A DNA stretch of 64,000 bases. Origin: Capsulimonas corticalis (lineage in GTDB: Bacteria; Armatimonadota; Armatimonadia; Armatimonadales; Capsulimonadaceae). A model generated the notes under the pieces. It worked only from the letters and a program-made list of their open reading frames with translations, was not told the DNA's origin and made no database searches. Where the stretch lies: positions 2,728,001 through 2,792,000 of the forward strand of contig NZ_AP025739.1 of assembly GCF_003574315.2 (NCBI RefSeq). Reading direction: 5' to 3'. Both the position numbers and the translations under genes were made by a program. Below, in pieces: positions 1 through 64,000 of this stretch. Every line of letters begins with the position of its first letter. Positions within the stretch are counted from its first letter, which is position 1.

Positions 1-547
1 CGAGCCATGCGCGCTGCTCGGCGTCGATCTCGCCGCCGGCGCTGATCTTGCCGTCCGGAAGCACGGGGGTCGTGTTGAGAGCGATGAAGTGGCTGTCGCC
101 ATAATCAAAGGAGCCGTACAGCGCGCCCATGCGCTTCTGGTAGATCGGCAGCAGCGCGGAGTCCAGACTGAACTCATGGTTCCCCGGCGCCATGAACATC
201 GGCGATTGCGTGAGTGCGGCGGAGGCAAAGAAGGTGTCGTACTCGGCGTTCGCCTCGGCCGGCGTGTCGCCGTAGCCCTCGATCGCATCGCCGGTCCAGA
301 GCGTGAACGCCGGACGGACCGAGCCGATCTCCAGGCAGATCTGGTTCAGAGCCGGCGGCATCGGATAGCCGTGGCCCGTCGAGCGGTTATCGCCGCTGAC
401 GACGAAGGTAAAGTGGTCGGGATCGGCGGGGGCGGCCAGCGTCGTGAACAGCGTCGGGATCGGCGGCAGCGGCTTGGTGGTCGCGGCGAACGCCGGGATG
501 GCGCACAGAGCGCTGGTCATGGAAAGTGCGAGTGTGAATTTGTTCAT
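1..547 (-). CDS. Metallophosphoesterase, partial (3' end outside window)
   Basis: The reading frame starts at 547 (MNKFTLALSMTSALCAIPAFA, a typical Sec signal peptide) and is open to the left edge, so about 182 N-terminal residues are seen. Calcineurin-like phosphoesterase motifs appear in order: VVSGDNR at about residues 49-55, WTGDAIEG, and MAPGNHEF. These are the GD and GNHE metal-binding blocks of the family, which hydrolyses phosphomono- or diesters with two metal ions. The signal peptide implies an exported enzyme. The expected C-terminal GHxH block would lie outside the window, so the substrate and full length cannot be judged. Confidence 0.85.
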   Translation of the reverse strand, partial: MNKFTLALSMTSALCAIPAFAATTKPLPPIPTLFTTLAAPADPDHFTFVVSGDNRSTGHGYPMPPALNQICLEIGSVRPAFTLWTGDAIEGYGDTPAEANAEYDTFFASAALTQSPMFMAPGNHEFSLDSALLPIYQKRMGALYGSFDYGDSHFIALNTTPVLPDGKISAGGEIDAEQRAWL

Positions 548-569
548 CGTGCTGGTAATCTCATAAAGA

Positions 570-600
570 CAGCACGCCCACGATAAACATGAGCGTGCTG
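570..600 (-). terminator. Hairpin, probable terminator of the prepilin gene at 641-1522
   Basis: CAGCACGC (570-577) pairs with GCGTGCTG (593-600). Read on the minus strand the stem is followed by TCTTTATG, a weak T-tract. It sits 40 bases past the stop codon at 641 and before the start of the metallophosphoesterase gene. Confidence 0.5.
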
Positions 601-640
601 GATCGAAGTCTGCGTTTCGAGCGGGAAATTCCGCGCCCGA

Positions 641-1522
641 TTATCCGCGCTCTTGACCGGCGGAGTTGCAGGAGCCGTCGCCATATCCTGGCGCTACATA
701 ACCAGGCTGGTCGCTGTTACGCAGAGGGGATGACGTCGGGCCGTCGCAGAAGCTGTCATACTGCTGCTTGCTGATGACGGTTTTGACGTGACCGTCGGCG
801 AACGCCATAATGTCAACGCCCTTATGCATGTAGTTAGGGTTGGCGCCGGAAACTGTAGCGGGATTTGCATCCCAGGGAGCCACATAGCAGCGCATCACTC
901 GCGTCTGGGAGGGAAGCGCGAAGTAGCTGACCGGCATCGGGAAAGGTGGATTTTGAGTATGCGTTGACGCTGGTCCGGGAGGGCCTACTTGGCTGCCCGA
1001 GCCACAAATAGAGTAAGCGGAGTCCGCCGGAAAAGCTGGGGTGCCTTTAGGAAATAATCCTAGATTTTCCTTGGTGAACTTGTACGACGTTCCCCATGCT
1101 TGGTAAACGGGGGTGCCGATCGGCATAGTGTGAGATCCAGAAGCCACAGTCGATGCGTTGCCCGAACCACCAGAGAAGCCGGCGTCGTCGGGGCAATGGA
1201 ATACTTCGACGCTTTTGACGTACGGCATAATCTGAGCGTGAACTCCGAACTGCTGAACTCCGGGGTAAGCAGCCGCTGTCGCGGAGCCAATCTGTGCGCC
1301 GTTACTGACCGAGATCGGCATACAGTCGTCATTGTCCTGGTTGTACTGGAGAATGGCGAGCATGAAGCCCTTCAAATTCGACTGGCAGGTGGTCTGGCGA
1401 GCCTTCTCGCGAGCCTGGGCGAAAACCGGGAAGAGGATAGCTGCGAGAATCGCGATAATGGCGATGACAACGAGCAGTTCAATTAGCGTGAAGCCGGAGC
1501 GCATCCGACGATTAATCATCAT
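641..1522 (-). CDS. Prepilin-type N-terminal methylation domain protein (DUF1559-like, H-X9-DG type)
   Basis: This 293-residue protein begins [10 protein letters not shown] before [17 protein letters not shown], the class III signal peptide cut after Gly by a prepilin peptidase and kept as a membrane helix. The next block, [16 protein letters not shown], recurs in its paralogues in this window. The C-terminal half is a globular head with [14 protein letters not shown], which matches the H-X9-DG signature of planctomycete and Armatimonadota pseudopilin-like proteins. Such proteins are presumed to be handled by a type II secretion or pilus-like assembly; no assembly gene lies nearby. AAAGG stands upstream of the start, and TTAACA-17-TTGTAT upstream is a possible promoter. 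The function of the head is unknown. Confidence 0.85.
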
Positions 1523-1590
1523 AGTGTCTTTACCTTTCGATCATCAATATCGTTACTGAATGAGAATACAACGATTATGGGAGCCAAATG

Positions 1591-1632
1591 TTAAGAGAAT
1601 GTTAAATCTTTAATTATTAGTGAAAATTAATA
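1591..1632. repeat. Duplicated upstream segment, copy 1
   Basis: AT-rich sequence beginning ttaagagaatgttaaat and ending gaaaattaatat. It reappears with few changes at 2016-2059. It lies upstream of the intact minus-strand prepilin gene, so it marks the 5' flank of a duplicated gene unit. Confidence 0.7.
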
Positions 1633-1771
1633 TAAAAACCGAAACTTACCGGTCGGGATTTCCGTTCTAGCGCCGAAAACGCTGCATTAAGGATTCCGAA
1701 CGAGACAAAGAAAAACTGGGCTTCCCGCAAACCAGAAAGTCCGATGTTGTAACAACGATCGGCGGCGCCGA

Positions 1772-2014
1772 TTAATCCTGCGCGCGCTGAATGCCGGACG
1801 CGTTGCCGGTCTGGTTCGGGCCCCAGGACCAGTCGACGCCGTCGTAGCCGGATTCGCACTGCGAGACACGAGTCAGGAACTTCGCGTATTTATAAGCGAT
1901 TGGCGCCGTCTCTTCGGAGTCCTGCGAATACTGAAGGATCCCAGCATGAACTGCTTGCAGCTGGAAACGCAGGCGGTCTGGCAAGCCTTCTCGCGGGCCT
2001 AGGCGAAGACTGGT
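1772..2014 (-). pseudogene. Decayed prepilin-type gene
   Basis: Read on the minus strand from about 2014, the sequence gives VFA-stop-AREKACQTACVSSCKQ, equivalent to [20 protein letters not shown] of the neighbour, with CAG changed to TAG. A frameshift follows, and another frame continues as ILQYSQDSEETAPIAYK and ends VDWSWGPNQTGNAS. The start codon, the class III signal and the transmembrane helix are missing: the remnant joins directly to a copy of the upstream region. It lacks the DG signature. This is a broken paralogue of the gene at 641-1522. Confidence 0.75.
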
Positions 2015-2015
2015 A

Positions 2016-2059
2016 TTAAGAGAATGTTAAATAATGTAATTATTAACGAAAACTAATAT
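2016..2059. repeat. Duplicated upstream segment, copy 2
   Basis: Near-copy of 1591-1632 (ttaagagaatgttaaat ... gaaaactaatat). It directly abuts the truncated 5' end of the decayed prepilin gene, which locates the deletion junction at about 2014-2016. Confidence 0.7.
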
Positions 2060-2092
2060 CAATGGGCGAAAAGGCCCGGTAGAATCCCTGGT

Positions 2093-2647
2093 ATGCATGA
2101 CAAAAAACGCGCTTTTACTTTGATCGAGATCCTCGTCGTGATCGGCATTATCTGCCTCGTCGCCGCGATTTTATTCCCCGTCTTCGCGCAGGCGCGGGAA
2201 AAAGCGCGCTGTTCGGCGTGCTTTGGCAATTATCGTCAGATCGGAGTCGCGGTCCATCTGTACGCCCAGGACGCCGACGGACTTACGCCCCCCGACGGCG
2301 GCTCCTTCAGCGGGCTGATCTCCGACTGCCGTCCTTATATCAACACTCCTGCGGTGTTTGCCTGCCCCGACGATTACGACCGCGCGAAAGAAGGGCGTTC
2401 GGGATCGTATCGAATGGCGACCCTCTATCAAGGGCTGCCGCTCAGCTGCGGCTGGCAAGATCCCTACGCCGCCGGCCACGCCGCGCAGCCGTCCAGCACC
2501 GTACTGACCTACGAAGCCGAACAGGACTTCGCGCAGTCGCCGATCACGCCTACTTATCGGCATCACGGCGGCGCGCAGATCCTCTACTTCGACGCGCACT
2601 GCCACTGGATCCCGCAGGGGAAGAACGCCGCCGATAGCGACGATTAA
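2093..2647 (+). CDS. Short prepilin-type protein (DUF1559-like)
   Basis: The 184-residue protein starts MHDKKRAFTLIEILVVIG and continues [22 protein letters not shown], so a class III signal peptide and helix are intact, although the residue before F is Ala rather than the usual Gly. The head is shorter than in the paralogues (about 150 residues) and ends with HHGGAQILYFDAHCHWIP, a variant of H-X9-DG with DA in place of DG. Cysteines in CSACFGNY, ISDCRPY and FACPDDYD may form disulfides after export. No strong ribosome site precedes the ATG. It is transcribed away from the decayed paralogue. Confidence 0.8.
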   Translation: MHDKKRAFTLIEILVVIGIICLVAAILFPVFAQAREKARCSACFGNYRQIGVAVHLYAQDADGLTPPDGGSFSGLISDCRPYINTPAVFACPDDYDRAKEGRSGSYRMATLYQGLPLSCGWQDPYAAGHAAQPSSTVLTYEAEQDFAQSPITPTYRHHGGAQILYFDAHCHWIPQGKNAADSDD

Positions 2648-2724
2648 AATTGCAGAGGAAGGGGTCTCCTTCTCCGCGAATGTGCATATGTAGTCTTTGG
2701 ACGATCTATTCGGAGGAGAATGTT

Positions 2725-3540
2725 ATGTGGCAGCGGTTCAGTGAGGGCGCGCGCAAGACCGTCTTCTTCGCTCAGGAAGAAGCGGCTGAGTTAGGACAAA
2801 TCTTCGTCGCTCCCGAGCATCTTTTGCTCGGATTGCTTCGAGAACGGGAGACCAGCGCCGGACGGCTTTTGAGAGCGGTCGGCGCCGATCCCGGCGTTGT
2901 GCGAGACTCGCTGCTGCAGCAGTCGATCCGAGGCGATGAACAAAGGGGAGATAAGCAGCTGACCCCGCGCGCCAAGCGCGTGATCGATTTGGCCTATGAA
3001 GCCGCGACGGATCTTCAGGACGACTATATCGGCACGGAGCACTTGCTGCTGGGAGTGCTCCGCGAGAATGAATCGATGGCCGCGAAGGTCCTGAACGCTC
3101 ATGGCGTCCTGTATGGCGTGGTGCTCGCGAAAATTCGGGAAATGCGAGGAAGCGGAGAGATGGATCAATCTCCACGCTTACCCACTCCGCCGTCCACGGC
3201 GATGATGAACGGGGACAACGCCGTGCCGCAGGTCGTAACGGCGTTTCTTCAGATGGCCATCACGCAAAGAGCCGAGCGGATCCAATGGAAGCTGGGTGAG
3301 GATGTGGGCGTCTCCATCACGATTGGCGATGAGACGCAGCCGCTGGCGTCACTCCCCGGACATTTGTCGGATCACATTCGCTACTATTTTGAGGCTTGGG
3401 CCCGACTCAGCGGCGCGGGCGATCTTGCCGCCAGTCGTCACCCTGTCCGTCTCGCATTTTTCTATCAAGGCCGCGACTATGATTTTCACATGACGGAGGA
3501 AGAGGGCGGAGTGCTGGCGCTGACAGTCACACCCATTTGA
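2725..3540 (+). CDS. Stand-alone Clp N-domain protein
   Basis: The start ATG at 2725 is preceded by CGGAGGAGAA at good spacing; an earlier in-frame start at 2650 lacks this. The 271-residue product opens MWQRFSEGARKTVFFAQEEA and carries two Clp-N repeats: FVAPEHLLLGLLRE at about residues 29-42 and YIGTEHLLLGVLRENE at about 105-120. In ClpC/ClpA this double repeat binds adaptors and substrates, but here no AAA+ ATPase domain follows. Instead there are about 130 residues I do not recognise, ending MTEEEGGVLALTVTPI. It could be a soluble adaptor or decoy for a Clp protease; that is inference. Confidence 0.8.
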   Translation: MWQRFSEGARKTVFFAQEEAAELGQIFVAPEHLLLGLLRERETSAGRLLRAVGADPGVVRDSLLQQSIRGDEQRGDKQLTPRAKRVIDLAYEAATDLQDDYIGTEHLLLGVLRENESMAAKVLNAHGVLYGVVLAKIREMRGSGEMDQSPRLPTPPSTAMMNGDNAVPQVVTAFLQMAITQRAERIQWKLGEDVGVSITIGDETQPLASLPGHLSDHIRYYFEAWARLSGAGDLAASRHPVRLAFFYQGRDYDFHMTEEEGGVLALTVTPI

Positions 3541-3567
3541 GGTTCGATTGGCTGCCGGGGCCGTCTG

Positions 3568-4008
3568 CTAAAGTCTGGAGTATTCTCTGACTTTCCTCAG
3601 ACGCCTCTCCGCAGCCATTGCCAAAGGGGAATCGCCGGCCTCTCGCGCCTTGCTCCATTCGGCGGCGGCCCCAGAGCGATCTCCCGACTGGTAGAGACAG
3701 TCTCCCAGCATCAGCAGCGCCATCGTTTTCTGATCGCTGTCATTTCCCTCGGCAATGGCGGGTGAAAGGGTGACCATGTGACGCCAGTGGGCGGCGGCCA
3801 GGGCGTACTTGCGCTTTTTCTGAAGAAGCGAGGCGAGGGCGATCCGTAAGCCGCGATTACTTGGCCATCTTTCCACGGCGGCTTCCAGGATATCGACCCT
3901 CCCTTTCGCCTTTTGGAGAACCCATAGCGCTCCACAGTCCTCTGACGTGAGGGATTCGCTAAGCAGGATCGTTTCCGTGATCGGCCGGCGGTGAAGATGG
4001 AATCTCAT
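3568..4008 (-). CDS. TPR-like hypothetical protein
   Basis: I place the start at the ATG at 4008 because AGAGG lies six bases upstream; an in-frame ATG at 4032 is also possible. The product has about 146 residues. It is mostly helical with repeat-like stretches: GRVDILEAAVERWPSNRGLR, ALASLLQKKRKYALAAAHW, and LLMLGDCLYQSGDRSGAAAE, the last a good TPR motif. No signal peptide or membrane segment is seen. TPR proteins mediate protein contacts; no partner is evident. It is convergent with the Clp-N gene. Confidence 0.65.
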   Translation of the reverse strand: MRFHLHRRPITETILLSESLTSEDCGALWVLQKAKGRVDILEAAVERWPSNRGLRIALASLLQKKRKYALAAAHWRHMVTLSPAIAEGNDSDQKTMALLMLGDCLYQSGDRSGAAAEWSKAREAGDSPLAMAAERRLRKVREYSRL

Positions 4009-4108
4009 ACAAACCTCTTTTGGGAATCGCAAGATTTCAAGTCATATCACGACGGCAAAACCGAGTTCGATGGCCGCCATCCGCGGCAGTATACCCAATT
4101 GCTGAGGT

Positions 4109-6523
4109 CTATATTGTTCGTGCGCGCGCCTGAATAAATGCGGCGACGCATTGGGGATCCCACTGGCTCCCGGCGCCGTCTTGGAGGATCGCCAGGGCTT
4201 TTTCGTGCGGCATTCCCTTGCGGTAGGGGCGGTCGGTGGTCATGGCGCTGAAGGCGTCGGCCACGGCCATCAGGCGGGCGATCAGGGGGCATTCTTCGCC
4301 GGCGAGGCCGCCCGGGTAACCCTTGCCGTCCCAGCGCTCGTGGTGGTGGCGCACGGCGTCGAGCGTTTCCTCGAAGCCTGGCGCGGAGGCGACGATCACG
4401 GCGCCCATCATCGGGTGCTGCTTCACGGCGTCATACTCCTCCTCCGTGAGTCTGCCGGGCTTGCGCAGGACTTTGTCCGGAACGCCGATCTTGCCGAGAT
4501 CGTGCAGCAGGGCGGCGACGGCGATCGTGCGCAGTGCCGCCGCGTCCATCCCTAGCTCCCGGGCGATCATCACGCTGTACACCATCACATCTTCGGAGTG
4601 GCGACGCGTATATCGGTCTTTGTTGTCCACGGCGGTCACCAGAGCGTCCAGCATCGTGAACCCCGATGTTTCCTCGGCCAGCGACGCGCGGAGCTGATCG
4701 GCGTCGTCGGCGCCGATACCGTCGGCCTTCGCGCGCATCAGGCGCGCGTCCGCCGCCTCCAGCACTTCCGTGTGCCCGGCGCCGTCATGCGGATACACGG
4801 CGCCGCCCACGGAGAGCCGGAGCGGGATCGGGGTGTCGTAGCCGGGCGGCCGGTAGCCGAGGCTTTCCACGGCCTCTTGAATCCGCAGTTTGATCGACGA
4901 CACCTCGGCGGTCCCGGCGCCCGGCATCAGCATGGCGAACTCGTCGCCGCCGAAGCGCGCCACCACATCGCGTCCCCGGCAGCAGCTTCGCAGGGCGCCG
5001 GCGATCTGGCGCAGGACATCGTCGCCCGCCGGGTGACCGTAGGCGTCGTTGAAAAATTTGAAGTTGTCCATGTCCATCATCAGGACGGCCAGGGAGAAGC
5101 GTTCGCGGCGGGCGCGGGCCTCCTCATCCACCAGCCGCCGATGGAAGGCGCGGTGGTTCAGCAGACCCGTGACCGGATCGTGATCCGCCAGATGGACGGC
5201 TTCCTCCAGAGTGCGTTCCCGCTCCGCCTCCAGCCGCTTGCGCTCGGTGATGTTTTCGGCGACGCTGGCGAAGCGGGGCAGATGGAACGATGCGCCCTCC
5301 ATCGGGCACACGGTGACCGACAGCCAGCGCGTCTTGCCCTCCAGCGTCCGGGAATATTCAAAGTGGACCGGCAATCCCGTGTCGGCGGACGCCGAGCAGC
5401 GGTCCACCCAGAGCGCCCGAATATCATCCGGAATGTCCAACTCGCTCATCAGCCGGCCGGAGACTTGATCGGCGGTCCGCCCCAGATAGGCCGCCGTCGC
5501 GTCGTTGACGGAGACAAAACGCACATCGTCTTCAAATAGCTCCGTCACGCCAAGCAGCGCCGCCGAGCTATCGTAAAAGCTGCGCAGTGTAGCCTCGCTC
5601 TCGCGCAGGGCCTCCTGGGACATGAGCAGCGCTTCTTCCGTGTGCTTGCGTTCGGTGACGTCGATGGAAGAGATCAGAATGCCCGTGATTTTGCCGTCAC
5701 TGCCAAATTCCGGCGTATAAGACGTGCGCATATAGCGCAGGCCCGCGATACGCATCGTCATCCAGACATGGAAGCTGAACGCCTCGCCCGCCAGCGCGCG
5801 ATCGAGGAAGGGGCGGAGCGATTCAAACGCCGTCTCGCCCAGCACCTCCGCGATCTTGAGCCCCAGCGCTTTTTCCCTCGGGATGCCCAGCATCTTCTCG
5901 TAGGTCTTGTTCACAAAGACGTAGCGCAGGCCGCGGTCCACGCGAGCGAGCAGGATCGGTAAGGTGTCGACGACGGTTTGGAGGCTGCTATGCCGCAGCT
6001 CGATCTGCCGGACCGCCTGGCGCGCCAGCCGCAGAAGCGCCTCCTGCTGCGCCTGCGAGAGCGTCTGCGGCTGAGGGGCGACGACGCAAAGCGTTCCAAG
6101 GACCACTCCTTCGGAGGAGATCAGAAGCGTTCCGGCGTAGAAGCGAACGTAGGGCGCGCTGGTCACGAACGGATTGTTCACGACACGCGCATCCTCCAGC
6201 GTGTCCGGAATCATCACGACCTTGTCGCGTTCCTGAACGTACTGGCAGAATGAGACCTGATAGGGAATTTCGCAGAGATCCAGGCCGATACGCGCCTTAA
6301 ACCACAGCCGGTCGCCGTCGCGCAGCGAGAGCAGGGCGATGGGCGCGCCGCAAACGTGAGCGGTGAGGCGCATGAGGTCCTCAAAGTCATCTTCGCGGCT
6401 TGTCGCGAGAAGATGGCGTAAATCGAGCGCCGGTATTTGCGGGAGGACATCCTGCGGATTACTGATGGAAGCTGCGGTATTCATTCTCTGTTTCAGATCA
6501 TCGGAAGAAACCGATTTCCTCAT
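4109..6523 (-). CDS. GAF-PAS-PAS-GGDEF-HD-GYP cyclic di-GMP protein
   Basis: I choose the start at 6523 (MRKSVSSDDLKQ); the longer open frame upstream is the antisense of the oxidoreductase gene. The 804-residue protein has a GAF domain (about 40-180), two PAS domains (about 185-300 and 320-440), a GGDEF domain with intact RFGGDEF near residue 522, and an HD-GYP domain with LLHDLGKIG near 670 and HHERWDGKGYPGG. GGDEF enzymes make c-di-GMP from GTP and HD-GYP enzymes hydrolyse it, and both catalytic signatures look intact, so it may be bifunctional. With no transmembrane segment it should sense a cytoplasmic cue. It is divergent from the oxidoreductase gene. Confidence 0.92.
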   Translation of the reverse strand: MRKSVSSDDLKQRMNTAASISNPQDVLPQIPALDLRHLLATSREDDFEDLMRLTAHVCGAPIALLSLRDGDRLWFKARIGLDLCEIPYQVSFCQYVQERDKVVMIPDTLEDARVVNNPFVTSAPYVRFYAGTLLISSEGVVLGTLCVVAPQPQTLSQAQQEALLRLARQAVRQIELRHSSLQTVVDTLPILLARVDRGLRYVFVNKTYEKMLGIPREKALGLKIAEVLGETAFESLRPFLDRALAGEAFSFHVWMTMRIAGLRYMRTSYTPEFGSDGKITGILISSIDVTERKHTEEALLMSQEALRESEATLRSFYDSSAALLGVTELFEDDVRFVSVNDATAAYLGRTADQVSGRLMSELDIPDDIRALWVDRCSASADTGLPVHFEYSRTLEGKTRWLSVTVCPMEGASFHLPRFASVAENITERKRLEAERERTLEEAVHLADHDPVTGLLNHRAFHRRLVDEEARARRERFSLAVLMMDMDNFKFFNDAYGHPAGDDVLRQIAGALRSCCRGRDVVARFGGDEFAMLMPGAGTAEVSSIKLRIQEAVESLGYRPPGYDTPIPLRLSVGGAVYPHDGAGHTEVLEAADARLMRAKADGIGADDADQLRASLAEETSGFTMLDALVTAVDNKDRYTRRHSEDVMVYSVMIARELGMDAAALRTIAVAALLHDLGKIGVPDKVLRKPGRLTEEEYDAVKQHPMMGAVIVASAPGFEETLDAVRHHHERWDGKGYPGGLAGEECPLIARLMAVADAFSAMTTDRPYRKGMPHEKALAILQDGAGSQWDPQCVAAFIQARARTI

Positions 6524-6619
6524 TATGCCGAGCAGAAATACTCTTTCGCGGCGCCGGCGAAATCCCGTGTTTTCCCGTGGGGGGCGGATGGGAACGATCA
6601 TCGACAGAGAGGGAAGACT

Positions 6620-7609
6620 ATGATGCAGTATATCACGACAATCTCGCCGGGAGCTTCGGATGTTTTGAAGCTCACCGACGGACCCATTCCGGAGCCTGGC
6701 GAGGGGGAAGTGCTGGTGCGCGTCGCGGCGGCCGGGCTCAACCGCGCCGATATCGCGCAGCGCCAGGGCAACTATCCGCCGCCTCCGGGCGCTTCGCCGA
6801 TCCTGGGGATGGAGCTGGCGGGAACGATCGAAATGTGCGGCCCGAATGTGTCCTCCTGGCGCGCCGGGGATTCCGTCTGCGCGCTGGTGAGCGGGGGCGC
6901 GTACGCCGAATATTGCGTGGCTCCGGCCGCGCAGTGCCTGCCGATTCCTGGGAAGGTGACGATGGCCGAGGCGGCCTCGCTGCCGGAGGCGTTGTTCACG
7001 GTGTGGACGAATGTGTTTCAGCGCGGGCGTCTCACGGCGGGCGAGACGTTTCTCGTGCATGGGGGAAGCAGCGGGATCGGGACGGCGGCGATCCAGCTCG
7101 CGCATCAGTTCGGCGCGCGCGTGATCGCCGACGCCGGCTCGGAGGAAAAGTGCGCCGCCTGCCGCGCTCTGGGCGCCGATCTCGCTATCCCCTATAAAAC
7201 CCAGGATTTCGTCGCGGAGGCGAAGCGCTTCACGGATGGGCGCGGCGTGGACGTGATCCTCGACATGGTCGGCGGCTCATATTTTGCGCGAAATCTGGCC
7301 GCCCTCGCGCGCGAAGGGCGGCTCGTAAACATCGCGTTTCAGCAGGGCAGCCGAATTGAGGCCGATCTGACGCCGATCATGCTCAAACGCCTCACCGTCA
7401 CCGGATCCACGCTGCGCACCCGCTCCGTCGCCGAAAAAGGCGCCATCGCCGCCGAGCTGCGCGATAAGGTCTGGCCGCTCCTGGAGAGCGGCGCCGTCAA
7501 GCCATTAGTCTATCGCACATTCCCACTGGCCGAAGCCGCGCAGGCGCATCTTCTCATGGAGAGCAGCGAGCACATCGGAAAGATCGTGCTGACGATGGAC
7601 GCTGCGTAA
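6620..7609 (+). CDS. NAD(P)H-quinone oxidoreductase, PIG3-type zinc-free MDR family
   Basis: Start at 6620 (MMQYITTISPGASDV) with GAGGGAAG just upstream; 329 residues, the normal family length. GLNRADIAQRQGNYPPPPG near residues 40-60 is typical of the TP53I3/PIG3 branch. LVHGGSSGIGTAAIQLAH is the NADPH-binding glycine motif of the Rossmann domain. Family members reduce quinones or other electrophiles with NADPH. There are no zinc-ligand cysteines in the expected place. The 96-base gap to the divergent c-di-GMP gene must hold both promoters. Confidence 0.9.
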   Translation: MMQYITTISPGASDVLKLTDGPIPEPGEGEVLVRVAAAGLNRADIAQRQGNYPPPPGASPILGMELAGTIEMCGPNVSSWRAGDSVCALVSGGAYAEYCVAPAAQCLPIPGKVTMAEAASLPEALFTVWTNVFQRGRLTAGETFLVHGGSSGIGTAAIQLAHQFGARVIADAGSEEKCAACRALGADLAIPYKTQDFVAEAKRFTDGRGVDVILDMVGGSYFARNLAALAREGRLVNIAFQQGSRIEADLTPIMLKRLTVTGSTLRTRSVAEKGAIAAELRDKVWPLLESGAVKPLVYRTFPLAEAAQAHLLMESSEHIGKIVLTMDAA

Positions 7610-7616
7610 CATTCGA

Positions 7617-9620
7617 TCACTGCAGTTCTCTTGCCTTGGGATAGCGCAGGCAGCTTTCGGGAATGTACTCTTTGGGAACGCGCGGGCTTTCCCAGTACAG
7701 GTGCATTTCCGCCGGGCCGGAGCCGTCTTCATAGTACTCCAGCTTAATTTGATGCTCGGTCCCGGCGGTCAAATGGATCGTCGTCGTGTCCTCGCTCACG
7801 CTATGCAGCGTCCAGTTGGAGATCAGAAGCCGCCCGTCGATGTACAGCCGCACGCCGTCGTCCGACGCCGTGCTGATGGTGTAGGTATCGGTGACTTTGG
7901 GGATAAGCTTGCCGATCCAACGCACACTATACTCGTAGTTCATGGGCAGACGCGGGTCGGGCGGCCCCATGCTCCAGTTGAAGTCGATATTCCGGTCGGG
8001 CTTCTTGAAGGCGAACTTCTCGAAGGTATTGCCGTGATAGTAGAGGCCCAGAAGGCCGGAGCCGTCGCCGCCGTAGGGCTGCTTTTTGCGCGTGGTCTTG
8101 GCCGGAGGATCCCACTCGATCGTTCCGAACTTGCTCATCGAACCGATGTTTCGGGGCGAAACGCGGAACTGCGCCAGCGGCGATGGGCGTTCGGCGGGCG
8201 GTGCGCTTTCGGTGTGCTCCTTCGGATCGTATACCCACTTCTGATCTTCTCTGGGCGCCTCCGCGCCGGGGATCATATGGCGCGCGTCTCCATGGGCGCT
8301 GGGCAGATGCAGCGGATTGATCACCTTCGCCCATGGTTCGCGCGGATCGGAGACTCCGGTCTGCGCGTAGCGCTGCTCCACGGGGCTGACATGGCCCGAG
8401 CCGGAAGTCGCGGCGCCTTGCTGTGCGCTGCGCGCGCGTGACCCGGAAGACGCCAATCTTTGGGAGGGCGATCCCGCGCCCGGAAAACCGCCGGAGCCGG
8501 GCACGCAGTACTTCATTCCCGTGATGTGGTCATGGAGGCCGTGCAGCGTTCCACCGCCCAGGCGCGTGTTGCCGCCGGTGGGCAGGCACTTGGCGGTATT
8601 GCCCGGATCGCCTTTGCAGTTTGGGGGGAACATCTTCAGGAACTTGTCCGGTTTGAACGTCTTGGGCTGATTCTTGAGATCGTCGACGACATAGTGGGCC
8701 GTGATCTCGACATTGCGCTGGTCCGACAGGCCGCCGCCCGTGACTGGGCCTTTGGGGCGCGTCACATGGATCGTTCCCAGGTTCACCTTCATCTTGCCGT
8801 ACTTGATCATTTTGGGCGAGATGGAATTCCCCCCGGCGGATCCATGGGCGTTCTTCCTGGGCGACGACGGCTGAGTGATGACCGACATCTTTTTATCCGA
8901 ATTCGCCCCGCCTTTTCCGGACGATGCGGCGTTGGATTGGAAAGGATCGCCCCCCGATTTCTTCTGCCCGGATGGACCTTCCGTCGATGTTTGTGCTGGC
9001 TGCCGCGCCGCCGTGTCGCTTTCGGAAAGCCGGGCGCTCGCCGTTCGGACGGGAGTTTTGCCGGACAGAGCCATCCGATCCTGTGCGCTGTTATGCGGCC
9101 GGTTCTCGCCGCCAGCGGATCCCGCGAGGCGGGTGGCGTTTTGCGGAGCCTGGCGGGTCGGCGCGCGCGCTTCCTGGGCCTGGAGGCGCGCTTCGGCCTG
9201 CGCAAGCTGCGCCCGCTGAGCGGCGGACAGTTTGCCGCGCGCGGCGAGCTGCTGTAAGCGCTGAAGGGCGGCGTCAGCCTGGACGCTATTGTCCCCATCA
9301 CGGCCGTCGTCCTTGCCCGTGTCTAATTTCCCCTTGCCGTTCTCGCGTCTGGACGATCCACCGGAGCGAGGGCCGGAGTCGCCGCCGCCATCACCTGAGG
9401 CTCCCGATCCTGCTTTTTCCCGTTCGCTGGGATCCGGGTTCGCGGCGGCGGACTCGGCGTCAGCCATCTGGATCGGCCTGGGGTGCAGGGCGTTGCTTGC
9501 CCTGGGAGAATGCGCGGCCGCTTGGCGGCGGGCCGCCGCGCCGCCGACCACGGCCACGCACGCTGTGTTGAACGCTAGCGACGCCGCAAGGGCGTATTGG
9601 AGCCGCTTGTCGTGTGTCAT
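7617..9620 (-). CDS. Membrane-anchored PA14-domain protein, last gene of the ExbB/ExbD operon
   Basis: The start at 9620 has GGAGG at good spacing and overlaps the stop of the upstream exbD in an ATGA, so it is translationally coupled. The product has about 667 residues. It begins with a single transmembrane helix (LQYALAASLAFNTACVAVVG), followed by a long Ser/Gly/Pro/Lys-rich region (about 40-280), then segments I do not recognise with a few Cys. It ends in a PA14 domain (about 530-655: GLLGLYYHGNTFEKF, ISTASDDGVRLYIDGRLL, IKLEYYEDGSGPAEMHLYW). PA14 domains usually bind carbohydrate. Position and topology suggest a periplasm-facing partner of the ExbBD motor in the place of TonB; no TonB C-terminal domain is recognisable. 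Confidence 0.8.
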   Translation of the reverse strand: MTHDKRLQYALAASLAFNTACVAVVGGAAARRQAAAHSPRASNALHPRPIQMADAESAAANPDPSEREKAGSGASGDGGGDSGPRSGGSSRRENGKGKLDTGKDDGRDGDNSVQADAALQRLQQLAARGKLSAAQRAQLAQAEARLQAQEARAPTRQAPQNATRLAGSAGGENRPHNSAQDRMALSGKTPVRTASARLSESDTAARQPAQTSTEGPSGQKKSGGDPFQSNAASSGKGGANSDKKMSVITQPSSPRKNAHGSAGGNSISPKMIKYGKMKVNLGTIHVTRPKGPVTGGGLSDQRNVEITAHYVVDDLKNQPKTFKPDKFLKMFPPNCKGDPGNTAKCLPTGGNTRLGGGTLHGLHDHITGMKYCVPGSGGFPGAGSPSQRLASSGSRARSAQQGAATSGSGHVSPVEQRYAQTGVSDPREPWAKVINPLHLPSAHGDARHMIPGAEAPREDQKWVYDPKEHTESAPPAERPSPLAQFRVSPRNIGSMSKFGTIEWDPPAKTTRKKQPYGGDGSGLLGLYYHGNTFEKFAFKKPDRNIDFNWSMGPPDPRLPMNYEYSVRWIGKLIPKVTDTYTISTASDDGVRLYIDGRLLISNWTLHSVSEDTTTIHLTAGTEHQIKLEYYEDGSGPAEMHLYWESPRVPKEYIPESCLRYPKARELQ

Positions 9621-10084
9621 GGGGTCCTCCCGGTCGCCGCGCCGGATGCGACGGTTTCTGTGGGTTTGCCGGTTCGAGGCGTGGCGATCAAAACTTCGGC
9701 GTGCGTCTTCGAGGCGGCGATGACCTGATTGACTTCGTCCATCAGCCCGATCAGAGTCTGCGTCTTTTGTGTCGAGGCGACGTTGAGCACCACTACGGAG
9801 TTGGGATGCGCGATCAGGTTTTGAGTCAGCCGCTCTTTCCAGACGCCCTGCGCGACGGGCCGCTTGTCCAGATAGTATCCGCCTTCGGGCGAGAGCGAGA
9901 CCATGACCGACGCCGATGGTTTGCCGCTTTGCTTGGCGTGGCGCGGCAGGTTGACATTCATGCCGTTCATCCGCGTCATGGTCAGCCAGGTGATCATAAA
10001 AAAGACGAGCAGAAAAAAGATCGTATCGATCATCGGGATGATCTCGATGCGGCCGCGCTTCAATTCCGGCTGTTTCAGTCTCAT
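9617..10084 (-). CDS. exbD: ExbD/TolR-family biopolymer transport protein, copy 2
   Basis: The 155-residue protein has the family layout: a short basic N-terminus (MRLKQPELKRGRIEIIP), one transmembrane helix starting at MIDTIFFLLVFFMI with the conserved Asp used for proton passage, then a periplasmic domain. The C-terminal tail (ATPRTGKPTETVASGAATG) is longer than usual. Its start overlaps the upstream exbD copy, and its stop overlaps the PA14 gene, both by ATGA, so all are one operon. It should form a proton-driven motor with the ExbB-like protein in the inner membrane. Confidence 0.9.
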   Translation of the reverse strand: MRLKQPELKRGRIEIIPMIDTIFFLLVFFMITWLTMTRMNGMNVNLPRHAKQSGKPSASVMVSLSPEGGYYLDKRPVAQGVWKERLTQNLIAHPNSVVVLNVASTQKTQTLIGLMDEVNQVIAASKTHAEVLIATPRTGKPTETVASGAATGRTP

Positions 10085-10503
10085 TGGCCGTTCTCCCAGT
10101 GATCCTTCGGCGTGGTCGCGACCATGACATTGGCGGCGTCGGACTGTTTGACAAGGTCGAAGATCCGGGCGAAGCGTCCCGCCGGCTGGTCCTTGTCGCA
10201 GTTGATTACCACGGCGGCGGCGGGCGTTTTCTTCAGGCGCGCATTCAGCTCCGCAGTGACGCCGGATTCGCTCACGGGGTCCCGGTCGATAAAGAAGCGC
10301 CCATTCGCCGCGACCGTCACCACAATGTCGTTCGCCGGCTTGGCCGCCGCCGTCTGGCTCACCGGCAGCGCGACCTTCTGGGCGTTCATGCGCGTCATCG
10401 TCAGCGTGGCGATCATAAAATAGACGAGCAGAAAGAATACGGTGTCGATCATCGGGACGATCTCGATCCGCGCCCGCTTTGGCTTAGACGCCGGCAGTCT
10501 CAT
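10081..10503 (-). CDS. exbD: ExbD/TolR-family biopolymer transport protein, copy 1
   Basis: This 140-residue protein starts MRLPASKPKRARIEIVP and has a single helix with MIDTVFFLLVYFMI, again carrying the essential Asp. The periplasmic part includes AAAVVINCDKDQPAGRFARI, the usual ExbD fold region. Its first codons overlap the end of the exbB-like gene by about 20 bases. Two different ExbD copies in tandem are common in Planctomycetes-like operons and may form mixed dimers inside the ExbB pentamer; that last point is inference. Confidence 0.9.
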   Translation of the reverse strand: MRLPASKPKRARIEIVPMIDTVFFLLVYFMIATLTMTRMNAQKVALPVSQTAAAKPANDIVVTVAANGRFFIDRDPVSESGVTAELNARLKKTPAAAVVINCDKDQPAGRFARIFDLVKQSDAANVMVATTPKDHWENGQ

Positions 10504-11140
10504 GGATCCGCTCCTCCGTCGCTCCGCGCAGCTCCAGGTCGTTGATGATCTGCGTGGCCGCCATCTCCATCTCAGCGACGATGCGCCGGACCTGCTCGGT
10601 CAGATGGTTGTATCCGACCAGAGTCGTGATCGCGATCGCCAGGCCCGTCGCGGTGGCGATGAGCGCTTCGGCGACGCCGCCCGTAATCTCGGTCGGCGCG
10701 CTAAGCCCTGTCGAGACCGCGACGACCTGGAAGGCGGCGATCATGCCGGTGACCGTGCCGAGCAGTCCGAGCAGCGGCGCGATCGTGATGATCGTGTCCA
10801 GCCAGTTCAGCCCGCGCGACAGTCCCGGCGTCTCCTCCATCGCGACTTCCGTGATCAAGTTCTCCAGAGCCGGACGCCCAAGCTCCCGGTACTCCAGCGC
10901 CGTCGTCAGCACCCGCGCGATCGGTCCGCCGCGCACCGCCAGCAGATCGAGCGCCGCTCGCATCCGTCCTTTCGACAGGGAGCTGCGCACCTGGAGCCGC
11001 AGCCCCCGGCCCCCGCGCAGGATCGAGCGCAGCGCGAAATAGCGCTCGATCATCACGGTCACGGAAATGATTGCGCAGAGAAAAAGGGGCCACATTACCG
11101 GGCCGCCCTTCAGCAAAAAGGCCACGCCATTCATCAACAC
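10484..11140 (-). CDS. exbB: ExbB/TolQ/MotA-family proton channel protein
   Basis: 218 residues starting MLMNGVAFLLKGGPVMWPLF. Three hydrophobic segments are visible (about residues 15-35, 110-135 and 155-180). The signature ITIAPLLGLLGTVTGMIAAF and the downstream GLAIAITTLVGY match the MotA/TolQ/ExbB channel domain. It is the first gene of the four-gene operon (exbB, exbD, exbD, PA14 protein) and would form the pentameric channel that powers a periplasmic partner with the proton gradient. Confidence 0.92.
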   Translation of the reverse strand: MLMNGVAFLLKGGPVMWPLFLCAIISVTVMIERYFALRSILRGGRGLRLQVRSSLSKGRMRAALDLLAVRGGPIARVLTTALEYRELGRPALENLITEVAMEETPGLSRGLNWLDTIITIAPLLGLLGTVTGMIAAFQVVAVSTGLSAPTEITGGVAEALIATATGLAIAITTLVGYNHLTEQVRRIVAEMEMAATQIINDLELRGATEERIHETAGV

Positions 11141-11210
11141 AGATTACTCCTTATCTACGATGCGGGGGTGGAGATTAAGATCACCCCTGTATTAGTCACT
11201 TCAGCCGATT

Positions 11211-11421
11211 TTTGTGCTTCAGCACAAGCCTGGCGAATGACCGCCCAGAGGGCACCCGGGCTAAAAGTACGGTCACCCGCCTCCGCGGGTTCAGAAACGT
11301 GATCGTAGACGCTTGATTATGTGCCGTAGGCTCCGAAGTCCGCGAAGGCGGACGGCCGTACTTGTAGGCCGGGTGCCCTCAGGGCGGTCATTCGCCAGCC
11401 ACTTGCGCAAAGCACAAGAAT
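11211..11421. repeat. Long composite inverted repeat with nested hairpins, copy A
   Basis: The 323-base gap between the exbB and sigma-factor genes holds a long imperfect palindrome. The left arm (from about 11211, tgtgcttcagcacaag, then tggcgaatgaccgccc, gggcacccgg, agtacgg) pairs with the right arm ending at about 11421. Each arm carries its own small hairpin: ACCCGCCTCCGCGGGT in the left and GTCCGCGAAGGCGGAC in the right. Arms are about 80 bases. No protein is encoded. It could be a miniature mobile element or a structured RNA; a related element is at 14807-14978. Confidence 0.8.
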
Positions 11422-11463
11422 AGAGTTCACTGGCTACCAAGGGAACGATCCGAACTCTCCCTC

Positions 11464-13404
11464 TCAGAAGTCCACTCTCGTTTCTTGCCCTTCGACAGTC
11501 GTCACATCCGCGGCGGCGCCGGAGCCGTCCATGAGGTAAACGTGCTGCGGACCCGCCGGCGCGCGCAGGCGATAGGTTCCGTCCCTCGCGGTCCAGGCGC
11601 CGCTGACCCAGGCGCCGGTGCGCGGGTGGGCCGGGCCGTAGACGCCGACCTCGACGGGCGCCGCCGGCTTGCCCGGCGCGGGATGTACGGTTCCGACAAT
11701 CGTCGCGCCGCGTGTCAAACGCAGATCCAGACCCGCGCGCAATCCGCCCGTGCTCACCGTGACATTCGAGCGCGCCGCCGCTGTCCATTCGCCGCCCAGG
11801 GCCGGGGTTTGCTCGTCCACGGCGACGTTGTAATCGCCCGGAAGCAATTGTGAGATTTGGTAGCGGCCGTTGGAGTCGGTGACGGCTTCGCCCCAGGCGG
11901 CTGAGCCGATCTCCTGTGCGCCAACGCGGACATTCGCCGCCGGCAGCCCCGTGTCGGCGTAAACGACGTGTCCCGCGAGCGTCGCGCCCGGCGTCAGGTC
12001 CACGAGAAAGCTTCCGGAGTCCGGCGCGCCAGACAGCGGGACGCCGTCGGCGGCGGGCGGGCGGCGCGCGTAGGCGGGCGTCAGCACCTGAAATGAGACC
12101 GTGTCGCCCTGCGGCAGCCCGGCGAAGACGGCGTCTCCGCGCGCGTCCGACGTCATCGTCAGCCGGTCCGGGCAGCCTGTCGTCAGATTCACCGTTGCGT
12201 TCTGCCCGTTTGGTCCTGTGATCCCGAACGAAACGGGCTTGAGCCGGACGCCGGGAGCGGGCTGTCCCGTGGCGTCGGTCAGATGCAGGCGGATCTGCGT
12301 TGGGCGCGTCAGGCGCAGGTCGCTGCCTGGCATCCCAAAGTCCATCGCTTTTCCATCGTCGGCCACCACGGCCAATCCCGTCGCTCCGCCCGCGACCTGC
12401 GGGATGGCGTAGCGTCCGGCGCCGTCCGTTACGGCCCGCGCGATCTCGTCCGCGGCGCCGTCGATCCGGCCATAGCGGAGCAGCGTGACGCGGGCGCCGG
12501 GATCGGGCTTGCCGGCGGGATCGAGCACGCGGCCGCGCACGGTGATCGCCGGCGCCGACGCTCCGCCGGACGCGGCGGGCGGCGTTTGCGCCGCCCCGCC
12601 GATTGCCGAGGCGCGCAGGTGGGCGCTGTATCCGCCGGCGATCGCGACGGCCAGCAGCGCGGCCGCCGCGAGCGTACGCGCTTTTGTCAGCGTGATCTGC
12701 CGCCAGAGACCATGCCCCGATTCGGTCAGCCCATACGGGAGCGGCGCGCCGGTCCGCAACGCGCCCGCCGCCGTGACCGCTTGCAGGATGGCGGCGGCGT
12801 GCGCGGGCGGCGCGGCGTCCGCCATCTTCTCGGTCAGGATCGCGGTGACGGCGGCGGCGCTCAGGGCGGTTCCGGAGCGTACGAAGTGACGGCGCAGCCG
12901 GTCCACGGCGCGCTGGATCCGTTTGTGGGCCGCCGCCACGGAGACGCCCAGCGCGGCGGCCGTCTCCTCAATCGACATCTCCTCGACATAACGCAAAAAG
13001 ATCGCGTTCCGGTCCGCCGAGGCGAGCGCGGACAGAGCGTCGTCCCAGCCCATCTCCACATGCCGCCACTGCGTGTCCAGGCCGCGCGCCGCGTCCTCCA
13101 TCTCCCGCGCCGCCTTTCCTTCGTAATGCCGCCGGCGCGCTTCGGCGCGAACGGCGTTTCGGCAGGCGAGCTGAGCCGTTTGAAACAGCCACCCGCTCAG
13201 CGCCGTGCCGGGGCGCAGGCTGTCCGCCTTTTGCGCGAGCAGGAGAAAGACCGTCTGTGTGACGTCCCGCGCCATCTCCGCGTCCCCCAGCTTGCGGCGG
13301 CAGACGGAGTAGACGAAGTCCATGTGTCGGCGCACCAGCTCATCGAACGCCGCCTCGGACCGGCGCGCCGCGTAGCGCCTCAGCAGTTCGTCTTCGCCTG
13401 TCAA
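11464..13404 (-). CDS. ECF RNA polymerase sigma factor fused to a membrane segment and carboxypeptidase-regulatory-like domains
   Basis: 646 residues. Residues about 1-175 are a sigma-70 factor: region 2 (FDELVRRHMDFVYSVCRRKL, then DVTQTVFLLLAQKA) and region 4 (SIEETAAALGVSVAAAHKRI). A hydrophobic helix follows near residues 240-260 (TLAAAALLAVAIAGGYSA). The remaining 390 residues contain repeats of the CarboxypepD_reg/Ig-like type (GRVLDPAGKPDPGARVTLL, AGHVVYADTGLPAANVRV, GTVHPAPGKPAAPVEVGV). The topology suggests a cytoplasmic sigma domain tethered to the membrane with an outside sensor, so activation could need proteolytic release; that is inference. No separate anti-sigma gene is nearby. 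Confidence 0.88.
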   Translation of the reverse strand: MTGEDELLRRYAARRSEAAFDELVRRHMDFVYSVCRRKLGDAEMARDVTQTVFLLLAQKADSLRPGTALSGWLFQTAQLACRNAVRAEARRRHYEGKAAREMEDAARGLDTQWRHVEMGWDDALSALASADRNAIFLRYVEEMSIEETAAALGVSVAAAHKRIQRAVDRLRRHFVRSGTALSAAAVTAILTEKMADAAPPAHAAAILQAVTAAGALRTGAPLPYGLTESGHGLWRQITLTKARTLAAAALLAVAIAGGYSAHLRASAIGGAAQTPPAASGGASAPAITVRGRVLDPAGKPDPGARVTLLRYGRIDGAADEIARAVTDGAGRYAIPQVAGGATGLAVVADDGKAMDFGMPGSDLRLTRPTQIRLHLTDATGQPAPGVRLKPVSFGITGPNGQNATVNLTTGCPDRLTMTSDARGDAVFAGLPQGDTVSFQVLTPAYARRPPAADGVPLSGAPDSGSFLVDLTPGATLAGHVVYADTGLPAANVRVGAQEIGSAAWGEAVTDSNGRYQISQLLPGDYNVAVDEQTPALGGEWTAAARSNVTVSTGGLRAGLDLRLTRGATIVGTVHPAPGKPAAPVEVGVYGPAHPRTGAWVSGAWTARDGTYRLRAPAGPQHVYLMDGSGAAADVTTVEGQETRVDF

Positions 13405-13576
13405 AATTCGCTCTCCTACCGTAATAATGTCCGCTCGGGATGAGTTATGGACAGATACGAAGAAATTATTTTTCGCGTTTCATTTTCGCGGCATTGAACT
13501 TTTTCCGAGGTTCGTTTGTGTGTAGGGCGAAGACAAACCGAGACGGTCTTCTTCAAGCAATTCACAGGAGAAACCC

Positions 13577-14725
13577 ATGACGAAACGAATCCCATTGCCC
13601 GCCGTCGCCCTGACTCTGGCCGCGAGCGCGGTCCTGCCCTCGGCGCTTCACGCCGAGACGACGCTTGCGCCGCAGCCTCGGATCGCTGACGCTTCCGGCG
13701 CCGTTTATACGGCTAATAATAGCGTTAATCGCAATGAAGTCTTTGTATATCATCGTGATGCGAGCGGCGCTCTGACCTTCCTGGGAGAATATCCGACCGG
13801 CGGGCGCGGGAGCGGCGGCATCATCGATCCGCTTCAGTCCCAGAACTCGCTGTTGCTGAGCGAAAATCACCGGTTTCTCTTCGCCGTCAACAGCGGCAGC
13901 GGCGATGTGTCCACGTTTGCTGTCGGCAGCGAAGGGCGTTTGAGCTTGTTAGGGAGAGCGGCGAGCGGGGGCGGCTTTCCCGTGGCGCTGGCGGTTCATG
14001 GAGAATTGCTGTACGTGCTCAATTCGGGCGGAGCGGGAAGCGTCAGCGGCTTCCACATTCAAAGCAGCGGTCATTTGCAGCCGATTGTCGGTTCGACGCA
14101 GTTTTTGAGCGGCGCCAGCGCGGGCGGCGCGTCCATTGATTTCAGCCCCGATGGGACAGTCCTGGCCGCCACCGAACGGCTGACCAACCGTATCGATACG
14201 TTCCCGATCTCGGCGGGCGGCGCCGCCGGACCCGCGCTGCTGAACAATTCCGCCGGGCGTACGCCGTTCAGCCTGACATTCACCCCGCAGGGCGCGCTGG
14301 TCGTCGCCGAAGCCGCCGGCAACCCGGCGGGCGGCGCGGCGCTTTCGTCCTACGCGGTGCAGTCCAATGACTTGCTGTCGGTATTGACTCCCTCCGCTCC
14401 GACCGGTTTCGCCGCCGCCTGCTGGGTGGTCGCCACGGCGGACGGCAACTACGCCTACGCCGCCAACGCCGGGAGCTCGCAGATCTCCATCGCCGCGATT
14501 GGCGACAATGGGGCTTTGACTATCCTGGGCTCGGCGGGAACCGGCCCCGGCAGCACGCCTTTAGATCTTGCGCTTAGCAGCAACAATCGCTATCTCTATG
14601 CGCTGACGGCCGGAGCGGGAACCATCAGCGCGTTCCGCGTCCAGGGCAACGGCGGCCTCGCGGCATTGGCCGCGACCCCCTCGCTGCCGGCGGCCAGCGG
14701 ACAGAACGGCCTCGCGGCTTATTGA
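13577..14725 (+). CDS. Exported lactonase-family beta-propeller protein
   Basis: The start at 13577 has CAGGAG upstream. The 382-residue protein has a signal peptide (LPAVALTLAASAVLPSALHA) and then blade-like repeats: AVYTANNSVNRNEVFVYHRD, LFAVNSGSGDVSTFAV, YVLNSGGAGSVSGFHI, YAYAANAGSSQISIAAIGDN and YLYALTAGAGTISAFRV. This is the seven-bladed fold of the 6-phosphogluconolactonase/YVTN family. Export argues against a role in the pentose phosphate path. It is divergent from the sigma-factor gene. Confidence 0.82.
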   Translation: MTKRIPLPAVALTLAASAVLPSALHAETTLAPQPRIADASGAVYTANNSVNRNEVFVYHRDASGALTFLGEYPTGGRGSGGIIDPLQSQNSLLLSENHRFLFAVNSGSGDVSTFAVGSEGRLSLLGRAASGGGFPVALAVHGELLYVLNSGGAGSVSGFHIQSSGHLQPIVGSTQFLSGASAGGASIDFSPDGTVLAATERLTNRIDTFPISAGGAAGPALLNNSAGRTPFSLTFTPQGALVVAEAAGNPAGGAALSSYAVQSNDLLSVLTPSAPTGFAAACWVVATADGNYAYAANAGSSQISIAAIGDNGALTILGSAGTGPGSTPLDLALSSNNRYLYALTAGAGTISAFRVQGNGGLAALAATPSLPAASGQNGLAAY

Positions 14726-14806
14726 AGGCTCCACATCACTCTTTCCCAGATTTGAAGATGCGGGAAATATGGCGCCATGGCATTTCAGTTCGCCACGGTC
14801 AGATTT

Positions 14807-14978
14807 GCCGGCGGTTAAAACCGCGCCTCCAAGAGCGCGGAAACCCACCTGCGTGGGTTACATACTCGTTCACGATACCGCCGGATATTTGGCCCTCCAG
14901 GAGGAGGTATCGTCAAGGATCATGTAGTCCGCGAAGGCGGACTTCTGCGCTCCTGGAGGCGCGGTTTTAACCGCCGGC
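14807..14978. repeat. Long composite inverted repeat with nested hairpins, copy B
   Basis: Left arm from 14807 (gccggcggttaaaaccgcg) pairs with the right arm ending ttttaaccgccggc at 14978; the outer stem extends through cgcctcc/ggaggcg. Inside the arms sit two hairpins, AACCCACCTGCGTGGGTT and AGTCCGCGAAGGCGGACT, the same pair of submotifs as in the element at 11211-11421. The centre adds ACGATACC/GGTATCGT. It fills most of the 359-base gap after the beta-propeller gene; no coding sequence is seen. Confidence 0.85.
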
Positions 14979-15014
14979 GATTCTCACTCCTACTTTCGAT
15001 CAAAACATAGCGAA

Positions 15015-15060
15015 AACACGGAAACGCCGGACGATTTCGATCGTCCGGCGTTTCCGTGTT
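15015..15060. terminator. Bidirectional intrinsic terminator
   Basis: A perfect 20-bp stem (AACACGGAAACGCCGGACGA at 15015-15034 with its complement at 15041-15060) around the loop TTTCGA. On the minus strand it is followed by TTTTCGC, 25 bases past the GH3 stop codon, so it terminates that gene and may block read-through from the left. Confidence 0.85.
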
Positions 15061-15084
15061 TGGATCTTTCGGGAGCGGAGGCGT

Positions 15085-17751
15085 TTACTTCGCCTCGATC
15101 TTTGCGCTCAGGGCGCCGCGTCCGGAGTTGACGTCGGGCTGGCCGCCGCCGACGAATACCTGCCAGGTTCCGGGCTGCATCTGCTTGACGCCTTCCGCGT
15201 TGAACAGCAGCAGCTGGTCGTGCTTGATGGTGAAGGTAACCGTCTTGCTTTCGCCAGGGGCGAGATTGACGCGCTGGAAGCCGCTGAGGATCAGGCGGGG
15301 CATCGGCTGGCCGGTTTCGACCAGTCTCGGGATGCCGTCCGGATCGGGGCGCAGGTAGAGCTGGACCACTTCGTCGCCGGCGCGCTTGCCGGTGTTCTTC
15401 ACGTCGGCGCTCACCACCACCTCGGCGCCAGGCGCCGGGTCCTTCGGGACTTTCAGATTGGAGTATGAGAAGCGGGTATAGCTCAGACCGTAGCCGAACG
15501 CATAGAGCGGATGGCCTTCATAGTAGCGATACGTGCGGTGCTGCATCGTGTAATCGCGGAACGGCGGCAATTGGTCCACACCCGTGTAGAATGTGACCGG
15601 GAGACGTCCGGCGGGATTGTAGTCGCCGAAGAGGACATCGGCGACGGCCGAGCCGCCTTCTTCGCCGGGGTACCAGGCGTCGAGGATGGCGGGAAGCTTA
15701 TCGTCGGCCCAGTTGACGCTGAGCGCGCTGCCGTTGAGCAGCACAAGCACGATCGGCTTCTTGGTGGCGTAGAGAGCCTCCAGCAGATCCTGCTGGACTT
15801 TCGGAATGTCCAGATCGGTGCGGTCGCCGTTGCCGCCGGTGCCTTCTTCGCCTTCAATCGCGTTGGAGATGCCGCCGACAAAGATCACGGCGTCCGACGC
15901 CTTGGCGGCGGCGATCGCGGCGGCGAACGGCTGTGAGGAGTCGTCGCGCCAGCTCAGATGAACTTCCGCGCCTTGCTCTTCCTGGTAATACTCCACGCGG
16001 ATCGGGACGGATTGGCCGGCTTTGAGCGTGAGCGCATAGTCGCGCGAGGTCACGGCGTGGGACGACCAGTCTTCGGCGACGTTTTTGCCGTCGATGAAGA
16101 GACGATAGCCGTCGTCGCCGCTGATCGTCAGCGTATAATTCGCGTCTTTCAGCGCGGTCAGGGTTCCGGTCCAGCGCACCGAGAAGTTCGTGTGCTCGAC
16201 TCCGGCGATCGGCTCCTGCGCGAAGTTGAAGTTGATATTCGCGTCCTGCCGGGTCGCTGTGGGCGCTCCTTCCAGGTTCTTATTGGCGAAGTATTCGCCC
16301 TTGAGACCGGGCTTGCCGTCGCTGCTCAGCGCTTCGCTGGGGATCGGCGCGCTGTCCTGCGCTTTGAGCAGGCCGCTGCCGTGTACGTAGGTCACCTTCA
16401 CGCTGTCGCCGGCGCGCTTGCGGATCCCGTCCAGAACGCTGACTTCGTGCGACGAGACGCCGTGGTAGTTGCCTTCCTGCACGACAGTGTCATCGGCGTT
16501 CGGTCCGATGACCGCCAGCGATTTGATCTTGGGGCTGAGCGGAAGGAAGTCTTTGTTATTTTTTAACAGAACGATCGATTCGCGGGCCGCCTGCAAGGCG
16601 AGGGCGCGGTGCTCCGGGCTTTCGATGACGCTCGCCGGGATGCTGGCGTACGGATTCTGCGTGGGCGGGTCGAACAGTCCCAGTTTGAAGCGCGCGGTGA
16701 AGAGGCGCTTGAGGGACTTGTCGATCTCGGCCTCGGTGATCAGGCCCTGCGCGACGGCGGCGGGCAGGGAGTTGTAGGCGCTGTCGCAGGCGAGGTCGGT
16801 TCCCGCTTTCACCGCCAGCGCGGACCCCGCCTCGATGCTGGGCGCGAACTTGTGGCTGTTCGAAATGTCGGTAATCGCGCCGCAGTCCGAAACAACATAA
16901 CCCTGGAAGCCCCACTGGTCGCGCAGCAGCTTTTGCAGCAGCAGGTCGCTCGCCGGATCGGGAACGCCGTAGAGGCTGCTGTAGGCGCTCATCAGGCTGT
17001 AAACGTGGCCGTCGGTGACGGCGGCTTTGAACGCGGGCAGGTAGGTGTCGTGCAGATCGTAAGGGGAAACGACGGCGTTGAAGACGTGCCGCTCCGGCTC
17101 CGGGCCGCTGTGCACGGCGTAGTGCTTCGCCGTCGCGATGACCTTGAAGTACTTGGGATCGTCGCCCTGCAAGCCTCGAATATAAGTGACGCCGAACTGA
17201 GCCGTCAGATAGGGGTCTTCGCCGTACGTCTCTTGCCCGCGTCCCCAGCGCGGATCCCGGAAGATATTGATGTTAGGCGCGAAGAACGTCAGGCCATAGA
17301 AGGGCGTCGGCTTGCCCTCGGCGTTGGTGCGGTTGAACTCCGCCCGGTCTTCATCGCCGATGGCGCTCGCCACCTTGGCGTGCAGCGGGATATCGAACGT
17401 GGCCGCGAGGCCGATCGGCTCAGGAAACACCGTGTCGAAGCTCTTGCCGCCGTAGGCGTAACCGTGCAGCGATTCGCTCCACCAGTAGTAGGCGGGAATG
17501 CCGAGGCGCGGGATCGCGGGGGCGTCGGTCCCCATCTGCGCCGCCTTTTCCGGAAGCGTCATGCGCGAGACGATATCGTTGACGCGCTGTTCGATCGGCA
17601 GCGCGGAATCTTGGAAGGGAAACTTCGCCTGCGCGGACGCCCCCGACGGCGTCAGGAACGCGGCGGACGCCGCGAGAAGCGACAGGCAGCGCAGGCGATG
17701 GCGCCTTGTGGCGGCGGCGCGCTTCGCTGGAGAGTAGAGGGTGGGACGCAT
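15085..17751 (-). CDS. Exported glycoside hydrolase family 3 enzyme with inserted PA14 domain
   Basis: 888 residues with an N-terminal signal peptide (LSLLAASAAFLTPSGASAQA). The GH3 N-domain shows RMTLPEKAAQMG, DPRWGRGQETYGEDPYL and ATAKHYAVHSGPEPERH. The nucleophile Asp is in GYVVSDCGAI near residue 288. The C-domain carries FVGGISNAIEGEEGTGGNGD and ALYATKKPIVLVLLNGSA; between its parts lies a PA14 domain (about 480-615, LKGEYFANKNLEGAPTA and ISGDDGYRLFIDGKNV). The end is a fibronectin-III-like domain. GH3 enzymes with this layout are beta-glucosidases or beta-xylosidases; substrate is not decided here. It is divergent from a LacI regulator. Confidence 0.92.
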   Translation of the reverse strand: MRPTLYSPAKRAAATRRHRLRCLSLLAASAAFLTPSGASAQAKFPFQDSALPIEQRVNDIVSRMTLPEKAAQMGTDAPAIPRLGIPAYYWWSESLHGYAYGGKSFDTVFPEPIGLAATFDIPLHAKVASAIGDEDRAEFNRTNAEGKPTPFYGLTFFAPNINIFRDPRWGRGQETYGEDPYLTAQFGVTYIRGLQGDDPKYFKVIATAKHYAVHSGPEPERHVFNAVVSPYDLHDTYLPAFKAAVTDGHVYSLMSAYSSLYGVPDPASDLLLQKLLRDQWGFQGYVVSDCGAITDISNSHKFAPSIEAGSALAVKAGTDLACDSAYNSLPAAVAQGLITEAEIDKSLKRLFTARFKLGLFDPPTQNPYASIPASVIESPEHRALALQAARESIVLLKNNKDFLPLSPKIKSLAVIGPNADDTVVQEGNYHGVSSHEVSVLDGIRKRAGDSVKVTYVHGSGLLKAQDSAPIPSEALSSDGKPGLKGEYFANKNLEGAPTATRQDANINFNFAQEPIAGVEHTNFSVRWTGTLTALKDANYTLTISGDDGYRLFIDGKNVAEDWSSHAVTSRDYALTLKAGQSVPIRVEYYQEEQGAEVHLSWRDDSSQPFAAAIAAAKASDAVIFVGGISNAIEGEEGTGGNGDRTDLDIPKVQQDLLEALYATKKPIVLVLLNGSALSVNWADDKLPAILDAWYPGEEGGSAVADVLFGDYNPAGRLPVTFYTGVDQLPPFRDYTMQHRTYRYYEGHPLYAFGYGLSYTRFSYSNLKVPKDPAPGAEVVVSADVKNTGKRAGDEVVQLYLRPDPDGIPRLVETGQPMPRLILSGFQRVNLAPGESKTVTFTIKHDQLLLFNAEGVKQMQPGTWQVFVGGGQPDVNSGRGALSAKIEAK

Positions 17752-17780
17752 ACGATCTCCTTCAACTACGGACGGTGTAC

Positions 17781-17830
17781 TTGAAATATTTCAACTCGAC
17801 CATTATAACTCTCTCGCGGCCGCTCGTCAA
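17781..17830 (-). promoter_or_regulatory. Promoter of the GH3 gene with palindromic operator
   Basis: On the minus strand TTGACG (17830-17825), a 17-base spacer and TATAAT (17807-17802) form a strong sigma-70 promoter. Just downstream, over the likely transcription start, lies the perfect palindrome TTGAAATATTTCAA (17781-17794). Its place between the GH3 gene and a LacI gene makes it a likely operator for that regulator. Confidence 0.75.
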
Positions 17831-17890
17831 GAGATTTTTTGTCGGCCCGCAATGAAGTATAATAGAGAGGTCGCACCCATTTGAAAACCT

Positions 17891-18892
17891 ATGCCAACCA
17901 TTAAAGACATCGCCCGCATCTCCGGCGTTTCGCTCGCGACGGTCTCATACGTCCTGAACAACCGTCCCGGCAAAGTTTCTCCCGAAAAACGCGAGCGCGT
18001 GCTGGCGGCGATTCGGCAGACCAATTACCGTCCGCGCCAGTCGCTGCAGCGCGCCGCGCTCCCCGACTGCCTGACGCTCGGCCTCGCGGTCGGCTCCGCC
18101 TCGCGCGACATCTACTATCAGGCGATGCTCGACAACCTCCATAACGTGCTGGACGCCTTGGGGCATAACTCGCTGATCTTCACCAGCCGCCTCTTTTACG
18201 AGGATCCGCTGCTCAGTATCCGCACGTACTGCGACGGGCGCTGCGACGGCCTGATCGTCGTGTCCCCCACGGTCGGCAATGCGCTTGTCCGCACGCTGCG
18301 CGAACGGGGCTTTCCGCATATCTTAGTGGGAAATTCGGGGGATGACGCGCTGTCGTCGTCCTGCGAGATCGACAACATCGCCGCCGCCCGAGTGGCGGTG
18401 GGGGAACTGCTGCGCCTGGGGCACCGGCGCATCGCTTACTGCCGGGGCTCGCACGAGACACGCGCGACCTGGCAGCGGGAAGAGGGGTACCGCCAGATTC
18501 TCGAAGAAGCCAATATCCCGATTGACGACCGCTGGATCGGCGAGAGCGTCGGCGGGCGCGCCTGGCTGCGCAACCTGCTGACCCTGCCGGCGGCGGAGCG
18601 TCCCACGGCGATCTTCAGCTTCTGTGATTCCCTGGCGCGCGATATCCTGGTCTTGATCAAAGAGTCCGGCGTGAGCGTCCCCGGCGAGATCTCCGTCGTG
18701 AGCGTCGACGACCTGGGGGCCGAAGTCACCGATCCGCCGCTGACGACGGTCCGCCAGCCCTTCGAAGAGATCAGCCGCGCCGCCGCCGAGATACTGCTGG
18801 CGCGGATCCGCGATCCGCGCCTTGGGCCCGAGCAAAGACTGATCGAAGGGGAAATGGTGCGGCGAAGCTCGGTCGGACCGGCGCCCGCATGA
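17891..18892 (+). CDS. LacI-family transcriptional regulator
   Basis: 333 residues. The N-terminal helix-turn-helix reads TIKDIARISGVSLATVSYVL with the hinge NNRPGKVSPEKRERVL, the classic LacI-family DNA-binding domain. The rest is the periplasmic-binding-protein-like effector domain (VVSPTVGNALVRTLRERGFP, ELLRLGHRRIAYCRGS, ISVVSVDDLGAEVTDPPLTT). It lies between the GH3 gene, which it faces divergently, and the GH42 gene ten or more bases downstream. It probably represses both in the absence of a sugar from a galactoside or related glycan. Confidence 0.92.
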   Translation: MPTIKDIARISGVSLATVSYVLNNRPGKVSPEKRERVLAAIRQTNYRPRQSLQRAALPDCLTLGLAVGSASRDIYYQAMLDNLHNVLDALGHNSLIFTSRLFYEDPLLSIRTYCDGRCDGLIVVSPTVGNALVRTLRERGFPHILVGNSGDDALSSSCEIDNIAAARVAVGELLRLGHRRIAYCRGSHETRATWQREEGYRQILEEANIPIDDRWIGESVGGRAWLRNLLTLPAAERPTAIFSFCDSLARDILVLIKESGVSVPGEISVVSVDDLGAEVTDPPLTTVRQPFEEISRAAAEILLARIRDPRLGPEQRLIEGEMVRRSSVGPAPA

Positions 18893-18926
18893 CGAGCTTC
18901 GAGTGATTGTTGAAAGGAAGCATCCA

Positions 18927-20987
18927 TTGGAAAAAGCATTGCGCGTTTCGCATCTGACGCTTGGGGTCTGTTATTATCCGGAGCACTGGGACGAATCGCT
19001 CTGGGCCGACGATTTTCGCCGGATGCGCGAAATGAGTCTGGAAGTGATCCGCATCGGCGAGTTCGCCTGGTCGATCTTTGAGCCCGAGGAAGGGCGATTT
19101 GAGTTCGGCTTTTTTGACCGCGTGATGGATCTCGCGCACAAGCACAGCCTGCGTGTAATCCTCGGCACGCCGACCGCGACGCCGCCGGTGTGGCTGACCC
19201 AGAAGTACCCCGAGGCGCTGAACGCCAATCGTCAGGGAGTCGTCTATCAGCATGGCATGCGGGCGCACTGCAATCACACCGCCCCGATCTTTCGCGAGCT
19301 TTCCGCGCGGATCGCATCGCGCATGGCCGAACATTATTACAAACATCCGGCGCTTTGGGGGTGGCAGATCGACAATGAGCTGAACTGCGAAGTCAATGTT
19401 TTCTATGCGGATTCGGATCATGCGGCGTTTCGCGTCTGGCTTCAGGAGAAGTACGAAACGCTCAATCGGCTGAATGCGGCCTGGGGCGCGGTCTTCTGGA
19501 ACCAGACGTACTCCGATTGGTCGCAGGTATATCTGTCGCGTCCGACGCCGGCGGATTCTCCCAATCCGCACCAGGCGCTGGACGAGAAGCGATTTATCTC
19601 CGATTCGACGATCTCTTACGCCAAGCTGCAAGCCGACGCCATCCGCGCGCACGACACGACGCACTTCATTACCACCAACGGCCTCTTCGGACATCTTGAC
19701 AGCCATCATCTGACGGACGAGACACTCGATTTTATCTCCTATGACGCTTATCCTCTGTTTTCAGAAGCCAGTCTGGAAAGCAGTCCAGAGCCGATGCGCG
19801 ATCGCCGCTGGGGATGGAATCTGAGCGCCGTGCGCGGGATCTCGCGCCGGTTCTGTATCATGGAGCAGCAATCCGGCCCCGGCGGATGGGTCAATCGTCT
19901 GGAACTTCCGTCGCCGAAGCCTGGCCAGGTTCGCCTCTGGACGTACCAATCGATCGCGCACGGCGCGGATATGGTCCTCTTCTTTCGATGGCGGACCGCG
20001 ACGATGGGGACGGAGATTTACTGGCACGGGATCAACGACTACCATAACCAAGCCAACCGCCGCTGCGCGGAAGTCGCGCGGATCGGACAGGAGCTTCTCC
20101 GCCTTGCGGATGTCGCGGGATCCGCGTATCAGGCGGACGTGGCGATCCTGCGCGATTACGACAATGAATGGGATGGCGAACTCGACACCTGGCATGGCCC
20201 CTACGAGCGCCAGAGCGCGTCCGCCTGGTACGCCGCCTTGCAGCGCCGCCACGTCCCGGTGGATTCCTTAACCCTGCGCCCAGGAATCAGGCGGCGTGAG
20301 ATGTCGCGTTACCGCGTGCTGATCTATCCCCACCCCACGATCCTCACCGACGAGACCGCCCGGATGCTCAAGGAGTACGCGAACGCGGGCGGCCGGATCA
20401 TTTTTGGGTGTCGCACGGGATACAAAGACATCCACGGTCAATGCCCGATGCGGCCATTTCCCGGCGCTGTAGCGGATCTCTGCGGCGTCACGGTGGAGGA
20501 TTTCACAAGGATCGGCAAATATCAAACGGAGCCGTCTCTGGACTGGGATGGTGTGAACGCTCAATTCGGCGAGCTCAAATCCGGCCCGTTCAATGATATC
20601 CTGCGGCTGGAAAACCCGGAGGCCTCCGTAATTGCTTCCTACGCCGCCGACGCCGGATATTACGCCGGCAAGCCTGCACTTACGCGCAATCCATGGGGCG
20701 ACGGCGTTGCCTACTATTACGGCGGCGTCTTCACCGAGCCCGTCGCCAACGCGCTGGCGGAGCATCTGGGCCTGAACTCACCGCTCGCGGATCGGCTGAC
20801 GCTGCCGCGCGACATCGAAGCGGCGATCCGCGCGCAGCCGGACGGAGAGACGTTTGTCTTCCTGCTCAACTACGCCGATACGCCGCGCACGATTCAGGCG
20901 CATTCCGAAATGGTCGATCTGATCTCTGGCGAGACGGTTCTTGGAGAGGTCGTCATGGAGCCGTATGGCGTACTGGCCCTGCGGTGA
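18927..20987 (+). CDS. Glycoside hydrolase family 42 beta-galactosidase
   Basis: I prefer the TTG start at 18927, six bases after AAAGGAAG; a GTG at 18903 in the same frame is the alternative. The product is about 686 residues, normal for GH42. The TIM barrel starts LGVCYYPEHWDESLW; the acid/base Glu lies in WGWQIDNELNCE and the nucleophile Glu in FCIMEQQSGPGGW. The trimerisation domain (VLIYPHPTILTDETARMLKE, GGRIIFGCRTGYKD) and a small C-terminal beta domain follow. No signal peptide, so it acts in the cytoplasm on imported galactosides. It forms an operon with the upstream LacI gene. Confidence 0.93.
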   Translation: MEKALRVSHLTLGVCYYPEHWDESLWADDFRRMREMSLEVIRIGEFAWSIFEPEEGRFEFGFFDRVMDLAHKHSLRVILGTPTATPPVWLTQKYPEALNANRQGVVYQHGMRAHCNHTAPIFRELSARIASRMAEHYYKHPALWGWQIDNELNCEVNVFYADSDHAAFRVWLQEKYETLNRLNAAWGAVFWNQTYSDWSQVYLSRPTPADSPNPHQALDEKRFISDSTISYAKLQADAIRAHDTTHFITTNGLFGHLDSHHLTDETLDFISYDAYPLFSEASLESSPEPMRDRRWGWNLSAVRGISRRFCIMEQQSGPGGWVNRLELPSPKPGQVRLWTYQSIAHGADMVLFFRWRTATMGTEIYWHGINDYHNQANRRCAEVARIGQELLRLADVAGSAYQADVAILRDYDNEWDGELDTWHGPYERQSASAWYAALQRRHVPVDSLTLRPGIRRREMSRYRVLIYPHPTILTDETARMLKEYANAGGRIIFGCRTGYKDIHGQCPMRPFPGAVADLCGVTVEDFTRIGKYQTEPSLDWDGVNAQFGELKSGPFNDILRLENPEASVIASYAADAGYYAGKPALTRNPWGDGVAYYYGGVFTEPVANALAEHLGLNSPLADRLTLPRDIEAAIRAQPDGETFVFLLNYADTPRTIQAHSEMVDLISGETVLGEVVMEPYGVLALR

Positions 20988-20991
20988 CGAT

Positions 20992-21768
20992 TCAAATCCC
21001 CCCAGCGATTAGCCCAAGAATCCGTTCGCGCAGGACCTGGAAATCTTGGTCGGAGCGCCGGCGGGGGCGGGGCAGGTCGATGCGCAGGTCCAGGGTGGCG
21101 CGGCCTTCGTCGATGACCACGACGCGGTCGGCGAGAGCGACGGATTCTTCGACATCGTGCGTCACGAGGAGCACGGTGCATCCCCGCCGCCGCCAAAGAT
21201 CCTCGATCAGCCGCTGCATTTCGTAGCGGGTCAGGGCGTCGAGCGCCCCCAGCGGTTCATCGAGCAGCAGCAGCTCCGGATCGCCGGCGAGCGCGCGGGC
21301 GAGGGCGACGCGCTGGCGCTGGCCGCCGGAGAGCACTGAGGGCCAGTCGTTCGCGCGGTCCGAAAGACCGACATCGGCGAGCGCGCTCTCGGCTTTGCGC
21401 CGCCAATCTTTCCCAAGCCCCAGTCCGACATTGCTGACGACGCGCTCCCATGGCAGCAGCCGCGCGTCCTGAAACATTACCCGCGCCGCGTGGTTCAGGC
21501 CCCCGAGAGGACGCCCGTCGATACGGACGCCCCCGCCGCTGGGCTGGTCGAGACCGGCCAGCAGACGCAGCAGCGTGCTTTTTCCGCAGCCGCTTTTGCC
21601 GACGATGGCGATGAACTCGCCGCGCCGGATCTCCAGGTCCAGGGCGCGCAGAACCTTGCGCGGTCCAAAGTCCTTATGCAGATCCTGGACGTGGACATGG
21701 ACGGGAGCGGCGGTCGCCTGCGATTGCTCGCCTAAAAGCGCGCCGTATTCTGATAGTTGGGATGCCAT
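20992..21768 (-). CDS. ssuB: ABC transporter ATP-binding protein, aliphatic sulfonate type
   Basis: The start at 21768 ([15 protein letters not shown]) overlaps the end of the permease gene by 37 bases; 258 residues. Walker A is [10 protein letters not shown], the Q-loop region [15 protein letters not shown] is typical of the SsuB/TauB group, the signature is [15 protein letters not shown], and Walker B is [12 protein letters not shown] followed by the His switch VTHDVEE. It powers import of sulfonates by the neighbouring permease and binding protein. It is the last gene of the first sulfonate operon. Confidence 0.92.
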
Positions 21769-22580
21769 TGCAGAAATGTCCTTTCCAATCCTTTGGCGAC
21801 GAGGTCGGCCAGCTTGCCGAGCGTCGCATAGACGAGAGTTCCCAGCACCACGACATCCGTGCGCATGAACTCTCGCGCGGTGGTCGTCATAAATCCGATC
21901 CCGGAATCGGCCGCCAGAGTCTCCGCCCCAATCAGCACGAGCCACATCATTCCCAGCGCGAAGCGCAGGCCGATCAGGATCGACGGCACGGCTCCAGGGA
22001 AGATCACGCGCCAGAACAAAGTCCACGGCTCTAGGCCATAGACCCGTCCCATCTCCTTCAAACCCTTGTCCGCCGTGCGGATCCCGTGATAGGTGTTCAG
22101 ATACATCGGAAAGAAGACGCCGAGCGCGACCAGAGTCACCTTCGCCTCCTCGCCGATGCCGAACCAGAGGATGATCAGCGGGATCATCGCCAGGTTGGGG
22201 ATCGTGCGGAGCATCTGCACGGTGCTGTCCAGAAGCTCCTCCGCGATGGGCCAGGCTCCGTTCAGCAATCCCAGCAGAAAGCCGATCCCGCCGCCGATGG
22301 CGAAGCCGACCAAGGCGCGGCCGGAGCTAACGGCGATATGTCGCGGCAATTCGCCGGTTTGAATCAAATGCGCGCCGGCTTGCAGCACGGCGGTTGGGGC
22401 GGGCAGGATGCGCGGCGCGATCCAGCCGGACTGCGCGCCAATCTGCCAGACGGCGAGCAGCAGCAGCGGCAGCAGCCAGGGCAGCAGGACGCGCGGGCGA
22501 AGCTGAGAGACTTTGTGGGGGGCGGCGCTGGCGGCGGCGATGGGCTTAACCCAAATCCGACGGGCCGGTAAAACTTTCAT
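21732..22580 (-). CDS. ssuC: ABC transporter permease, aliphatic sulfonate type
   Basis: 282 residues with about six membrane segments. The first is [20 protein letters not shown]. The EAA loop that contacts the ATPase is seen as [20 protein letters not shown]. The start at 22580 follows the first ssuD stop by 15 bases. The order ssuA, ssuD, ssuC, ssuB is the one known from Escherichia coli, with an extra ssuD here. Confidence 0.92.
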
Positions 22581-22595
22581 TCGTGTTTCGCCTTC

Positions 22596-23786
22596 TTATG
22601 GACGCAATGCGCTGGAAAGAGACCCGTTTTCCGAGAGGCGCGCTTCGGCGCTTTCGGAAGCGTCGTACCGCCGGAGCACGCGCAGGTCGGCCGCCTCCGG
22701 CGCGCGATACGCAAAGACGCTGTCCGCCGCCGAAAGTTTGATCTGGTCGCGCCGGATCAGCGGGAATACGCCTTCGGCGAAGTGATAGGACTCTTCCAGG
22801 CTGGGATAACCCGAAAGCACAAAGGTATCGAACCCGATGTCCGTGTATTCTTTCATCCGCTGGTAGACCGACTCGGCGTCGCCGACCAGCGCCGTCCCCG
22901 CGCCGCCTCGGACAAGGCCGACGCCCGCCCAGAGATTGGGGCTGATCTCCAGCTTGTCGCGCCGCCCGCCGTGCAGCTGCTGCATGCGCCGCTGGCCTTC
23001 GGATTCCGACCGGGCGAACTGGGCCTGCGACGCGGCGATTTTGTCGTCATTCACATAGCGGATCAAACGCTCGGCGGCTTCCCAGGCTTCGCGCTCGGTT
23101 TCGCGCACAATCACATGCAGTCGAATGCCGAAACGCACCGTGCGTCCGTGCAGCGCGGCGAGACGGCGCACTTCGTTGATCTTCTCGGCGGCCAAAGCCG
23201 GCGGCTCGCCCCAGGTCAGATAAACGTCCACATGCTTCGCCGCCACTTCCAGAGCAGCCGGGGAGGACCCGCCGAAGTAGAGCGGGGGATAGGGCTTGGT
23301 GTACGGATCGAAGCGCAATTGGGCGTTTTCGATCTGGACATGCTTGCCATGGAAGTTCACCTCCTCGCCGCGCAGCAGGGCGCGCCACACGGTGAGATAC
23401 TCATCCGTGTGGGCGTACCGCTCGTCATGGTCCAGAAAAACTCCTTCGTTTTTCAGCGGACCGCCGCCGGTGACGATGTTCAATAGCAGGCGTCCCTGCG
23501 AGATATGGTCGAATGTCGCCGCCATGCGCGCCGCGAGCGCCGGCGGCAGGATGGAGGGCCGATGCGCGACGAGGAATTTGAGCTTCTCGGTCGCGGTGAT
23601 GAGAGAGGTCGCCACAATCCAGGGATCTTGTTTCAGCCCCGTTCCGAGCAGCATTCCCTCATAGCCCAGGTTGTCGACCGCCTGCGCGATCTGCGTGAGA
23701 TATTTGTGCGTCGGCTGCCGCTGTCCGATCGTCGATCCAAGATATCGTTCATCGCCTTGCGTCGGCAGATACCAAAAAACATGCAT
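22596..23786 (-). CDS. ssuD: FMNH2-dependent alkanesulfonate monooxygenase, copy 2 in the operon
   Basis: 396 residues of the bacterial luciferase-like (LLM) fold. It starts [17 protein letters not shown], and [20 protein letters not shown] and [20 protein letters not shown] are SsuD hallmarks; the Arg-containing mobile loop corresponds to [20 protein letters not shown]. SsuD cleaves alkanesulfonates to an aldehyde and sulfite using FMNH2 and O2. A flavin reductase (ssuE) is not in the window. A 134-base internal tract is almost identical to the other ssuD copy although the flanks differ. Confidence 0.92.
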
Positions 23787-23821
23787 CGGTCAATTCCTTT
23801 GTCCGTTGATGGGGTCGGCTC

Positions 23822-25027
23822 TCAACTGGCGAGACCTTCGGCGAGCGCCGGGGCGTGTTTCGGAATCGAGTGTCCGGTATGCACGCTGGGAATGCCGTTG
23901 TGCCCGTCGCCGAACCGGAACGCCAGCTTCGGCTCCACGGTCTGCGCTCCCGAATTGTCGGCGAGCCGGCTTGGGTGGGACAGCGGCAGGTAGGGGAAGG
24001 TCAGCTCGGCGAAGCGGATGGCCTCCTCCAGATGGGGGTATCCGGAGAGGACGAAGGTGTCGATTCCGATCTCGCCGTACTCCTTCATCCGCTGGGCGAC
24101 CGTTTCCGGGTCGCCGACCAGGGCCGTTCCCGCGCCGCCTCGGACGAGTCCGATGCCGGCCCAGAGGTTGGGGCTAATCACCAGATTGTCGCGTCGTCCT
24201 CCATGCAGGGCGCTCATGCGCTGCTGTCCGACGGATTGCGAGCTGGCGAACTGCTTTTGCGCGGCGGCGATCGAGTCGTCCGTCACATATTTGATCAGAT
24301 CGTCGGCGGCCGCCCACGCCTCGCGCTCGGTTTCGCGGACGATCACATGCAGGCGCATGCCGAACTTGACGGTGCGCCCGTGCAATGCGGCGAGGCGGCG
24401 CACTTCGTTGATCTTCTCGGCGGCCAAAGCCGGTGGCTCGCCCCAGGTCAGATAAACGTCCACATGCTTCGCCGCCACTTCCAGAGCGGCCGGGGAGGAC
24501 CCGCCGAAGTAGAGCGGAGGATAGGGCTTCTGCACTGAAGGGAAGAGGTTTTTGCCTCCCTCGACGCGCAGATGTTTGCCCTCGAAATTGACTTCCTCAC
24601 CGCCGAACAAGCCGCGCCAGATCGTGAGGAACTCATCGGTCACTTCGTAGCGCTCGTCGTGTTCGAGAAAGACGCCTTCTTTCGCCATCTGCGCCTGGCT
24701 GCTTCCCGTGACGACATTGATGAGCAGGCGTCCATTGGAGGCGCGGTCGAAGGTGGCGGCCATCTGCGCGGAGAACGTCGGGTTGATCACGGACGGGCGC
24801 GCGGCGATCAAGAATTTGAGATTCTTGGTGAGCGGGATGAATGAGGACGCCAGCACCCAGGCGTCCTCACAGCCCGGCCCGGTCGGCAGCAGCGCGCCGT
24901 AATATCCCAGCTCGTCGATGGCGACGGCGATCTGCTTGAGATAGTCGTGCGTCGATTCGCGGCGGCCGATCGGCGATCCAAGGTAGCGACCATCGCCGCC
25001 GGTGGGGAAAAACCAGAGTACGTTCAT
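23822..25027 (-). CDS. ssuD: FMNH2-dependent alkanesulfonate monooxygenase, copy 1 in the operon
   Basis: 401 residues starting [17 protein letters not shown], overlapping the ssuA stop by ATGA. The family motifs [40 protein letters not shown] and [20 protein letters not shown] are present. The C-terminal 45 residues (from about residue 356) differ from copy 2. Two SsuD enzymes in one operon may widen the range of sulfonates used. Function as in the other copy; the difference in substrate cannot be read from sequence. Confidence 0.92.
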
Positions 25028-26103
25028 CGTGTTATTTCCTTTATCTTCTCTGCAACTTGCGGCTCTTGAGCGGGGGCGAGCCGCGCATATTGTTCGGGCG
25101 TCAGCGTCGCCTGCCGGACATCGATCTTTTGCGGGATCAGCCCAATATTTGCGAACGCGTCCGCTTCTTTTTGCTGGAGCGCAATGACTTCCGGGGTGAT
25201 TTCTCGGTAATTCGTCGTGTAGCCGTTGCGCACGATCTGTTCGAGAGTCGGTACATCCAATCCCAGGTCGGGCGATAAGATCTGCGCGGCTTCATGGGAA
25301 TGATCGTGCGACCAGTCGCCGGCCTTCTTGGCTTCCTCCAGAACGGCCTTCACGAGGTCCGGATGCTCGACGGCGAATGTGCGCGACGCGAGGTAGAAGC
25401 CGCCGCTGGTAGGCAGGTTCGCGCCGTCCCGCAAAATGCGCGCGCCGGTTGTGTGTCTGGCGATCGATAGGAACGGATCCCAGATCACCCATCCATCGAT
25501 GCTGCCGGAGGCGAACGCGGCCTGCGCGTCCGGCGGGGAAAGGTAAGTCGGCTGCACGTCGGAGTATTTCAGTCCGACCTGCCCGAGCGCCTGCACCAGA
25601 AAATAGTTGGCGCTGGAGCCTTTTTGGAAGGCGATCTTCTTTCCGCGCAGATCCTGAAGGGTCTTCGCGGGGGAATCTTTGGGGACGATCAGCGCCTGTC
25701 CGACGGCTTCGGCTTTGGGCGACGGCGGCGTGTTGGCGACATAGACCAGCGGGACGCCGGCGGCCTGGGCGAAGATCGGCGGAGTATCCCCCGCCGATCC
25801 GATATCGACGCTATTCGCGCCGATCCCCTCCAGCAGCTGCGGCCCTGCGGGGAAGTTCAGCCACTGCACGGTCACGCCTTTGGGAGCGAGCCGGCGTTCA
25901 AGATCGCCGCGCAGCCGCAGCAGGTTGAGACTGCCGCCGCGCTGATAGCCGACATGAAGCACCGTTCCTTGCGCGGACTGCGCGTGCGCCGCCGCGCCGT
26001 TCATCCCATCATGACGCGCGCAGCCCGAGGCGAGAAGGGCGGCGATTCCCAGGACAAATGTCAGCGGACGCGCCGCCCGAGTTCTGCTGGTCATGGCGAT
26101 CAT
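25024..26103 (-). CDS. ssuA: Sulfonate ABC transporter substrate-binding lipoprotein
   Basis: 359 residues. The signal ends in a lipobox ([11 protein letters not shown]), so the mature protein is lipid-anchored. [20 protein letters not shown] is the usual SsuA/TauA beginning, and [20 protein letters not shown] and [14 protein letters not shown] are ligand-domain signatures. The start codon follows the prepilin stop with no gap (TAAATG), with GGGGA inside the end of the prepilin gene as ribosome site; an alternative ATG lies nine bases further in. It delivers sulfonates to SsuC/SsuB. Confidence 0.92.
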
Positions 26104-26976
26104 TTAGTTCCCCGCGGTGTCGTCCAGGTAGAACCCGACGGCGTTGGTGTTCTCACTGCGCTTGTAGGTGATATTTGAGGTGTCGGTGGTGGGAACGACG
26201 GTGAGGCCGCTGACATCCGCCACGCCGGTGTAGCTCGGGTTTGGCGAGCGCACCCACTTCACATGCCCGTCGGTAAATGCATAGTGCGATCCGCCGCTAT
26301 GCCGTCCCCGCGCCAGAACGTGTGAGATATTGTTGTCGTGGTTCACGTTTGTGTCCGAATAGCCGCTTCCGCCGGCCGGGACCGGCGGGTCCGCCGAGGT
26401 GTCGTCGCCGGCGGAAAATACGCGGGCGCCGGCGCCTTCCGAAATGAGCACCTGATTGGCCGGGTAGTTGATCGAGGCCAGCGTGAGAGGCGCCGTGTTC
26501 GCCAGATTCCAGGGGGTGCCAGGCGCCAGAGCCGGAGAGATATTTTCGTTGATCGCGTAGCTGTACTGAGGCGTCCCCTGCGGCGACGTGGCGGAGGTTC
26601 CGAAGGCGCCGATCGGAGCGTAATCCGGGCAAATATAGACGTTGTCTTTCTTGACGCCCGCCTGGGAGTTCGCGTAACCTTGCTTGATGTACGGCGTGAT
26701 CATTCCATACCAATGCTGGCGGTTCTGCGCGACGCCGGCGATGTCTACGTAGCTCGGATCGCTAATGTTAGCGGGCGGGAACTGCTCGTCATAGTCCTGA
26801 ACGTATTGGATCAGGGCGAGGACCAGCTGCTTTTCATTGGAGGAGCAGCGAGTCTGGCGCGCCTTTTCGCGGGCCTGGGCGAAGACCGGGAAGAGGATCG
26901 CGGCAAGAATCGCGATAATGGCTATGACGACGAGTAATTCAATCAGAGTAAATCCGCGATGGCGAATGCTGGACAT
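26104..26976 (-). CDS. Prepilin-type protein (DUF1559-like), first gene of the sulfonate operon
   Basis: 290 residues starting [15 protein letters not shown] with the class III cleavage site after Gly-8, then [16 protein letters not shown]. The C-terminal signature is [17 protein letters not shown], a good H-X9-DG match. AAGGAG lies upstream of the ATG. It is the first reading frame after the sulfonate promoter and leader, and its stop codon touches the ssuA start, so the two should be co-translated. A role of such a protein in sulfonate use is not known to me. Confidence 0.87.
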
Positions 26977-27224
26977 AGTGATGTCTCCTTCTTTGGTTCA
27001 GAGTGTCATATTATCTTTTTTGCCCTGGACCAAGCGCCTCGTGCATTCCGAGGCGCAAAGCGGGCGCGAAAAATCGGTGTCAGCAGGTGTGAAAGCGTGA
27101 CGAGGGGGGAGGACAGAGACAGCCGCTCCAGACGTGGCTTCCGGTAAATCCTTGTTTCTGTATTTTATTCTGGATATCGGTATGCATTGTCTTCGCGTGT
27201 TCCCGCATCTCTGTGTGAAATACA

Positions 27225-27327
27225 ACGAGAAAAGGCCAGACGCGGAAAATCCATGCGTCTGGCCTCTCGTCGCCGAGTGAGCAGTTTTTCAATTACTAGT
27301 TTTTAAATAACCAAACTTATGTTATTG
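27225..27327 (-). promoter_or_regulatory. Candidate structured leader RNA of sulfonate operon 1
   Basis: Minus-strand transcript 5' to 3': a hairpin (AATAAC/GTTATT), then AAAACTAGTAATTGAAAAAC (27303-27284), then a GCGA-capped hairpin (CTCG/CGAG), then a long stem GGCCAGACGC/GCGTCTGGCC (27264-27234) followed by TTTT, with outer pairing ACGAG/CTCGT. The CGAG of the tetraloop hairpin is also used by the long stem, so the two folds compete, as in attenuators. The same order of parts occurs upstream of the second sulfonate operon (32510-32628). The rest of the 26977-27224 leader shows only one more hairpin, GCGCCTCG/CGAGGCGC; no protein is convincing. An alternative is a simple terminator of the upstream gene. 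Confidence 0.5.
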
Positions 27328-27356
27328 AGTATACCGGGTCCTTGTGCGCATGTCAA
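27328..27356 (-). promoter_or_regulatory. Promoter of sulfonate operon 1
   Basis: TTGACA (27356-27351), a 17-base spacer and TATACT (27333-27328) make a near-perfect sigma-70 promoter directly behind the stop codon of the upstream peptidase gene. The first gene starts about 350 bases downstream, leaving a long leader. Confidence 0.85.
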
Positions 27357-27358
27357 CA

Positions 27359-28210
27359 CTATGAGGAATGTTTTTTCGCGCCCTTTTCATCGGCTTGTAT
27401 TTCGGGAGGCGCAATGCGTCTGTCGTTCAAGTCGAATCGCTCTCCCGCCGAGAGAAAGTAGAATTTGCCCTTGCTTCCCGCGTTGTTGGGGGATGTGTTT
27501 TCGGTCCCGCTCCACTGTTCGCGGTCGAAGATGGCGACGTAACTTGCGCCGACAACTTCCAATCGATTTCCCTGCGCGACAACGGCCGTCCCTTCGTCGA
27601 TCCCAATGCCCAGCAGCTCGGGATGCTCGCCGATGACGGAGATCAGGTCGAATTGCCGGTTGCGGCGCAGGAGGTGCTGGTCGATGGCGGCGGCTTTCAG
27701 AAAACCGAAGCCCTCCACGTGGTCGCCGATCATCAGTTCATTCCCGGCGGTGTCGCCGCGCACCAGAAACGATCCCTGAATCGTGGCTCCGGCGGATGTT
27801 CCTCCGATGACGCCGCCGCGTTCCAGCAGCGCGGCAAGTTCCTGATGCACCCGGGTATGCAGATACGCGTCGGCTAGACGCCACTGGCGGCCGCCGGTGA
27901 GCCAGACGCCGGTCGCCTCGCGCAGCGGGGCGACGAACTGCGAGGTGTCCGCTTCCTTCGGATCACGTGTATGGAGAACCTGGATGCGCCGCGCCCCGTG
28001 CTGCGCTAATTCTTTCGCCGTATCGTCGTCCGTAACGGAAAGGTTTTCCTGCGCCGTGGGGATGATGACAATCCGGGCGTCCGCTCCTCCGGCAAGCGTG
28101 AGAAATCGGTCCCAGATCTCAGGGCCGATCTCTCCGCCGCCGACGATGACCAGGGCGCCGCGCGCCGGGCCGATGGCGCCATGGTCCGAGATGGATGTTG
28201 GTGTGGTCAT
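27359..28210 (-). CDS. Cyanophycinase-like peptidase, family S51
   Basis: Start taken at 28210 (MTTPTSISDHGAIGPARG); about 283 residues, the usual S51 length. GALVIVGGGEIGPEIWDRFL opens the domain, and the nucleophile Ser is in GGVIGGTSAGATIQ. IGIDEGTAVVAQGNRLEVVG is a cyanophycinase-type C-terminal motif. Cyanophycinase releases beta-Asp-Arg dipeptides from cyanophycin; other S51 members cleave Asp-X dipeptides. No cyanophycin synthetase is in the window. It is the last gene of the second sulfonate operon, 20 bases after the membrane protein gene. Confidence 0.8.
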   Translation of the reverse strand: MTTPTSISDHGAIGPARGALVIVGGGEIGPEIWDRFLTLAGGADARIVIIPTAQENLSVTDDDTAKELAQHGARRIQVLHTRDPKEADTSQFVAPLREATGVWLTGGRQWRLADAYLHTRVHQELAALLERGGVIGGTSAGATIQGSFLVRGDTAGNELMIGDHVEGFGFLKAAAIDQHLLRRNRQFDLISVIGEHPELLGIGIDEGTAVVAQGNRLEVVGASYVAIFDREQWSGTENTSPNNAGSKGKFYFLSAGERFDLNDRRIAPPEIQADEKGAKKHSS

Positions 28211-28230
28211 GATTGTGTCTCGCGAGCTTT

Positions 28231-29790
28231 TTATCGCAGCGCCCTGCTCCAGAGGGTTGCATAGGCGGGAATTCGGCGGACCCAAATTGGCCCATCCGGA
28301 CCCGCGTAGACCAGCGCCCAGCGGGGATCGTGCGTGAGCGCATGGTAGAGATTTGGATAGTGCGATTCGTATCTGGGATCGCGCCGCCGCCCGACCACGC
28401 AGCAGACGCCCTGTTGATCCAAATAGGCGAGCCCCGTTTCATCGGCGGCGAAGACATGCGCGGCGATGGGGAGGAGTTCATCTGGATAGGCGTTCAGCCC
28501 ATCGATAAACAGCGTGTTGTGTCCATAAAGCTCCCATTCCAAATACGATGCGTTGTTATAATCGTTGAAGATACGCCCCGTCACGGCGCTGCGTTTCAGG
28601 TAAGCGATCTGGCCGACGGGGGCTGTGTCGGGCGCGGGCGCCGTCAGCGCGGTCAAAGATCGTATTGCTAAGGCGACCAGCGCGGCGGCGAGAACCGGCG
28701 TCAGCAGCGTAAGAACCGGAGAAGCGGCTCGCCCGACGGTCGGGGCGTTGGCTTTTCGCAGGCGCGGCGCGAAATCGAAATATTCGAAAAGCACCGTGAG
28801 CGAGATCAGCGAGGACGTCAGGATATTACGGCGCGCGATGAGAAGCGAGGCGACCCCGAGAAGCAGCCAGAGCAGGCGCGACCAGCGTCGATCGGGATTG
28901 CGAACCCAGGCGGTGAACGCCAGCGCAGTAACCAGCAGCGCCGACAGCAGCATCGGCGGATGGAAGATCGGCAATGCCAGCGCCGGCCGCCACTCCTCAA
29001 TGCTGGCGAAGACGCCGGGATTGGTCGGAATGAAGGCGCGATAGTAGAGCGCCCCGTAGGGATTGACGCACACCGAGGCCGCCGCGACGGCGAACAAGAC
29101 CGCGATGCGCCGCGTTTCCCAGGACCTCGGCGACTGCAAGGCTTCCCCGATCAGCAGCAGTCCCAGCAGAGCGAGGCCGACCGCCACGCCGCCATGCAGA
29201 TTCGCCCAGAGAATAAAGAGCAGGGACACCGGCAGCGCCCGACGCCGAAGAAACGATTTCGTGTTTGTGAGAGGCGATCGCCGCCAGGAGATCGCCATGG
29301 GAAGCAAAATCACGAGCGCGAGATTGGAAAACAGCTCAGGGCGCAGCTGAAACCGAGACGCGCCGGCGAATACCGCCAGCGCGGTCGCCGCGACCGCGAG
29401 GAACGAATGAGGGCGCCGGCTTGAAGATGCGGGGATCGCAAAGACGGCGGTCAGGAGCAGGATCTCCAATATCAGTCCCGCCGCCGCTCCTGCGTCGCCC
29501 AGGCGCGCGATCCCATAGATCAGCGCCTCGGAAAGCCAGGAATGGGCGATCCAGGGCGAGTCCGCGCTCCAAAGAAAGAGCGTGCGCCCTGGAATGGCGT
29601 GATGCTCGACGATCCAGCGTCCGACCGCCGCATGCGCGTAAAAATCGCTGTCGGCGGTCAGCGGCCGGATCGCCGAAGCAATGGCGAGGATGAGCGCAAG
29701 CAAACCAGGGATGGCCCGCAGAGCCGCGCGCGATATTGTTCTGGGGTAAGCAATATCATCCACGGTATGTTTTTCAGAGACGAATATCAT
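28231..29790 (-). CDS. Polytopic membrane protein, GT-C glycosyltransferase-like
   Basis: Start at 29790 (MIFVSEKHTVDDIAYP), 519 residues, with about ten or more hydrophobic segments between residues 20 and 420. The first loop has DSDFYAHAAVGRWIVEHHAI and SPWIAHSWLSEALIYGIARL, a pattern I know from uncharacterised GT-C-fold proteins where an early acidic loop carries the catalytic Asp. The C-terminal 110 residues form a soluble domain (GRIFNDYNNASYLEWELYGH, FIDGLNAYPDELLP). No specific substrate can be named. It lies between a sulfonate-type monooxygenase gene and the peptidase gene in the same operon. Confidence 0.6.
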   Translation of the reverse strand: MIFVSEKHTVDDIAYPRTISRAALRAIPGLLALILAIASAIRPLTADSDFYAHAAVGRWIVEHHAIPGRTLFLWSADSPWIAHSWLSEALIYGIARLGDAGAAAGLILEILLLTAVFAIPASSSRRPHSFLAVAATALAVFAGASRFQLRPELFSNLALVILLPMAISWRRSPLTNTKSFLRRRALPVSLLFILWANLHGGVAVGLALLGLLLIGEALQSPRSWETRRIAVLFAVAAASVCVNPYGALYYRAFIPTNPGVFASIEEWRPALALPIFHPPMLLSALLVTALAFTAWVRNPDRRWSRLLWLLLGVASLLIARRNILTSSLISLTVLFEYFDFAPRLRKANAPTVGRAASPVLTLLTPVLAAALVALAIRSLTALTAPAPDTAPVGQIAYLKRSAVTGRIFNDYNNASYLEWELYGHNTLFIDGLNAYPDELLPIAAHVFAADETGLAYLDQQGVCCVVGRRRDPRYESHYPNLYHALTHDPRWALVYAGPDGPIWVRRIPAYATLWSRALR

Positions 29791-29821
29791 TGGCGGCGCT
29801 GCTTTTCGGGAAGCACGAGAA

Positions 29822-31204
29822 TCAATTGAACTCTGACAGTTTGAATTTTTCGCGATCTTCCAGCGCGGAGATCCCTGGCTGTCCGGCGAACTTGTTGGCG
29901 GGACGCGCCAGGCCGTAGTGCTCGCGGAGCGTGTTTCCCGTGTATTCCGTCCGAAACAGCCCGCGCCGCTGAAGTTCCGGCACGACAAGGTTCACGAAGT
30001 CTTCCAGGCCGCCGGGAAGCGTGGCCGGCATGACATTGAAGCCGTCCGCCGCGCCGCCGGTGAACCATTCCTCCAGCTGATCGGCGACCTGGATCGGCGT
30101 TCCCGCGAAGGTGCGATGCCCGCGTCCTCCGGCCAGACGGAAGATCAGCTGCCGGATGGTGAGGTTTTCCCGGTGCGCGAGATCCGTCACCAGCTGGAAC
30201 CGGCTCTTGTGTCCGTTGATCTCCTCGATCGGCGGCGTTTCCGGCAGGGGCCCGTCGAGTGGGTACTCCGCGAGATCGACTTTGAGGATGCTGGAAAGCT
30301 GTCGAATCCCCTGTTCGGGCGACACCAGGGCGTGCAGGGCCGCTTCTTTGTCGAGCGCCTCGGACTCCGTCTCGGCGATCACGGCGGAGATGCCCGGCAG
30401 GATCTTGACATCGTCGGGAGTGCGTCCGTAATGGGGGAGGCGCGATTTGACGTCGGCGTAGAAATCGCGGCCTTCCTGAAATGTCTGCTGGGCGGTAAAG
30501 ATCGCCTCGGCGTACTGCGCCGCGAACTCTTTGCCGTCCTCGGACGAGCCGGCCTGCACCAGCAGGGGATACGCCTGCGGCGAGCGCGGGATGTTCAGCG
30601 GGCCGCGCACGGAGAACCATTCCCCGCGATGCTCGATCTCCCGGATCTTGTCGGGATCGACATAGACTCCGGACTCTTTGTCCGCAATGCGCGCGTCATC
30701 GTCCCAGCTATCCCAGAGGGAGGTCGCGACCTCCAGAAATTCGCGCGCCTTGTCGTAACGCGCCGCGTGCTGCAAATGCTCCTCGCGCCCGAAGTTCTGC
30801 GCCTCGCGCTCGTTGCCCGAAGTCACGATGTTCCAGCCGGCCCGCCCGCCGCTCAGATGGTCCAGCGAGGCGAAGCGGCGCGCCACATGGAACGGCGCGT
30901 TGTAGGTGGTGGAGACGGTGCCGATCAGGCCGATCTTCTCAGTGACGGCCGCCAGGGCGGACAGCAGCGTAAACGGCTCCAGACCGCCTTGCAGCGACGA
31001 TTTCGAGGTCGACCAGGTCGCCAGGCCATCCGCGAGGAACAGCGAATCGAGCTTGGCGCGCTCGGCCGTCTGTGCGATCCACTTGAAATATTGGAGGTCG
31101 AAGATCTCCTCGATATGCGCGTCCGGATCTCTCCAGGCGGCGGCGTGGTGGCCGACGCTCATCAAAAAAAGATTGAGATGCAACTGTCGTTTTTCCTGGC
31201 TCAT
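29822..31204 (-). CDS. FMN-dependent monooxygenase, NtaA/SnaA/DszA family
   Basis: The start at 31204 (MSQEKRQLHLNLFLMSVG) has AGGAG eight bases upstream. The 460-residue protein shows the family marks HHAAAWRDPDAHIEEIFDLQ, WNIVTSGNEREAQNFG and GTPIQVADQLEEWF. The long C-terminal part is typical of NtaA/SoxA/DszA rather than SsuD. Members oxidise nitrilotriacetate, dibenzothiophene sulfone, sulfide or similar substrates with FMNH2. Placed directly after an SsuA-like binding protein gene, it most likely attacks an organosulfur compound. Confidence 0.88.
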   Translation of the reverse strand: MSQEKRQLHLNLFLMSVGHHAAAWRDPDAHIEEIFDLQYFKWIAQTAERAKLDSLFLADGLATWSTSKSSLQGGLEPFTLLSALAAVTEKIGLIGTVSTTYNAPFHVARRFASLDHLSGGRAGWNIVTSGNEREAQNFGREEHLQHAARYDKAREFLEVATSLWDSWDDDARIADKESGVYVDPDKIREIEHRGEWFSVRGPLNIPRSPQAYPLLVQAGSSEDGKEFAAQYAEAIFTAQQTFQEGRDFYADVKSRLPHYGRTPDDVKILPGISAVIAETESEALDKEAALHALVSPEQGIRQLSSILKVDLAEYPLDGPLPETPPIEEINGHKSRFQLVTDLAHRENLTIRQLIFRLAGGRGHRTFAGTPIQVADQLEEWFTGGAADGFNVMPATLPGGLEDFVNLVVPELQRRGLFRTEYTGNTLREHYGLARPANKFAGQPGISALEDREKFKLSEFN

Positions 31205-31234
31205 TCCATTTCTCCTATCCAAAACCATCGTCAA

Positions 31235-32278
31235 TTACTGCGCGATCTTTGCGGACGCCTGAACCGTCTTGGAGGCGTCCGTGGGAGTCAGAAGCGCATA
31301 CTGCTGCGGCGTCAGCGTATTCTGCCGGACATCGATCTTTTTGGGGATCAGGCCGATTTTCGTAAAGCTATCCGCTTCTTTTTGCTGAAGCGCGATCACA
31401 TTCTCGTCAATCGCGCGATATCCCGTCGTGCTGCCTCGCCGAATGATCTGCTCTTCCTCACCGATCTCCAGTCCCAGATTAGGGGCGAGAATCGCCGCGG
31501 CTTCATGAGGGTGCGCGTGCGACCAATCGCTGATTGCCTTGGTCTCCTCCAGAGTCTCTTTGATCAGATCGGGATGGGCGACCGCGAATGTCCGCGAGGC
31601 AAGATAGAAGCCTCCGCTGGTTTCCGTCTGTGAGTTGTCCGGCAGCAGGCGTGCGCCGTTCTCGCGTTCGGAGATCGTGACATATGGCTCCCAGGTGACC
31701 CAGGCGTCGATGTTGCCGGTGCTGAACGCGATCTGGGCGTCCGGCGGCGCGAGGTTCACCGCGTGAATATCGCGGTATTGAAGTCCGGCGTGGTTCAGCA
31801 CCTGCACCAGCCAGTAGGTCGACCCGGATCCTAGCTGCAGCGCGACGCGCTTGTCGCGCAGGTCGCTGGTCGTGCGAATCGGCGATCCCTTCGGCAGCAG
31901 AAATCCGCCTCCGCGCAGCGGGCCGGGCGGCTGGTTCGCGGCGTAGACGAACGGACTGCCGGCGGCCTGGGCGAAGATCGGGGGCGTGTCGCCTGCCGAT
32001 CCCAGGTCGATGCTGCCCGTACCCAGCCCCTCCATCAACTGCGGCCCCGCTGGGAACGGCAGCCACTGCACCGTGACGCCCTTTGGCGCCAGCTTCTTCT
32101 CCAGATCGCCGCGCAGCCGAAGCAAGTTCAAGCCGCTCTGCCGCTGATAGCCGATCCGAAGGACGACATCGCTTCCGGCGTGCGTCTGCGTGTCCGCCGG
32201 ATGGCGGCATCCGGCGAGCGCCAGAACGGCGACTGTCAGAGAGGAAAGAGCAGTCTTTGTCTTCACATTTTTCTCCAA
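31235..32278 (-). CDS. SsuA-like substrate-binding lipoprotein of sulfonate operon 2
   Basis: 347 residues. Signal with lipobox VLALAGCRHP, then [40 protein letters not shown] and IDAWVTWEPYVTIS align with the ssuA product at 25024-26103, so the two are paralogues. TTTTTGGAG precedes the ATG. No permease or ATPase gene follows in this operon, so it may share the SsuC/SsuB of the neighbouring operon. Confidence 0.88.
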   Translation of the reverse strand: MEKNVKTKTALSSLTVAVLALAGCRHPADTQTHAGSDVVLRIGYQRQSGLNLLRLRGDLEKKLAPKGVTVQWLPFPAGPQLMEGLGTGSIDLGSAGDTPPIFAQAAGSPFVYAANQPPGPLRGGGFLLPKGSPIRTTSDLRDKRVALQLGSGSTYWLVQVLNHAGLQYRDIHAVNLAPPDAQIAFSTGNIDAWVTWEPYVTISERENGARLLPDNSQTETSGGFYLASRTFAVAHPDLIKETLEETKAISDWSHAHPHEAAAILAPNLGLEIGEEEQIIRRGSTTGYRAIDENVIALQQKEADSFTKIGLIPKKIDVRQNTLTPQQYALLTPTDASKTVQASAKIAQ

Positions 32279-32509
32279 AAATAGTTTATCACTGACTTCT
32301 TAAGAGTTTTGAAATCCACAAATATCACGATTGGACGCAGAACGCCTGTTGTGATTTCACGGTTCGTGAGTGAGGGATTAACAGAAGCAGTGTTGACAAA
32401 GACAGCGGGAGCAGGCGAGGGGATGGCGGAAAACAGGGCGCTGATATGGGTGATCGTGATTTGCTGTGTCATAAGTATTGACCGAATGGCGAGCAGCCGT
32501 AAAGCAAAT

Positions 32510-32628
32510 AGGCCAGGCGCCGCTCTCAACATGGAGCGATGCCTGGCCTCAAGACGTCTCGTCAGCCGCGACTTTCGTCGCTGGTTTTACAATAGTAGTT
32601 TTGATACCGGAAAAGTATCTTTTGCGTG
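32510..32628 (-). promoter_or_regulatory. Candidate structured leader RNA of sulfonate operon 2
   Basis: Minus-strand transcript 5' to 3': hairpin GATAC/GTATC, then AAAACTACTATTGTAAAAC (32602-32584), then a GAAA-capped hairpin GCGAC/GTCGC inside CAGC/GCTG, then GACGAGA, then the stem AGGCCAGGC/GCCTGGCCT (32549-32510) with an inner CGCTC/GAGCG stem. The final T-tract is weak (ATTTGCTTT). Order of parts and the unpaired linker match the leader at 27225-27327, while stem sequences differ but still pair. I see no convincing protein in the remaining 32279-32509. Confidence 0.5.
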
Positions 32629-32657
32629 ATTATAGTCGGTTCCGCCACGGATGTCAA
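32629..32657 (-). promoter_or_regulatory. Promoter of sulfonate operon 2
   Basis: TTGACA (32657-32652), 17-base spacer, TATAAT (32634-32629): full consensus sigma-70 promoter. It stands about 350 bases before the start of the binding-protein gene, the same distance as in operon 1. Confidence 0.88.
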
Positions 32658-32681
32658 CCCGTCGCCAAAAAAGATTGGGAA

Positions 32682-33629
32682 TCAGTGATCGTGTCCGCAG
32701 CCGTGCGAATGGGATTCCAGGAAGCAGAATAGCTCTTCCGGGTCCATGTTGCAGCCGCTGCAGTCGCCGATCTCCGCCTGGATCGTGGCGTGGCCGATGC
32801 CAAAGCTGTCGTGGAGTTTGTGGTTGACGGCCGAGACGACGGTGGAGCTCTGGATGACGGTGAACTCATCCGGGAGCACGATGTGGCAGCTCAGGAAGTT
32901 GATGCCGTCGCCGACGGTCCAGACATGCAGGTCGTGGACGTCCTGAACGCAGGGGATGCTGCGGATCGCGGCCACCAGCGCCGGAACGTCCATCCCTTTC
33001 GGGGTCCCTTCCAGCAGTACGTTCGTGGCGTCGATGATGATCTCCCACGACGAGTATAGGATGAACAGGGCGATCATGACGGAGACGATCGGGTCGGCGA
33101 GCGTCCAGCCGGTGTAGTGGACAATCGCGCCGGCGATCAGAACGCCAAGCGAGGAAAGGGCATCGCCGGCCATATGGATATAGGCGGCGCGCGCGTTCAT
33201 GCTGTGGTGGCTGTCGCCTTGCAGCCAGTAGGCGATGACGGTGTTCATCACGAGGGCGACGGCGGCGACGCCCATCATCAGGCCGGATTGGAGATGCGGC
33301 TGCGGGTGCAGAAAGACGCTCCACGCCTCGATCAAGATCACGATGGCGATCACGACCAGCGCGGCGGCGTTGAACCAGGCGGTGAGAATCGCCACCCGAT
33401 GGTACCCGAACGTATTGCCGGGGCCGGCGGGGCGGCGGGCGACCCACACGGCGTAGGCGGCGAGGCCGAGCGCAAGCGCGTCCGACGCGTTATGCCCGGC
33501 GTCGGACACCAGCGCGAGCGAGTGCGCGCGCAAGCCATAAAAAAGCTCCACGGCGACGAAGGTAATCGTCAGCGCCAGCGAGATCCAAAGAAGCCGACCG
33601 CTCGTCGCTCCGTGTGTGTGTCCTGCCAT
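32682..33629 (-). CDS. Cation diffusion facilitator, CzcD/ZitB-type zinc exporter
   Basis: 315 residues with six membrane segments. The paired metal-site motifs are VSDAGHNASDALAL in helix 2 and IHMAGDALSSLGVL in helix 5, both HxxxD as in Zn2+/Cd2+ exporters. The cytoplasmic C-terminal domain has VQDVHDLHVWTVGDG. The His-rich start (AGHTHG) and end (HSHGCGHDH) and CSGCNMD add possible metal ligands. It exports divalent metal in exchange for protons across the inner membrane. Confidence 0.93.
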   Translation of the reverse strand: MAGHTHGATSGRLLWISLALTITFVAVELFYGLRAHSLALVSDAGHNASDALALGLAAYAVWVARRPAGPGNTFGYHRVAILTAWFNAAALVVIAIVILIEAWSVFLHPQPHLQSGLMMGVAAVALVMNTVIAYWLQGDSHHSMNARAAYIHMAGDALSSLGVLIAGAIVHYTGWTLADPIVSVMIALFILYSSWEIIIDATNVLLEGTPKGMDVPALVAAIRSIPCVQDVHDLHVWTVGDGINFLSCHIVLPDEFTVIQSSTVVSAVNHKLHDSFGIGHATIQAEIGDCSGCNMDPEELFCFLESHSHGCGHDH

Positions 33630-33677
33630 GACATAATTATACCCGCATGGGCGCCAACAACGTGTTTTGGACCATCG

Positions 33678-36608
33678 CTAACGAGACGGCGGATAGAGCT
33701 CGATGCGACTGATTTGCGCGGCGTTGGCATAGGCCGGGTTCGCGGAGGCGCGGATCACCAATCGAAAGGTATCCGTGATGACGGGCGCAAAGGCCGCGCG
33801 GTAGCGGAGCGGGTCGGCGTAGCCGCGCTCCTGAAAGATTGTTTTGTCTTTGCCGTTGACGCGCGCGACGCCATCAAAATCGACGGGGCGCCCATCGGAA
33901 TCGGCGAAGCGGATCACCACGCATCCGAGGGAGACGGGGCGCGGCAGAGTGACCTCGATCCAGTGCGGGTGCGGCGTGTCCAGGGATGAGTGCCAGCGAT
34001 GGGAGAGATCGCCCGCCGGGGCGAAGTGATCGTCGATGATCCGCGCCGTACCGCCCGGTTCGTTGGCGTACTCGCTGTCAGAGGACGCTTTTGCGCCCAG
34101 ACGCGCGAGGGCGAGATTGCCGGGTTCGTCCGGCTCTGTCGTCATCGGATCCGATGTTCCCACGACGGGGTAGCAGGTGAACTCTTCCTCCTGAACTTGC
34201 CAGTAGGGCGCATACTGATGCTCCGCGTGACCGGCCACGGCGAAGCGGAGCGGCTGGTCAGGGATCGGGGACAAGCTCTTGACCAGGTCGTCGGGATCCC
34301 GATTCAGACGCTCGCCTTTGTTTCCGCCCGTCGGACCGACCAGGGCCATGAGAATCGGCCCGTATTCCAGGGCAAACCGTTCCTGGCCGAAGCCCGGATC
34401 CATCCCGACATAACGCGTGAGATGAAAATCCATCGGCAGCGAAAAAGTAACCACGTCGCCGGATTTCCAGACACGGTTCAGAGTGACATAACTTCCCGGT
34501 TTCCCCGTGACCGCGCGTTTGCCGTTGACATGGATCGGCATGGCCTTGCTCGCCCATGCGGGAACACGCACGCGGATGGCCGATTGGATGGGACGCCGTG
34601 TCGCCACGGAAAGTTTCACTTCCGATTGGAACGGGAATTCGGTCTCCATGGTCAAATGCAGAGTCTTACCGCCCTGCGCCCATTCGATCGAAGACGCGTG
34701 GAACAGGTTGACGTACAGGCCATCCGGAGCCGTCGAATAGAGATACTCGGGCAGGGAGCCAAGCAGGCGCGTTCCCTGACCCTCGCAGCAGGTGTTGTGC
34801 GACGTCGCGGCGTCTTTGTGTCCCGCCAAATGGATCAGGTAGCGGATCCCTTTGCCGCCGGCTTGATTCGCCAGGCCGACATTGTAAATCGACTTCTCGA
34901 TCTCCGCGACGTACTTTTCCTCGCCGGGCGAGAGCAGATGGAATCGCTGGTTATAGCGCGCCCAGAACACGCTGCCGCACAGCTCGCCGGTGTGCTTGTG
35001 CAGGTAATAGGAATGCGGTGGGTACGGCTCAAACTCGCAGATCGCGATCGACCCGCCCACATGCTCCCAGTTGTCGTGGTACAGATCCCAGCCGCCTCGC
35101 GCGGCGTCCCAATACTTTTTGGCGCCTGTCGCCCGGTACTGGTCGAGATACGGCTCCAGCGACGTGATCAGATAGTTGTGCGGGTGGTCATAGGGATATT
35201 GCCAGATCGCCTTCGGGTCGCGCTTCGCGAGCTGATCCATCCAGTAGTTTTCCTGGAAGAAGCGCTGGATAACTTGAAGATCCTCGGGCTTGCCGATGGG
35301 CGTAAAGTATGTCCGCGTGTTCGCGATCATCCCCTGGACGCCCTGACCGGCGCGCCGAAGCAGTTCCGGCAGCGCGGGACACGTATCAAACCAGTCGTAA
35401 AAACGGCGCAGCATTGGAAAGGCTTTGGGATTTCCGGCGAAACCGGCTTCAATCAGGCCGTGCGTCACCCAGGAGCGGGTATAGGCGCCGCGTTCGCTGT
35501 AAAAAATGGTTTCCTCGGGATAGGCCATCAGATAGCCGTCGGCGCGCTGGCACTCCGCAATGCCGTCCACAATCGCGTCCATCCGGGCGCGCAGCTCGGG
35601 ATGCTCCGTCCAGCGCAGAGTGTTGCCGGCGCCCATCAGAAAGCGTCCGGCGTTGGAGCCGGGCAGGTCCGTGTCCCAGAAGTCGATGGGCGGCTTCAGT
35701 CCCGCCGGAACCGGCTTGCCGGCGCGCTCCCGGAAGGGCCGCACGAGTTCGTCTACGGAAGCAGACGCCAGCAGATAGTCGATGTTATTACGCATCGCCG
35801 TTTGAAAGACGCCGTCTCCCAGTCGCACCCCGCCGGTCGGCGTCTGGGCCTGATAGGAAACGGGCCGCCACTGGCGGGACGGGATGACGTTGCCGGGGTT
35901 GTCCGTGACGACGCCTTCCCCCTGTCCGCGCGGGGCGCGGGTCAGGGGAATGGGGCCAAGGTCGCCGTGGATCGAGTCCGAAACCGGGCGGCCCTCGGCG
36001 GCGTCTTTCCCGCCGGACCAGACCTCCAGTTTGGAAAGCTGAAACTGCCGGTCACGCAGCCGCGTGACGGTGATCCGCACATAACGAGCCTGGACGTCGC
36101 CGGCGGGAAAGATACTGACGGCGTCGCCCGGCGCCGGATAATCCTCCCCGGTGCAGTCGGCGAGCACGACGGGGGCCGCAAAGTGCGCGTCGCCAGCGGC
36201 TTCCACGCGGAATCGAACCGGGAAATCCTGGCTGCTGAGGCCGAAATCGATCATCGGGAAGAGTTTGACGTGATCGAGGGCGCAGGGGCCGCCCAGGTCC
36301 ACCTGAACCCACTGGATGGCGTCGTCCGACGCCGCCTGGGGCGACGACTGATAGCCGAGCGGCGCGAGCCGGGCGATTCGCTCGACTCCCATCGGCCCCT
36401 GCCATCCGTTCTTCGCCGGAAGCGGCGGGGTAGGTCCTGTGGCGGGCGTCTTTGTCGGAAGCGTCGGCGCGGCCCCCACGCCCGCCGCCCTGGCCGGGGC
36501 GGATCCGCTGGGCAGGAACGGCGCCGTTCCCACGGCGATCCCCGCGCCGACCACCTGATTCAAGAATTTTCGCCGCGAAATGCGTGTCGGTTTCGGTTCA
36601 GAGCCCAT
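33678..36608 (-). CDS. Exported GH127-type (DUF1680) beta-L-arabinofuranosidase
   Basis: The start at 36608 has GGGAG upstream; 976 residues. The N-terminus is a twin-arginine signal (RISRRKFLNQVVGAGIAVG). A discoidin-like domain follows (about 110-260, IQWVQVDLGGPCALDHVKLF). The GH127 barrel spans about 290-800. TGELCGSVFWARY and SHNTCCEGQGTRL supply the Glu and the Cys residues that in HypBA1 bind zinc and act as nucleophile. A second discoidin-like region ends the protein (WIEVTLPRPVSLGCVVIRFA). It should release L-arabinofuranose from plant glycans outside the cytoplasm. Confidence 0.88.
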   Translation of the reverse strand: MGSEPKPTRISRRKFLNQVVGAGIAVGTAPFLPSGSAPARAAGVGAAPTLPTKTPATGPTPPLPAKNGWQGPMGVERIARLAPLGYQSSPQAASDDAIQWVQVDLGGPCALDHVKLFPMIDFGLSSQDFPVRFRVEAAGDAHFAAPVVLADCTGEDYPAPGDAVSIFPAGDVQARYVRITVTRLRDRQFQLSKLEVWSGGKDAAEGRPVSDSIHGDLGPIPLTRAPRGQGEGVVTDNPGNVIPSRQWRPVSYQAQTPTGGVRLGDGVFQTAMRNNIDYLLASASVDELVRPFRERAGKPVPAGLKPPIDFWDTDLPGSNAGRFLMGAGNTLRWTEHPELRARMDAIVDGIAECQRADGYLMAYPEETIFYSERGAYTRSWVTHGLIEAGFAGNPKAFPMLRRFYDWFDTCPALPELLRRAGQGVQGMIANTRTYFTPIGKPEDLQVIQRFFQENYWMDQLAKRDPKAIWQYPYDHPHNYLITSLEPYLDQYRATGAKKYWDAARGGWDLYHDNWEHVGGSIAICEFEPYPPHSYYLHKHTGELCGSVFWARYNQRFHLLSPGEEKYVAEIEKSIYNVGLANQAGGKGIRYLIHLAGHKDAATSHNTCCEGQGTRLLGSLPEYLYSTAPDGLYVNLFHASSIEWAQGGKTLHLTMETEFPFQSEVKLSVATRRPIQSAIRVRVPAWASKAMPIHVNGKRAVTGKPGSYVTLNRVWKSGDVVTFSLPMDFHLTRYVGMDPGFGQERFALEYGPILMALVGPTGGNKGERLNRDPDDLVKSLSPIPDQPLRFAVAGHAEHQYAPYWQVQEEEFTCYPVVGTSDPMTTEPDEPGNLALARLGAKASSDSEYANEPGGTARIIDDHFAPAGDLSHRWHSSLDTPHPHWIEVTLPRPVSLGCVVIRFADSDGRPVDFDGVARVNGKDKTIFQERGYADPLRYRAAFAPVITDTFRLVIRASANPAYANAAQISRIELYPPSR

Positions 36609-36777
36609 TGCGATACTCCCTTGTGCCTGTCGCCCATCAAATCCATTATACCGTGCGAGAAAGATATATCCATCTTTTGGATGGCTCTGTCTTGTTTTGG
36701 TTTTGTGATGGATTTTCTGTGTGAGCGAGGAGATCACGGAGCGTCTCCGTTGCGTCCGTTTTCCATGGGGCGTACGG

Positions 36778-36821
36778 AAAACGACCGGCCTGGACGCTCT
36801 AATTAGCGTTCGGGCCGGTCG
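36778..36821 (-). terminator. Intrinsic terminator of the TPR gene at 36900
   Basis: CGACCGGCC (36782-36790) pairs with GGCCGGTCG (36813-36821), with AGCG/CGCT inside. On the minus strand the stem is followed by TTTT. It lies about 80 bases past the TPR gene stop codon. The rest of the 36609-36899 gap shows no gene. Confidence 0.75.
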
Positions 36822-36899
36822 GCTTGAAGGGATTACCGCGCTTCACTATATTTCACGCAGTGGTTGTTTGCCGAGCGCTTCTTCGCGCCGACAGTTTTA

Positions 36900-37565
36900 T
36901 TATTGGGCCGAAGGCGCCGGCGCATTACTCGTATTGATGCCGGGATGCGCTTCGGTGATCTCGATCAAATGCTTGGCTTCTTCCCGGCGCTGTCCTGTCG
37001 GATACCGCTGAAGGTATCGCTTCCAGACGTCGATCGCCTTGGCCGTGTCGCCCAGATCGTCGGCGTAGACGCCGCCCTGGTTGAACAGGCTGGTCTCGTG
37101 CGCCGGATTCTTTTGCTGGGCGAGGAAGTATTCCCCGAGCGCCTTCTGCGGCTGATTGGAGAACCGATAGGCGTTCCCAAGGTCCGTCAGCACATCCGAG
37201 TTGTTCCCGAAGCCGCGCTTGACCGCCTCATTGTAATAGACGATCGCCGCATTCCAGTTCTTTCGGTCGTACGACCAGTTCCCCAGGTTCAGCGCGACCT
37301 GCGCGGGCGGCAGATCGAGGATCAAATCCGGCGTCGGCATCGTGTTCGTCGCGGGGTCCGGCGAGGGAGTGGTCTGCGGCGGCGTCTGCGCGGGCGGGGC
37401 GGCCGCGACGGGCGCGGGCTTCGGCGGCGCGGCGTGCGGCCGGATCGACGTCGCAATTGCGGCGCCGCAGACGGCGGCGATCAGTCCCGTGACGGCGAAC
37501 CCGATCCAGGCGGGACGCTGCGTGGCGGGCGTGGGGTTAATGGGAAGACGTGCTTTTTTTGCCAT
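36900..37565 (-). CDS. Membrane-anchored TPR protein
   Basis: 221 residues. One transmembrane helix near residues 20-42 (IGFAVTGLIAAVCGAAIAT), then a Pro/Ala-rich linker (about 45-80), then TPR-like repeats: VALNLGNWSYDRKNWNAAIV, VLTDLGNAYRFSNQPQKALG, SLFNQGGVYADDLGDTAKAI. The repeats should face the periplasm. No clear ribosome site precedes the ATG. It lies downstream of dxs in the same direction, separated by a repeat element; a scaffold role is inferred only. Confidence 0.75.
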   Translation of the reverse strand: MAKKARLPINPTPATQRPAWIGFAVTGLIAAVCGAAIATSIRPHAAPPKPAPVAAAPPAQTPPQTTPSPDPATNTMPTPDLILDLPPAQVALNLGNWSYDRKNWNAAIVYYNEAVKRGFGNNSDVLTDLGNAYRFSNQPQKALGEYFLAQQKNPAHETSLFNQGGVYADDLGDTAKAIDVWKRYLQRYPTGQRREEAKHLIEITEAHPGINTSNAPAPSAQ

Positions 37566-37582
37566 AGGTTTGGGAAGAGCGA

Positions 37583-37719
37583 GGCCCTCACCCCCCGGCC
37601 CCCTCTCCCAATTCTGGGAGAGGGGGAGTCAGAGGGAATTTGTTTTTGAGGATCAAAGATCCGAAATCTTAACCTTCTCCCCGAATGAGTAGAGTTGGAA
37701 GGAGCGCCGGGTGAGGGCC
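37583..37719. repeat. Inverted-repeat element with internal G/C-rich hairpin
   Basis: Outer arms GGCCCTCACCC (37583-37593) and GGGTGAGGGCC (37709-37719) are perfect complements. Near the left end is a perfect 12-bp hairpin, CCCCCTCTCCCA/TGGGAGAGGGGG (37599-37626, loop ATTC). Repeats of this look (CCCTCACCCC...CTCTCCCA) are scattered in several bacterial phyla. It lies 14 bases behind the dxs stop codon, in the gap before the TPR gene. Confidence 0.8.
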
Positions 37720-37732
37720 GCCGCCGCCACTC

Positions 37733-39649
37733 TCACACCGCCGCGTACCCACTCTCGCGCCGCGTTCCCACCATCTCGCGCGCTTTGGCGGCGACGGCGG
37801 GGGCCGTCAGGCCGACGATTTCGCGCAGCAGCGGGACGGGGCCGTGTTCGATGAACTCGTCGGGCAGGCCGATGCGGGCGACGGGGACCATCACGCCGTT
37901 ATCGGCGAGAAGCTCCAGAACGCCGGAGCCGAAGCCGCCGGGCGTGACGCCGTCTTCGATGGTGATGACGCGGCCGCAGCGGCGGGCGACATCGAGGATG
38001 GTCTCGGCGTCGAGCGGCTTGCAGAAGCGGGCGTTGACGACGGTGGCGCGGACGCCGCAATCCGCGAGCAGCGCGGCGGCGTCGAGCGCGATCTCCACGC
38101 CGGCGCCCAGGCCGATCAGCGCAATGTCGTCGCCGTCCTGTAGGATCTCCGCCTTGCCAAGGATGATCTCGGGCGAGTCTTCATGCGTCAACTGGCGCGC
38201 GCCGCCGCGCGGATAGCGCACGGCGATCGGGCCGGCGGAATAGGCGAGGGCGAAGCGGGTCATGGCGCGCAGCTCGTCGGTGTCCTTCGGCGCGGCGATC
38301 ACCATGTTCGGGACGCAGCGCAGATAGGCGAGATCCAGAACGCCGTGATGCGTGCCGCCGTCGTCGCCGACCAGGCCGCCCCGGTCCAGGAAGAACCGGA
38401 CGGGAAGGTGCTGGAGCGCGACATCGTGGACGATCTGATCGTAGGCGCGCTGCAAAAATGTCGAGTAGATCGCGACGACCGGTTTGAAGTTCTCGGCGGC
38501 GAGGCCGGCCGCGAAGGTGACGGCGTGCTGCTCGGCGATGCCGACATCGAAGTAGCGCTCCGGATGCAGCTTCGCGAACTTGTTCAGGCCGGTGCCGTCC
38601 GGCATGGCGGCGGTAATGCCGATGATCTTATCGTCCGTCTCCGAGAGATCGCACAGCGTATCCGCGAAGGCGCTGGTGTAGCTGACGCCCACCGTCTTCG
38701 ATTCCATTTTGCCGTCATCAGGGCTGAACTTGGACAGACCGTGATAAGTGCGCGAGTCGGCCTCGGCGTAGGGAATGCCCTTGCCCTTGACCGTCAGCAC
38801 GTGGACGAGCACGGCGCCCTTCATCTTCTTGACGTGGTTAAAGACGTCGATCAGCGCCTCGACATTGTGCCCGTCGATCGGTCCGATATAGTGGAAGCCC
38901 ATCTCCTCGAACAGCAGACCCGTGTGGGCGGGCGTCGCGAAGTGGGTCGCGGTGTGCTTGGCCGCGCGGGCCGCTTTGGTGATCAGGCCGCTGCCGAGCG
39001 GCAGGCCCTTGATGACGCCCTTGGCGGTGCTTTCCGCGAACTGATACATCGGCTCCATGCGCAACTTGGAAAGATAGGTGGCGAGCGCGCCGACATTTTC
39101 GGCGATGGACATCTCGTTATCATTCAGGATGACCGTGATGTTCGTGCCGTCGTCCGCCGCGTTGTTCATGCCTTCCAGCGCGAGGCCGCCGGTCAGCGCG
39201 CCGTCGCCGATCAGCGCCAGCACGGACTCTTTGCCGCCGCGAAAATCGCGAGCCTTGGCGAAGCCCATCGCCGCCGAAATCGACGTCGAGGCGTGCCCGG
39301 CGCCGTAAAGATCGTAGGGGGATTCGTCGATGCGCAGGAAGCCCGAGAGACCGCCATGCTGGCGAATGGTCGGAAGCTGATCGCGCCGTCCGGTCAGGAT
39401 CTTATGCACGTAGGCCTGATGACCCACGTCCCAGATCAATTTGTCCTTGGGAAGATCGTAGACTTTGTGCAGCGCCAGGGTCAGCTCGACGACGCCCAGA
39501 GAAGGGGCGAGGTGCCCGCCCGTCTTGGACACGCATTCCGTCAGATAGACGCGAATTTCCTCCGCCAGCGACCGCAGCTGCTCCACATTGAGCGGCTTGA
39601 GATCGGCGGGGCTATTGATCTGGCTGAGCAAATTCGTTCCGCTCTCCAT
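37733..39649 (-). CDS. dxs: 1-deoxy-D-xylulose-5-phosphate synthase
   Basis: 638 residues, the normal length. The thiamine diphosphate motif is IGDGALTGGLALEG followed by ILNDNEMSIA. DVGHQAYVHKILTGR and GAGHASTSISAAMG are DXS hallmarks, and DRGGLVGDDGGTHHGVLD lies in the pyrimidine-binding domain. It condenses pyruvate and glyceraldehyde 3-phosphate to DXP, the first step of the MEP isoprenoid pathway and a source for thiamine and pyridoxal. TTGACA with a somewhat long spacer to TATCAT lies upstream as a possible promoter. Confidence 0.97.
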   Translation of the reverse strand: MESGTNLLSQINSPADLKPLNVEQLRSLAEEIRVYLTECVSKTGGHLAPSLGVVELTLALHKVYDLPKDKLIWDVGHQAYVHKILTGRRDQLPTIRQHGGLSGFLRIDESPYDLYGAGHASTSISAAMGFAKARDFRGGKESVLALIGDGALTGGLALEGMNNAADDGTNITVILNDNEMSIAENVGALATYLSKLRMEPMYQFAESTAKGVIKGLPLGSGLITKAARAAKHTATHFATPAHTGLLFEEMGFHYIGPIDGHNVEALIDVFNHVKKMKGAVLVHVLTVKGKGIPYAEADSRTYHGLSKFSPDDGKMESKTVGVSYTSAFADTLCDLSETDDKIIGITAAMPDGTGLNKFAKLHPERYFDVGIAEQHAVTFAAGLAAENFKPVVAIYSTFLQRAYDQIVHDVALQHLPVRFFLDRGGLVGDDGGTHHGVLDLAYLRCVPNMVIAAPKDTDELRAMTRFALAYSAGPIAVRYPRGGARQLTHEDSPEIILGKAEILQDGDDIALIGLGAGVEIALDAAALLADCGVRATVVNARFCKPLDAETILDVARRCGRVITIEDGVTPGGFGSGVLELLADNGVMVPVARIGLPDEFIEHGPVPLLREIVGLTAPAVAAKAREMVGTRRESGYAAV

Positions 39650-39877
39650 GATAGAACTCTTCTTTCCTTGACGCTAATAAATTATGATACCCGCCATGCG
39701 GAGGACTCTGTCAACGCGAGTTCTGACTTTGTTTCTTTAATTCACAAAGTAGTTTGCATTGTATCATATTGAGTCGATTTCTGTCAATCGAACACTTTTT
39801 TCGGAAAAGTTGTACAGAACAGCGTTCCCATGGGGATAATAACAGTAGACTCAAGGACCTCATGGAGAAAGCCGCCC

Positions 39878-40645
39878 ATGCAAGTCTCGTATAACAAGCT
39901 CAAAACGTTTGGTGAGTGTCCCCTCAAATATCGCTTGACTTATGTCGAGCGCCTTCCACGCCCGCCGATCGCCTGGCTCGGTTTCCAGCGCCGAGTCCAT
40001 CTGGCGCTCGCCCGTTACCATGACATCGCGAAGCGCGACGGCACGGTTCGGATCGACGAACTGCTCAGCGCCTACGAGAAAGTCTGGGAATTAGACAAGT
40101 ATCCCGACCTGCGCGATGGGACGGAATATCAGGACGGCGAAGAGATTCTGCGCATGTACTGCGACAACGAGCAGCGCAAGCGCCGCGTCCCCGCCTATTT
40201 GGAAAAGAAGGTTCGATGTAACTTCGGGCCTTACGTTCTGACCGGCAAGGTCGATCGGATCGATTTCGGCGAGGATGACAAATACTCCGTCGTCGACTAC
40301 AAGCTCGACCGCAAGCTGCCGCCCGCCAATCCCGCCGCCGTCGACCGCCAGCTCTCCTTCTACCAGCTCCTCGTGCGCGAGGGCCTGGGACTGACCGTGG
40401 ACGACGTGCGTCTCTACTACCTGCGCCACGGCGTCGAGAAAGCCGCGCCCCGCACGCGCGAGCACCTTCACGAAACCGTCGCCTGGGTGGACGATACCGC
40501 CGCCGCGATCCAAAAAGAACGCCGCTGGGCGCCCTGCGAGGGCGACGCCTGCAAAACCTGCCCCTTCTTCAAACAATGCCCCGCCAAAACCGGCCACGCC
40601 CGCGAATCCCGCGAAGTCTGGGCGCAAGCCGTGCTGCCCTGGTGA
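39878..40645 (+). CDS. PD-(D/E)XK nuclease family protein, Cas4/RecB-like
   Basis: The start at 39878 (MQVSYNKLKTFGECPLKYRL) follows GGAGAAAG; 255 residues. The nuclease core is VLTGKVDRIDFGEDD then YSVVDYKLDRKLP, giving the D-X-(D/E)XK-like pattern, with QLSFYQLLVREGL as the following QxxxY motif. One Cys near residue 14 and three at the C-terminus (CKTCPFFKQC) match the four iron-sulfur ligands of Cas4/AddB enzymes. It probably acts in DNA repair. No CRISPR or cas genes are nearby. Confidence 0.85.
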   Translation: MQVSYNKLKTFGECPLKYRLTYVERLPRPPIAWLGFQRRVHLALARYHDIAKRDGTVRIDELLSAYEKVWELDKYPDLRDGTEYQDGEEILRMYCDNEQRKRRVPAYLEKKVRCNFGPYVLTGKVDRIDFGEDDKYSVVDYKLDRKLPPANPAAVDRQLSFYQLLVREGLGLTVDDVRLYYLRHGVEKAAPRTREHLHETVAWVDDTAAAIQKERRWAPCEGDACKTCPFFKQCPAKTGHARESREVWAQAVLPW

Positions 40646-40662
40646 TCATTTCCATGGTTTGT

Positions 40663-40692
40663 CCCCAGGCGCCCGCGCCTGGGGATTTTTTT
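40663..40692 (+). terminator. Intrinsic terminator of the nuclease gene
   Basis: Stem CCCCAGGCGC/GCGCCTGGGG (40663-40672 and 40675-40684) followed by ATTTTTTT. It lies about 18 bases past the stop codon. Confidence 0.9.
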
Positions 40693-40845
40693 ACGAGAAA
40701 ATTTTCGGCTCTAGGAATATTTTCGGCTCCCCGATTATCATACTGGGTGGATCACTTACCAGGAACCAGTCCCGAGACGATAGAGTTAAACAATAACACG
40801 ACAACGTGAGACGCCCCATTGCTGGAGCGGGAGACAGGAGCGGTT

Positions 40846-42285
40846 TTGATTATTGAAGAACAGGACGAGCGCGACGCCGCGTTTGCTCCAGAGAACAGGA
40901 GCGCTGAGCCGCCGGCGAGTCCGGAAGTTCCACTGGCGGTGATTGAGCGGGAGTCGCATGGCAGTCTGCACCGTGCGGTGTGGATGCTGGCGTGGCCGTC
41001 AGTCGTGACGATGCTGCTTCAGACGCTGAACTCGTTTTTGGATCGGTTCTTCGTCGGCAGTCTGGGACCGGATACGCTGGCGGCGGTCGGTTCGGGCGGC
41101 ATGCTGATGTTTATGCTGTTCTCGGTCGGCATGTCCATCTCGATTGGAGCGACCGCGCTGGTGGCGCGCTTTACCGGGGCCGGGGAACGCGATGAGGCGT
41201 CGATGGCCGCGAACCAGAGCCTCTGGATCGCCGGCGTCGCCTCCATCGCCTGCATCGCGCTGATGTGGCCGCTGCGCTCGGTTCTCGTGACGCTGCTGGG
41301 TGTGGACGCCCACGCGCACCAGCTTTGTATTCAATACATTACCATCGCGCTGATCGGCGTTCCCGCGCTGTTCCTCATGCTCATTCTGGGCGGCGTGTTC
41401 CGGGGGTTGGGAGACACGCTGACGCCGCTTTACGTGATGATCGGCATCAACGTGATCCATCTGGGCGGGGATTATCTGCTGATCTTCGGCCACAACGGCT
41501 TCCCTCGCCTGGGACTGGCCGGCGGCGCGATTGCCCTGGTGTCGTCGCAGGTGATCGGCGCGCTGCTGTATCTGCTGGCGCTGCGAAAATCCGTGCTGCC
41601 GGGCGTGCTGAGCCGGGCGCGGCGGCCGCACTGGGACTGGGCGCAGCGCATTCTGCGCATCGGCGTCCCCGCTGCTCTGCAAAACCTTTCGCGGGTCGTC
41701 TCGATGCTCGCCTTTACCGGTGTTCTGGCGCGCACGGGAGACGGCACGGCGGCGGTAGCGGCGCTGACGATCGGGCTGACGTCGGAAAGCATCGCCTTTA
41801 TGCCCGGTTTCGCATTTTCCACGGCGGCGGGAACGCTGACGGGACAGAACCTGGGCGCCAAGAACCCGGACCGCGCGGAGCGCGCCGCCTGGGTGGCCTT
41901 GCAGCAAGGGCTGGCGATTATGATCGTGATGGGCGCGGTGTTCTACGCCTTCGCGCTGCAGTTCGCGCATATCTTCACGCACGATCCCGCCGTCGTCCGT
42001 CTCACCGTGGCCTACCTGCGCATCTCGGCGCTGTCCGAACCGTTTCTCGCCTTCGGCATGATCCTGACGGGAGCGCTCAACGGGGCGGGGGACACCAAGG
42101 CGCCCGCCTGGGCGAGCATCATCACCATGTGGGCCATCCGCCTGCCCCTCGCCTACTGCGCCGCGCACTTGTGGGGCTTCGGCGCCGTCGGCGCTTGGTG
42201 GGCGATGGCAAGCTCCACCATCGCCGGAGGAATCGCCGCCTACACCCTGTTCAAATGGGGACGGTGGAAAAAGGTTCGCGTGTAG
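40846..42285 (+). CDS. MATE-family multidrug/solute efflux transporter
   Basis: I choose the TTG start at 40846, five bases after AGGAG; a TTG at 40819 is also in frame. About 479 residues with twelve membrane segments in two related halves. The first half begins AVWMLAWPSVVTMLLQTLNS followed by FVGSLGPDTLAAVG; the second contains GVPAALQNLSRVVSMLAFTG. The acidic residues typical of Na+- or H+-coupled MATE pumps are not all checked here. Substrates could be drugs or metabolites. Confidence 0.9.
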   Translation: MIIEEQDERDAAFAPENRSAEPPASPEVPLAVIERESHGSLHRAVWMLAWPSVVTMLLQTLNSFLDRFFVGSLGPDTLAAVGSGGMLMFMLFSVGMSISIGATALVARFTGAGERDEASMAANQSLWIAGVASIACIALMWPLRSVLVTLLGVDAHAHQLCIQYITIALIGVPALFLMLILGGVFRGLGDTLTPLYVMIGINVIHLGGDYLLIFGHNGFPRLGLAGGAIALVSSQVIGALLYLLALRKSVLPGVLSRARRPHWDWAQRILRIGVPAALQNLSRVVSMLAFTGVLARTGDGTAAVAALTIGLTSESIAFMPGFAFSTAAGTLTGQNLGAKNPDRAERAAWVALQQGLAIMIVMGAVFYAFALQFAHIFTHDPAVVRLTVAYLRISALSEPFLAFGMILTGALNGAGDTKAPAWASIITMWAIRLPLAYCAAHLWGFGAVGAWWAMASSTIAGGIAAYTLFKWGRWKKVRV

Positions 42286-42314
42286 AAATCTCTCCAGCCG
42301 CTTGTATGCGCCAG

Positions 42315-42343
42315 TCGTCCCCGGGGTTCATAACCGGGGACGA
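42315..42343. terminator. Hairpin behind the MATE gene
   Basis: Perfect 10-bp stem TCGTCCCCGG/CCGGGGACGA (42315-42324 and 42334-42343). No T-tract follows on the plus strand, so termination may be factor-dependent or the hairpin may protect the transcript end. Confidence 0.5.
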
Positions 42344-42381
42344 TCGACCCGAGACTGCCAAAAATAATTCTCCAGCACGGG

Positions 42382-42434
42382 TGTACTTTTTCCGATAATC
42401 ACGGTATACTACAGAAAAGCTAGTAAATAACTAG
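42382..42434 (+). promoter_or_regulatory. Promoter and palindromic operator of the small MMC-motif protein
   Basis: TGTACT (42382-42387), 17 bases, TATACT (42405-42410). The palindrome CTAGT-AAATA-ACTAG (42420-42434) covers the likely transcription start, a position suited to a repressor. Confidence 0.55.
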
Positions 42435-42468
42435 TCAATGTAGACTTTCCATTGAGGAGCAAGATCTC

Positions 42469-42693
42469 ATGCAGCGCAGTCCACTCAAAAATCCGCAGCC
42501 GCCCGTTTGGAACGCGCCCGTCGCGCCCGCTTCGGCGTTTATGATGTGCCCGGCGGTCTGCATGATGGGCGCGAGCAATCAGGATCTGATGCTCTGGAGC
42601 CAGATCTACCAGCAAGCGTGGCGTCAGGCGCTGGCGCAGCCGCGTAAGCTTCATGTGAGCGCCAAGGATCTGCCGCGCTCGTGGCGCAATTAG
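42469..42693 (+). CDS. Small protein with MMCPAVCMM motif, unknown function
   Basis: 74 residues after GAGGAG at good spacing, with its own promoter. The middle reads SAFMMCPAVCMMGASNQ: two Cys three residues apart framed by four Met, a plausible Cu(I) or other soft-metal site. The rest is helical and amphipathic (LMLWSQIYQQAWRQALAQP), and the end is basic. No signal peptide. I do not recognise a family. It is convergent with the Met/Cys-rich gene at 43060-43548, which suggests a shared metal theme. Confidence 0.6.
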   Translation: MQRSPLKNPQPPVWNAPVAPASAFMMCPAVCMMGASNQDLMLWSQIYQQAWRQALAQPRKLHVSAKDLPRSWRN

Positions 42694-42795
42694 TTTCGTT
42701 TTGTAGAGATTTGTGTTGAGCGAAGATTGGGGGCGAGGACAAAAAATCCAGCCTCCAGTTTTCTGGACAGCCGGATCGGGTGGTTCGAATATTTC

Positions 42796-42898
42796 GATCT
42801 CCGTTGGCGCGGTCAATCGAAAATCAGGCGGATCTCCGCGCGTGCGGTCAATCCTATGGGTCCGATCTCCGGTTGTCCGGTCGATCGGAGTTGCGACG
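42796..42898. repeat. Degenerate direct repeats of about 34 bases
   Basis: The 366-base gap between the two convergent metal-motif genes contains GATCTCCG at 42796, 42831 and 42864, each followed 8-9 bases later by CGGTCAATC or CGGTCGATC. Units are 35 and 33 bases apart and otherwise diverged. No gene is seen in the rest of 42694-43059. Confidence 0.4.
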
Positions 42899-43059
42899 CT
42901 TCCAGTTGACTGGTTCTCCATGTGGCGCATGGAAAGGCGCGCAGGGTTGATGTCTTGAATGCGTTTGGCGACGCATCAAGGCAAAAGCGAGAGAGACCTT
43001 GGCGGGTCTCCATCAAAGTTGATTTCAGAAATTCGTTACGTCAGCGCTTACCGAAGTCG

Positions 43060-43548
43060 TTAGGCCATCATCGCGCAGCACACCGGCATATTGTTCATCA
43101 TCATCATGCACATGCAGCCCGCAGCCATCATGCTCTTCATGCACTCGCCGCACGCCTGAATCATTTTAGCACAATTTGCATCGCCGCTGGTGCATGTCAT
43201 CATCACGCCGTCTTCCATCATTTCGCATTCGCACTTCGCCATCATCATGTTGCAGCAGCAGACGGCCATGCCGTTCATCATCATGCAGCAGGAGCATCCG
43301 GCGCCTTCCATCATCATGCAGAGGCTCTGCATCATCTTCGCGGACATCTCATCTTCGCATTGACACATCATCTTCATGCCGCCCTCGCACATTTCAATCA
43401 TCATTGTGCATCGTGGCGTCATCATCATATTCATACCAGGCATCATGCCCGGCGCCATTCCCATGTTGGAAGCCATCGGCATTCCCATACCCGCGCCCAT
43501 CGGCATGCCGGTCATCATTCCGCGGTCCATCGTCATCATGGTGTCCAT
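43060..43548 (-). CDS. Methionine- and cysteine-rich protein, putative soft-metal (copper) binder
   Basis: The start at 43548 (MDTMMTMDRGMMTGMPMGAG) has GGGAG nine bases upstream. By my count the 162 residues include 54 Met and 21 Cys. The first 45 residues are Met/Gly/Pro-rich with no Cys before residue 47. The rest is two related units: about 60-104, with GAGCSCCMMMNGMAVCCCNM, and about 116-162, with AAGCMCMMMMNNMPVCCAMM. Met and Cys thiol/thioether clusters bind Cu(I) or Ag(I) in copper-handling proteins such as Csp and CusF-like proteins, but I cannot assign it to a family. No signal peptide or usual membrane segment is seen. Confidence 0.7.
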   Translation of the reverse strand: MDTMMTMDRGMMTGMPMGAGMGMPMASNMGMAPGMMPGMNMMMTPRCTMMIEMCEGGMKMMCQCEDEMSAKMMQSLCMMMEGAGCSCCMMMNGMAVCCCNMMMAKCECEMMEDGVMMTCTSGDANCAKMIQACGECMKSMMAAGCMCMMMMNNMPVCCAMMA

Positions 43549-43825
43549 TATCGTTTCTCCCAGTCGAAGTTTGTTGTCCGTCCGTAAGTCTCTCCCGGCG
43601 GCGACTAGATTATGGCCGCGCATGTGTACGAAATGCAACACTTTTTGCCAAAAATACGATTATTTTTTTGATAATAACTATCAATAAATTGTAAAATAAA
43701 CCAGTGCATTACTGGTAAAACTCGCCATTAGCCCTCTTCCCATCTCACTTGACAGACACCGCTCTTTTGTCCTAAAATACGCTCGTGAATATTGCAAAAC
43801 ATCTGTTCGTCCGGGGCTTCGCCCC

Positions 43826-44329
43826 ATGAGAATTATCGGTATCGACCCAGGGACGGCGATTACGGGATACGGCGTCGTGGAAAAGCGCGGCGACCGCATT
43901 CTTTTTTTGGACTGCGGCGCGATCACCACGCCGTCCACCATGGAGGCGCCCGACCGCCTCAAATTGATTTACGAAGAGTTCAACAAGCTGGTCGACCAGT
44001 ATCAGCCCCAGCACGCCGCGACCGAGCGCTTGTTCTTCAACAACAACGTCACCACGGGAATCCCCGTCGGCCGCGCCCTCGGCGTGATCCTGCTGGCGAT
44101 CTCGCAGCGCGGCCTCACCTGGACCGAGTACACCCCGACACAGGTCAAGAGCGCCGTGGTCGGCAACGGCCGCGCGGACAAGAAGCAGGTCCAGTTCATG
44201 GTCACCCGCCTGCTCACCCTCGCCGAAACCCCCAAACCCGACGACGCCGCCGACGCCCTCGCGATCGCCATCTGCCACTCCCATTCCGTCAAAGTCGCCA
44301 CCATGATCAAGCGCGGCGTGCGGGGGTGA
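43826..44329 (+). CDS. ruvC: Crossover junction endodeoxyribonuclease RuvC
   Basis: 167 residues, the usual length. Catalytic acids are seen in order: Asp in MRIIGIDPGTAITGYG, Glu in AATERLFFNNNVTTG, and the Asp pair in KPDDAADALAIAICH. RuvC cuts Holliday junctions as a dimer with the RuvAB branch-migration motor; ruvA and ruvB are not in the window. The hairpin GGGGC-TTC-GCCCC (43813-43825) ends directly before the ATG and no ribosome site is visible, so translation may be structure-limited. Confidence 0.95.
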   Translation: MRIIGIDPGTAITGYGVVEKRGDRILFLDCGAITTPSTMEAPDRLKLIYEEFNKLVDQYQPQHAATERLFFNNNVTTGIPVGRALGVILLAISQRGLTWTEYTPTQVKSAVVGNGRADKKQVQFMVTRLLTLAETPKPDDAADALAIAICHSHSVKVATMIKRGVRG

Positions 44330-44332
44330 GTT

Positions 44333-44817
44333 TTACACACTGATGCTGCTCCAGTGGGCGGATACCGCCAAGACGGAGAGGTGATTGACGTTCTCCGTGG
44401 CGATGATAACGCTCGACAGTCCAAACTGTTCTGGCTGAAGACGCAGAGATTGCGCGGCGATTAAGACATCCGCGTCCAGTGCTTCCGGCGGAGCAGTGAC
44501 ATTGCCTTTGTTTCGCGCTGACGCCCAGAGCTGCGCGGCGAGACGTATGTCCGGGGTGGAAAGAGGACGATATCGGTCGGTCTCGGCGGCGTGAAATGCG
44601 TCCAGACGCTGGACTGCGCTTGTATTGCCAGTGCGAAGGAATTCGCGGCGCAGTTCATAGTCCACGATTTCCGGAACAAAAAATCGGCAGCCGGCGTTTG
44701 TCAGCGCTAGATACCATGAGCGGCACGCTTCCGTTGTGGGTTCCGCGCCGCGCCTTTTGGTAGGCGGCCCAGTGGAGAAGTATCGAGAATGATAGCCGTG
44801 TCGGCGGTGATTTTCAT
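44333..44817 (-). pseudogene. PIN-domain toxin (VapC-type), frameshifted
   Basis: The gene starts at 44817 seven bases after the antitoxin stop: MKITADTAIILDTSPLGRL, with the first PIN acid in ILDTS. After CTACC-AAAAGG the frame is lost; a -1 shift continues the domain as AEPTTEACRSWYLALTNAGC, then FFVPEIVDYELRREFLRTG (second acid), LDADVLIAAQSL (third acid region) and SSVIIATENVNHLSVLAV. All PIN blocks are therefore present across two frames. Either the toxin is dead by a one-base change, or the base is a sequencing error. Confidence 0.75.
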
Positions 44818-44824
44818 GGCGACG

Positions 44825-45136
44825 TTATGCCGCCTTGCCGTCGGTAAGCTCTCCTGCGTTGCGGAAGCGGATGCGGCTGGAGCGCAATTGGCCTTCGGTT
44901 TCGCGCCATTCTCGGTCGCGCCTTTGTAATTCATCCACATCGTCGGTCGCATCTTCCCGGTCCCACTGCTCGAACAGGGCCAGGGTTGCGTCCGGCTGGG
45001 TTTGATGAGAAGGCATGTCCCCGAACACTTCACGTAAAGCCGCTGTTGCCGCCGCTTCCAGAGTCTGTCCCTGCCGACGCGCTGCTTCGGCGAGAGCTTG
45101 CTCAATATCGGGCGTTACCTCGATCGTCAATGTCAT
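44825..45136 (-). CDS. Antitoxin of the PIN-toxin pair
   Basis: 103 residues; start at 45136 with AAAGGAG at good spacing. The N-terminus MTLTIEVTPDIEQALAEAAR followed by QGQTLEAAATAALRE looks like a ribbon-helix-helix type DNA-binding part; the acidic middle (DREDATDDVDELQRRDREW) would wrap the toxin. The pair would form a VapBC-like toxin-antitoxin module in which the antitoxin represses its own promoter. It remains intact although the toxin frame is broken. Confidence 0.7.
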   Translation of the reverse strand: MTLTIEVTPDIEQALAEAARRQGQTLEAAATAALREVFGDMPSHQTQPDATLALFEQWDREDATDDVDELQRRDREWRETEGQLRSSRIRFRNAGELTDGKAA

Positions 45137-45277
45137 TTTGCTGCTCCTTTCTGCGTTTCCATTATTATACTCGCGTTGATTGGCCAGATCCGGAAACGCC
45201 ATTTGCAAAATTCTTTCCACAAGATTTTCTTATCTCGAAAATTCGGCGACGCTTGAAAATCGGCTAAAATACCGTTT

Positions 45278-46108
45278 ATGCAGCAAGATAATCTTTCCAT
45301 TCCGTTCCAGCTGCCCCTCACGGGTATTGGGGGCGCCGGCATGTTCGTTTCCCCTGGGCAGTGGAGACATGGCGATCGTGTGATCGATGATTATGTGGTG
45401 ATGTTCGTGCGCACCGGGGTCCTGCATATGCAGGAAGACGGCCGGGAGTTCGACGTCCGGCCCAATGAAACGCTGCTGCTGGCGCCGGGACGAAAGCATG
45501 GGGGCGTTTCCCATGACGCACAAAGCCTCAGCTATTTTTGGATGCATTTCCATCTGGACAATTCGGATTGTTCCGAGGGATTGTCTCTGCTCAATATTCC
45601 CCAGCATGCAACAATCCCGCGTCCCGAGCGCTTGGAAGCGCTTTTTCGTCTTCTCATCGGCGATCAGCTGCGCAAGACGACCAGCGAGTTATCCCGAAAA
45701 CTCCTCGCGTGCTGCATTTTGAGCGAAGTCGCGCAGGATGCGGCGGTCCATGTCGAGAACGACGACTCCAAAGTCGTCGCCAATCAAGCCTGCGCCTTTA
45801 TCCATACCCGATTCACCGAGCCGATCTCCGCTTCCGACGTCGCCGCCGCTGTTTCCTGCAACCCCAAGTACCTGGCGCGTGTCTTCCGTGAGGTGTATCA
45901 CGAGACGATGACGCAGTATATCCAGAACCTGCGCATCGAACACGCCCAGCATCTTCTCCTGCAAACAAACATGACCGTGAACGAAATTGCCCTCGCCTGC
46001 GGCTTCATGCATGTCACCTACTTCATCAAAATCTTCCGCGAAAGCACCGCGATGACCCCCAACGCGTACCGCCGGAACTACGGCTTGCTCCTGGTCACGA
46101 CATACTGA
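45278..46108 (+). CDS. AraC-family transcriptional regulator
   Basis: 276 residues. N-terminal cupin-like sensor (about 1-150: VMFVRTGVLHMQEDGREFDV, LLLAPGRKHGGVSHD). The C-terminal double helix-turn-helix covers about 180-272 (PISASDVAAAVSCNPKYLAR, then MTVNEIALACGFMHVTYFIK, ending STAMTPNAYRRN). Regulators of this type usually activate sugar genes. The next gene downstream is a prepilin-type gene whose upstream region has two 16-base direct repeats 21 bases apart, the geometry AraC proteins bind. No ribosome site is obvious. Confidence 0.9.
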   Translation: MQQDNLSIPFQLPLTGIGGAGMFVSPGQWRHGDRVIDDYVVMFVRTGVLHMQEDGREFDVRPNETLLLAPGRKHGGVSHDAQSLSYFWMHFHLDNSDCSEGLSLLNIPQHATIPRPERLEALFRLLIGDQLRKTTSELSRKLLACCILSEVAQDAAVHVENDDSKVVANQACAFIHTRFTEPISASDVAAAVSCNPKYLARVFREVYHETMTQYIQNLRIEHAQHLLLQTNMTVNEIALACGFMHVTYFIKIFRESTAMTPNAYRRNYGLLLVTTY

Positions 46109-46277
46109 ACAAAAAAGTCTTGTCCTGAGCCAAGAAAATCCTCCCATCATTGCTATTATCAATAATCTTTGTGAGTGCTTGCTTCTAATGAAACAAAAGC
46201 GCGATCGAGATTCCTTTCTGATTCCTGTCTCGTAAAACGTAAAACTTGAAATTGTTCAAGATCCGGGACAAAATTAC

Positions 46278-46314
46278 TTTTCATATGTACCATCGGGGTT
46301 TTCATATGTACCAT
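46278..46314 (+). promoter_or_regulatory. Paired direct-repeat operator upstream of a prepilin gene
   Basis: TTTTCATATGTACCAT occurs at 46278-46293 and again, unchanged, at 46299-46314: a 21-base period, two DNA turns. A partial third copy (CTATGTAC) is near 46326. A TATAAT (about 46375-46380) follows about 60 bases downstream, with no good -35 box, as expected for an activator-dependent promoter. The remainder of the 46109-46452 gap is AT-rich with no gene. Confidence 0.7.
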
Positions 46315-46452
46315 AGTAACGATTGCTATGTACAAGTGCCCTTTTGTTATATATACGATCGTTGCGAACAATGATATAATGAATACATTCTTGAGCCTAA
46401 TCGCTCATATCGATTGTTCTTTTGAACCTTTTATCTTTCGAAGGAGAATTTT

Positions 46453-47349
46453 ATGGATACCCTGGCTCGTCCCAGCAATCGTCAAGCAGGCTTTACTCTC
46501 ATTGAGCTGCTCGTCGTTATCGCCATCATCGCCATTCTTGCCGCCATCCTGTTCCCGGTCTTCGCCAAGGCTCGCGAGAAAGCGCGGCAGATCAGCTGTC
46601 TGAGCAACCTCAAGCAGCTTGGCCTGGGCATGCTTCAGTACAATCAGGACAACGATGAGTCGTTTGCGCGCTCTAACAATCCGCCCGATCACAACAACTG
46701 GGCGCAGGCGATCTTTCCGTATGTGAAATCCATTGATGTCTATAAGTGCCCGGACAATCCGGACGCAGCCCGCTTCGATCCTAAAAATTATTGGAACAAT
46801 GGAGCCGGCCAGCAAAATATTACCTGGATGGGGCAGACCAACTGGCTGACGGGATCACAGGCGATCCCGCCGTCCTATGGCATGAGCAACTTTATCGGCG
46901 CCACCGAATTGATCCCTGGCGGAAAATCGCTGACGCAAGCGGGTATCAATAATCCCGCCAGCAAAATTCTTCTGGCGGAGCGCTACGGCAGCAATGGTAA
47001 CCCGCCCCAGAATGTGCCGGGCTGCAATCAGCCGCCGGCAAACCAAGACGGCATGGGATGGTGGGACTGGGACAATCCCAGCACCAGCACGACGTGGTCC
47101 TACGCTTGCGAACTTTATGTTCCGCATACGAAGCAGTCGAATTTCTTGTTCGTGGACGGTCATGCGCGATCGATGCGCCCCGTCAACACAACGGGAATCA
47201 ATGGTCAGCCGAATATGTGGGGATGCATGAGCCATTCGCTCCCGGACGCTCAGGGCAACAACTGTACGCCAGGGGATGTGAACGCGGACAACGCCGATCC
47301 GACCCAGACGCAAGTGATGCAGACGCTTGAGAACCACTCGCCCGGCTAA
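46453..47349 (+). CDS. Prepilin-type protein (DUF1559-like)
   Basis: 298 residues starting [18 protein letters not shown], cleaved after Gly-13, with CGAAGGAG before the ATG. The helix is followed by [16 protein letters not shown]. Later blocks typical of the family are [29 protein letters not shown] and [16 protein letters not shown] (the H-X9-DG-type region). It probably becomes an exported or membrane-held pseudopilin-like protein. It is followed by a perfect terminator, so it is a single-gene unit, possibly controlled by the AraC regulator upstream. Confidence 0.87.
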
Positions 47350-47379
47350 GAGACACAATCGCACTTACCTCGTATTCAC

Positions 47380-47412
47380 AAGGCCGCCAAGAATATTCTT
47401 GGCGGCCTTTTT
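47380..47412 (+). terminator. Intrinsic terminator of the prepilin gene
   Basis: Perfect 15-bp inverted repeat AAGGCCGCCAAGAAT/ATTCTTGGCGGCCTT followed by TTT, 30 bases past the stop codon. Confidence 0.92.
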
Positions 47413-47533
47413 CGTTTCGCGTTTCTCGTTCGCACCTAATGATTACTTCGTTTGCCGCCGATATCTGGTTTATCGCTCACAGCAATATCGCTGTGACGGA
47501 ATTTGCCGGACGGTATTGCGGAGGAAAATCAAT

Positions 47534-48268
47534 ATGCTCGCCTATCAACGACGGCGCGGCGCCGAGGTCGGCTTTACTCTGATCGAGCTCCTCGTCGTTA
47601 TTTCCATCATTGCCGTATTGGCGGCAATTCTTTTTCCAGTCTTCGCCAAAGTGCGCGAGAAGGCGCGGCAGACGTCCTGTATGTCCAACATGAAGCAGCT
47701 GGGGCTGGCGATCATGCAGTATACACAGGATAATGACGATGTGTATCCCGACGGATGGAGCGGTCAGTCGACGGATATCAACGCCGGGCAGATCAAGTAC
47801 TGGCCGTACGCCATTTTCCCGTACGTCAAGAGCTATGCGGTCTATCAATGTCCCGACAATTCGCACGGGACCAATCTTGCCGTGGGCTATTTGATGAACA
47901 ATGCTTTTCTGAATGACGCCCCGATGGCGAAAGTGGATTCCCCATCTGATATCATCCTGCTCGCCGATGGGAGCCTGACGCCCTATTCCGATAATACGGA
48001 CAAACACACCACCAACGCCACGACCGGCAACGGTCTCAACAACGATTATACGATCTGGAAGAACGTTGGGCGCATCATTGAAGACAGCCAGGCGCGCCAT
48101 ACCGATCGTGTGAATTTGGCTTTCGCCGACGGTCATGTGCATGCCTCGCCGACGCTGCCGCACTATAAAAACGGTGATTCCTGGACGACGATCGCCGCAA
48201 GCTTTGAGGCTCAGATGCCCTGGGCGAAATGGATGGATCCCGATCCTAACTCGGGCGCCTGGCAGTAA
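47534..48268 (+). CDS. Prepilin-type protein (DUF1559-like)
   Basis: I start it at 47534 (MLAYQRRRGAEVGFTLIE) because GGAGG lies at good distance and the class III signal follows; the longer open frame upstream crosses the terminator. 244 residues. FPVFAKVREKARQTSC, YTQDNDDVYPDGWSG, FPYVKSYAVYQCPDN and HTDRVNLAFADGHVHAS are the family blocks, the last a full H-X9-DG. A small hairpin (TCACAGC/GCTGTGA) lies about 40 bases upstream. It is the second of two tandem copies. Confidence 0.87.
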   Translation: MLAYQRRRGAEVGFTLIELLVVISIIAVLAAILFPVFAKVREKARQTSCMSNMKQLGLAIMQYTQDNDDVYPDGWSGQSTDINAGQIKYWPYAIFPYVKSYAVYQCPDNSHGTNLAVGYLMNNAFLNDAPMAKVDSPSDIILLADGSLTPYSDNTDKHTTNATTGNGLNNDYTIWKNVGRIIEDSQARHTDRVNLAFADGHVHASPTLPHYKNGDSWTTIAASFEAQMPWAKWMDPDPNSGAWQ

Positions 48269-48321
48269 TTCCTCTTCCGAGCATCGTCACGAATGAGTTC
48301 GACGCGTCAAGTCGGCCGGAG

Positions 48322-49218
48322 TTATCTGGCCGGCTTGGCGGATTCGACGGTATCCCGCAGAACCTCAAGAAACCGCGCGGCTGCCGCAGGGGCGTCGCCC
48401 ATGCGCCAGATCGCGGCGAGTTCGACCGGCGGCGCCTCTTCTAGCCGGCAAAATACCACATTCTGTGGGGATGAACCTTCCAAGCTTGCCGGCGCGAGAG
48501 ATACGCCTGCGCCCGCTCCGACCATGGCCAGCAGCGTTCCATGGGGCGTCGCCTCCTGCGCGATTTTTGGGGTGAAGCCGGCTGCCTGGCACAAGTCAAC
48601 GATTTTCTGATAGAGCGCGGGTCCCATATGCTCCGGGAATAGGACAAATGGCTCATCGGACAAATCCGCGAGCGAAAGCACGGCGTGGGACGCCAGTGGG
48701 TGGCCCTGCGGCAGGATCGCCATCAGCGCTTCCGTGCGAATGATTTCCGCCGCCATTCCCGGGATCTCGGCGCTGGGCATAATCAGTCCGATGTCCAGAC
48801 GGCGCTCCAGGACCTCACGCGGCTGCTGGCCGCTGCACATCTCGCTCAGCGATAGGTCTACCTCGGGAAATCGCTCTCGAAAGAGCTGCGTCGCCGCGGG
48901 CAGCAGGCCGCAAACGGCGGCGGTGGCCGCGCCGACGCGAAGCCGGCCGCGCTCGCCTCGTCCCGCTTTTCGCGCGGCTTCCATTGCCTCGTCTACCCGC
49001 GCCAGCGCCGCGCGCGCCTCGCCGAGAAATACGGCGCCGGCGGGCGTCAGCCCCACGCGCTTTTTCTCCCTTGTGAATAGCGCCACGCCCAGCTCCGCTT
49101 CCAGCTGCTGGATCTGCCGCGACAGTGGCGGCTGCGCCATGAACAGCCGCTCCGCGGCGCGTCCGAAGTGCAGCTCCTCCGCGACCGCGACAAAGTAATT
49201 CAGATGTCTTAACTCCAT
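48322..49218 (-). CDS. LysR-family transcriptional regulator
   Basis: I place the start at 49218 (MELRHLNYFVAVAEELHFGR) with GAGG just upstream; 298 residues. The helix-turn-helix is FGRAAERLFMAQPPLSRQIQ and the linker LEAELGVALFTREKKRVG, as in the BenM/CatM-like branch. The rest is the two-lobed effector domain. It is divergent from an SGNH hydrolase and CMD-family gene pair, which it may control; BenM-type relatives respond to aromatic acids, but this is only a hint. Confidence 0.92.
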   Translation of the reverse strand: MELRHLNYFVAVAEELHFGRAAERLFMAQPPLSRQIQQLEAELGVALFTREKKRVGLTPAGAVFLGEARAALARVDEAMEAARKAGRGERGRLRVGAATAAVCGLLPAATQLFRERFPEVDLSLSEMCSGQQPREVLERRLDIGLIMPSAEIPGMAAEIIRTEALMAILPQGHPLASHAVLSLADLSDEPFVLFPEHMGPALYQKIVDLCQAAGFTPKIAQEATPHGTLLAMVGAGAGVSLAPASLEGSSPQNVVFCRLEEAPPVELAAIWRMGDAPAAAARFLEVLRDTVESAKPAR

Positions 49219-49354
49219 AGTTTCCTCTGCGTCAGGATTAGTCAATCAGCAGCATGATACTTCTCAGGTATCAACTCGGAGCGAAATAGTATTGGACGCC
49301 TCACCGCCGCTCATCCCATAATCTCTGTTATACCGTGAAGGAGAACGAAGCACA

Positions 49355-50011
49355 ATGATGCAGCCCAAGACCATTCTCTGTTACGGGGATTCCAACACCT
49401 GGGGCTGGAATCCCGTCGGCGCAGATCTCTTCGTCCCTGACCGATTTCCCTCCAATGTCCGCTGGACCGGTGTGTTGCAGGCGGCGCTCGGCGTGGGTTA
49501 TACAGTTCTTGAGGAAGGTTTGAGCGGTCGTACGACAGTGTTTGAGGATCCAGTCTTCGGATATAAAAACGGCAAGGAACAGCTAATTCCATGTCTGGAG
49601 ACACATCGACCTCTAGATCTGGTGATCATCCTGCTGGGAACGAACGATCTCAAGAAGATGTATGGCGTTTCTCCCATGGAGATCGCCTTTGGCGCGGGCG
49701 CTCTGGTGGATATGGCCCGGCATAGCCGCGTCGGGCCAGCGGGGCGGGCGCCGCGCGTGCTGCTGATTGCGCCGCCGCCTCCGGGGAAACTGACTGGCTT
49801 TGCCGAGATGTTCGAGGGCGCCGAGGACAAGGCCGCGCGCTTCGGTGAATGCTATGCCCAGGTCGCCGTCATGTATGGCTGCGCGTTCTTGAACGCGGGA
49901 GAGATCGTCGTCTCCAGCGATCTCGACGGCCTGCACTGGGAGGCCAGCGAACACGAAAAATTTGGCCAGGCGCTGGCGGGGCAAGTGCGTGATATTCTGA
50001 GCGGCGAATAA
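49355..50011 (+). CDS. SGNH/GDSL hydrolase, arylesterase-like
   Basis: 218 residues starting MMQPKTILCYGDSNTWGW. Block I is GDSN with the nucleophile Ser; LEEGLSGRTTVFEDP carries the oxyanion Gly; LLGTNDLKKMYG is block III; SSDLDGLHWEASEHEKFG holds the Asp/His of block V. All catalytic residues are present. It resembles the mycobacterial arylesterase/acyltransferase group that cleaves short acyl or aryl esters. There is no signal peptide, so it is cytoplasmic. The CMD-family gene follows 29 bases downstream. Confidence 0.9.
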   Translation: MMQPKTILCYGDSNTWGWNPVGADLFVPDRFPSNVRWTGVLQAALGVGYTVLEEGLSGRTTVFEDPVFGYKNGKEQLIPCLETHRPLDLVIILLGTNDLKKMYGVSPMEIAFGAGALVDMARHSRVGPAGRAPRVLLIAPPPPGKLTGFAEMFEGAEDKAARFGECYAQVAVMYGCAFLNAGEIVVSSDLDGLHWEASEHEKFGQALAGQVRDILSGE

Positions 50012-50040
50012 TTCGAGCAAAAAGTGACAGGAGAACAACC

Positions 50041-50433
50041 ATGGCGGAGCAAAGTGAAAGATACGTTCGCGGGATGAAGCTGCTGGACGCCCTGCATGGC
50101 GGGCATGCGGGAAAGCAGATGGTAATGGAACTGGGGGAGATCTGTCCGGAGTTTGTGGACATGACCATCGAATGGGGATTTGGCGAGATCGCCAGCCGCG
50201 AGGGAATCGATTTGGTGACGCGCGAACTGGTGATTATCGCCTCGTGCGTGACATTGGGACACACGGTTCCCCAGCTGCGCGCGCATATCGAGGCCGCACT
50301 GCACATCGGGGCGACGAAGCAGCAGATCGTGGAAGTGATCCTGCAAATGAGCATTTATGCGGGTATGGCGAACGCCAGCAACGCGTTCCGAACCGCAAAG
50401 GAAGTCTTTGCGCAGGTGGACGCCGCTGCATAA
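50041..50433 (+). CDS. Carboxymuconolactone decarboxylase family protein
   Basis: 130 residues starting MAEQSERYVRGMKLLDALHG; AGGAG lies upstream. The CMD fold shows in TRELVIIASCVTLGHTVPQL and HIEAALHIGATKQQIVEVIL, then QMSIYAGMANASNAFRTAKE. There is no CxxC pair as in AhpD, so it fits the gamma-CMD-like branch rather than the peroxidase branch. It may act on a ring-cleavage product; the divergent LysR gene and the hydrolase next to it agree with a small catabolic unit, but the substrate is unknown. Confidence 0.88.
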   Translation: MAEQSERYVRGMKLLDALHGGHAGKQMVMELGEICPEFVDMTIEWGFGEIASREGIDLVTRELVIIASCVTLGHTVPQLRAHIEAALHIGATKQQIVEVILQMSIYAGMANASNAFRTAKEVFAQVDAAA

Positions 50434-50514
50434 TCGTGAGCGTTTGATCTTGCCGATTAAGCGTACGGCCTGGTTGGGTATGACTCTGGTAGTGAGATTT
50501 CAGGAGGAAACACC

Positions 50515-51126
50515 ATGGCCGGAACTGTTGTGGGCGTATTTGAGGATAACAAAGTCGCGGAGGCCGCCGCCCAGGCCCTGCTGGACGCCGGCGTTCCGCT
50601 CAACGACATATCGCTGGTCCGTAAGGGCGGGGGCGGGGAAGTAGGCGCCCCGACGCAGGACGGCAACGCTCCGGAGAGAAACCAGGAAGAGTACGTTTCT
50701 CACGCCGTGCGTGAAGTGCCCGTGCATGATGTGGAGCAGCCGATCCACGCCGCCGACGAGATCGCGCCGCGCGCCGCCGTTGGCCTCGTGACCGGAAGCG
50801 CGCTCGGCGCGCTGCTGGTGTCGCTGGCGGTGCTGGTGCCCGGACTGGGCGCGATCGTCGCCGCCGGTCCGCTGCTGGCGATGATGTCCGGCGGCGTCGG
50901 CGGCGGCGTGATCGGCGGACTGATCGGCGCTTTGACGGCGGGCGGCATCCCCGAGGAAGCCGCAAAGTCGTATCACGAACATGTCGCCGCCGGCGATACG
51001 TTGGTGACGGTGCTCGCGAGCAACAGCAATCACGAAGCCCTGGAGAACATCATCCGCGAGCACGGCGGCCACGAACTGGGCTTCTATACTCGCTTCGTCG
51101 ATTCGATCCAGAGCATCGAATCGTAA
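50515..51126 (+). CDS. General-stress-type protein with glycine-rich membrane-like core
   Basis: 203 residues; CAGGAGG precedes the ATG. The N-terminal part (TVVGVFEDNKVAEAAAQALL, VPLNDISLVRKG) has the fold of YflT/GsiB-like stress proteins and DUF1269. The middle is a long Ala/Gly hydrophobic stretch (LVTGSALGALLVSLAVLVPG, GGVGGGVIGGLIGALTAGG). The end (EEAAKSYHEHVAAGDTLVTV, ENIIREHGGHELGFY) closes the fold. Function is unknown; related proteins are induced by stress. A 5'-truncated copy lies at 52163-52396, beyond the superoxide dismutase gene. Confidence 0.75.
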   Translation: MAGTVVGVFEDNKVAEAAAQALLDAGVPLNDISLVRKGGGGEVGAPTQDGNAPERNQEEYVSHAVREVPVHDVEQPIHAADEIAPRAAVGLVTGSALGALLVSLAVLVPGLGAIVAAGPLLAMMSGGVGGGVIGGLIGALTAGGIPEEAAKSYHEHVAAGDTLVTVLASNSNHEALENIIREHGGHELGFYTRFVDSIQSIES

Positions 51127-51199
51127 TTTGGGGTCGTAAGATCAGAGGCGGAGCTTGGCCCATATGGCGTCTGGCTCCGCCTTTTCGATTCCGCGCCGT

Positions 51200-51940
51200 T
51201 TAAACCGTCTTGCTCTTATCGAACCGTGCGCCGACCGCGCTCCAGTCGATGATATTATAGAACGCCGCGACATAATCCGGCCGCTTGTTCTGATATTTGA
51301 GATAGTAGGCGTGCTCCCAGACGTCCAGACCCAGCAATGGCGTTCGGCCGCTGGAGAGCGGCGTGTCTTGATTGGGTAAATGCTCCAGGATCAGGCCGTC
51401 GGGGCCGTTACTCAGCCACGCCCAGCCGCTGCCGAACACGCCGAGCGCTTCCTTGGTGAAGGCCGCCTGGAAATTCTCGTAGCTGCCGAACTTCGCTTTG
51501 ATCGCATCGCCGAGCGCGCCTGACGGCGCGGCCGGACCGCCCACTTTCAGCGTTTCCCAGAACATCGTATGGTTCGCATGACCGCCCCCGTTATTGCGCA
51601 CGGCCGTGCGAATGGATTCGGGAACGGCGCTCAGATCCTTCAGCAGTTCCTCGACGGATTTCGAGGCAAGATCCGGGTGGTCCGCGACGGCTTTATTCAA
51701 ATTGGCGACATAGGCGGCGTGGTGCTTGTCGTGGTGGATCTGCATCGTCTTCGCGTCAATGTGCGGCTCCAGAGCGTCGTAGGCATAGGGCAGCGGCGGC
51801 AGGAGGAATGGGCCGGCCGGCGCGGGGGCAGCGGCCGGCGCCGGATCGGCGGCGCGGGCGAGCCGGGGCGTATATGCGCCGGCGGCGATGCCTGCGGCGG
51901 TGAGCATGGCGGATTTCAAAATCTCGCGTCGAGTGATCAT
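51200..51940 (-). CDS. Exported Fe/Mn superoxide dismutase
   Basis: I start at 51940 because AGGAGAGAATTC precedes the ATG; the longer open frame has no sense. 246 residues. The signal MITRREILKSAMLTAAG has a twin-Arg and ends near RLARAA. Metal ligands appear as His in KTMQIHHDKHHAAYV, His in GGGHANHTMFWETL, and Asp and His in LLGLDVWEHAYYLKYQNK. It dismutates superoxide outside the cytoplasm. A Pro/Ala-rich linker (about 30-43) separates the signal from the enzyme. Confidence 0.94.
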   Translation of the reverse strand: MITRREILKSAMLTAAGIAAGAYTPRLARAADPAPAAAPAPAGPFLLPPLPYAYDALEPHIDAKTMQIHHDKHHAAYVANLNKAVADHPDLASKSVEELLKDLSAVPESIRTAVRNNGGGHANHTMFWETLKVGGPAAPSGALGDAIKAKFGSYENFQAAFTKEALGVFGSGWAWLSNGPDGLILEHLPNQDTPLSSGRTPLLGLDVWEHAYYLKYQNKRPDYVAAFYNIIDWSAVGARFDKSKTV

Positions 51941-52162
51941 GAATTCTCTCCTCGCGTGTTTGTTTCGGAAATGGAAAAGGTCGGCGATCCGAGTTTTTCG
52001 CCGCGATACTATACCCAAATTGCGCGGCCCCGGGCGGCTCATTGAGGTCGGCGGCGGGAGCGGAATCCGACGGCCATTGGGGAACACTGGGGTGAGGTGG
52101 AGTATGCATGTCTTCGCGAGGGTTTTATGCTTCGGCGTTCTTCTGTGCCCGGGCGCCGAGAT

Positions 52163-52396
52163 GGCGTCGGCGGCGGCGTGATCGGCGGACTGATCGGCGC
52201 TCTGACGGCGGGCGGCATCCCCGAGGAAGCGGCGAAATCTTATCACGAGCATGTCGCCGCCGGCGATACGCTGGTGACGGTGCTTGCGGGAAACCATAAC
52301 CATGAGGAGCTGGAGAACATCATTCGCCAGCATGGCGGGCATGAGCTTGGCTACTTCTCGCGCTTTATCGACTCGGTTCAAAGTTTGGAATCGTAA
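52163..52396 (+). pseudogene. 5'-truncated copy of the stress-type gene at 50515
   Basis: From ggcgtcggcggcggcgtg the sequence aligns base by base with the 3' third of the gene at 50515-51126, with only about one change in the first 65 bases and more later; it ends with the same stop (QSLES versus QSIES). The upstream two thirds, start codon and ribosome site are missing. A frame with a GTG at 52097 runs through it, but its first residues are unrelated. Confidence 0.8.
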
Positions 52397-52423
52397 GGGC
52401 GTAGCACTGGAGATCTGACTGAA

Positions 52424-52453
52424 AAAGCCGAACGCCTATGGGTGTTCGGCTTT
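52424..52453. terminator. Bidirectional terminator
   Basis: AAAGCCGAAC (52424-52433) pairs with GTTCGGCTTT (52444-52453). T-rich tails exist on both strands (TTTTT on the minus side). It lies 28 bases past the truncated stress-gene copy. The following bases to 52666 show only weak short frames. Confidence 0.8.
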
Positions 52454-52666
52454 CGCTTGTCTCGCCTTAAGGCAATAGCTTAACGATGCAAATGTGATAA
52501 ACGCTAAAATAGAGCATCTCGCCGCTATCCGTGTAGCTCGCTTGACCATAGTCGGACTCCACGACGACGCGCTTCGTGAGATAAAGAGCCCCGCCACCAA
52601 GCCGTATCTTCGGCATTTGGAATGATTCGAGTAAGCCTGCACGTAGCAATGAAGGGGGTAACATTC

Positions 52667-53293
52667 ATGATTATTTTGCATGCCTTCGCGTTCGCCGCCA
52701 TCACGGCGCTTTCTCCCGATTACTCGGCGTTACACAAACTCAATGCTTCATTTCTCAAAGCGGGCGCTTCACTGCATATCGTATTCGGGCAAAAAAACGG
52801 TTTTGGCCTTCCTATAGAAGGATTTGAATACCTTGCCCTCACGCGATCCGGAAAAACGAAGGTCGTACGCCATCTTAACGAATTACGTGGGAGCGTCGAG
52901 ATCAAAAGCAGTAAGGAAGCTTTGGATTATGTTCGGCTTAGGACTTCGCCCGCGACATGGTATTTATGGAAGGCGGAAGATGAAGCTATTGAAATAATGG
53001 ATGAAGATCATGCTCGAATGCTTGTTAATTATGGAGTAGGACCGTGCTTACAAGTTGGCGACACTACCAGAGCCGACATGGATCAGGCTGGAATATCGGC
53101 GGCGACGGTCACAACCATCCATCAATCATATCGGATCACGCGCTGGCTGCTTCTAGACCTTACACCACAAGGTCACCAAAAGCTTATTCTAAGAAGAGTG
53201 GAGGAAGACGTAGACACGGATGGCGGATATAAAATGCGTGTCCTCAAACAAATGCCAGTGACAAATGGGTGGTTCATCCCACGTTTCGAATGA
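52667..53293 (+). CDS. Exported hypothetical protein
   Basis: I choose the ATG at 52667 because AGGGGG precedes it at good spacing and a signal peptide follows (MIILHAFAFAAITALS). About 208 residues; I do not recognise a family. Segments include LHIVFGQKNGFGLPIEGFEY, LRGSVEIKSSKEALDYVRLR and ITRWLLLDLTPQGHQKLIL. The DNA is visibly poorer in G and C than its neighbours, and codon use differs (many AAA, GAA, ATT), which suggests recent acquisition. Confidence 0.6.
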   Translation: MIILHAFAFAAITALSPDYSALHKLNASFLKAGASLHIVFGQKNGFGLPIEGFEYLALTRSGKTKVVRHLNELRGSVEIKSSKEALDYVRLRTSPATWYLWKAEDEAIEIMDEDHARMLVNYGVGPCLQVGDTTRADMDQAGISAATVTTIHQSYRITRWLLLDLTPQGHQKLILRRVEEDVDTDGGYKMRVLKQMPVTNGWFIPRFE

Positions 53294-53309
53294 TTGACCG
53301 GCGCTTCGT

Positions 53310-53831
53310 TTACTCTTTTTCCGGCGGCATGCGCCCGGCGTCGCGCATGGCGTGGAGGACGGCGGCGTGGGCTTCTTCCAGTTGCTTGGTCAGGCGTCGG
53401 ATGGGTTTGATCTGCGCATCGGGGAGGTGGGCGTACATGGGGCCGCAGACGTAGGTGGTGCAGCCGAAGGGGCGCAGGTCGTTGGGGAAGGTGCAGCGGC
53501 CTTGGTGGAGGTATTCACAGGGCTCCATGGGGGAGGCGTCGTGGGAGGAAGCGGCCATGGGGAGGGTGACGGCGTTTTCTGAGAGACGATTCCCGGCGTA
53601 AGAGACGGCGGGCGTGTAGGGATCCATATCGCCGAGATGGGGAAAGGTGTGGCCGGTTCCGACGGCGAGGGCGACGTCCATGGGGGTGACGCGCGTTGGT
53701 TTGATGCAGCAGGGAGTCGTGCAGCTTGGGCAGTGTTTTGCCGTGAATGGGTCGAAGAGGGCGCGGATTTCGCGCTGGATACGTCTGTATTCGGAGAGTG
53801 GGTTGCCACGCGTGCGTCGCTTGCCTTTCAT
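53310..53831 (-). CDS. YkgJ-type cysteine-cluster protein
   Basis: 173 residues starting MKGKRRTRGNPLSEYRR. Cys groups are FTAKHCPSCTTPCCIKPTRV, PCEYLHQGRCTFPNDLRPFG and CTTYVC, the pattern of the YkgJ/UPF0153 family thought to chelate zinc or iron. The start codon lies three bases from the stop of the upstream TolB-like gene, so the two are in one operon. Role unknown. Confidence 0.75.
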   Translation of the reverse strand: MKGKRRTRGNPLSEYRRIQREIRALFDPFTAKHCPSCTTPCCIKPTRVTPMDVALAVGTGHTFPHLGDMDPYTPAVSYAGNRLSENAVTLPMAASSHDASPMEPCEYLHQGRCTFPNDLRPFGCTTYVCGPMYAHLPDAQIKPIRRLTKQLEEAHAAVLHAMRDAGRMPPEKE

Positions 53832-53834
53832 GGT

Positions 53835-54950
53835 TTAAACGCCCCAGTCCCAGCCGGCGCGGCCGACGCGCATGGGAAGCTTGACGCTCTTGCCGGTGGC
53901 GAGGTCCAGGCAAAACAGCTCGTCCTCGGGAACCGGCGGCTTACTGACGGTGTAGGCCAGATACTTGCCGTCGGGAGACCAGCGCAGAGATGTGATCGTG
54001 CGGCCGCCAAAGACCGACCAGCCGGGATCGATATGGAACACGCGCGCCGCATGACGCTGCGGGCTGTCGCTGACGAGAATATTCAGGGTGGGGGCCTTGG
54101 TCACATAGGCGACTTTGTCCCGCGCGGGATTGAGAGCATACGCCGCCACGTTGGAGATGGTGCTGTAGGCGACCGTATCCACGCCCGTTTCATACTGGGA
54201 CTGGCTCGGATCGGTTCGATGGCTCTCGCTTTCAAAGACATTCAGGTCGGCGCTGGACTTGGTGCGCGCCAGAAAGGCGCGCAGGCCCATGGGACCCGTG
54301 GCCGGCGCGCTGGTTGCGGGCGCTCCGTCCTTGCTCGCGGGGATGGGCGGCAGGTAGAGCGGCGCGGCGGCGGGCGATCCGCCGGCGACCGGAACCGTAT
54401 AAATGGTCCCGTCGTTCAGAAAGACGATGGACTTTCCGTCGGGCGTCCAGGCGAGACCGGAGGGCGGCTGCATCTGGTTTTTGCTCAGGTCCAGCAGCAG
54501 GCGCGGCTTGCCGCCGCCGGGCATGTTGGTGTTGGAGGGAGACACCCAGAGCTGGTGGACGATATCGTGCGTGCCTTCGAGGATCGTGATGACTTGCTTG
54601 ACGTAGGCGATCTGCTTGCCGTCGGGCGAAAATGTCGGCTGGTTGATCCAGTCGCGGCTGCCGCCGTCCGTGTCCTGGGGCTCGACTTCGCGCAGCAGCT
54701 CGCGCGATGCGCCGTCGGGCGTGACGAGGCGCATGCCGCGCAGCGTCGTCGTCTTTTCCGAAGGCGCGTCGGCGTCCATGTAAATGAGGCGTCCGACGGG
54801 CAGCGCCAGCACGACCGGAGGCGCGGTGAACCGGCCCGCGAGCGTGATGGCGAGCGGAATGCCGACCAGCGCCGTGGCGACGAACCAGGGCCAGCGTTTG
54901 GCGCGCGGCGGGGGCGGGTCGTCGATAGAGCTAATCACGAGTGAGGGCAT
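53835..54950 (-). CDS. Membrane-anchored TolB/WD40-like beta-propeller protein
   Basis: 371 residues. One transmembrane helix near residues 20-42 (WPWFVATALVGIPLAITLAG), then propeller repeats of the PD40/TolB type: INQPTFSPDGKQIAYVKQ, GLAWTPDGKSIVFLNDGTIY, and ITSLRWSPDGKYLAYTVSKP. The propeller should face the periplasm. The first 20 bases overlap the end of the ThyX-like gene, so the three genes from 56478 to 53310 form one operon. No function can be fixed. Confidence 0.8.
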   Translation of the reverse strand: MPSLVISSIDDPPPPRAKRWPWFVATALVGIPLAITLAGRFTAPPVVLALPVGRLIYMDADAPSEKTTTLRGMRLVTPDGASRELLREVEPQDTDGGSRDWINQPTFSPDGKQIAYVKQVITILEGTHDIVHQLWVSPSNTNMPGGGKPRLLLDLSKNQMQPPSGLAWTPDGKSIVFLNDGTIYTVPVAGGSPAAAPLYLPPIPASKDGAPATSAPATGPMGLRAFLARTKSSADLNVFESESHRTDPSQSQYETGVDTVAYSTISNVAAYALNPARDKVAYVTKAPTLNILVSDSPQRHAARVFHIDPGWSVFGGRTITSLRWSPDGKYLAYTVSKPPVPEDELFCLDLATGKSVKLPMRVGRAGWDWGV

Positions 54951-56478
54951 ATTCGTTCATATTCGGCCGCAGATAACGCGCGACCAGCGGATAGGCTTCG
55001 GCGACCGCCGTGTAGACTTGCTGCGCGATCTTTCGATAAGATGGGTGCCCCTGCCGCGCGGAGCGCAGCTCGACAAAGTGGGTCACTGAGCGCAGGTTCC
55101 AGGTGAACAGAGCGCGCACGCGCGTCCCCAGCGGCAGGATGTACTGAGCCTCGTCGACAAGCCCCGCCGCGACCATCCGGGCGTATGTGGCGGCGGCGCG
55201 GCCCATCAAGGCGTCATACTGATCGGCGTAACCGAAGCGGGTGATCTCGGGCGGCGTCTCGTAACCCAGCGCCGGCGATAGCGCCTGCGTGGTTTGCGTC
55301 GCGATCCGGTGCCGCTGGACATCGCGATAAGCGCCATAGTCCATGGTGATTTCGACGGTGCAGTCGATGCGCTCCAGGGCTCGGCCCGGCGCGTCGTGCT
55401 TTCCGCGCCCTTTCAAATAGACATCCACGATCCGCTCTTTTGTCTCCTGATCCAGGGACTTGACCTTCGGAAGAACTTGAGACATGGGGGCGTCGACGGC
55501 CCCGTAAAGAATGGCGGCGACCAATCGGTCGTCGGCGTCCGGATCGGCGTCGATCAGCGTCACGCCCGATCTCAGAGGCGCCTGCTCCAATGTATCAAAT
55601 CCCAGCTCGGCGGCGATGGCGGCGACGGATTTCTCGGTTTCCTCGCGATAGGCGCTGTGGTCGGCGTACTTCAAGAGCGTCGGCACGATATGCTGCGCTT
55701 CGGATTTGAGCCGTTCGCCGATGGCGCGGCCTTCGGGCAGGGGCTGCGAAAGCAGCTTGGTGATCAGGGTCTCCAGCGAGCGGGCGTTGAGGGTCAGGCC
55801 GATATTCGTATAGGTCGCGGCGGGCAGAAGATAGCGCAGGATATCGAAGGCGCTGGCCCGGCAGGCGCTGTCGTAACCGCGATCCGTCTGCTTCTCGGTT
55901 TTGGGGACGCGCGATTTGATCTGTGCGACGATGTCGTCGGTCCAGCCCGAGTAGGCGCTGAGCAGCGCGGCCAGCGTTCCCCGGTACTCCTCCGCAAGCT
56001 CCGGATGCTGAGAGAGCGCCGGCGGGACGTACATCTTATGGATGTCGAACGCCACATAGCGCGTGCTCTTCTCCGTGTAGGAGGCGAGACGGCCGTCCTC
56101 GATCAGCTTGGAGGCGATAATGCTGACGTCTTCGATCGCGAGATGGACGCAGCCGTGTTCGGCGACGCTGCTGTGCCCGTACCCCACGACCCACTTCTCA
56201 TGGAACGTCCGCGCCTTCTGACGGGCCGCCGCCAGGGCGTCTCCGTCTGTTTCGTCCAGAGCGGGCGCGGCTCCGCCCGCGCCCGTCAGATCCAGATCGC
56301 CTTCCTGCAAAAGCTTGAGCAGATTGCGGCGCAGGCTGTCCTTGCTGCGCGAGTAATACGCGAAGAGAACCGCGACGACTTCTTCGGGCAGGTTGCGCAG
56401 GGCGAAGATCGACCCGTCCATATTGGTGACATACGGCGTCAGCGCCGCGCGCTCTTCGGGGGAAAATATTTCGGTCAT
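54931..56478 (-). CDS. Tandem ThyX-like (FAD-dependent thymidylate synthase family) protein
   Basis: 515 residues from the ATG at 56478; a GTG nine bases earlier is possible. ThyX is normally about 220-250 residues, and this protein has two ThyX-like halves. The first has VVGYGHSSVAEHGCVHLAIE and then RLASYTEKSTRYV, matching the Ser/Glu/Ser/Arg-Tyr part of the ThyX signature but lacking RHR. The second has YRDVQRHRIATQTTQALSP, which keeps RHR but loses the Ser positions. Thus each half has what the other lacks. It may still make dTMP from dUMP with FAD and methylene-folate, or do something else. Confidence 0.78.
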   Translation of the reverse strand: MTEIFSPEERAALTPYVTNMDGSIFALRNLPEEVVAVLFAYYSRSKDSLRRNLLKLLQEGDLDLTGAGGAAPALDETDGDALAAARQKARTFHEKWVVGYGHSSVAEHGCVHLAIEDVSIIASKLIEDGRLASYTEKSTRYVAFDIHKMYVPPALSQHPELAEEYRGTLAALLSAYSGWTDDIVAQIKSRVPKTEKQTDRGYDSACRASAFDILRYLLPAATYTNIGLTLNARSLETLITKLLSQPLPEGRAIGERLKSEAQHIVPTLLKYADHSAYREETEKSVAAIAAELGFDTLEQAPLRSGVTLIDADPDADDRLVAAILYGAVDAPMSQVLPKVKSLDQETKERIVDVYLKGRGKHDAPGRALERIDCTVEITMDYGAYRDVQRHRIATQTTQALSPALGYETPPEITRFGYADQYDALMGRAAATYARMVAAGLVDEAQYILPLGTRVRALFTWNLRSVTHFVELRSARQGHPSYRKIAQQVYTAVAEAYPLVARYLRPNMNEYALTRD

Positions 56479-56583
56479 GGGCGCCACTTCGTTAAATATT
56501 CGCTTGCTGGGGTGAAAAATCGCCGCCAGCCACCCATCTATTATGGCACAGGGGCGGGGCGTTTCGCGCGGGGGCGGGGCTCT

Positions 56584-58281
56584 TCACAGAACGCGCACCG
56601 CCAGGATGCAGGCGTCGTCGCGCAGTTTGCCTCGGGCGTGTCTTTCGACGCCGCCGATGATTCGCTGGCAGAGGCTATGGGCGTCTTCGTGGAGCGGATG
56701 GCCGCGCAGGAGAGCGGCGAGGCCGTCGACCCCCAGAAGGTCCTGGCGTCTGGGGCCGGCTTCGGAGAGGCCGTCCGTGTAGAGCAGGAGGGCGTCGCCG
56801 GCCTGGAGACGGCGCGCGCCATCCGTGTAGACGGCCGCCGCGTCGACGCCGAGCGGCGGTCCGGTGGGACCGAGCATCTCCACATGGCCGGTCGCGGCGT
56901 GGCGCAGCAGGAGCGGCTCATGTCCGCAGGAGACATAGGTGAAGGTGTGATCGGCGGGCGAGTACTGGGCGATGCAGACGGTGACAAAGCCCGTGAGCAG
57001 GTTCTGGGTGGCGAGAATGTGATTGAGCTGCGCGACGGCTTCCGTGAGCGGAAGTCCCTGGTAGACGACGCAGCGAAGCATATTGCGTACGGCGGCGACC
57101 TGCGCGGCCGCCGCCAGGCCCTTGCCGGAGACGTCGCCGATCACCAGGATGTGGCGGCCCTCCGTGGGGGTGAAGAGATCGCAGAAGTCGCCGCCGATCT
57201 CCGCTTCCGCGAGGGCCGCGTGATAGTAGTCGGCGACCTGGAGTCCGGGCGTGCGTCGGGGCAGATTGGGCTGAAGCGTTTGCTGAAGGGCGACGGCGAT
57301 ATTGTGCTCGCGCTGGCTGACGCGCGCCGCCTCCACCGCCGTGCGCGTCTGCATCGCCACCGCTTCCGTCAGAGCGATCTCCGCCTCCGTCCACGCGTGC
57401 GTTTCGCCCGTCATCGCGACGCCCAAAAGCGCGACGAGATTGCCGTCGTCGAAAAAGGGAACGTTGAGGAGCGCGCGGATCCCATACTCCTCCATGACGG
57501 CGATTGTCGTTTCCGGCCATGGGTACAGGCGCGTATCGGGCGCGATCAAAGTGCGGTCGCCATTGAAGATGATGCGGAAGTCCACGCCCAGATCCGAGAG
57601 CGGATACTCTCCGGTGATGGGAAAGAGATCGTCGCGCCGCCAGTCCTCGGCGATCCAGATGCGCTGCGCGGCGAAGTCGATCTGCGCGAAGTAGCAGCGG
57701 TCGGCGAGCAGGGCCTGTCCGAGCGCGCGGCTCGCCACGGTCTGCACCTCGCGCGGGTCCAGCGTGGTGCGGATCGTCTGTCCGATCTCATTGAGCAGCT
57801 TCTCGCGCTGATACGCCATGTCCAGCGCGGCTTCCGTTTGCTTTTGGACCGTGATATCCCGGACCGTCAGTACGGCGAGCGCCGGAGCGCCGTCGCCATC
57901 CGCCGCCATGCCGCCGTTGTAACTGCCGATGAACTCCGCGCTTCCGTCCCTGCGCTTCACAGCCACCTGAAAGTCGCGGAGCGTTTCTCCGGCGAGCACG
58001 CGCGCGAGCGGCCATTGCTCCGGCGGCAGGATTCGGCCCGTGAGATCGCGCGCTTCAAACCACTGGCGGAAGTCCGTCAGCGATTGGGGCAGGTCTTCGT
58101 GCGACGCAAAGCCGACCATTCGCAAGTAAGCCTGGTTCGCGGCGAGCAGGCGCCCCGACCGGTCTGCGACGAGCAAACCTTCGGCCAGACTGTCGATAAT
58201 CGCCTCAAGCTGCGGCAGGTCGTTTTCCCACTGTCCCAGGAGGGTGGGGTCACAGGTCTTCCGTGGATCGGATGGCTTCAT
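56584..58281 (-). CDS. PAS-GAF-SpoIIE-type serine phosphatase
   Basis: Start at 58281 (MKPSDPRKTCDPTLLG), 565 residues. PAS domain about 25-150 (IIDSLAEGLLVADRSGRLLA), GAF domain about 165-315 (ADRCYFAQIDFAAQRIWIAE, YGIRALLNVPFFDDGNLVAL), then a PP2C/SpoIIE domain about 330-560 (EIGGDFCDLFTPTEGRHILV, GDVSGKGLAAA, LLLYTDGLSEAG and LRDDACILAVRVL with the metal-binding Asp residues). Such proteins (RsbU type) dephosphorylate anti-sigma-factor antagonists in partner switching. No STAS or HPK kinase gene is nearby. The window's tRNA genes lie upstream on the other strand. Confidence 0.92.
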   Translation of the reverse strand: MKPSDPRKTCDPTLLGQWENDLPQLEAIIDSLAEGLLVADRSGRLLAANQAYLRMVGFASHEDLPQSLTDFRQWFEARDLTGRILPPEQWPLARVLAGETLRDFQVAVKRRDGSAEFIGSYNGGMAADGDGAPALAVLTVRDITVQKQTEAALDMAYQREKLLNEIGQTIRTTLDPREVQTVASRALGQALLADRCYFAQIDFAAQRIWIAEDWRRDDLFPITGEYPLSDLGVDFRIIFNGDRTLIAPDTRLYPWPETTIAVMEEYGIRALLNVPFFDDGNLVALLGVAMTGETHAWTEAEIALTEAVAMQTRTAVEAARVSQREHNIAVALQQTLQPNLPRRTPGLQVADYYHAALAEAEIGGDFCDLFTPTEGRHILVIGDVSGKGLAAAAQVAAVRNMLRCVVYQGLPLTEAVAQLNHILATQNLLTGFVTVCIAQYSPADHTFTYVSCGHEPLLLRHAATGHVEMLGPTGPPLGVDAAAVYTDGARRLQAGDALLLYTDGLSEAGPRRQDLLGVDGLAALLRGHPLHEDAHSLCQRIIGGVERHARGKLRDDACILAVRVL

Positions 58282-58438
58282 TTGTCCATGAACCTTCTCG
58301 GAGATGGACGGCTTGAACAGCCGTTTAAGATATATTGCGGTCACCGCAATCCTGTGATAATAATACCCGTTTCCATACTCTGAACGTTCGTTTGCTGTGC
58401 GCCTGAACGATGGGGAAGAAGAAAATCCGTCGAAACCC

Positions 58439-58467
58439 TTGACTCGCGATGCGGGCAGGGGTATAAT
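58439..58467 (+). promoter_or_regulatory. Promoter of the tRNA pair
   Basis: TTGACT (58439-58444), 17 bases, TATAAT (58462-58467), 20 bases before the mature end of tRNA-Val. Confidence 0.85.
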
Positions 58468-58487
58468 CTGCATCACGTAACGGAAAC

Positions 58488-58562
58488 GGGCGGATAGCGT
58501 AGCGGTAGCGCATCTCGTTTACACCGAGAGGGTCGGGGGTTCGAATCCCTCTTCGCCCACCA
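58488..58562 (+). tRNA. tRNA-Val (anticodon TAC)
   Basis: Acceptor arms GGGCGGA and TTCGCCC pair; the anticodon stem TCTCG/CGAGA encloses TTTACAC, giving anticodon TAC for GTA/GTG valine codons. The T-arm has GGTTCGAATCC. CCA is encoded at 58560-58562. Confidence 0.95.
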
Positions 58563-58645
58563 AGCGCCGATCAAACGAAGAAGCGTCATTGTTATTCCCA
58601 AGCGGACGCAGGCAAATCGTCTCGATGAAGCCTGTCGGTTACTGC

Positions 58646-58721
58646 GCCGCCTTAGCTCAGTTGGTAGAGCACTCGACTGAAAATTGAGGTGTCACTGGTT
58701 CAAGTCCGGTAGGCGGCACCA
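58646..58721 (+). tRNA. tRNA-Phe (anticodon GAA)
   Basis: Acceptor GCCGCCT pairs with AGGCGGC; anticodon stem CTCGA/TTGAG with a G-T pair encloses CTGAAAA, anticodon GAA. D-arm AGCTCAGTTGGTAGAGC and T-arm GGTTCAAGTCC are canonical, and CCA is encoded. It follows tRNA-Val by 83 bases, likely as one transcript. Confidence 0.96.
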
Positions 58722-58746
58722 TTTCATCCGGCGGTAGTAATGATCT

Positions 58747-58770
58747 AGGGAGAGCCTCGCTCTCCCTTTT
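58747..58770 (+). terminator. Intrinsic terminator of the tRNA transcript
   Basis: AGGGAGAG/CTCTCCCT (58747-58754, 58760-58767) with loop CCTCG, followed by TTTT. Confidence 0.88.
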
Positions 58771-58820
58771 CATGTTTGTCGCGTTTCCCAATATTCCAGC
58801 AGCGTTTAATGCGGGGTCTC

Positions 58821-59528
58821 ATGGCGTCACGAATTCGTCCCTTGCCGGTCGTCGCTTATCGAGGCGCGCCACAGCAGTGTCCTCCCGGAAGCACTGTGGC
58901 GTCGCTGCGCAAGGCCGTGGAGCTGCGCGCCAGCGCGCTGATGGTCGATGTTCGGCGCACGCGGGACGACATTCTCGTCATCGAACACGATGCGGTTCGC
59001 ATGGTGGATGACCGCGAAGTCCCGATCCGCGAAAAGTCGCTTGCCGACTGGCGCGCCCGCAGCGCGGACACAGACTCGCCCATCGCAACTCTGGAAGACG
59101 CCATGGCGGTCGCCGCACAGGCGGGTATCGGCCTCATCCTGGACTTCCGCGAATCCGGCACCGAGGCGCTTCTCGCCCGGGCCATTCGCCAAAGCCGCTT
59201 TTCCCTCGACTCGATCCTGGTGACCGGCGCCGACGCCACCAGCCGCACCATTCTGCGCGGCCTGGACCCAAGGATCCCCCTAGGCCACACGCTCGGGCCT
59301 GAGAACGCCTCCCAAATCAACGCCAAGCTGCTCGCCGCCCTCGACGTGGACGCCGTAACCTGGCACCATCGTCTGCTCACCCCGCCGATCGTCAATATTC
59401 TCCACCTCCGCGACATACGAGTCTACGGCTGGTACGCCGACCTCGCCGAAGACATGCGCCGCCTGCGCGACACATGTAAGGTGGACGGCGTCATCACCAA
59501 TGCGCCCGATCTGATCCGCACCATCTAA
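58821..59528 (+). CDS. Degenerate glycerophosphodiester phosphodiesterase-like protein
   Basis: I use the ATG at 58821 (MASRIRPLPVVAYRGAPQ); an ATG at 58809 and a TTG at 58776 are also in frame, the last overlapping the terminator zone. About 235 residues with the GDPD TIM-barrel pattern: VAYRGAPQ, SLRKAVELRASALMVDVRRT, DDILVIEHD, SPIATLEDAMAVA, and a final YGWYADLAEDMRRLRDTCKV then GVITNAPDLI. However, the catalytic HRG His is Tyr, the Glu of the E-x-D metal pair is Met, and the later core Glu is Asp (LILDFRE). It is probably not an active GDPD of the usual kind. Confidence 0.8.
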   Translation: MASRIRPLPVVAYRGAPQQCPPGSTVASLRKAVELRASALMVDVRRTRDDILVIEHDAVRMVDDREVPIREKSLADWRARSADTDSPIATLEDAMAVAAQAGIGLILDFRESGTEALLARAIRQSRFSLDSILVTGADATSRTILRGLDPRIPLGHTLGPENASQINAKLLAALDVDAVTWHHRLLTPPIVNILHLRDIRVYGWYADLAEDMRRLRDTCKVDGVITNAPDLIRTI

Positions 59529-59727
59529 TCATCGACTTCCCTTTCACGAATTTTCCCGCGCTTCCATCTGCTTTGATTTATGCACCAAAGTGCAAGGTGA
59601 GTGGCTCCATCATGGATCCAGATGCCTGTTAAGCACTGTATTCTTGTGTCTGTGGATCTTTTATCAGAGTCTTTTCGTGAGCCATGTGACGGCAATCGGG
59701 ATTTTTTTAATTGGCCCCAAAAAAACC

Positions 59728-59778
59728 TTGACATTGGTACCAATCTATGTTAGACTATGTCTGTTCCAAATGGTACCA
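59728..59778 (+). promoter_or_regulatory. Promoter with two TGGTACCA operators
   Basis: TTGACA (59728-59733), 17 bases, TAGACT (59751-59756). The palindrome ATTGGTACCAAT (59733-59744) sits in the spacer, and TGGTACCA recurs at 59771-59778, centres 36 bases apart. This is a strong arrangement for a repressor of LacI or GntR/AraR type. The rest of the 59529-59862 gap shows no gene. Confidence 0.7.
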
Positions 59779-59862
59779 AGTCGTTTCCATTGAACACTGT
59801 TCTACCAACATTATGTTTATCATTCAGCGCATGATGTTATTATCGAAAGGATCGCAGGCATA

Positions 59863-60678
59863 ATGAAGAAGAAATCCTTCCATTCTGGTTTCACCCTGAT
59901 CGAACTGCTCGTTGTTATCGCTATCATTGCGATTCTTGCATCGATTCTCTTCCCTGTCTTCGCCTCGGCGCGGAGCAAGGCCCGAGAAATCGCGACGGTT
60001 TCTAACCTCAAACAACTGGGACTGGCGACGGCGCAGTACCAGCAGGATTACGACGGCGCCAGCGTCCCCTTCCAGCAGTGGTCCGGGCCGTCGTTCTACG
60101 GCTGGGCCGTTCTGCTGCAGCCTTATCTGAAATCGACCAGCGTTTGCTTCGACGCTCAGCGCACCGTCCCTTACGTCCAGATCGATCCAGGCGGCCAGTG
60201 GGGATGGAGCACCACCCTGGCGGCCAATCGCTGGGGCTACACTTCGGACGCGAATGGTCCCGGCGGGACGGTCTTCCCGGATCAAATCGTGAGCCCGTCC
60301 ACGCGCGCGGCGTTCGTGACTACTGGAGATCCCACGGCCCAAACGGGTCCCGGTCATCTCTATGACATGAGCTGGGTCGACGGCGGGCGGTCATCCTGCC
60401 CGGATGTCAACGATTATAAGAACCCCGCCGACTGGGACTACGACCATCTTTACCAGGGAACCAAGGACTACCACCGAGGTTACCTGCCCGTACTCTACGC
60501 GGACGCGCACGCCAAGGCCGTCAACATCTCCCAGTACATCGGCGGCGATGTGTCCTATGGCGCCTGTGAGAGCAAGTATATCTCTCCCGGCGTGAATGCG
60601 CCCAACGGCGCGGGCACGCAGGCGTCCAAGCTTCAGGAGTTCTGGGGCCGCTGGTGGACCTACCCGAACGACAAGTAG
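59863..60678 (+). CDS. Prepilin-type protein (DUF1559-like)
   Basis: 271 residues starting [16 protein letters not shown], cleaved after Gly-9. GAAAGG lies upstream of the ATG. It continues [20 protein letters not shown], a divergent version of the AREKARQ block, then [17 protein letters not shown] and [18 protein letters not shown], where DA replaces DG. Aromatic-rich segments ([13 protein letters not shown]) mark the head. A small membrane protein gene follows, after a GC-rich hairpin. Regulation is probably through the TGGTACCA operators upstream. Confidence 0.85.
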
Positions 60679-60691
60679 GCTAAAAGAGAAA

Positions 60692-60718
60692 GGCGCCGCA
60701 TCGACGGGATGCGGCGCC
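60692..60718 (+). terminator. GC-rich hairpin between the prepilin gene and the small membrane protein gene
   Basis: GGCGCCGCATC (60692-60702) pairs with GATGCGGCGCC (60708-60718), loop GACGG. There is no T-tract, so it may attenuate or stabilise rather than terminate. Confidence 0.55.
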
Positions 60719-60755
60719 GCGAGTCGCCGCTTAATGGCGAAAGGACAGTACGAAT

Positions 60756-60992
60756 TTGAATGCAAAGCTCTCATCGAAAGCGCTGATGGGGATTGGCGGG
60801 GTGGCGGTCGGGGTTCTGGTTGGTCTCGTCCTTTATTTCATCAAAGGGAGCGATCCCGCCGCGAGGCCCCCGGTTCCCTATAAGAAGTTCGACTATGGGG
60901 CGCACATGCAGGAGATGAGCCAGTCGCAAAACCGGCCCGCCGCTATGGGGAATATGGCTCCAGGCACGGTTGTCGGCGAAAGTAAGAATTGA
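60756..60992 (+). CDS. Small single-pass membrane protein
   Basis: 78 residues from a TTG start with AAAGGA about 11 bases upstream. MNAKLSSKALMGIGGVAVGV and LVGLVLYFIKGSD form one transmembrane helix with a short cytoplasmic start; the tail is polar with Pro, Met and Gln (FDYGAHMQEMSQSQNRPAAM). No family recognised. Its place 77 bases after a prepilin-type gene suggests a companion, but that is inference. Confidence 0.6.
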   Translation: MNAKLSSKALMGIGGVAVGVLVGLVLYFIKGSDPAARPPVPYKKFDYGAHMQEMSQSQNRPAAMGNMAPGTVVGESKN

Positions 60993-61166
60993 GAACGTTC
61001 GTGCGGGATTCGGGCGCTGTGCGGCGTCAGAGTATCCGGATGTATCAAAGGATAAGCGGGCTGGAATAATGCCAGCAGTTCTTGCGAGTTCTGTAACGTT
61101 CCTCCATCAGGTCAAAAGAAATGGCGGCGTTACTCGCCGTTTGCCGGCAGTCGATAAGTCTTACCC

Positions 61167-61199
61167 AACACCTTTCCGACGATCGCGGGAAGGTGTTTT
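61167..61199 (+). terminator. Terminator-like hairpin
   Basis: AACACCTTTCC (61167-61177) pairs with GGGAAGGTGTT (61187-61197) with one mismatch, followed by TTCTCC. It may end the transcript of the small membrane protein. The stretch 60993-61166 shows no gene. Confidence 0.55.
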
Positions 61200-61416
61200 C
61201 TCCTCCACAGTCAACCTCGCCAGCGCCGGTCTTTCCCAACGACATGGCTTGTCCATGACAAGCATCTAATAGAATTATTCCGTGTTATTTGGTATGATAA
61301 TCCATACGATATGGTGCGCCGTCCTTTCCAGGAATACAAGCTGCAACCATGTAAACTGAGCCAAACGTTATGATAACTAACTCCCCCCGCTCCTCGATCG
61401 AAATATGACCAGACGA

Positions 61417-61680
61417 CACGGATCAGGGAAGCCAAGCGCGTCGCCTATCTCCGCAACCAAGATCTGGTTCGGGAGGTGAGCCGCTCTGTTCCGCTCGACC
61501 GTAAGTTGCCGGGCGTCGATACCGATTTCGTCGGGAGCGATAACCACGGAGCGATGTTAGAGGTCACGGAGCATCTCAATCTCGCAGGGGCGCCGCCGTG
61601 TTGCGCACATCACGCGTTACGAGCCGATCCACCCCGTCACGGTAAGGCCGGTGGAGGGGGACTCAGTGTGGTGAAACCGA
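61417..61680 (+). pseudogene. Remnant of a LacI/GntR-LacI-type regulator
   Basis: One frame reads AKRVAYLRNQDLV, then SVPLDRKLPGVDTDFVGSDN and HGAMLEVTEHL, which is the effector-domain segment usually found in LacI-type regulators. Another frame continues RVAHITRYEPIHPVTVRPVE. The frameshift lies near 61590. No DNA-binding domain, start codon or C-terminal half is present. It is a decayed fragment, in front of the prepilin gene at 62015. The remainder of 61271-61834 shows no gene. Confidence 0.65.
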
Positions 61681-61834
61681 CCTTTATATCCTTATCTGGA
61701 CATTAACAAGTATTAATATATCCATAAAATGACTGCATCCGATTGCCTGGTTCGTTTCATTGTGATCCTGAACGCTCACAATCGGTAACTACCCTCCTCT
61801 TTGCATAGCGTAAATTTAAACTACTCAAAGGCTA

Positions 61835-61895
61835 TTGACAACTGGAAGGCGTCATGATATACTGTGCTCAGATTTGGTTAACTGGATACACCAAA
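61835..61895 (+). promoter_or_regulatory. Promoter and inverted-repeat operator of the last prepilin gene
   Basis: TTGACA (61835-61840), 17 bases, TATACT (61858-61863). Just downstream TTTGGT (61873-61878) and ACCAAA (61890-61895) form an inverted repeat over the early transcribed region. Leader length to the gene is about 145 bases. Confidence 0.78.
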
Positions 61896-62014
61896 GTCTA
61901 TGGCGAAAAGGGAGAGTAGTTTATCTCAAGGAATCACGCGGTAGCGTACCGATTCTTTTAGTAGTCTACTGGTAACTTTTTCATATCTTGATACTTTTAT
62001 AAGGAAAAAACGAA

Positions 62015-62845
62015 ATGAAGAAAACTTCATTACAATCAGGGTTTACTCTGATTGAACTTCTCGTGGTCATAGCAATCATCGCTATTCTTGCCGCAATCCT
62101 GTTCCCCGTCTTCGCCAAGGCCCGAGAGAAGGCTCGCCAGATCAGCTGCGCTTCGAACGAGCGGCAGCTCGGGCTCGGATTTATGCAGTATTCCCAGGAT
62201 AACGACGAGAGATATCCGCAAGGCTCGAACACCGCGACCTGGGGACAAGGGTGGGCCGGTCAGATTTACCCGTACGTAAAAAGCGCCGGCCTCTACAAGT
62301 GCCCCGACGATTCGACCTCTCCGAGCTCCACGACGACGAGCGTTGTGTCTTATTGCATTAACAAGAATCTCACCCCAGATCAGGGTTTTAGCACCATCGC
62401 GGGGCTGACCGCGCCCACGAACACGGTTTTGATCTGTGAGGCGACCGGGGTAAACAACGTCGACTTTACGAATGTACCGTCTTCCGACACTTCGTCGCCG
62501 GACGCTTTCGGTATTGACAACTATGATGGCGGCGGCCAATGGGATACCGGCTATCTTCTGGGCACTCAGGCAAAGCCGTGGAACAATCATATCAAGAACG
62601 CGACCGGTCGTCACACGGACGCTTCTAACTTCCTGCTCTGTGACGGGCATGTCAAGTGGCTCAAGGTCAGCAGTGTGTCGACGGGCTATACCGCTCAGGC
62701 GGTCGACTGCAACACGCGCAGCGGATCGTCAACACCCGCCGGCGACGCGGCGTGCAATCAGGATTGGCGCGCCGCGGGAACGTCCGTTTCAAATGATTCC
62801 GCGAACGGCAACGTCGGAATCGCCGCTACATTCAGCCCCATCTAA
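62015..62845 (+). CDS. Prepilin-type protein (DUF1559-like)
   Basis: 276 residues starting [16 protein letters not shown], cleaved after Gly-9, then [16 protein letters not shown]. Family blocks: [38 protein letters not shown] and [20 protein letters not shown], a full H-X9-DG. A weak ribosome site (AAGGAAAA) precedes the ATG. The promoter and operator upstream make it a regulated single-gene unit; an AraC gene faces it from downstream. Confidence 0.88.
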
Positions 62846-62910
62846 ATCTCGAACGTTTGATTAGCTAAGCTTTCTTGGCGGCCTTCGCTCCATTTTTTGA
62901 GCGACGGGCT

Positions 62911-63771
62911 TTATTCGTCCGCGATGTTTGCCGCGCGTGCTTTTGCTATCTTCACCGCGCGAAAGCGGGCGCGGTAAGCGCGGGGGCTGAACATGGTGTA
63001 TTTCTTAAAGTGCAGAGAGAAGTAGCAGAAGTCGAAGCCGACCTGGCTCGCGATTTTATTGACGGCCTCGTCCGTGTTTTCCAGCATCGCGCGGGCGTGC
63101 TCCAAGCGCTGGATGTCGAGATACTTCATCGGGCCGATCCCCACGTGCTTGCGGAATAAGTGCGACAGGTTCGAAACCGACATACAATGCCGTTCGGCCA
63201 GATCCGGCAGCGAAATATCGCGGTCGAAGTTCTCGCGCATAAAGTCCATGGCCGCCAAAATCCGTGGATCGGTATTGTGATGCCGGGACAGCGGGTTCCA
63301 CAGATCGCACTGGAGCAGCGCCGCCTCCAGGGCGTTCGACATAAAGTGCTGCTTGCGATGGAACAGCTCCTTCGAGTATTGGACGACCCTTTCCATGTCC
63401 GAAATGATGCTTTGCCATGGCGACGCTTCCGCAATCCTGATTTCCATCAGAGCGCCGTCATGCTGGGGCCATTGCATGAGCTCCACCCACTCCTTCTGCG
63501 GCTGAAAATGAATCCAGGTATACTCCCAGAACGTTCCTTCGGCCCTGTACTCCTGTCGCCTGCCGGGCGGAACCAGGACGATCGAGCCGACGGCGACAGG
63601 CAGGTCGATGACGCCGCAGAATACCCCCTGTCCGTCGGTCGTCGCCAGGATCTGCCAGTCGTCGGTTCCGGACGGGCGCATCACTCGATGCCCGTGAAGC
63701 AGGCGCTCGTGCCCCGCGTAAATCGGGCCGTTATTTTCCAGCCATTGCCAGGCGATATGCTCTCGTTTCAT
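62911..63771 (-). CDS. AraC-family transcriptional regulator
   Basis: I start it at 63771 (MKREHIAWQWLENNGPIYAG); 286 residues. The N-terminal cupin-like domain has VAVGSIVLVPPGRRQEYRAE and WEYTWIHFQPQKEWVEL. The DNA-binding domain has ISLPDLAERHCMSVSNLSHL, FRKHVGIGPMKYLDIQRLEH, then VNKIASQVGFDFCYFSLHFK ending in MFSPRAYRARF. It is divergent from the gene starting at the window's right edge, which it may control; this regulator type often governs sugar genes. Confidence 0.92.
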   Translation of the reverse strand: MKREHIAWQWLENNGPIYAGHERLLHGHRVMRPSGTDDWQILATTDGQGVFCGVIDLPVAVGSIVLVPPGRRQEYRAEGTFWEYTWIHFQPQKEWVELMQWPQHDGALMEIRIAEASPWQSIISDMERVVQYSKELFHRKQHFMSNALEAALLQCDLWNPLSRHHNTDPRILAAMDFMRENFDRDISLPDLAERHCMSVSNLSHLFRKHVGIGPMKYLDIQRLEHARAMLENTDEAVNKIASQVGFDFCYFSLHFKKYTMFSPRAYRARFRAVKIAKARAANIADE

Positions 63772-63991
63772 GGATGTGTTTTCGCTTCGTTCATTTTCTG
63801 AGTTGATATGCGGGCGATATCGGCGGCGATTGGACACCGTCTGCAATTTTCACAAAACGCGTGAGGGACCAACTTCACTGCGGCCGCCATAGAATTGCAA
63901 AATATTATAACTTTTCTGCGCGATTTTACATCGACGCAGACGGCGGAATCCTTTATAATTACGCCAATCTCATTGTGACAGGAAGATTTTC

Positions 63992-64000
63992 ATGCCAACT
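63992..64000 (+). CDS. Start of a further gene (three codons seen)
   Basis: ATGCCAACT, preceded by CAGGAAGATTTTC as ribosome site and TATAAT at about 63955. The first residues MPT equal those of the LacI gene at 17891, which is only a hint. Divergent from the AraC gene. Confidence 0.45.

Follow-up and report, generated by a model that had tools for sequence, protein, structure and literature searches.

Between the promoters and the first genes of two sulfonate operons in Capsulimonas corticalis lie leaders that share a common design, which raises the question of what kind of RNA they carry and which of its parts might sense sulfur. Both leaders reside on the minus strand of a 64-kb stretch (hereafter called the window) of the 7.6-Mb genome of this bacterium. 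The original prediction proposed an uncatalogued RNA associated with sulfur genes, with an aptamer formed by a hairpin at the 5ʹ end and a constant linker. The first part of this proposal stands, because the leaders do carry an RNA with compensatory changes, terminator overlap and many copies. The second part does not, since the conserved portion is a different hairpin located farther downstream. The features of the window are collected in Table 1.

Table 1. Features of the window that are relevant to the two leaders and to the hairpin array (positions as numbered in the window)
Feature	Position	Strand	Sequence or remarks
Leader 1 promoter, sigma-70	27356..27328	-	TTGACA-17-TATACT
Leader 1 5ʹ-end AT-rich hairpin	27306..27326	-	AATAAC/GTTATT; kept only within the genus
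Leader 1 AT-rich linker	27284..27303	-	AAAACTAGTAATTGAAAAAC; ACTAGTA-type words also in other leaders of the genome
Leader 1 element	27261..27283	-	TGCTCA-CTCG-GCGA-CGAG-AGGCC; R1 rank 2 in window, 22.6 bits, E 0.0046
Leader 1 intrinsic terminator	27230..27264	-	GGCCAGACGC...GCGTCTGGCC-TTTT; GGCC base common to the element
DUF1559 prepilin-like gene, first behind leader 1	26104..26976	-	starts at 26976
ssuA, sulfonate-binding protein	25024..26103	-	TIGR01728 above cut-off
ssuD, alkanesulfonate monooxygenase	23822..25027	-	TIGR03565 above cut-off
ssuD2, second ssuD-type monooxygenase	22596..23786	-	
ssuB-like ABC ATPase	20992..22026	-	
Leader 2 promoter, sigma-70	32657..32629	-	TTGACA-17-TATAAT
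Leader 2 AT-rich linker	32583..32602	-	
Leader 2 element	32545..32567	-	GGCTGA-CGAG-ACGT-CTTG-AGGCC; R1 rank 1 in window, 22.7 bits, E 0.0044
Leader 2 terminator-like stem	32501..32548	-	GGCCAGGC...GCCTGGCC-TATTTGCTTT; base common to the element
ssuA2, sulfonate-binding protein	31235..32266	-	starts at 32266
NtaA/DmoA-family FMN monooxygenase	29822..31204	-	TIGR03860
Tandem array of ~5 element-type hairpins	42740..42930	-	R1 ranks 3, 4 and 6 in window, clustered at 42750-42913
Gene for 162-aa protein	43060..43548	-	54 Met + 21 Cys (46% Met+Cys); array in its 3ʹ UTR

Strong promoters followed by early terminator stems

As had been described, each leader starts with a near-perfect promoter with a 17-base spacer, positioned approximately 350 nt upstream of the first gene. 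Leader 1 serves the gene series DUF1559-ssuA-ssuD-ssuD2-ssuB, and leader 2 serves ssuA2 and the gene for an NtaA/DmoA-type monooxygenase. Perfect promoters number 224 across the genome versus 2 in a reversed control, and therefore those of the two leaders are strong yet ordinary. What is unusual in both leaders is not the promoter but the early terminator-like stem. Among 30 control promoters, only one, that of a tRNA gene, is followed by a strong terminator-type stem within the first 130 nt. The strong GGCC stems noted previously in both leaders are confirmed by fold z scores of -5.8 and -5.0.

A 23-nucleotide hairpin shares its base with the terminator

Strong promoters with GAGGCC 50-80 nt downstream, a combination that yields 0 hits in a control, are found at the two window leaders and at further leaders in this genome and its relatives. 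Those in C. corticalis and in one relative (G001) precede genes for SsuA-family transporters or for AprA/TfrA-like FAD proteins with ferredoxin, and another in G011 precedes a DUF1559 gene. When these leaders are aligned on GAGGCC, all of them exhibit the same small hairpin. This 23-nt element has the architecture P1-GA-CCNG-NNNA-CNGG-A-P1ʹ and the consensus GGCUGA-CCNG-NNNA-CNGG-AGGCC, wherein a P1 stem of ~4 bp (GGCU/GGCC), an internal loop (GA/A) and a 4-bp P2 stem are capped by a tetraloop that mostly ends in A. A covariance model (R1) built from 27 sequences, with the window copies left out, places the elements of leaders 2 and 1 as the top two sites of the 64 kb.

This alignment also corrects the earlier comparison of the two leaders. 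The sequence features described for them are present, but the hairpin with a GCGA loop in leader 1 had been equated with one carrying a GAAA loop in leader 2, where its true counterpart is instead the next hairpin, CGAG-ACGU-CUUG. Likewise, the sequence GACGAGA, taken to be an equivalent feature, is placed differently within the elements of leaders 1 and 2.

The predicted overlap between a leader RNA element and the terminator is found at the GGCC that both have in common. The last four bases of the element form the 5ʹ base of the terminator, where they pair with the GGCC located just before the U-tract. Both window elements reside 5ʹ of sulfur genes with a terminator, although leader 2 has only a poor U-tract; the copies at 554k, 4772k and 6610k of the same genome lack a clear terminator. 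Because P1 takes the GGCC/GGCC pairs beside the U-tract, P1 and the full terminator should be mutually exclusive, whereas P2 can be compatible with the latter. Folding calculations predict that the terminator state is favoured over the P1 state by 8.6 kcal/mol in leader 1 and by 8.8 kcal/mol in leader 2, and that a nascent RNA ending at the end of the element folds into P1 and P2.

The aligned sequences indicate that both P1 and P2 covary and are preserved by compensatory changes. In 23-mer numbering, pair 8-17 occurs as CG, UA, UG or GU and pair 9-16 as AU, GC, CG or UA, and in P1, too, both partners of a pair change (GC/AU, CG/UA). Among 48 sequences, 93.8% of cells are paired and double changes number 54 versus 13 in shuffles, with 0 of 500 shuffles reaching 54, although many of these sequences were collected by means of patterns or models in which part of the element is fixed, and the models R2 and A5 are biased toward the structure to which they were fitted. 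A less biased check of pairing employs a pattern in which the middle pairs are left free. Both pairs form in 16 of 20 matches from genomes that carry a DUF2292 gene (see below), compared with 8 of 40 matches elsewhere (Fisher p = 1e-5).

Neither the element nor the leaders match any family in Rfam 15, including SAM, T-box and other riboswitch and leader families, either at the gathering score or at relaxed E-values. This result bears out the earlier view that the RNA falls outside the S-box and other known SAM motifs.

The 5ʹ hairpin and linker are confined to close relatives

The hairpin sequence and linker formerly assigned the role of aptamer are not kept even in two genomes of the same family (G003 and G005), where the regions upstream of ssuA have promoters and a 5ʹ hairpin without the linker. 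When up to 3 mismatches are permitted, the linker pattern occurs convincingly only at the two window leaders in the 7.6-Mb genome. Two further matches seem unrelated, and the first of these, the third match in the genome, was ruled out because of its unrelated context. Other families do not share this hairpin and linker, and so the two do not carry the signal. A pseudoknot between loop and linker (AGUUU/AAACU) was seen in leader 1, but was rejected since it is weak or absent in other leaders when judged by eye. Separately, the words CTAGT and ACTAGTA recur in the AT-rich 5ʹ segments between promoter and element at nine loci within this genus.

Copies precede sulfur genes in several phyla

The existence of other copies upstream of sulfur genes had been put forward as a test of the original prediction, and such copies were found both in the same genome and in several phyla. 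Model R2 identifies ~15 leader copies in C. corticalis, of which 12 have a promoter 26-62 nt upstream. The downstream genes include ssu genes, those for an SsuE-like FMN reductase, four AprA-like FAD proteins and a redoxin, and several DUF1559 genes. In nearly all ssu operons of the order (the window operon and six other loci among them), ssuA is immediately preceded by a DUF1559 prepilin-like gene, and many copies of the element likewise have a DUF1559 gene as the first one downstream. Near-identical tandem copies of an element and a DUF1559 gene at positions 4771904 and 4773136 of the genome represent a recent duplication.

An exact-pattern scan of named genomes returned at least 115 stretches, many of which are chance matches inside genes. 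Among the matches listed, a terminator follows 37 of the 84 in which the free pair is formed versus 2 of the 32 in which it is not (p = 4e-5). Genes behind the paired matches listed comprise cysJ (in Methylobacter), sat, cysK and further PALP-family genes, msrA, metQ and luxS, as well as those for O-acetylhomoserine sulfhydrylase, sulfite reductase, SBP_bac_11 binding proteins, rhodanese, NMT1/SsuA proteins, a luciferase-like monooxygenase and NifB/NifH-like proteins, the last of which we take to resemble those that occur with methylthio-alkane reductases. In several phyla, most genes behind the element thus have roles in taking up or assimilating sulfur. The element of cysJ and cysK leaders is located just ~15 nt past the apparent promoter. 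No relatives of the locus were found when sought via SsuA, and no such leader was seen at the CysD/CysH (PF01507) loci examined. With copies 5ʹ of sulfur-assimilation genes in many bacterial phyla, the hairpin appears to be a widespread sulfur switch that has so far gone undescribed.

A small protein family is associated with the element

In many loci from several phyla, 16-90 nt separate the element from the stop codon of an upstream gene that encodes a DUF2292 protein (PF10055, YezD family) of 50-90 amino acids. The C. corticalis gene resides at genome positions 554387-554494, with an element 88 nt behind. DUF2292 is clearly present in 22 of 291 genomes of the phylum. Named matches from Chthonomonas and from an Armatimonadetes genome are identical to loci in G079 and G038, respectively, which identifies this phylum as Armatimonadota. 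The exact element with its pairs formed occurs together with DUF2292 in 14 genomes, and one of the two occurs alone in 8 and 8 genomes, respectively (Fisher p = 3e-13 for 291 genomes), a value that overstates independence because the genomes are related and have a lifestyle in common. This co-occurrence could also stem from both components belonging to sulfonate users.

The apparent exceptions can be broken down further. Model R2 finds an element in four of the eight genomes that had only DUF2292 (G004, G015, G080 and G247), and no element was detected in four genomes (G002, G017, G081 and G234) where DUF2292 is present. Several matches in genomes with only the element sit inside long reading frames, and in G001, which is 69% complete, the copy is at the start of a contig where an upstream gene would be cut off. 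The one real exception among the fairly complete genomes is G011 (90% complete), which has the element and in which DUF2292 was not found. In G003, ssu genes are present without DUF2292, and the element is absent from the ssu leader.

The predicted DUF2292 fold is helix-strand-strand (pLDDT 84). Comparisons with the PDB by sequence and by fold gave no significant match, including none to a known RNA-binding fold. The open-licence literature yielded nothing relevant about YezD or DUF2292, nor about a cysteine riboswitch or a leader of cysK.

A hairpin array follows the gene for a Met- and Cys-rich protein

The R1 sites of ranks 3, 4 and 6 in the window cluster in a tandem array, located 145 nt past the stop codon of the gene that encodes a protein rich in methionine and cysteine. 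The P1 helices of the array differ (CCGAUC/GAUCGG, GGAUU/GAUCC, UUUCGAUU/GAUCGAAA and CCGGC/GCUGG), and the last hairpin is directly followed by ATTTTTT, the U-tract of a terminator. A genome from another genus (G004) encodes a homologue that is 71% identical and whose gene is also followed by such hairpins, two in number, and this locus adjoins a DUF2292 gene; the two hairpins were left out when R2 was built. The 162-aa protein, which has no match in Pfam or NCBIfam, is possibly a sulfur store or a metal binder, and the array has the appearance of a sponge or of another site under regulation. This points to recognition of the hairpin itself by a protein.

Possible mechanisms of control

The leaders are probably transcription attenuators of a sulfur-assimilation regulon, in which the hairpin would serve as an antiterminator that a factor acting in trans, possibly DUF2292, stabilises. 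We infer the switch, its signal, its binder and the direction of control as follows. Since P1 and the terminator presumably cannot form together, a leader left alone would adopt the terminator, by 8-9 kcal/mol, and expression would be OFF by default. A trans factor made or activated at times of sulfur shortage would then bind the nascent hairpin and hold P1, such that RNA polymerase reads through. The likeliest candidate is the small DUF2292 (YezD-family) protein, which might act as HutP and LicT do on the operons to which they belong. Termination by default, relieved by an antiterminator that depends on a factor, is the most economical interpretation. More tentatively, DUF2292/YezD could constitute a new family of tiny RNA-binding antiterminators that read the 23-nt hairpin in several phyla and are titrated by 3ʹ-UTR arrays. 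If true, titration of DUF2292 by the array in the mRNA for the Met/Cys-rich protein would link the storage of sulfur to its uptake.

A metabolite riboswitch, in which the hairpin alone or together with the upstream AT-rich part binds a sulfur metabolite (e.g. O-acetylserine, cysteine or sulfide) without the aid of a protein, appears rather unlikely. Conservation of the unpaired GA/A and loop A nucleotides, the terminator overlap and the coherent sulfur regulon are all consistent with such a device, and the short distance to the promoter in cysJ and cysK leaders implies that the element is the whole of it. However, the upstream part is conserved only within the genus, the tandem 3ʹ-UTR arrays and the DUF2292 linkage fit a protein better, and to our knowledge there is no riboswitch aptamer as small as 23 nt. 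Given this core size, the array and the DUF2292 link, a metabolite riboswitch is no more likely than an antiterminator bound by protein.

It is improbable that there is no switch at all and that a favoured terminator or 3ʹ-end module, or a source of short RNAs, lies before sulfur genes by chance. A promoter with a terminator ~100 nt farther on would also yield an sRNA, and one hairpin array does reside in a 3ʹ UTR, but P2, the GA bulge and loop A are conserved though unneeded for termination, and placement just 5ʹ of sulfur genes and 3ʹ of DUF2292 is too consistent. Least probable is a ribosome-mediated attenuator wherein a Cys-rich leader peptide controls the terminator: peptides such as MISPNPFLPLMRCCCCRCTCGSR are encoded behind the promoter in four ssu leaders of a sister family (two each in G015 and G018), three of which also carry the element before the terminator, but neither window leader has an ATG or Cys-rich frame before the terminator, and the single Cys-containing candidate frame in leader 1 sits 3ʹ of it.

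Relationship to known regulatory systems

The antiterminator proposed here resembles the RAT antiterminators of BglG/LicT-type proteins and the target of HutP, in that a short hairpin overlaps an intrinsic terminator and has bases in common with it. In HutP-type operons that control themselves, the regulator gene is often first with a terminator behind it, and the order DUF2292, element and terminator, and sulfur genes is similar. However, no sequence kinship with these systems was seen, sulfur genes are concerned here, and the candidate DUF2292 is far smaller. Like S-box (SAM) and other sulfur riboswitches and T-box RNAs, the leaders appear to control sulfur or amino acid genes through a terminator, but they differ by the lack of an Rfam match, by a core of 23 nt and by targets for sulfate, sulfonate and cysteine use. 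The array is reminiscent of CsrB/RsmY-type sponge RNAs with their repeated protein-binding hairpins, yet the hairpin is another one, the array is located in a 3ʹ UTR and titration here is putative.

Naville and Gautheret 2010 (PMC2965389) refer in a single sentence to an attenuator, left without a name, that precedes the operon for a sulfonate ABC transporter in bacilli. On that one-sentence description, it too is a terminator-based leader before sulfonate genes, and it might be the same element. Beyond this possible mention, no description of the element was found in open-licence papers, and an earlier one may exist elsewhere.

The element offers one candidate for the control of cysteine, sulfate and sulfonate assimilation in many bacteria without CysB- or CymR-type control, including nitrogenase-like NifB/NifH systems. 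Because the 23-nt pattern is recognisable, sulfur regulons can be annotated directly. The proposed role would also be the first functional hypothesis for DUF2292/YezD, a family that is present in Bacillus subtilis and for which no functional paper was found.

Leader peptides and tandem promoters

Mycobacterial polycysteine ORFs are cysteine leader-peptide attenuators. A further example is uORFC-8-2, located upstream of cysS (PMC8632094). In the sister family, ssu leaders show a similar putative cysteine- or sulfur-responsive attenuation, which in three of the four is combined with the element. A Cys-rich uORF between promoter and terminator was found in G015 and G018, whereas the same arrangement was rejected for the window leaders, which differ by having no Cys ORF before their terminators. 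The four leaders with Cys-rich peptides suggest that sulfur-responsive attenuation of ssu is common in the order.

Elsewhere in the C. corticalis genome (positions 598617-598946), three similar perfect promoters are spaced ~150 bp apart, each with a similar transcript start, and this set resembles an sRNA-like tandem repeat.

Follow-up and report, generated by a model that had tools for sequence, protein, structure and literature searches.

What is a protein for that is one third methionine and 13% cysteine, and is the open frame that encodes it a gene at all? Both questions are raised by positions 43060..43548 of the window, as we call the whole stretch of 64,000 nucleotides of Capsulimonas corticalis that was analysed. 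On the minus strand, this interval encodes a two-repeat protein of 162 aa, with the ATG at 43548, the coding sequence running down to 43063 and the stop codon at 43060-43062; the assignment is based on homologues, their alignment and the codon-position pattern. A Shine-Dalgarno-like GGGAG (43557..43561, minus strand, read from 43561 to 43557) lies upstream of the start codon. The sequence-only reading had assigned the gene to the strand with the ribosome site and had not named that strand, which is the minus strand. Its count of 54 Met (33%) and 21 Cys (13%) was reproduced exactly by our recount. The protein has no His, Phe, Trp or Tyr, a pI of 4.3 and a mass of 17.6 kDa, of which sulfur accounts for 13.7% (75 sulfur atoms). 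Against the background of the window's long genes (2.6% M, 1.4% C), the log10 probability of at least 75 Met and Cys in 162 residues is approximately -59, and a chance origin of this richness is excluded.

Compared with its nearest homologue, the window gene shows 30, 35 and 64 differences in the first, second and third codon positions of the minus frame, respectively; a minus-frame third position is read as a first position in the plus frame. Because most of the differences fall at the minus-frame third position, the His-rich open frame of the plus strand (42922-43587) was ruled out as an antisense reading. The N-terminus MDTMMTMDRGMM is common to the homologues, which occur in Armatimonadota, in Planctomycetota (Isosphaeraceae and Phycisphaerales) and in one Verrucomicrobiota MAG. 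This distribution proves that the protein is conserved, and, judged by its sequences, it represents a real, previously undescribed bacterial family. The Isosphaeraceae with homologues include Singulisphaera acidiphila, Aquisphaera and Paludisphaera, and the type strain S. acidiphila DSM 18658 is among the carriers. The family is rare in evenly drawn genomes (4 of 291 Armatimonadota and 5 of 392 planctomycetes), and several genomes have two copies of the gene. A mobile or viral origin was rejected, as no homologue was present in the plasmid or viral contig collections.

A homology and structure search, which the sequence-only reading had proposed, succeeded in finding homologues; neither Pfam, NCBIfam nor the PDB sequences gave a match, and no fold matched clearly. 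The best Pfam and NCBIfam hits of the window protein (E 0.3 and 1.9) are far below the curated cut-offs, and the members L008 and L026 have no match in either library. In the AlphaFold2 model, which was built on the family alignment, the core is predicted to form two ββαββ repeats, with eight strands and two helices in total and a pLDDT of approximately 90. The best comparisons of this model were a Foldseek hit with E 0.14 and a VIA-align hit with Z 5.8 to unrelated polymerases; neither is interpretable as a fold match, and fold novelty is not thereby proven. According to the model and to the profile comparison, repeat 1 (residues 45-103; 43240..43416, minus strand) has strands at 46-54 and 57-63, a helix at 67-79, and strands at 85-91 and 94-101, and repeat 2 (residues 104-162; 43063..43239, minus strand) has strands at 105-111 and 114-120, a helix at 124-142, and strands at 146-151 and 154-161. 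A Met/Gly/Pro head (residues 1-44; 43417..43548, minus strand) precedes them; it is mostly disordered or of low confidence in the model, in which residues 1-42 are the disordered part, and its length varies among homologues, next to a conserved core of approximately 118 residues. The head followed by two units had already been described from the sequence alone, and the alignment and the model show it again. Moreover, exactly two copies of the pattern GC-x-C-x-MMMN-x-M-x-V-CC, on which the two units had been recognized, are present, one at residue 84 and one at residue 144. A profile-profile comparison of the repeats gave a probability of 98.2% and an E value of 4e-14, a score that their common composition may inflate, and we consider the two repeats to be homologous on this sequence evidence. 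We infer a cytosolic location for the protein, and no signal peptide was seen by eye.

In most members, Met and Cys make up 38-49% of the core. Two members (L049 and L050) are nearly free of Met and have 28-29% Cys in the core, and the window member has 18% Cys in the core. The sequence-only reading had named a homologue lacking the Met/Cys pattern as evidence that would count against it, and one exists: the distant L026, from another Armatimonadota family (genome G190), has the same repeats with only 8% Met and Cys, and every other member keeps 31-49%. In L026 (1489-2217, minus strand), a basic Thr/Lys-rich N-terminal region of approximately 115 residues is followed by the two repeats almost without Met and Cys. 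Since the repeats are the same, the richness appears to have been either laid onto an ordinary scaffold or lost from it. The family also offers a natural experiment in protein design, in which one scaffold occurs with 8%, 31-33% and 38-49% sulfur residues. Outside L026, Cys 62 of repeat 1 and Cys 119, 147, 157 and 158 are invariant, and the latter four are kept, at the hairpin ends of repeat 2, in L026 as well. Across members, the percentages of Met and Cys are strongly anticorrelated (r = -0.90, not corrected for relatedness). In addition, Met accounts for 43% of the replacements at Cys columns and for 18% at columns whose consensus is neither Met nor Cys, again with relatedness uncorrected. 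Met and Cys codons differ at all three positions. That the two residues nevertheless exchange bears out the view that sulfur side chains as such are under selection, which would be the natural reading of the alignment. Conservation is higher at Cys columns (0.83) than at Met columns (0.71).

Recurrent neighbours were sought by an all-against-all comparison of the open reading frames around homologues and were named with Pfam and NCBIfam. Of about 24 Met/Cys genes, 9 have an Rrf2 regulator within approximately 1.2 kb, against an expectation of 0.05 (98 Rrf2 genes in 147 Mb); these loci are partly related and represent at least three lineages, namely Isosphaeraceae, the planctomycete G625 and the armatimonadote G005. 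A DUF2292 gene lies within 1.3 kb of five Met/Cys genes (0.006 expected). These DUF2292 neighbours score above the Pfam cut-off, and their best NCBIfam model is OscA (NF033785), at 31-34 bits and thus below its cut-off of 85 bits; OscA is a sulfur-starvation protein. The surroundings of the unlinked DUF2292 genes (L053, L064 and L067) and of a distant copy (L072) were uninformative. In G625, the Met/Cys gene, rrf2 and cysK stand in a row on one strand, and in G677 a cysK gene overlapping DUF2292 is followed by a gene for a small partner protein on the other strand and then by the Met/Cys gene. Locus L020 has the partner and rrf2, followed by genes for cystathionine β-synthase and cystathionine γ-synthase. 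Furthermore, cysteine dioxygenase (CDO) and an FAD-NAD(P)-binding protein are encoded near the Met/Cys gene in L006, L009 and L016, and a sulfonate-transporter binding protein (SsuA) in L018. The Phycisphaerales loci in which no Rrf2 gene was seen have a recurrent XRE-type helix-turn-helix gene (L014 3186-3716, L018 3794-4525 and L019 1631-2170, all on the minus strand), which in L018 stands before the sulfonate-transporter gene.

The protein thus very probably belongs to the metabolism of cysteine and methionine. The composition had earlier been taken to indicate storage or buffering of Cu(I), Ag(I) or similar, or scavenging of oxidants; no recurrent feature points to copper or silver, and the neighbours found again and again are genes of cysteine and sulfur metabolism. 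Through this linkage, the unexplained composition becomes a directly testable problem, whether the protein is a sulfur store, a metal sink or a redox buffer.

All 10 Rrf2 neighbours found match the NCBIfam CymR model (NF047409) at E<1e-20; their scores of 80-98 bits do not reach the equivalog cut-off of 195 bits, and CymR is still their best-scoring equivalog model. In Isosphaeraceae and G005, the Rrf2 protein nearest the Met/Cys gene lacks the Fe-S cysteine triad and ends in DWTI, DWVI, DYVL, DWVL or MYYI; the G625 protein has the triad and ends in GDGI. The absence of the triad is combined with a C-terminal Ile in L004 and L017 (the nearer copy in each), L012, L020, L023 and the L059 copy of the window genome, and with a C-terminal Leu in L007 and L009. 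In the window genome, the MYYI-tailed CymR-like gene lies at 6.19 Mb, far from the Met/Cys gene, where it follows genes for a NIL-domain protein and a sulfurtransferase, and three other Rrf2 copies that were read end without Ile and are Cys-rich at the Fe-S region. A C-terminal Ile is used by CysE, CdiA and Bacillus subtilis CymR for docking on CysK, and CysK stabilises CymR on DNA (PMC12895370, PMC4961446, PMC2940859). Because the C-terminal Ile is a signature of CysK docking, the Ile or Leu tail suggests, by analogy, that the linked Rrf2 proteins sense cysteine through CysK.

In the window, the partner gene (42469..42693, plus strand) is convergent to the Met/Cys gene and encodes 74 aa with a CP motif, one helix (37-56) and the C-terminus PRSWRN. 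Related proteins of approximately 75 aa accompany the Met/Cys protein across phyla, and in most loci the two genes lie on opposite strands. These small proteins share the helix motif Y-x-x-A-Y-x-x-A, often have the CP motif and end in an Asn that is invariant in 13 of 13 aligned members; the structure model is confident for one helix only, and no Pfam match was found. The partner is a second undescribed protein family. It is constant, even in the window, where no other sulfur gene lies near the Met/Cys gene, which suggests that the partner acts upon the Met/Cys protein or together with it. Between the two convergent genes, three imperfect 25-nt direct repeats, at spacings of 35 and 33, occupy 42795-42887.

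On its other side, the Met/Cys gene has a 277-bp promoter gap in common with a divergent gene that we named ruvC from its sequence by eye (43826..44329, plus strand). This gap holds the palindrome TGATAATAACTATCA (43669..43683), which agrees with 13 of the 14 specified positions of the 7-1-7 Fur-type box and is the sole match to that box in the window at up to two mismatches (0.05 expected). As a signal of the whole family, the Fur-like box was rejected, since none was seen upstream of the homologues. A common promoter palindrome was likewise rejected, since the inverted repeats differ among the 23 members whose upstream regions were compared and are mostly no better than shuffles. Riboswitch control was also rejected: a search with Rfam near 12 homologues gave only tRNAs.

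Because genes of this family stand repeatedly beside genes of cysteine synthesis, sensing and breakdown, a sulfur reserve or sink is more likely than a copper store. We tentatively prefer the view that the Met/Cys protein serves in the cytosol as a reserve of reduced sulfur amino acids, or as a sink for them, and that cysteine status controls it. A cell with cysteine and methionine in surplus would tie them up in this folded alpha/beta protein, whose 17.6 kDa contain 75 sulfur atoms, and in sulfur shortage, proteolysis would return them. A CymR-like Rrf2 protein reading cysteine status would set the expression of the gene, and cysteine synthase would probably dock on its C-terminal Ile/Leu tail. 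The role as reserve or sink, the sense in which the gene is regulated and whatever the partner does are our inferences. Ample cysteine makes CymR repress its targets, whereas a gene for storage would have to be regulated the other way round; of all parts of the proposal, the direction of regulation is the weakest. In addition, the context shows a pathway and not a job, and apart from the partner, no sulfur gene is close to the Met/Cys gene of the window. The cysteines, as the better conserved of the two residue classes and in part invariant, appear to exceed the needs of a mere store. The larger proposal would be that a dedicated sulfur store in the form of a protein exists in at least three bacterial phyla. 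In this store, Met and Cys would have refilled the positions of a folded scaffold up to half of all residues; Rrf2 and CysK, as a pair that senses cysteine, would switch it, and the small partner, with its invariant C-terminal Asn, would handle it. We regard this proposal as possible and as more doubtful than the reserve or sink itself. In a full-text literature search, with subscription papers outside it, we found no description of a bacterial protein sulfur reserve or of a Met-rich planctomycete protein.

The main rival to a sulfur reserve is a buffer or store for soft metals, which we consider somewhat unlikely. Thiolate and thioether clusters of Cys and Met along the sheets would take up Cu(I), Ag(I) or similar metals, and a cysteine regulator would control the gene since metal stress drains thiols. 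The CC and CxC motifs suit Cu(I), and, judged from the strand limits of the predicted model, the conserved pairs Cys 106/119, 147/158 and 148/157 would face each other across hairpins. The retention of Cys pairs at hairpin ends even in L026, the better conservation of Cys than of Met and the metallothionein-like L049 and L050 also agree with metal binding. However, copper and metal-efflux families are absent from the 25 commonest neighbour families, there is no match to Csp, metallothionein or another metal family in Pfam or NCBIfam, and the Fur-like box, which favors this reading in the window promoter, was not seen upstream of homologues.

A redox buffer or oxidant scavenger, whose Met and Cys would be sacrificial and regenerated by methionine sulfoxide reductase (Msr) and thiol reductases, with a regulator that also feels disulfide stress, is less probable again, and we regard it as improbable. 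The very high Met content would fit, and CymR-type regulators respond to thiol status. There is also a precedent in the Met-rich hypochlorite scavenger, a periplasmic peptide with an Msr partner (mBio 2015, PMC4436054, cited in PMC9751292). Against this reading, no signal peptide is apparent by eye in the Met/Cys protein, Msr is not among the 25 commonest neighbour families, and the conserved Cys pairs suggest ligands or disulfides instead of free targets. We find it very improbable that the protein is a carrier or sink of sulfane sulfur or sulfide, in which sulfurtransferases would load vicinal cysteines with persulfides or these cysteines would capture sulfide from cysteine turnover. The CC motifs are in its favor, as are the genes for rhodanese and a NIL-domain protein next to the CymR-like gene of the window genome and those for CDO and CysK next to homologues, but one third Met would be left unexplained, and the rhodanese gene does not adjoin the Met/Cys gene itself. 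Hardly credible, finally, is an antisense or low-complexity artefact instead of a protein gene, because, although the CAT/ATG sequence is repetitive and the opposite strand carries a His-rich frame, the aligned frames are open and 51-69% identical across phyla, and the third-position bias, the ribosome site and the high-confidence predicted fold all speak against it.

No precedent was found for the combination of composition and context in the Met/Cys family, and the libraries searched contain no family with such a density of Met and Cys on a folded alpha/beta scaffold. The sequence-only reading had set the protein apart from the four-helix Csp arrangement, and the predicted ββαββ repeats and the lack of a Pfam or NCBIfam match agree with it. 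Csp proteins are four-helix bundles that bind Cu(I) inside through Cys residues of the helices (PMC7558416). Csp1 and Csp3 resemble the Met/Cys protein in being soluble, rich in Cys and proposed to serve in storage, and Csp3 has no export signal; the Met/Cys protein differs from them in its modelled fold, its 33% Met and its position with cysteine genes. Metallothioneins such as SmtA and MymT are small, with approximately 25-30% Cys and CC/CxC motifs. The motifs, the Cys content of the L049 and L050 cores and the missing His, Phe, Trp and Tyr of the window member recall them, but the Met/Cys protein is larger, is dominated by Met in most members, is predicted to fold without metal and matches no family model. 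If it were a metal buffer, it would add a new form to a known kind. The hypochlorite scavenger is likewise Met-rich and possibly sacrificial; the Met/Cys protein differs in that it is Cys-rich, has no export signal by eye and has no Msr among its recurrent neighbours. The CymR-CysK system of Firmicutes is similar in that the Rrf2 neighbours are CymR-like with a C-terminal Ile or Leu and the G625 copy adjoins cysK, whereas here the CymR equivalog cut-off is not reached and the presumed target is a Met/Cys-rich protein of an undescribed kind. The Met-rich seed storage proteins of plants (delta-zein and 2S albumins) would be alike in working as a protein-bound sulfur reserve; their sequences are unrelated as far as is known, and the Met/Cys protein is bacterial and linked to cysteine genes. 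If it is a true sulfur reserve, it would represent a new kind of bacterial storage, and a sulfur store in protein form would be the counterpart, for sulfur, of the nitrogen store cyanophycin.
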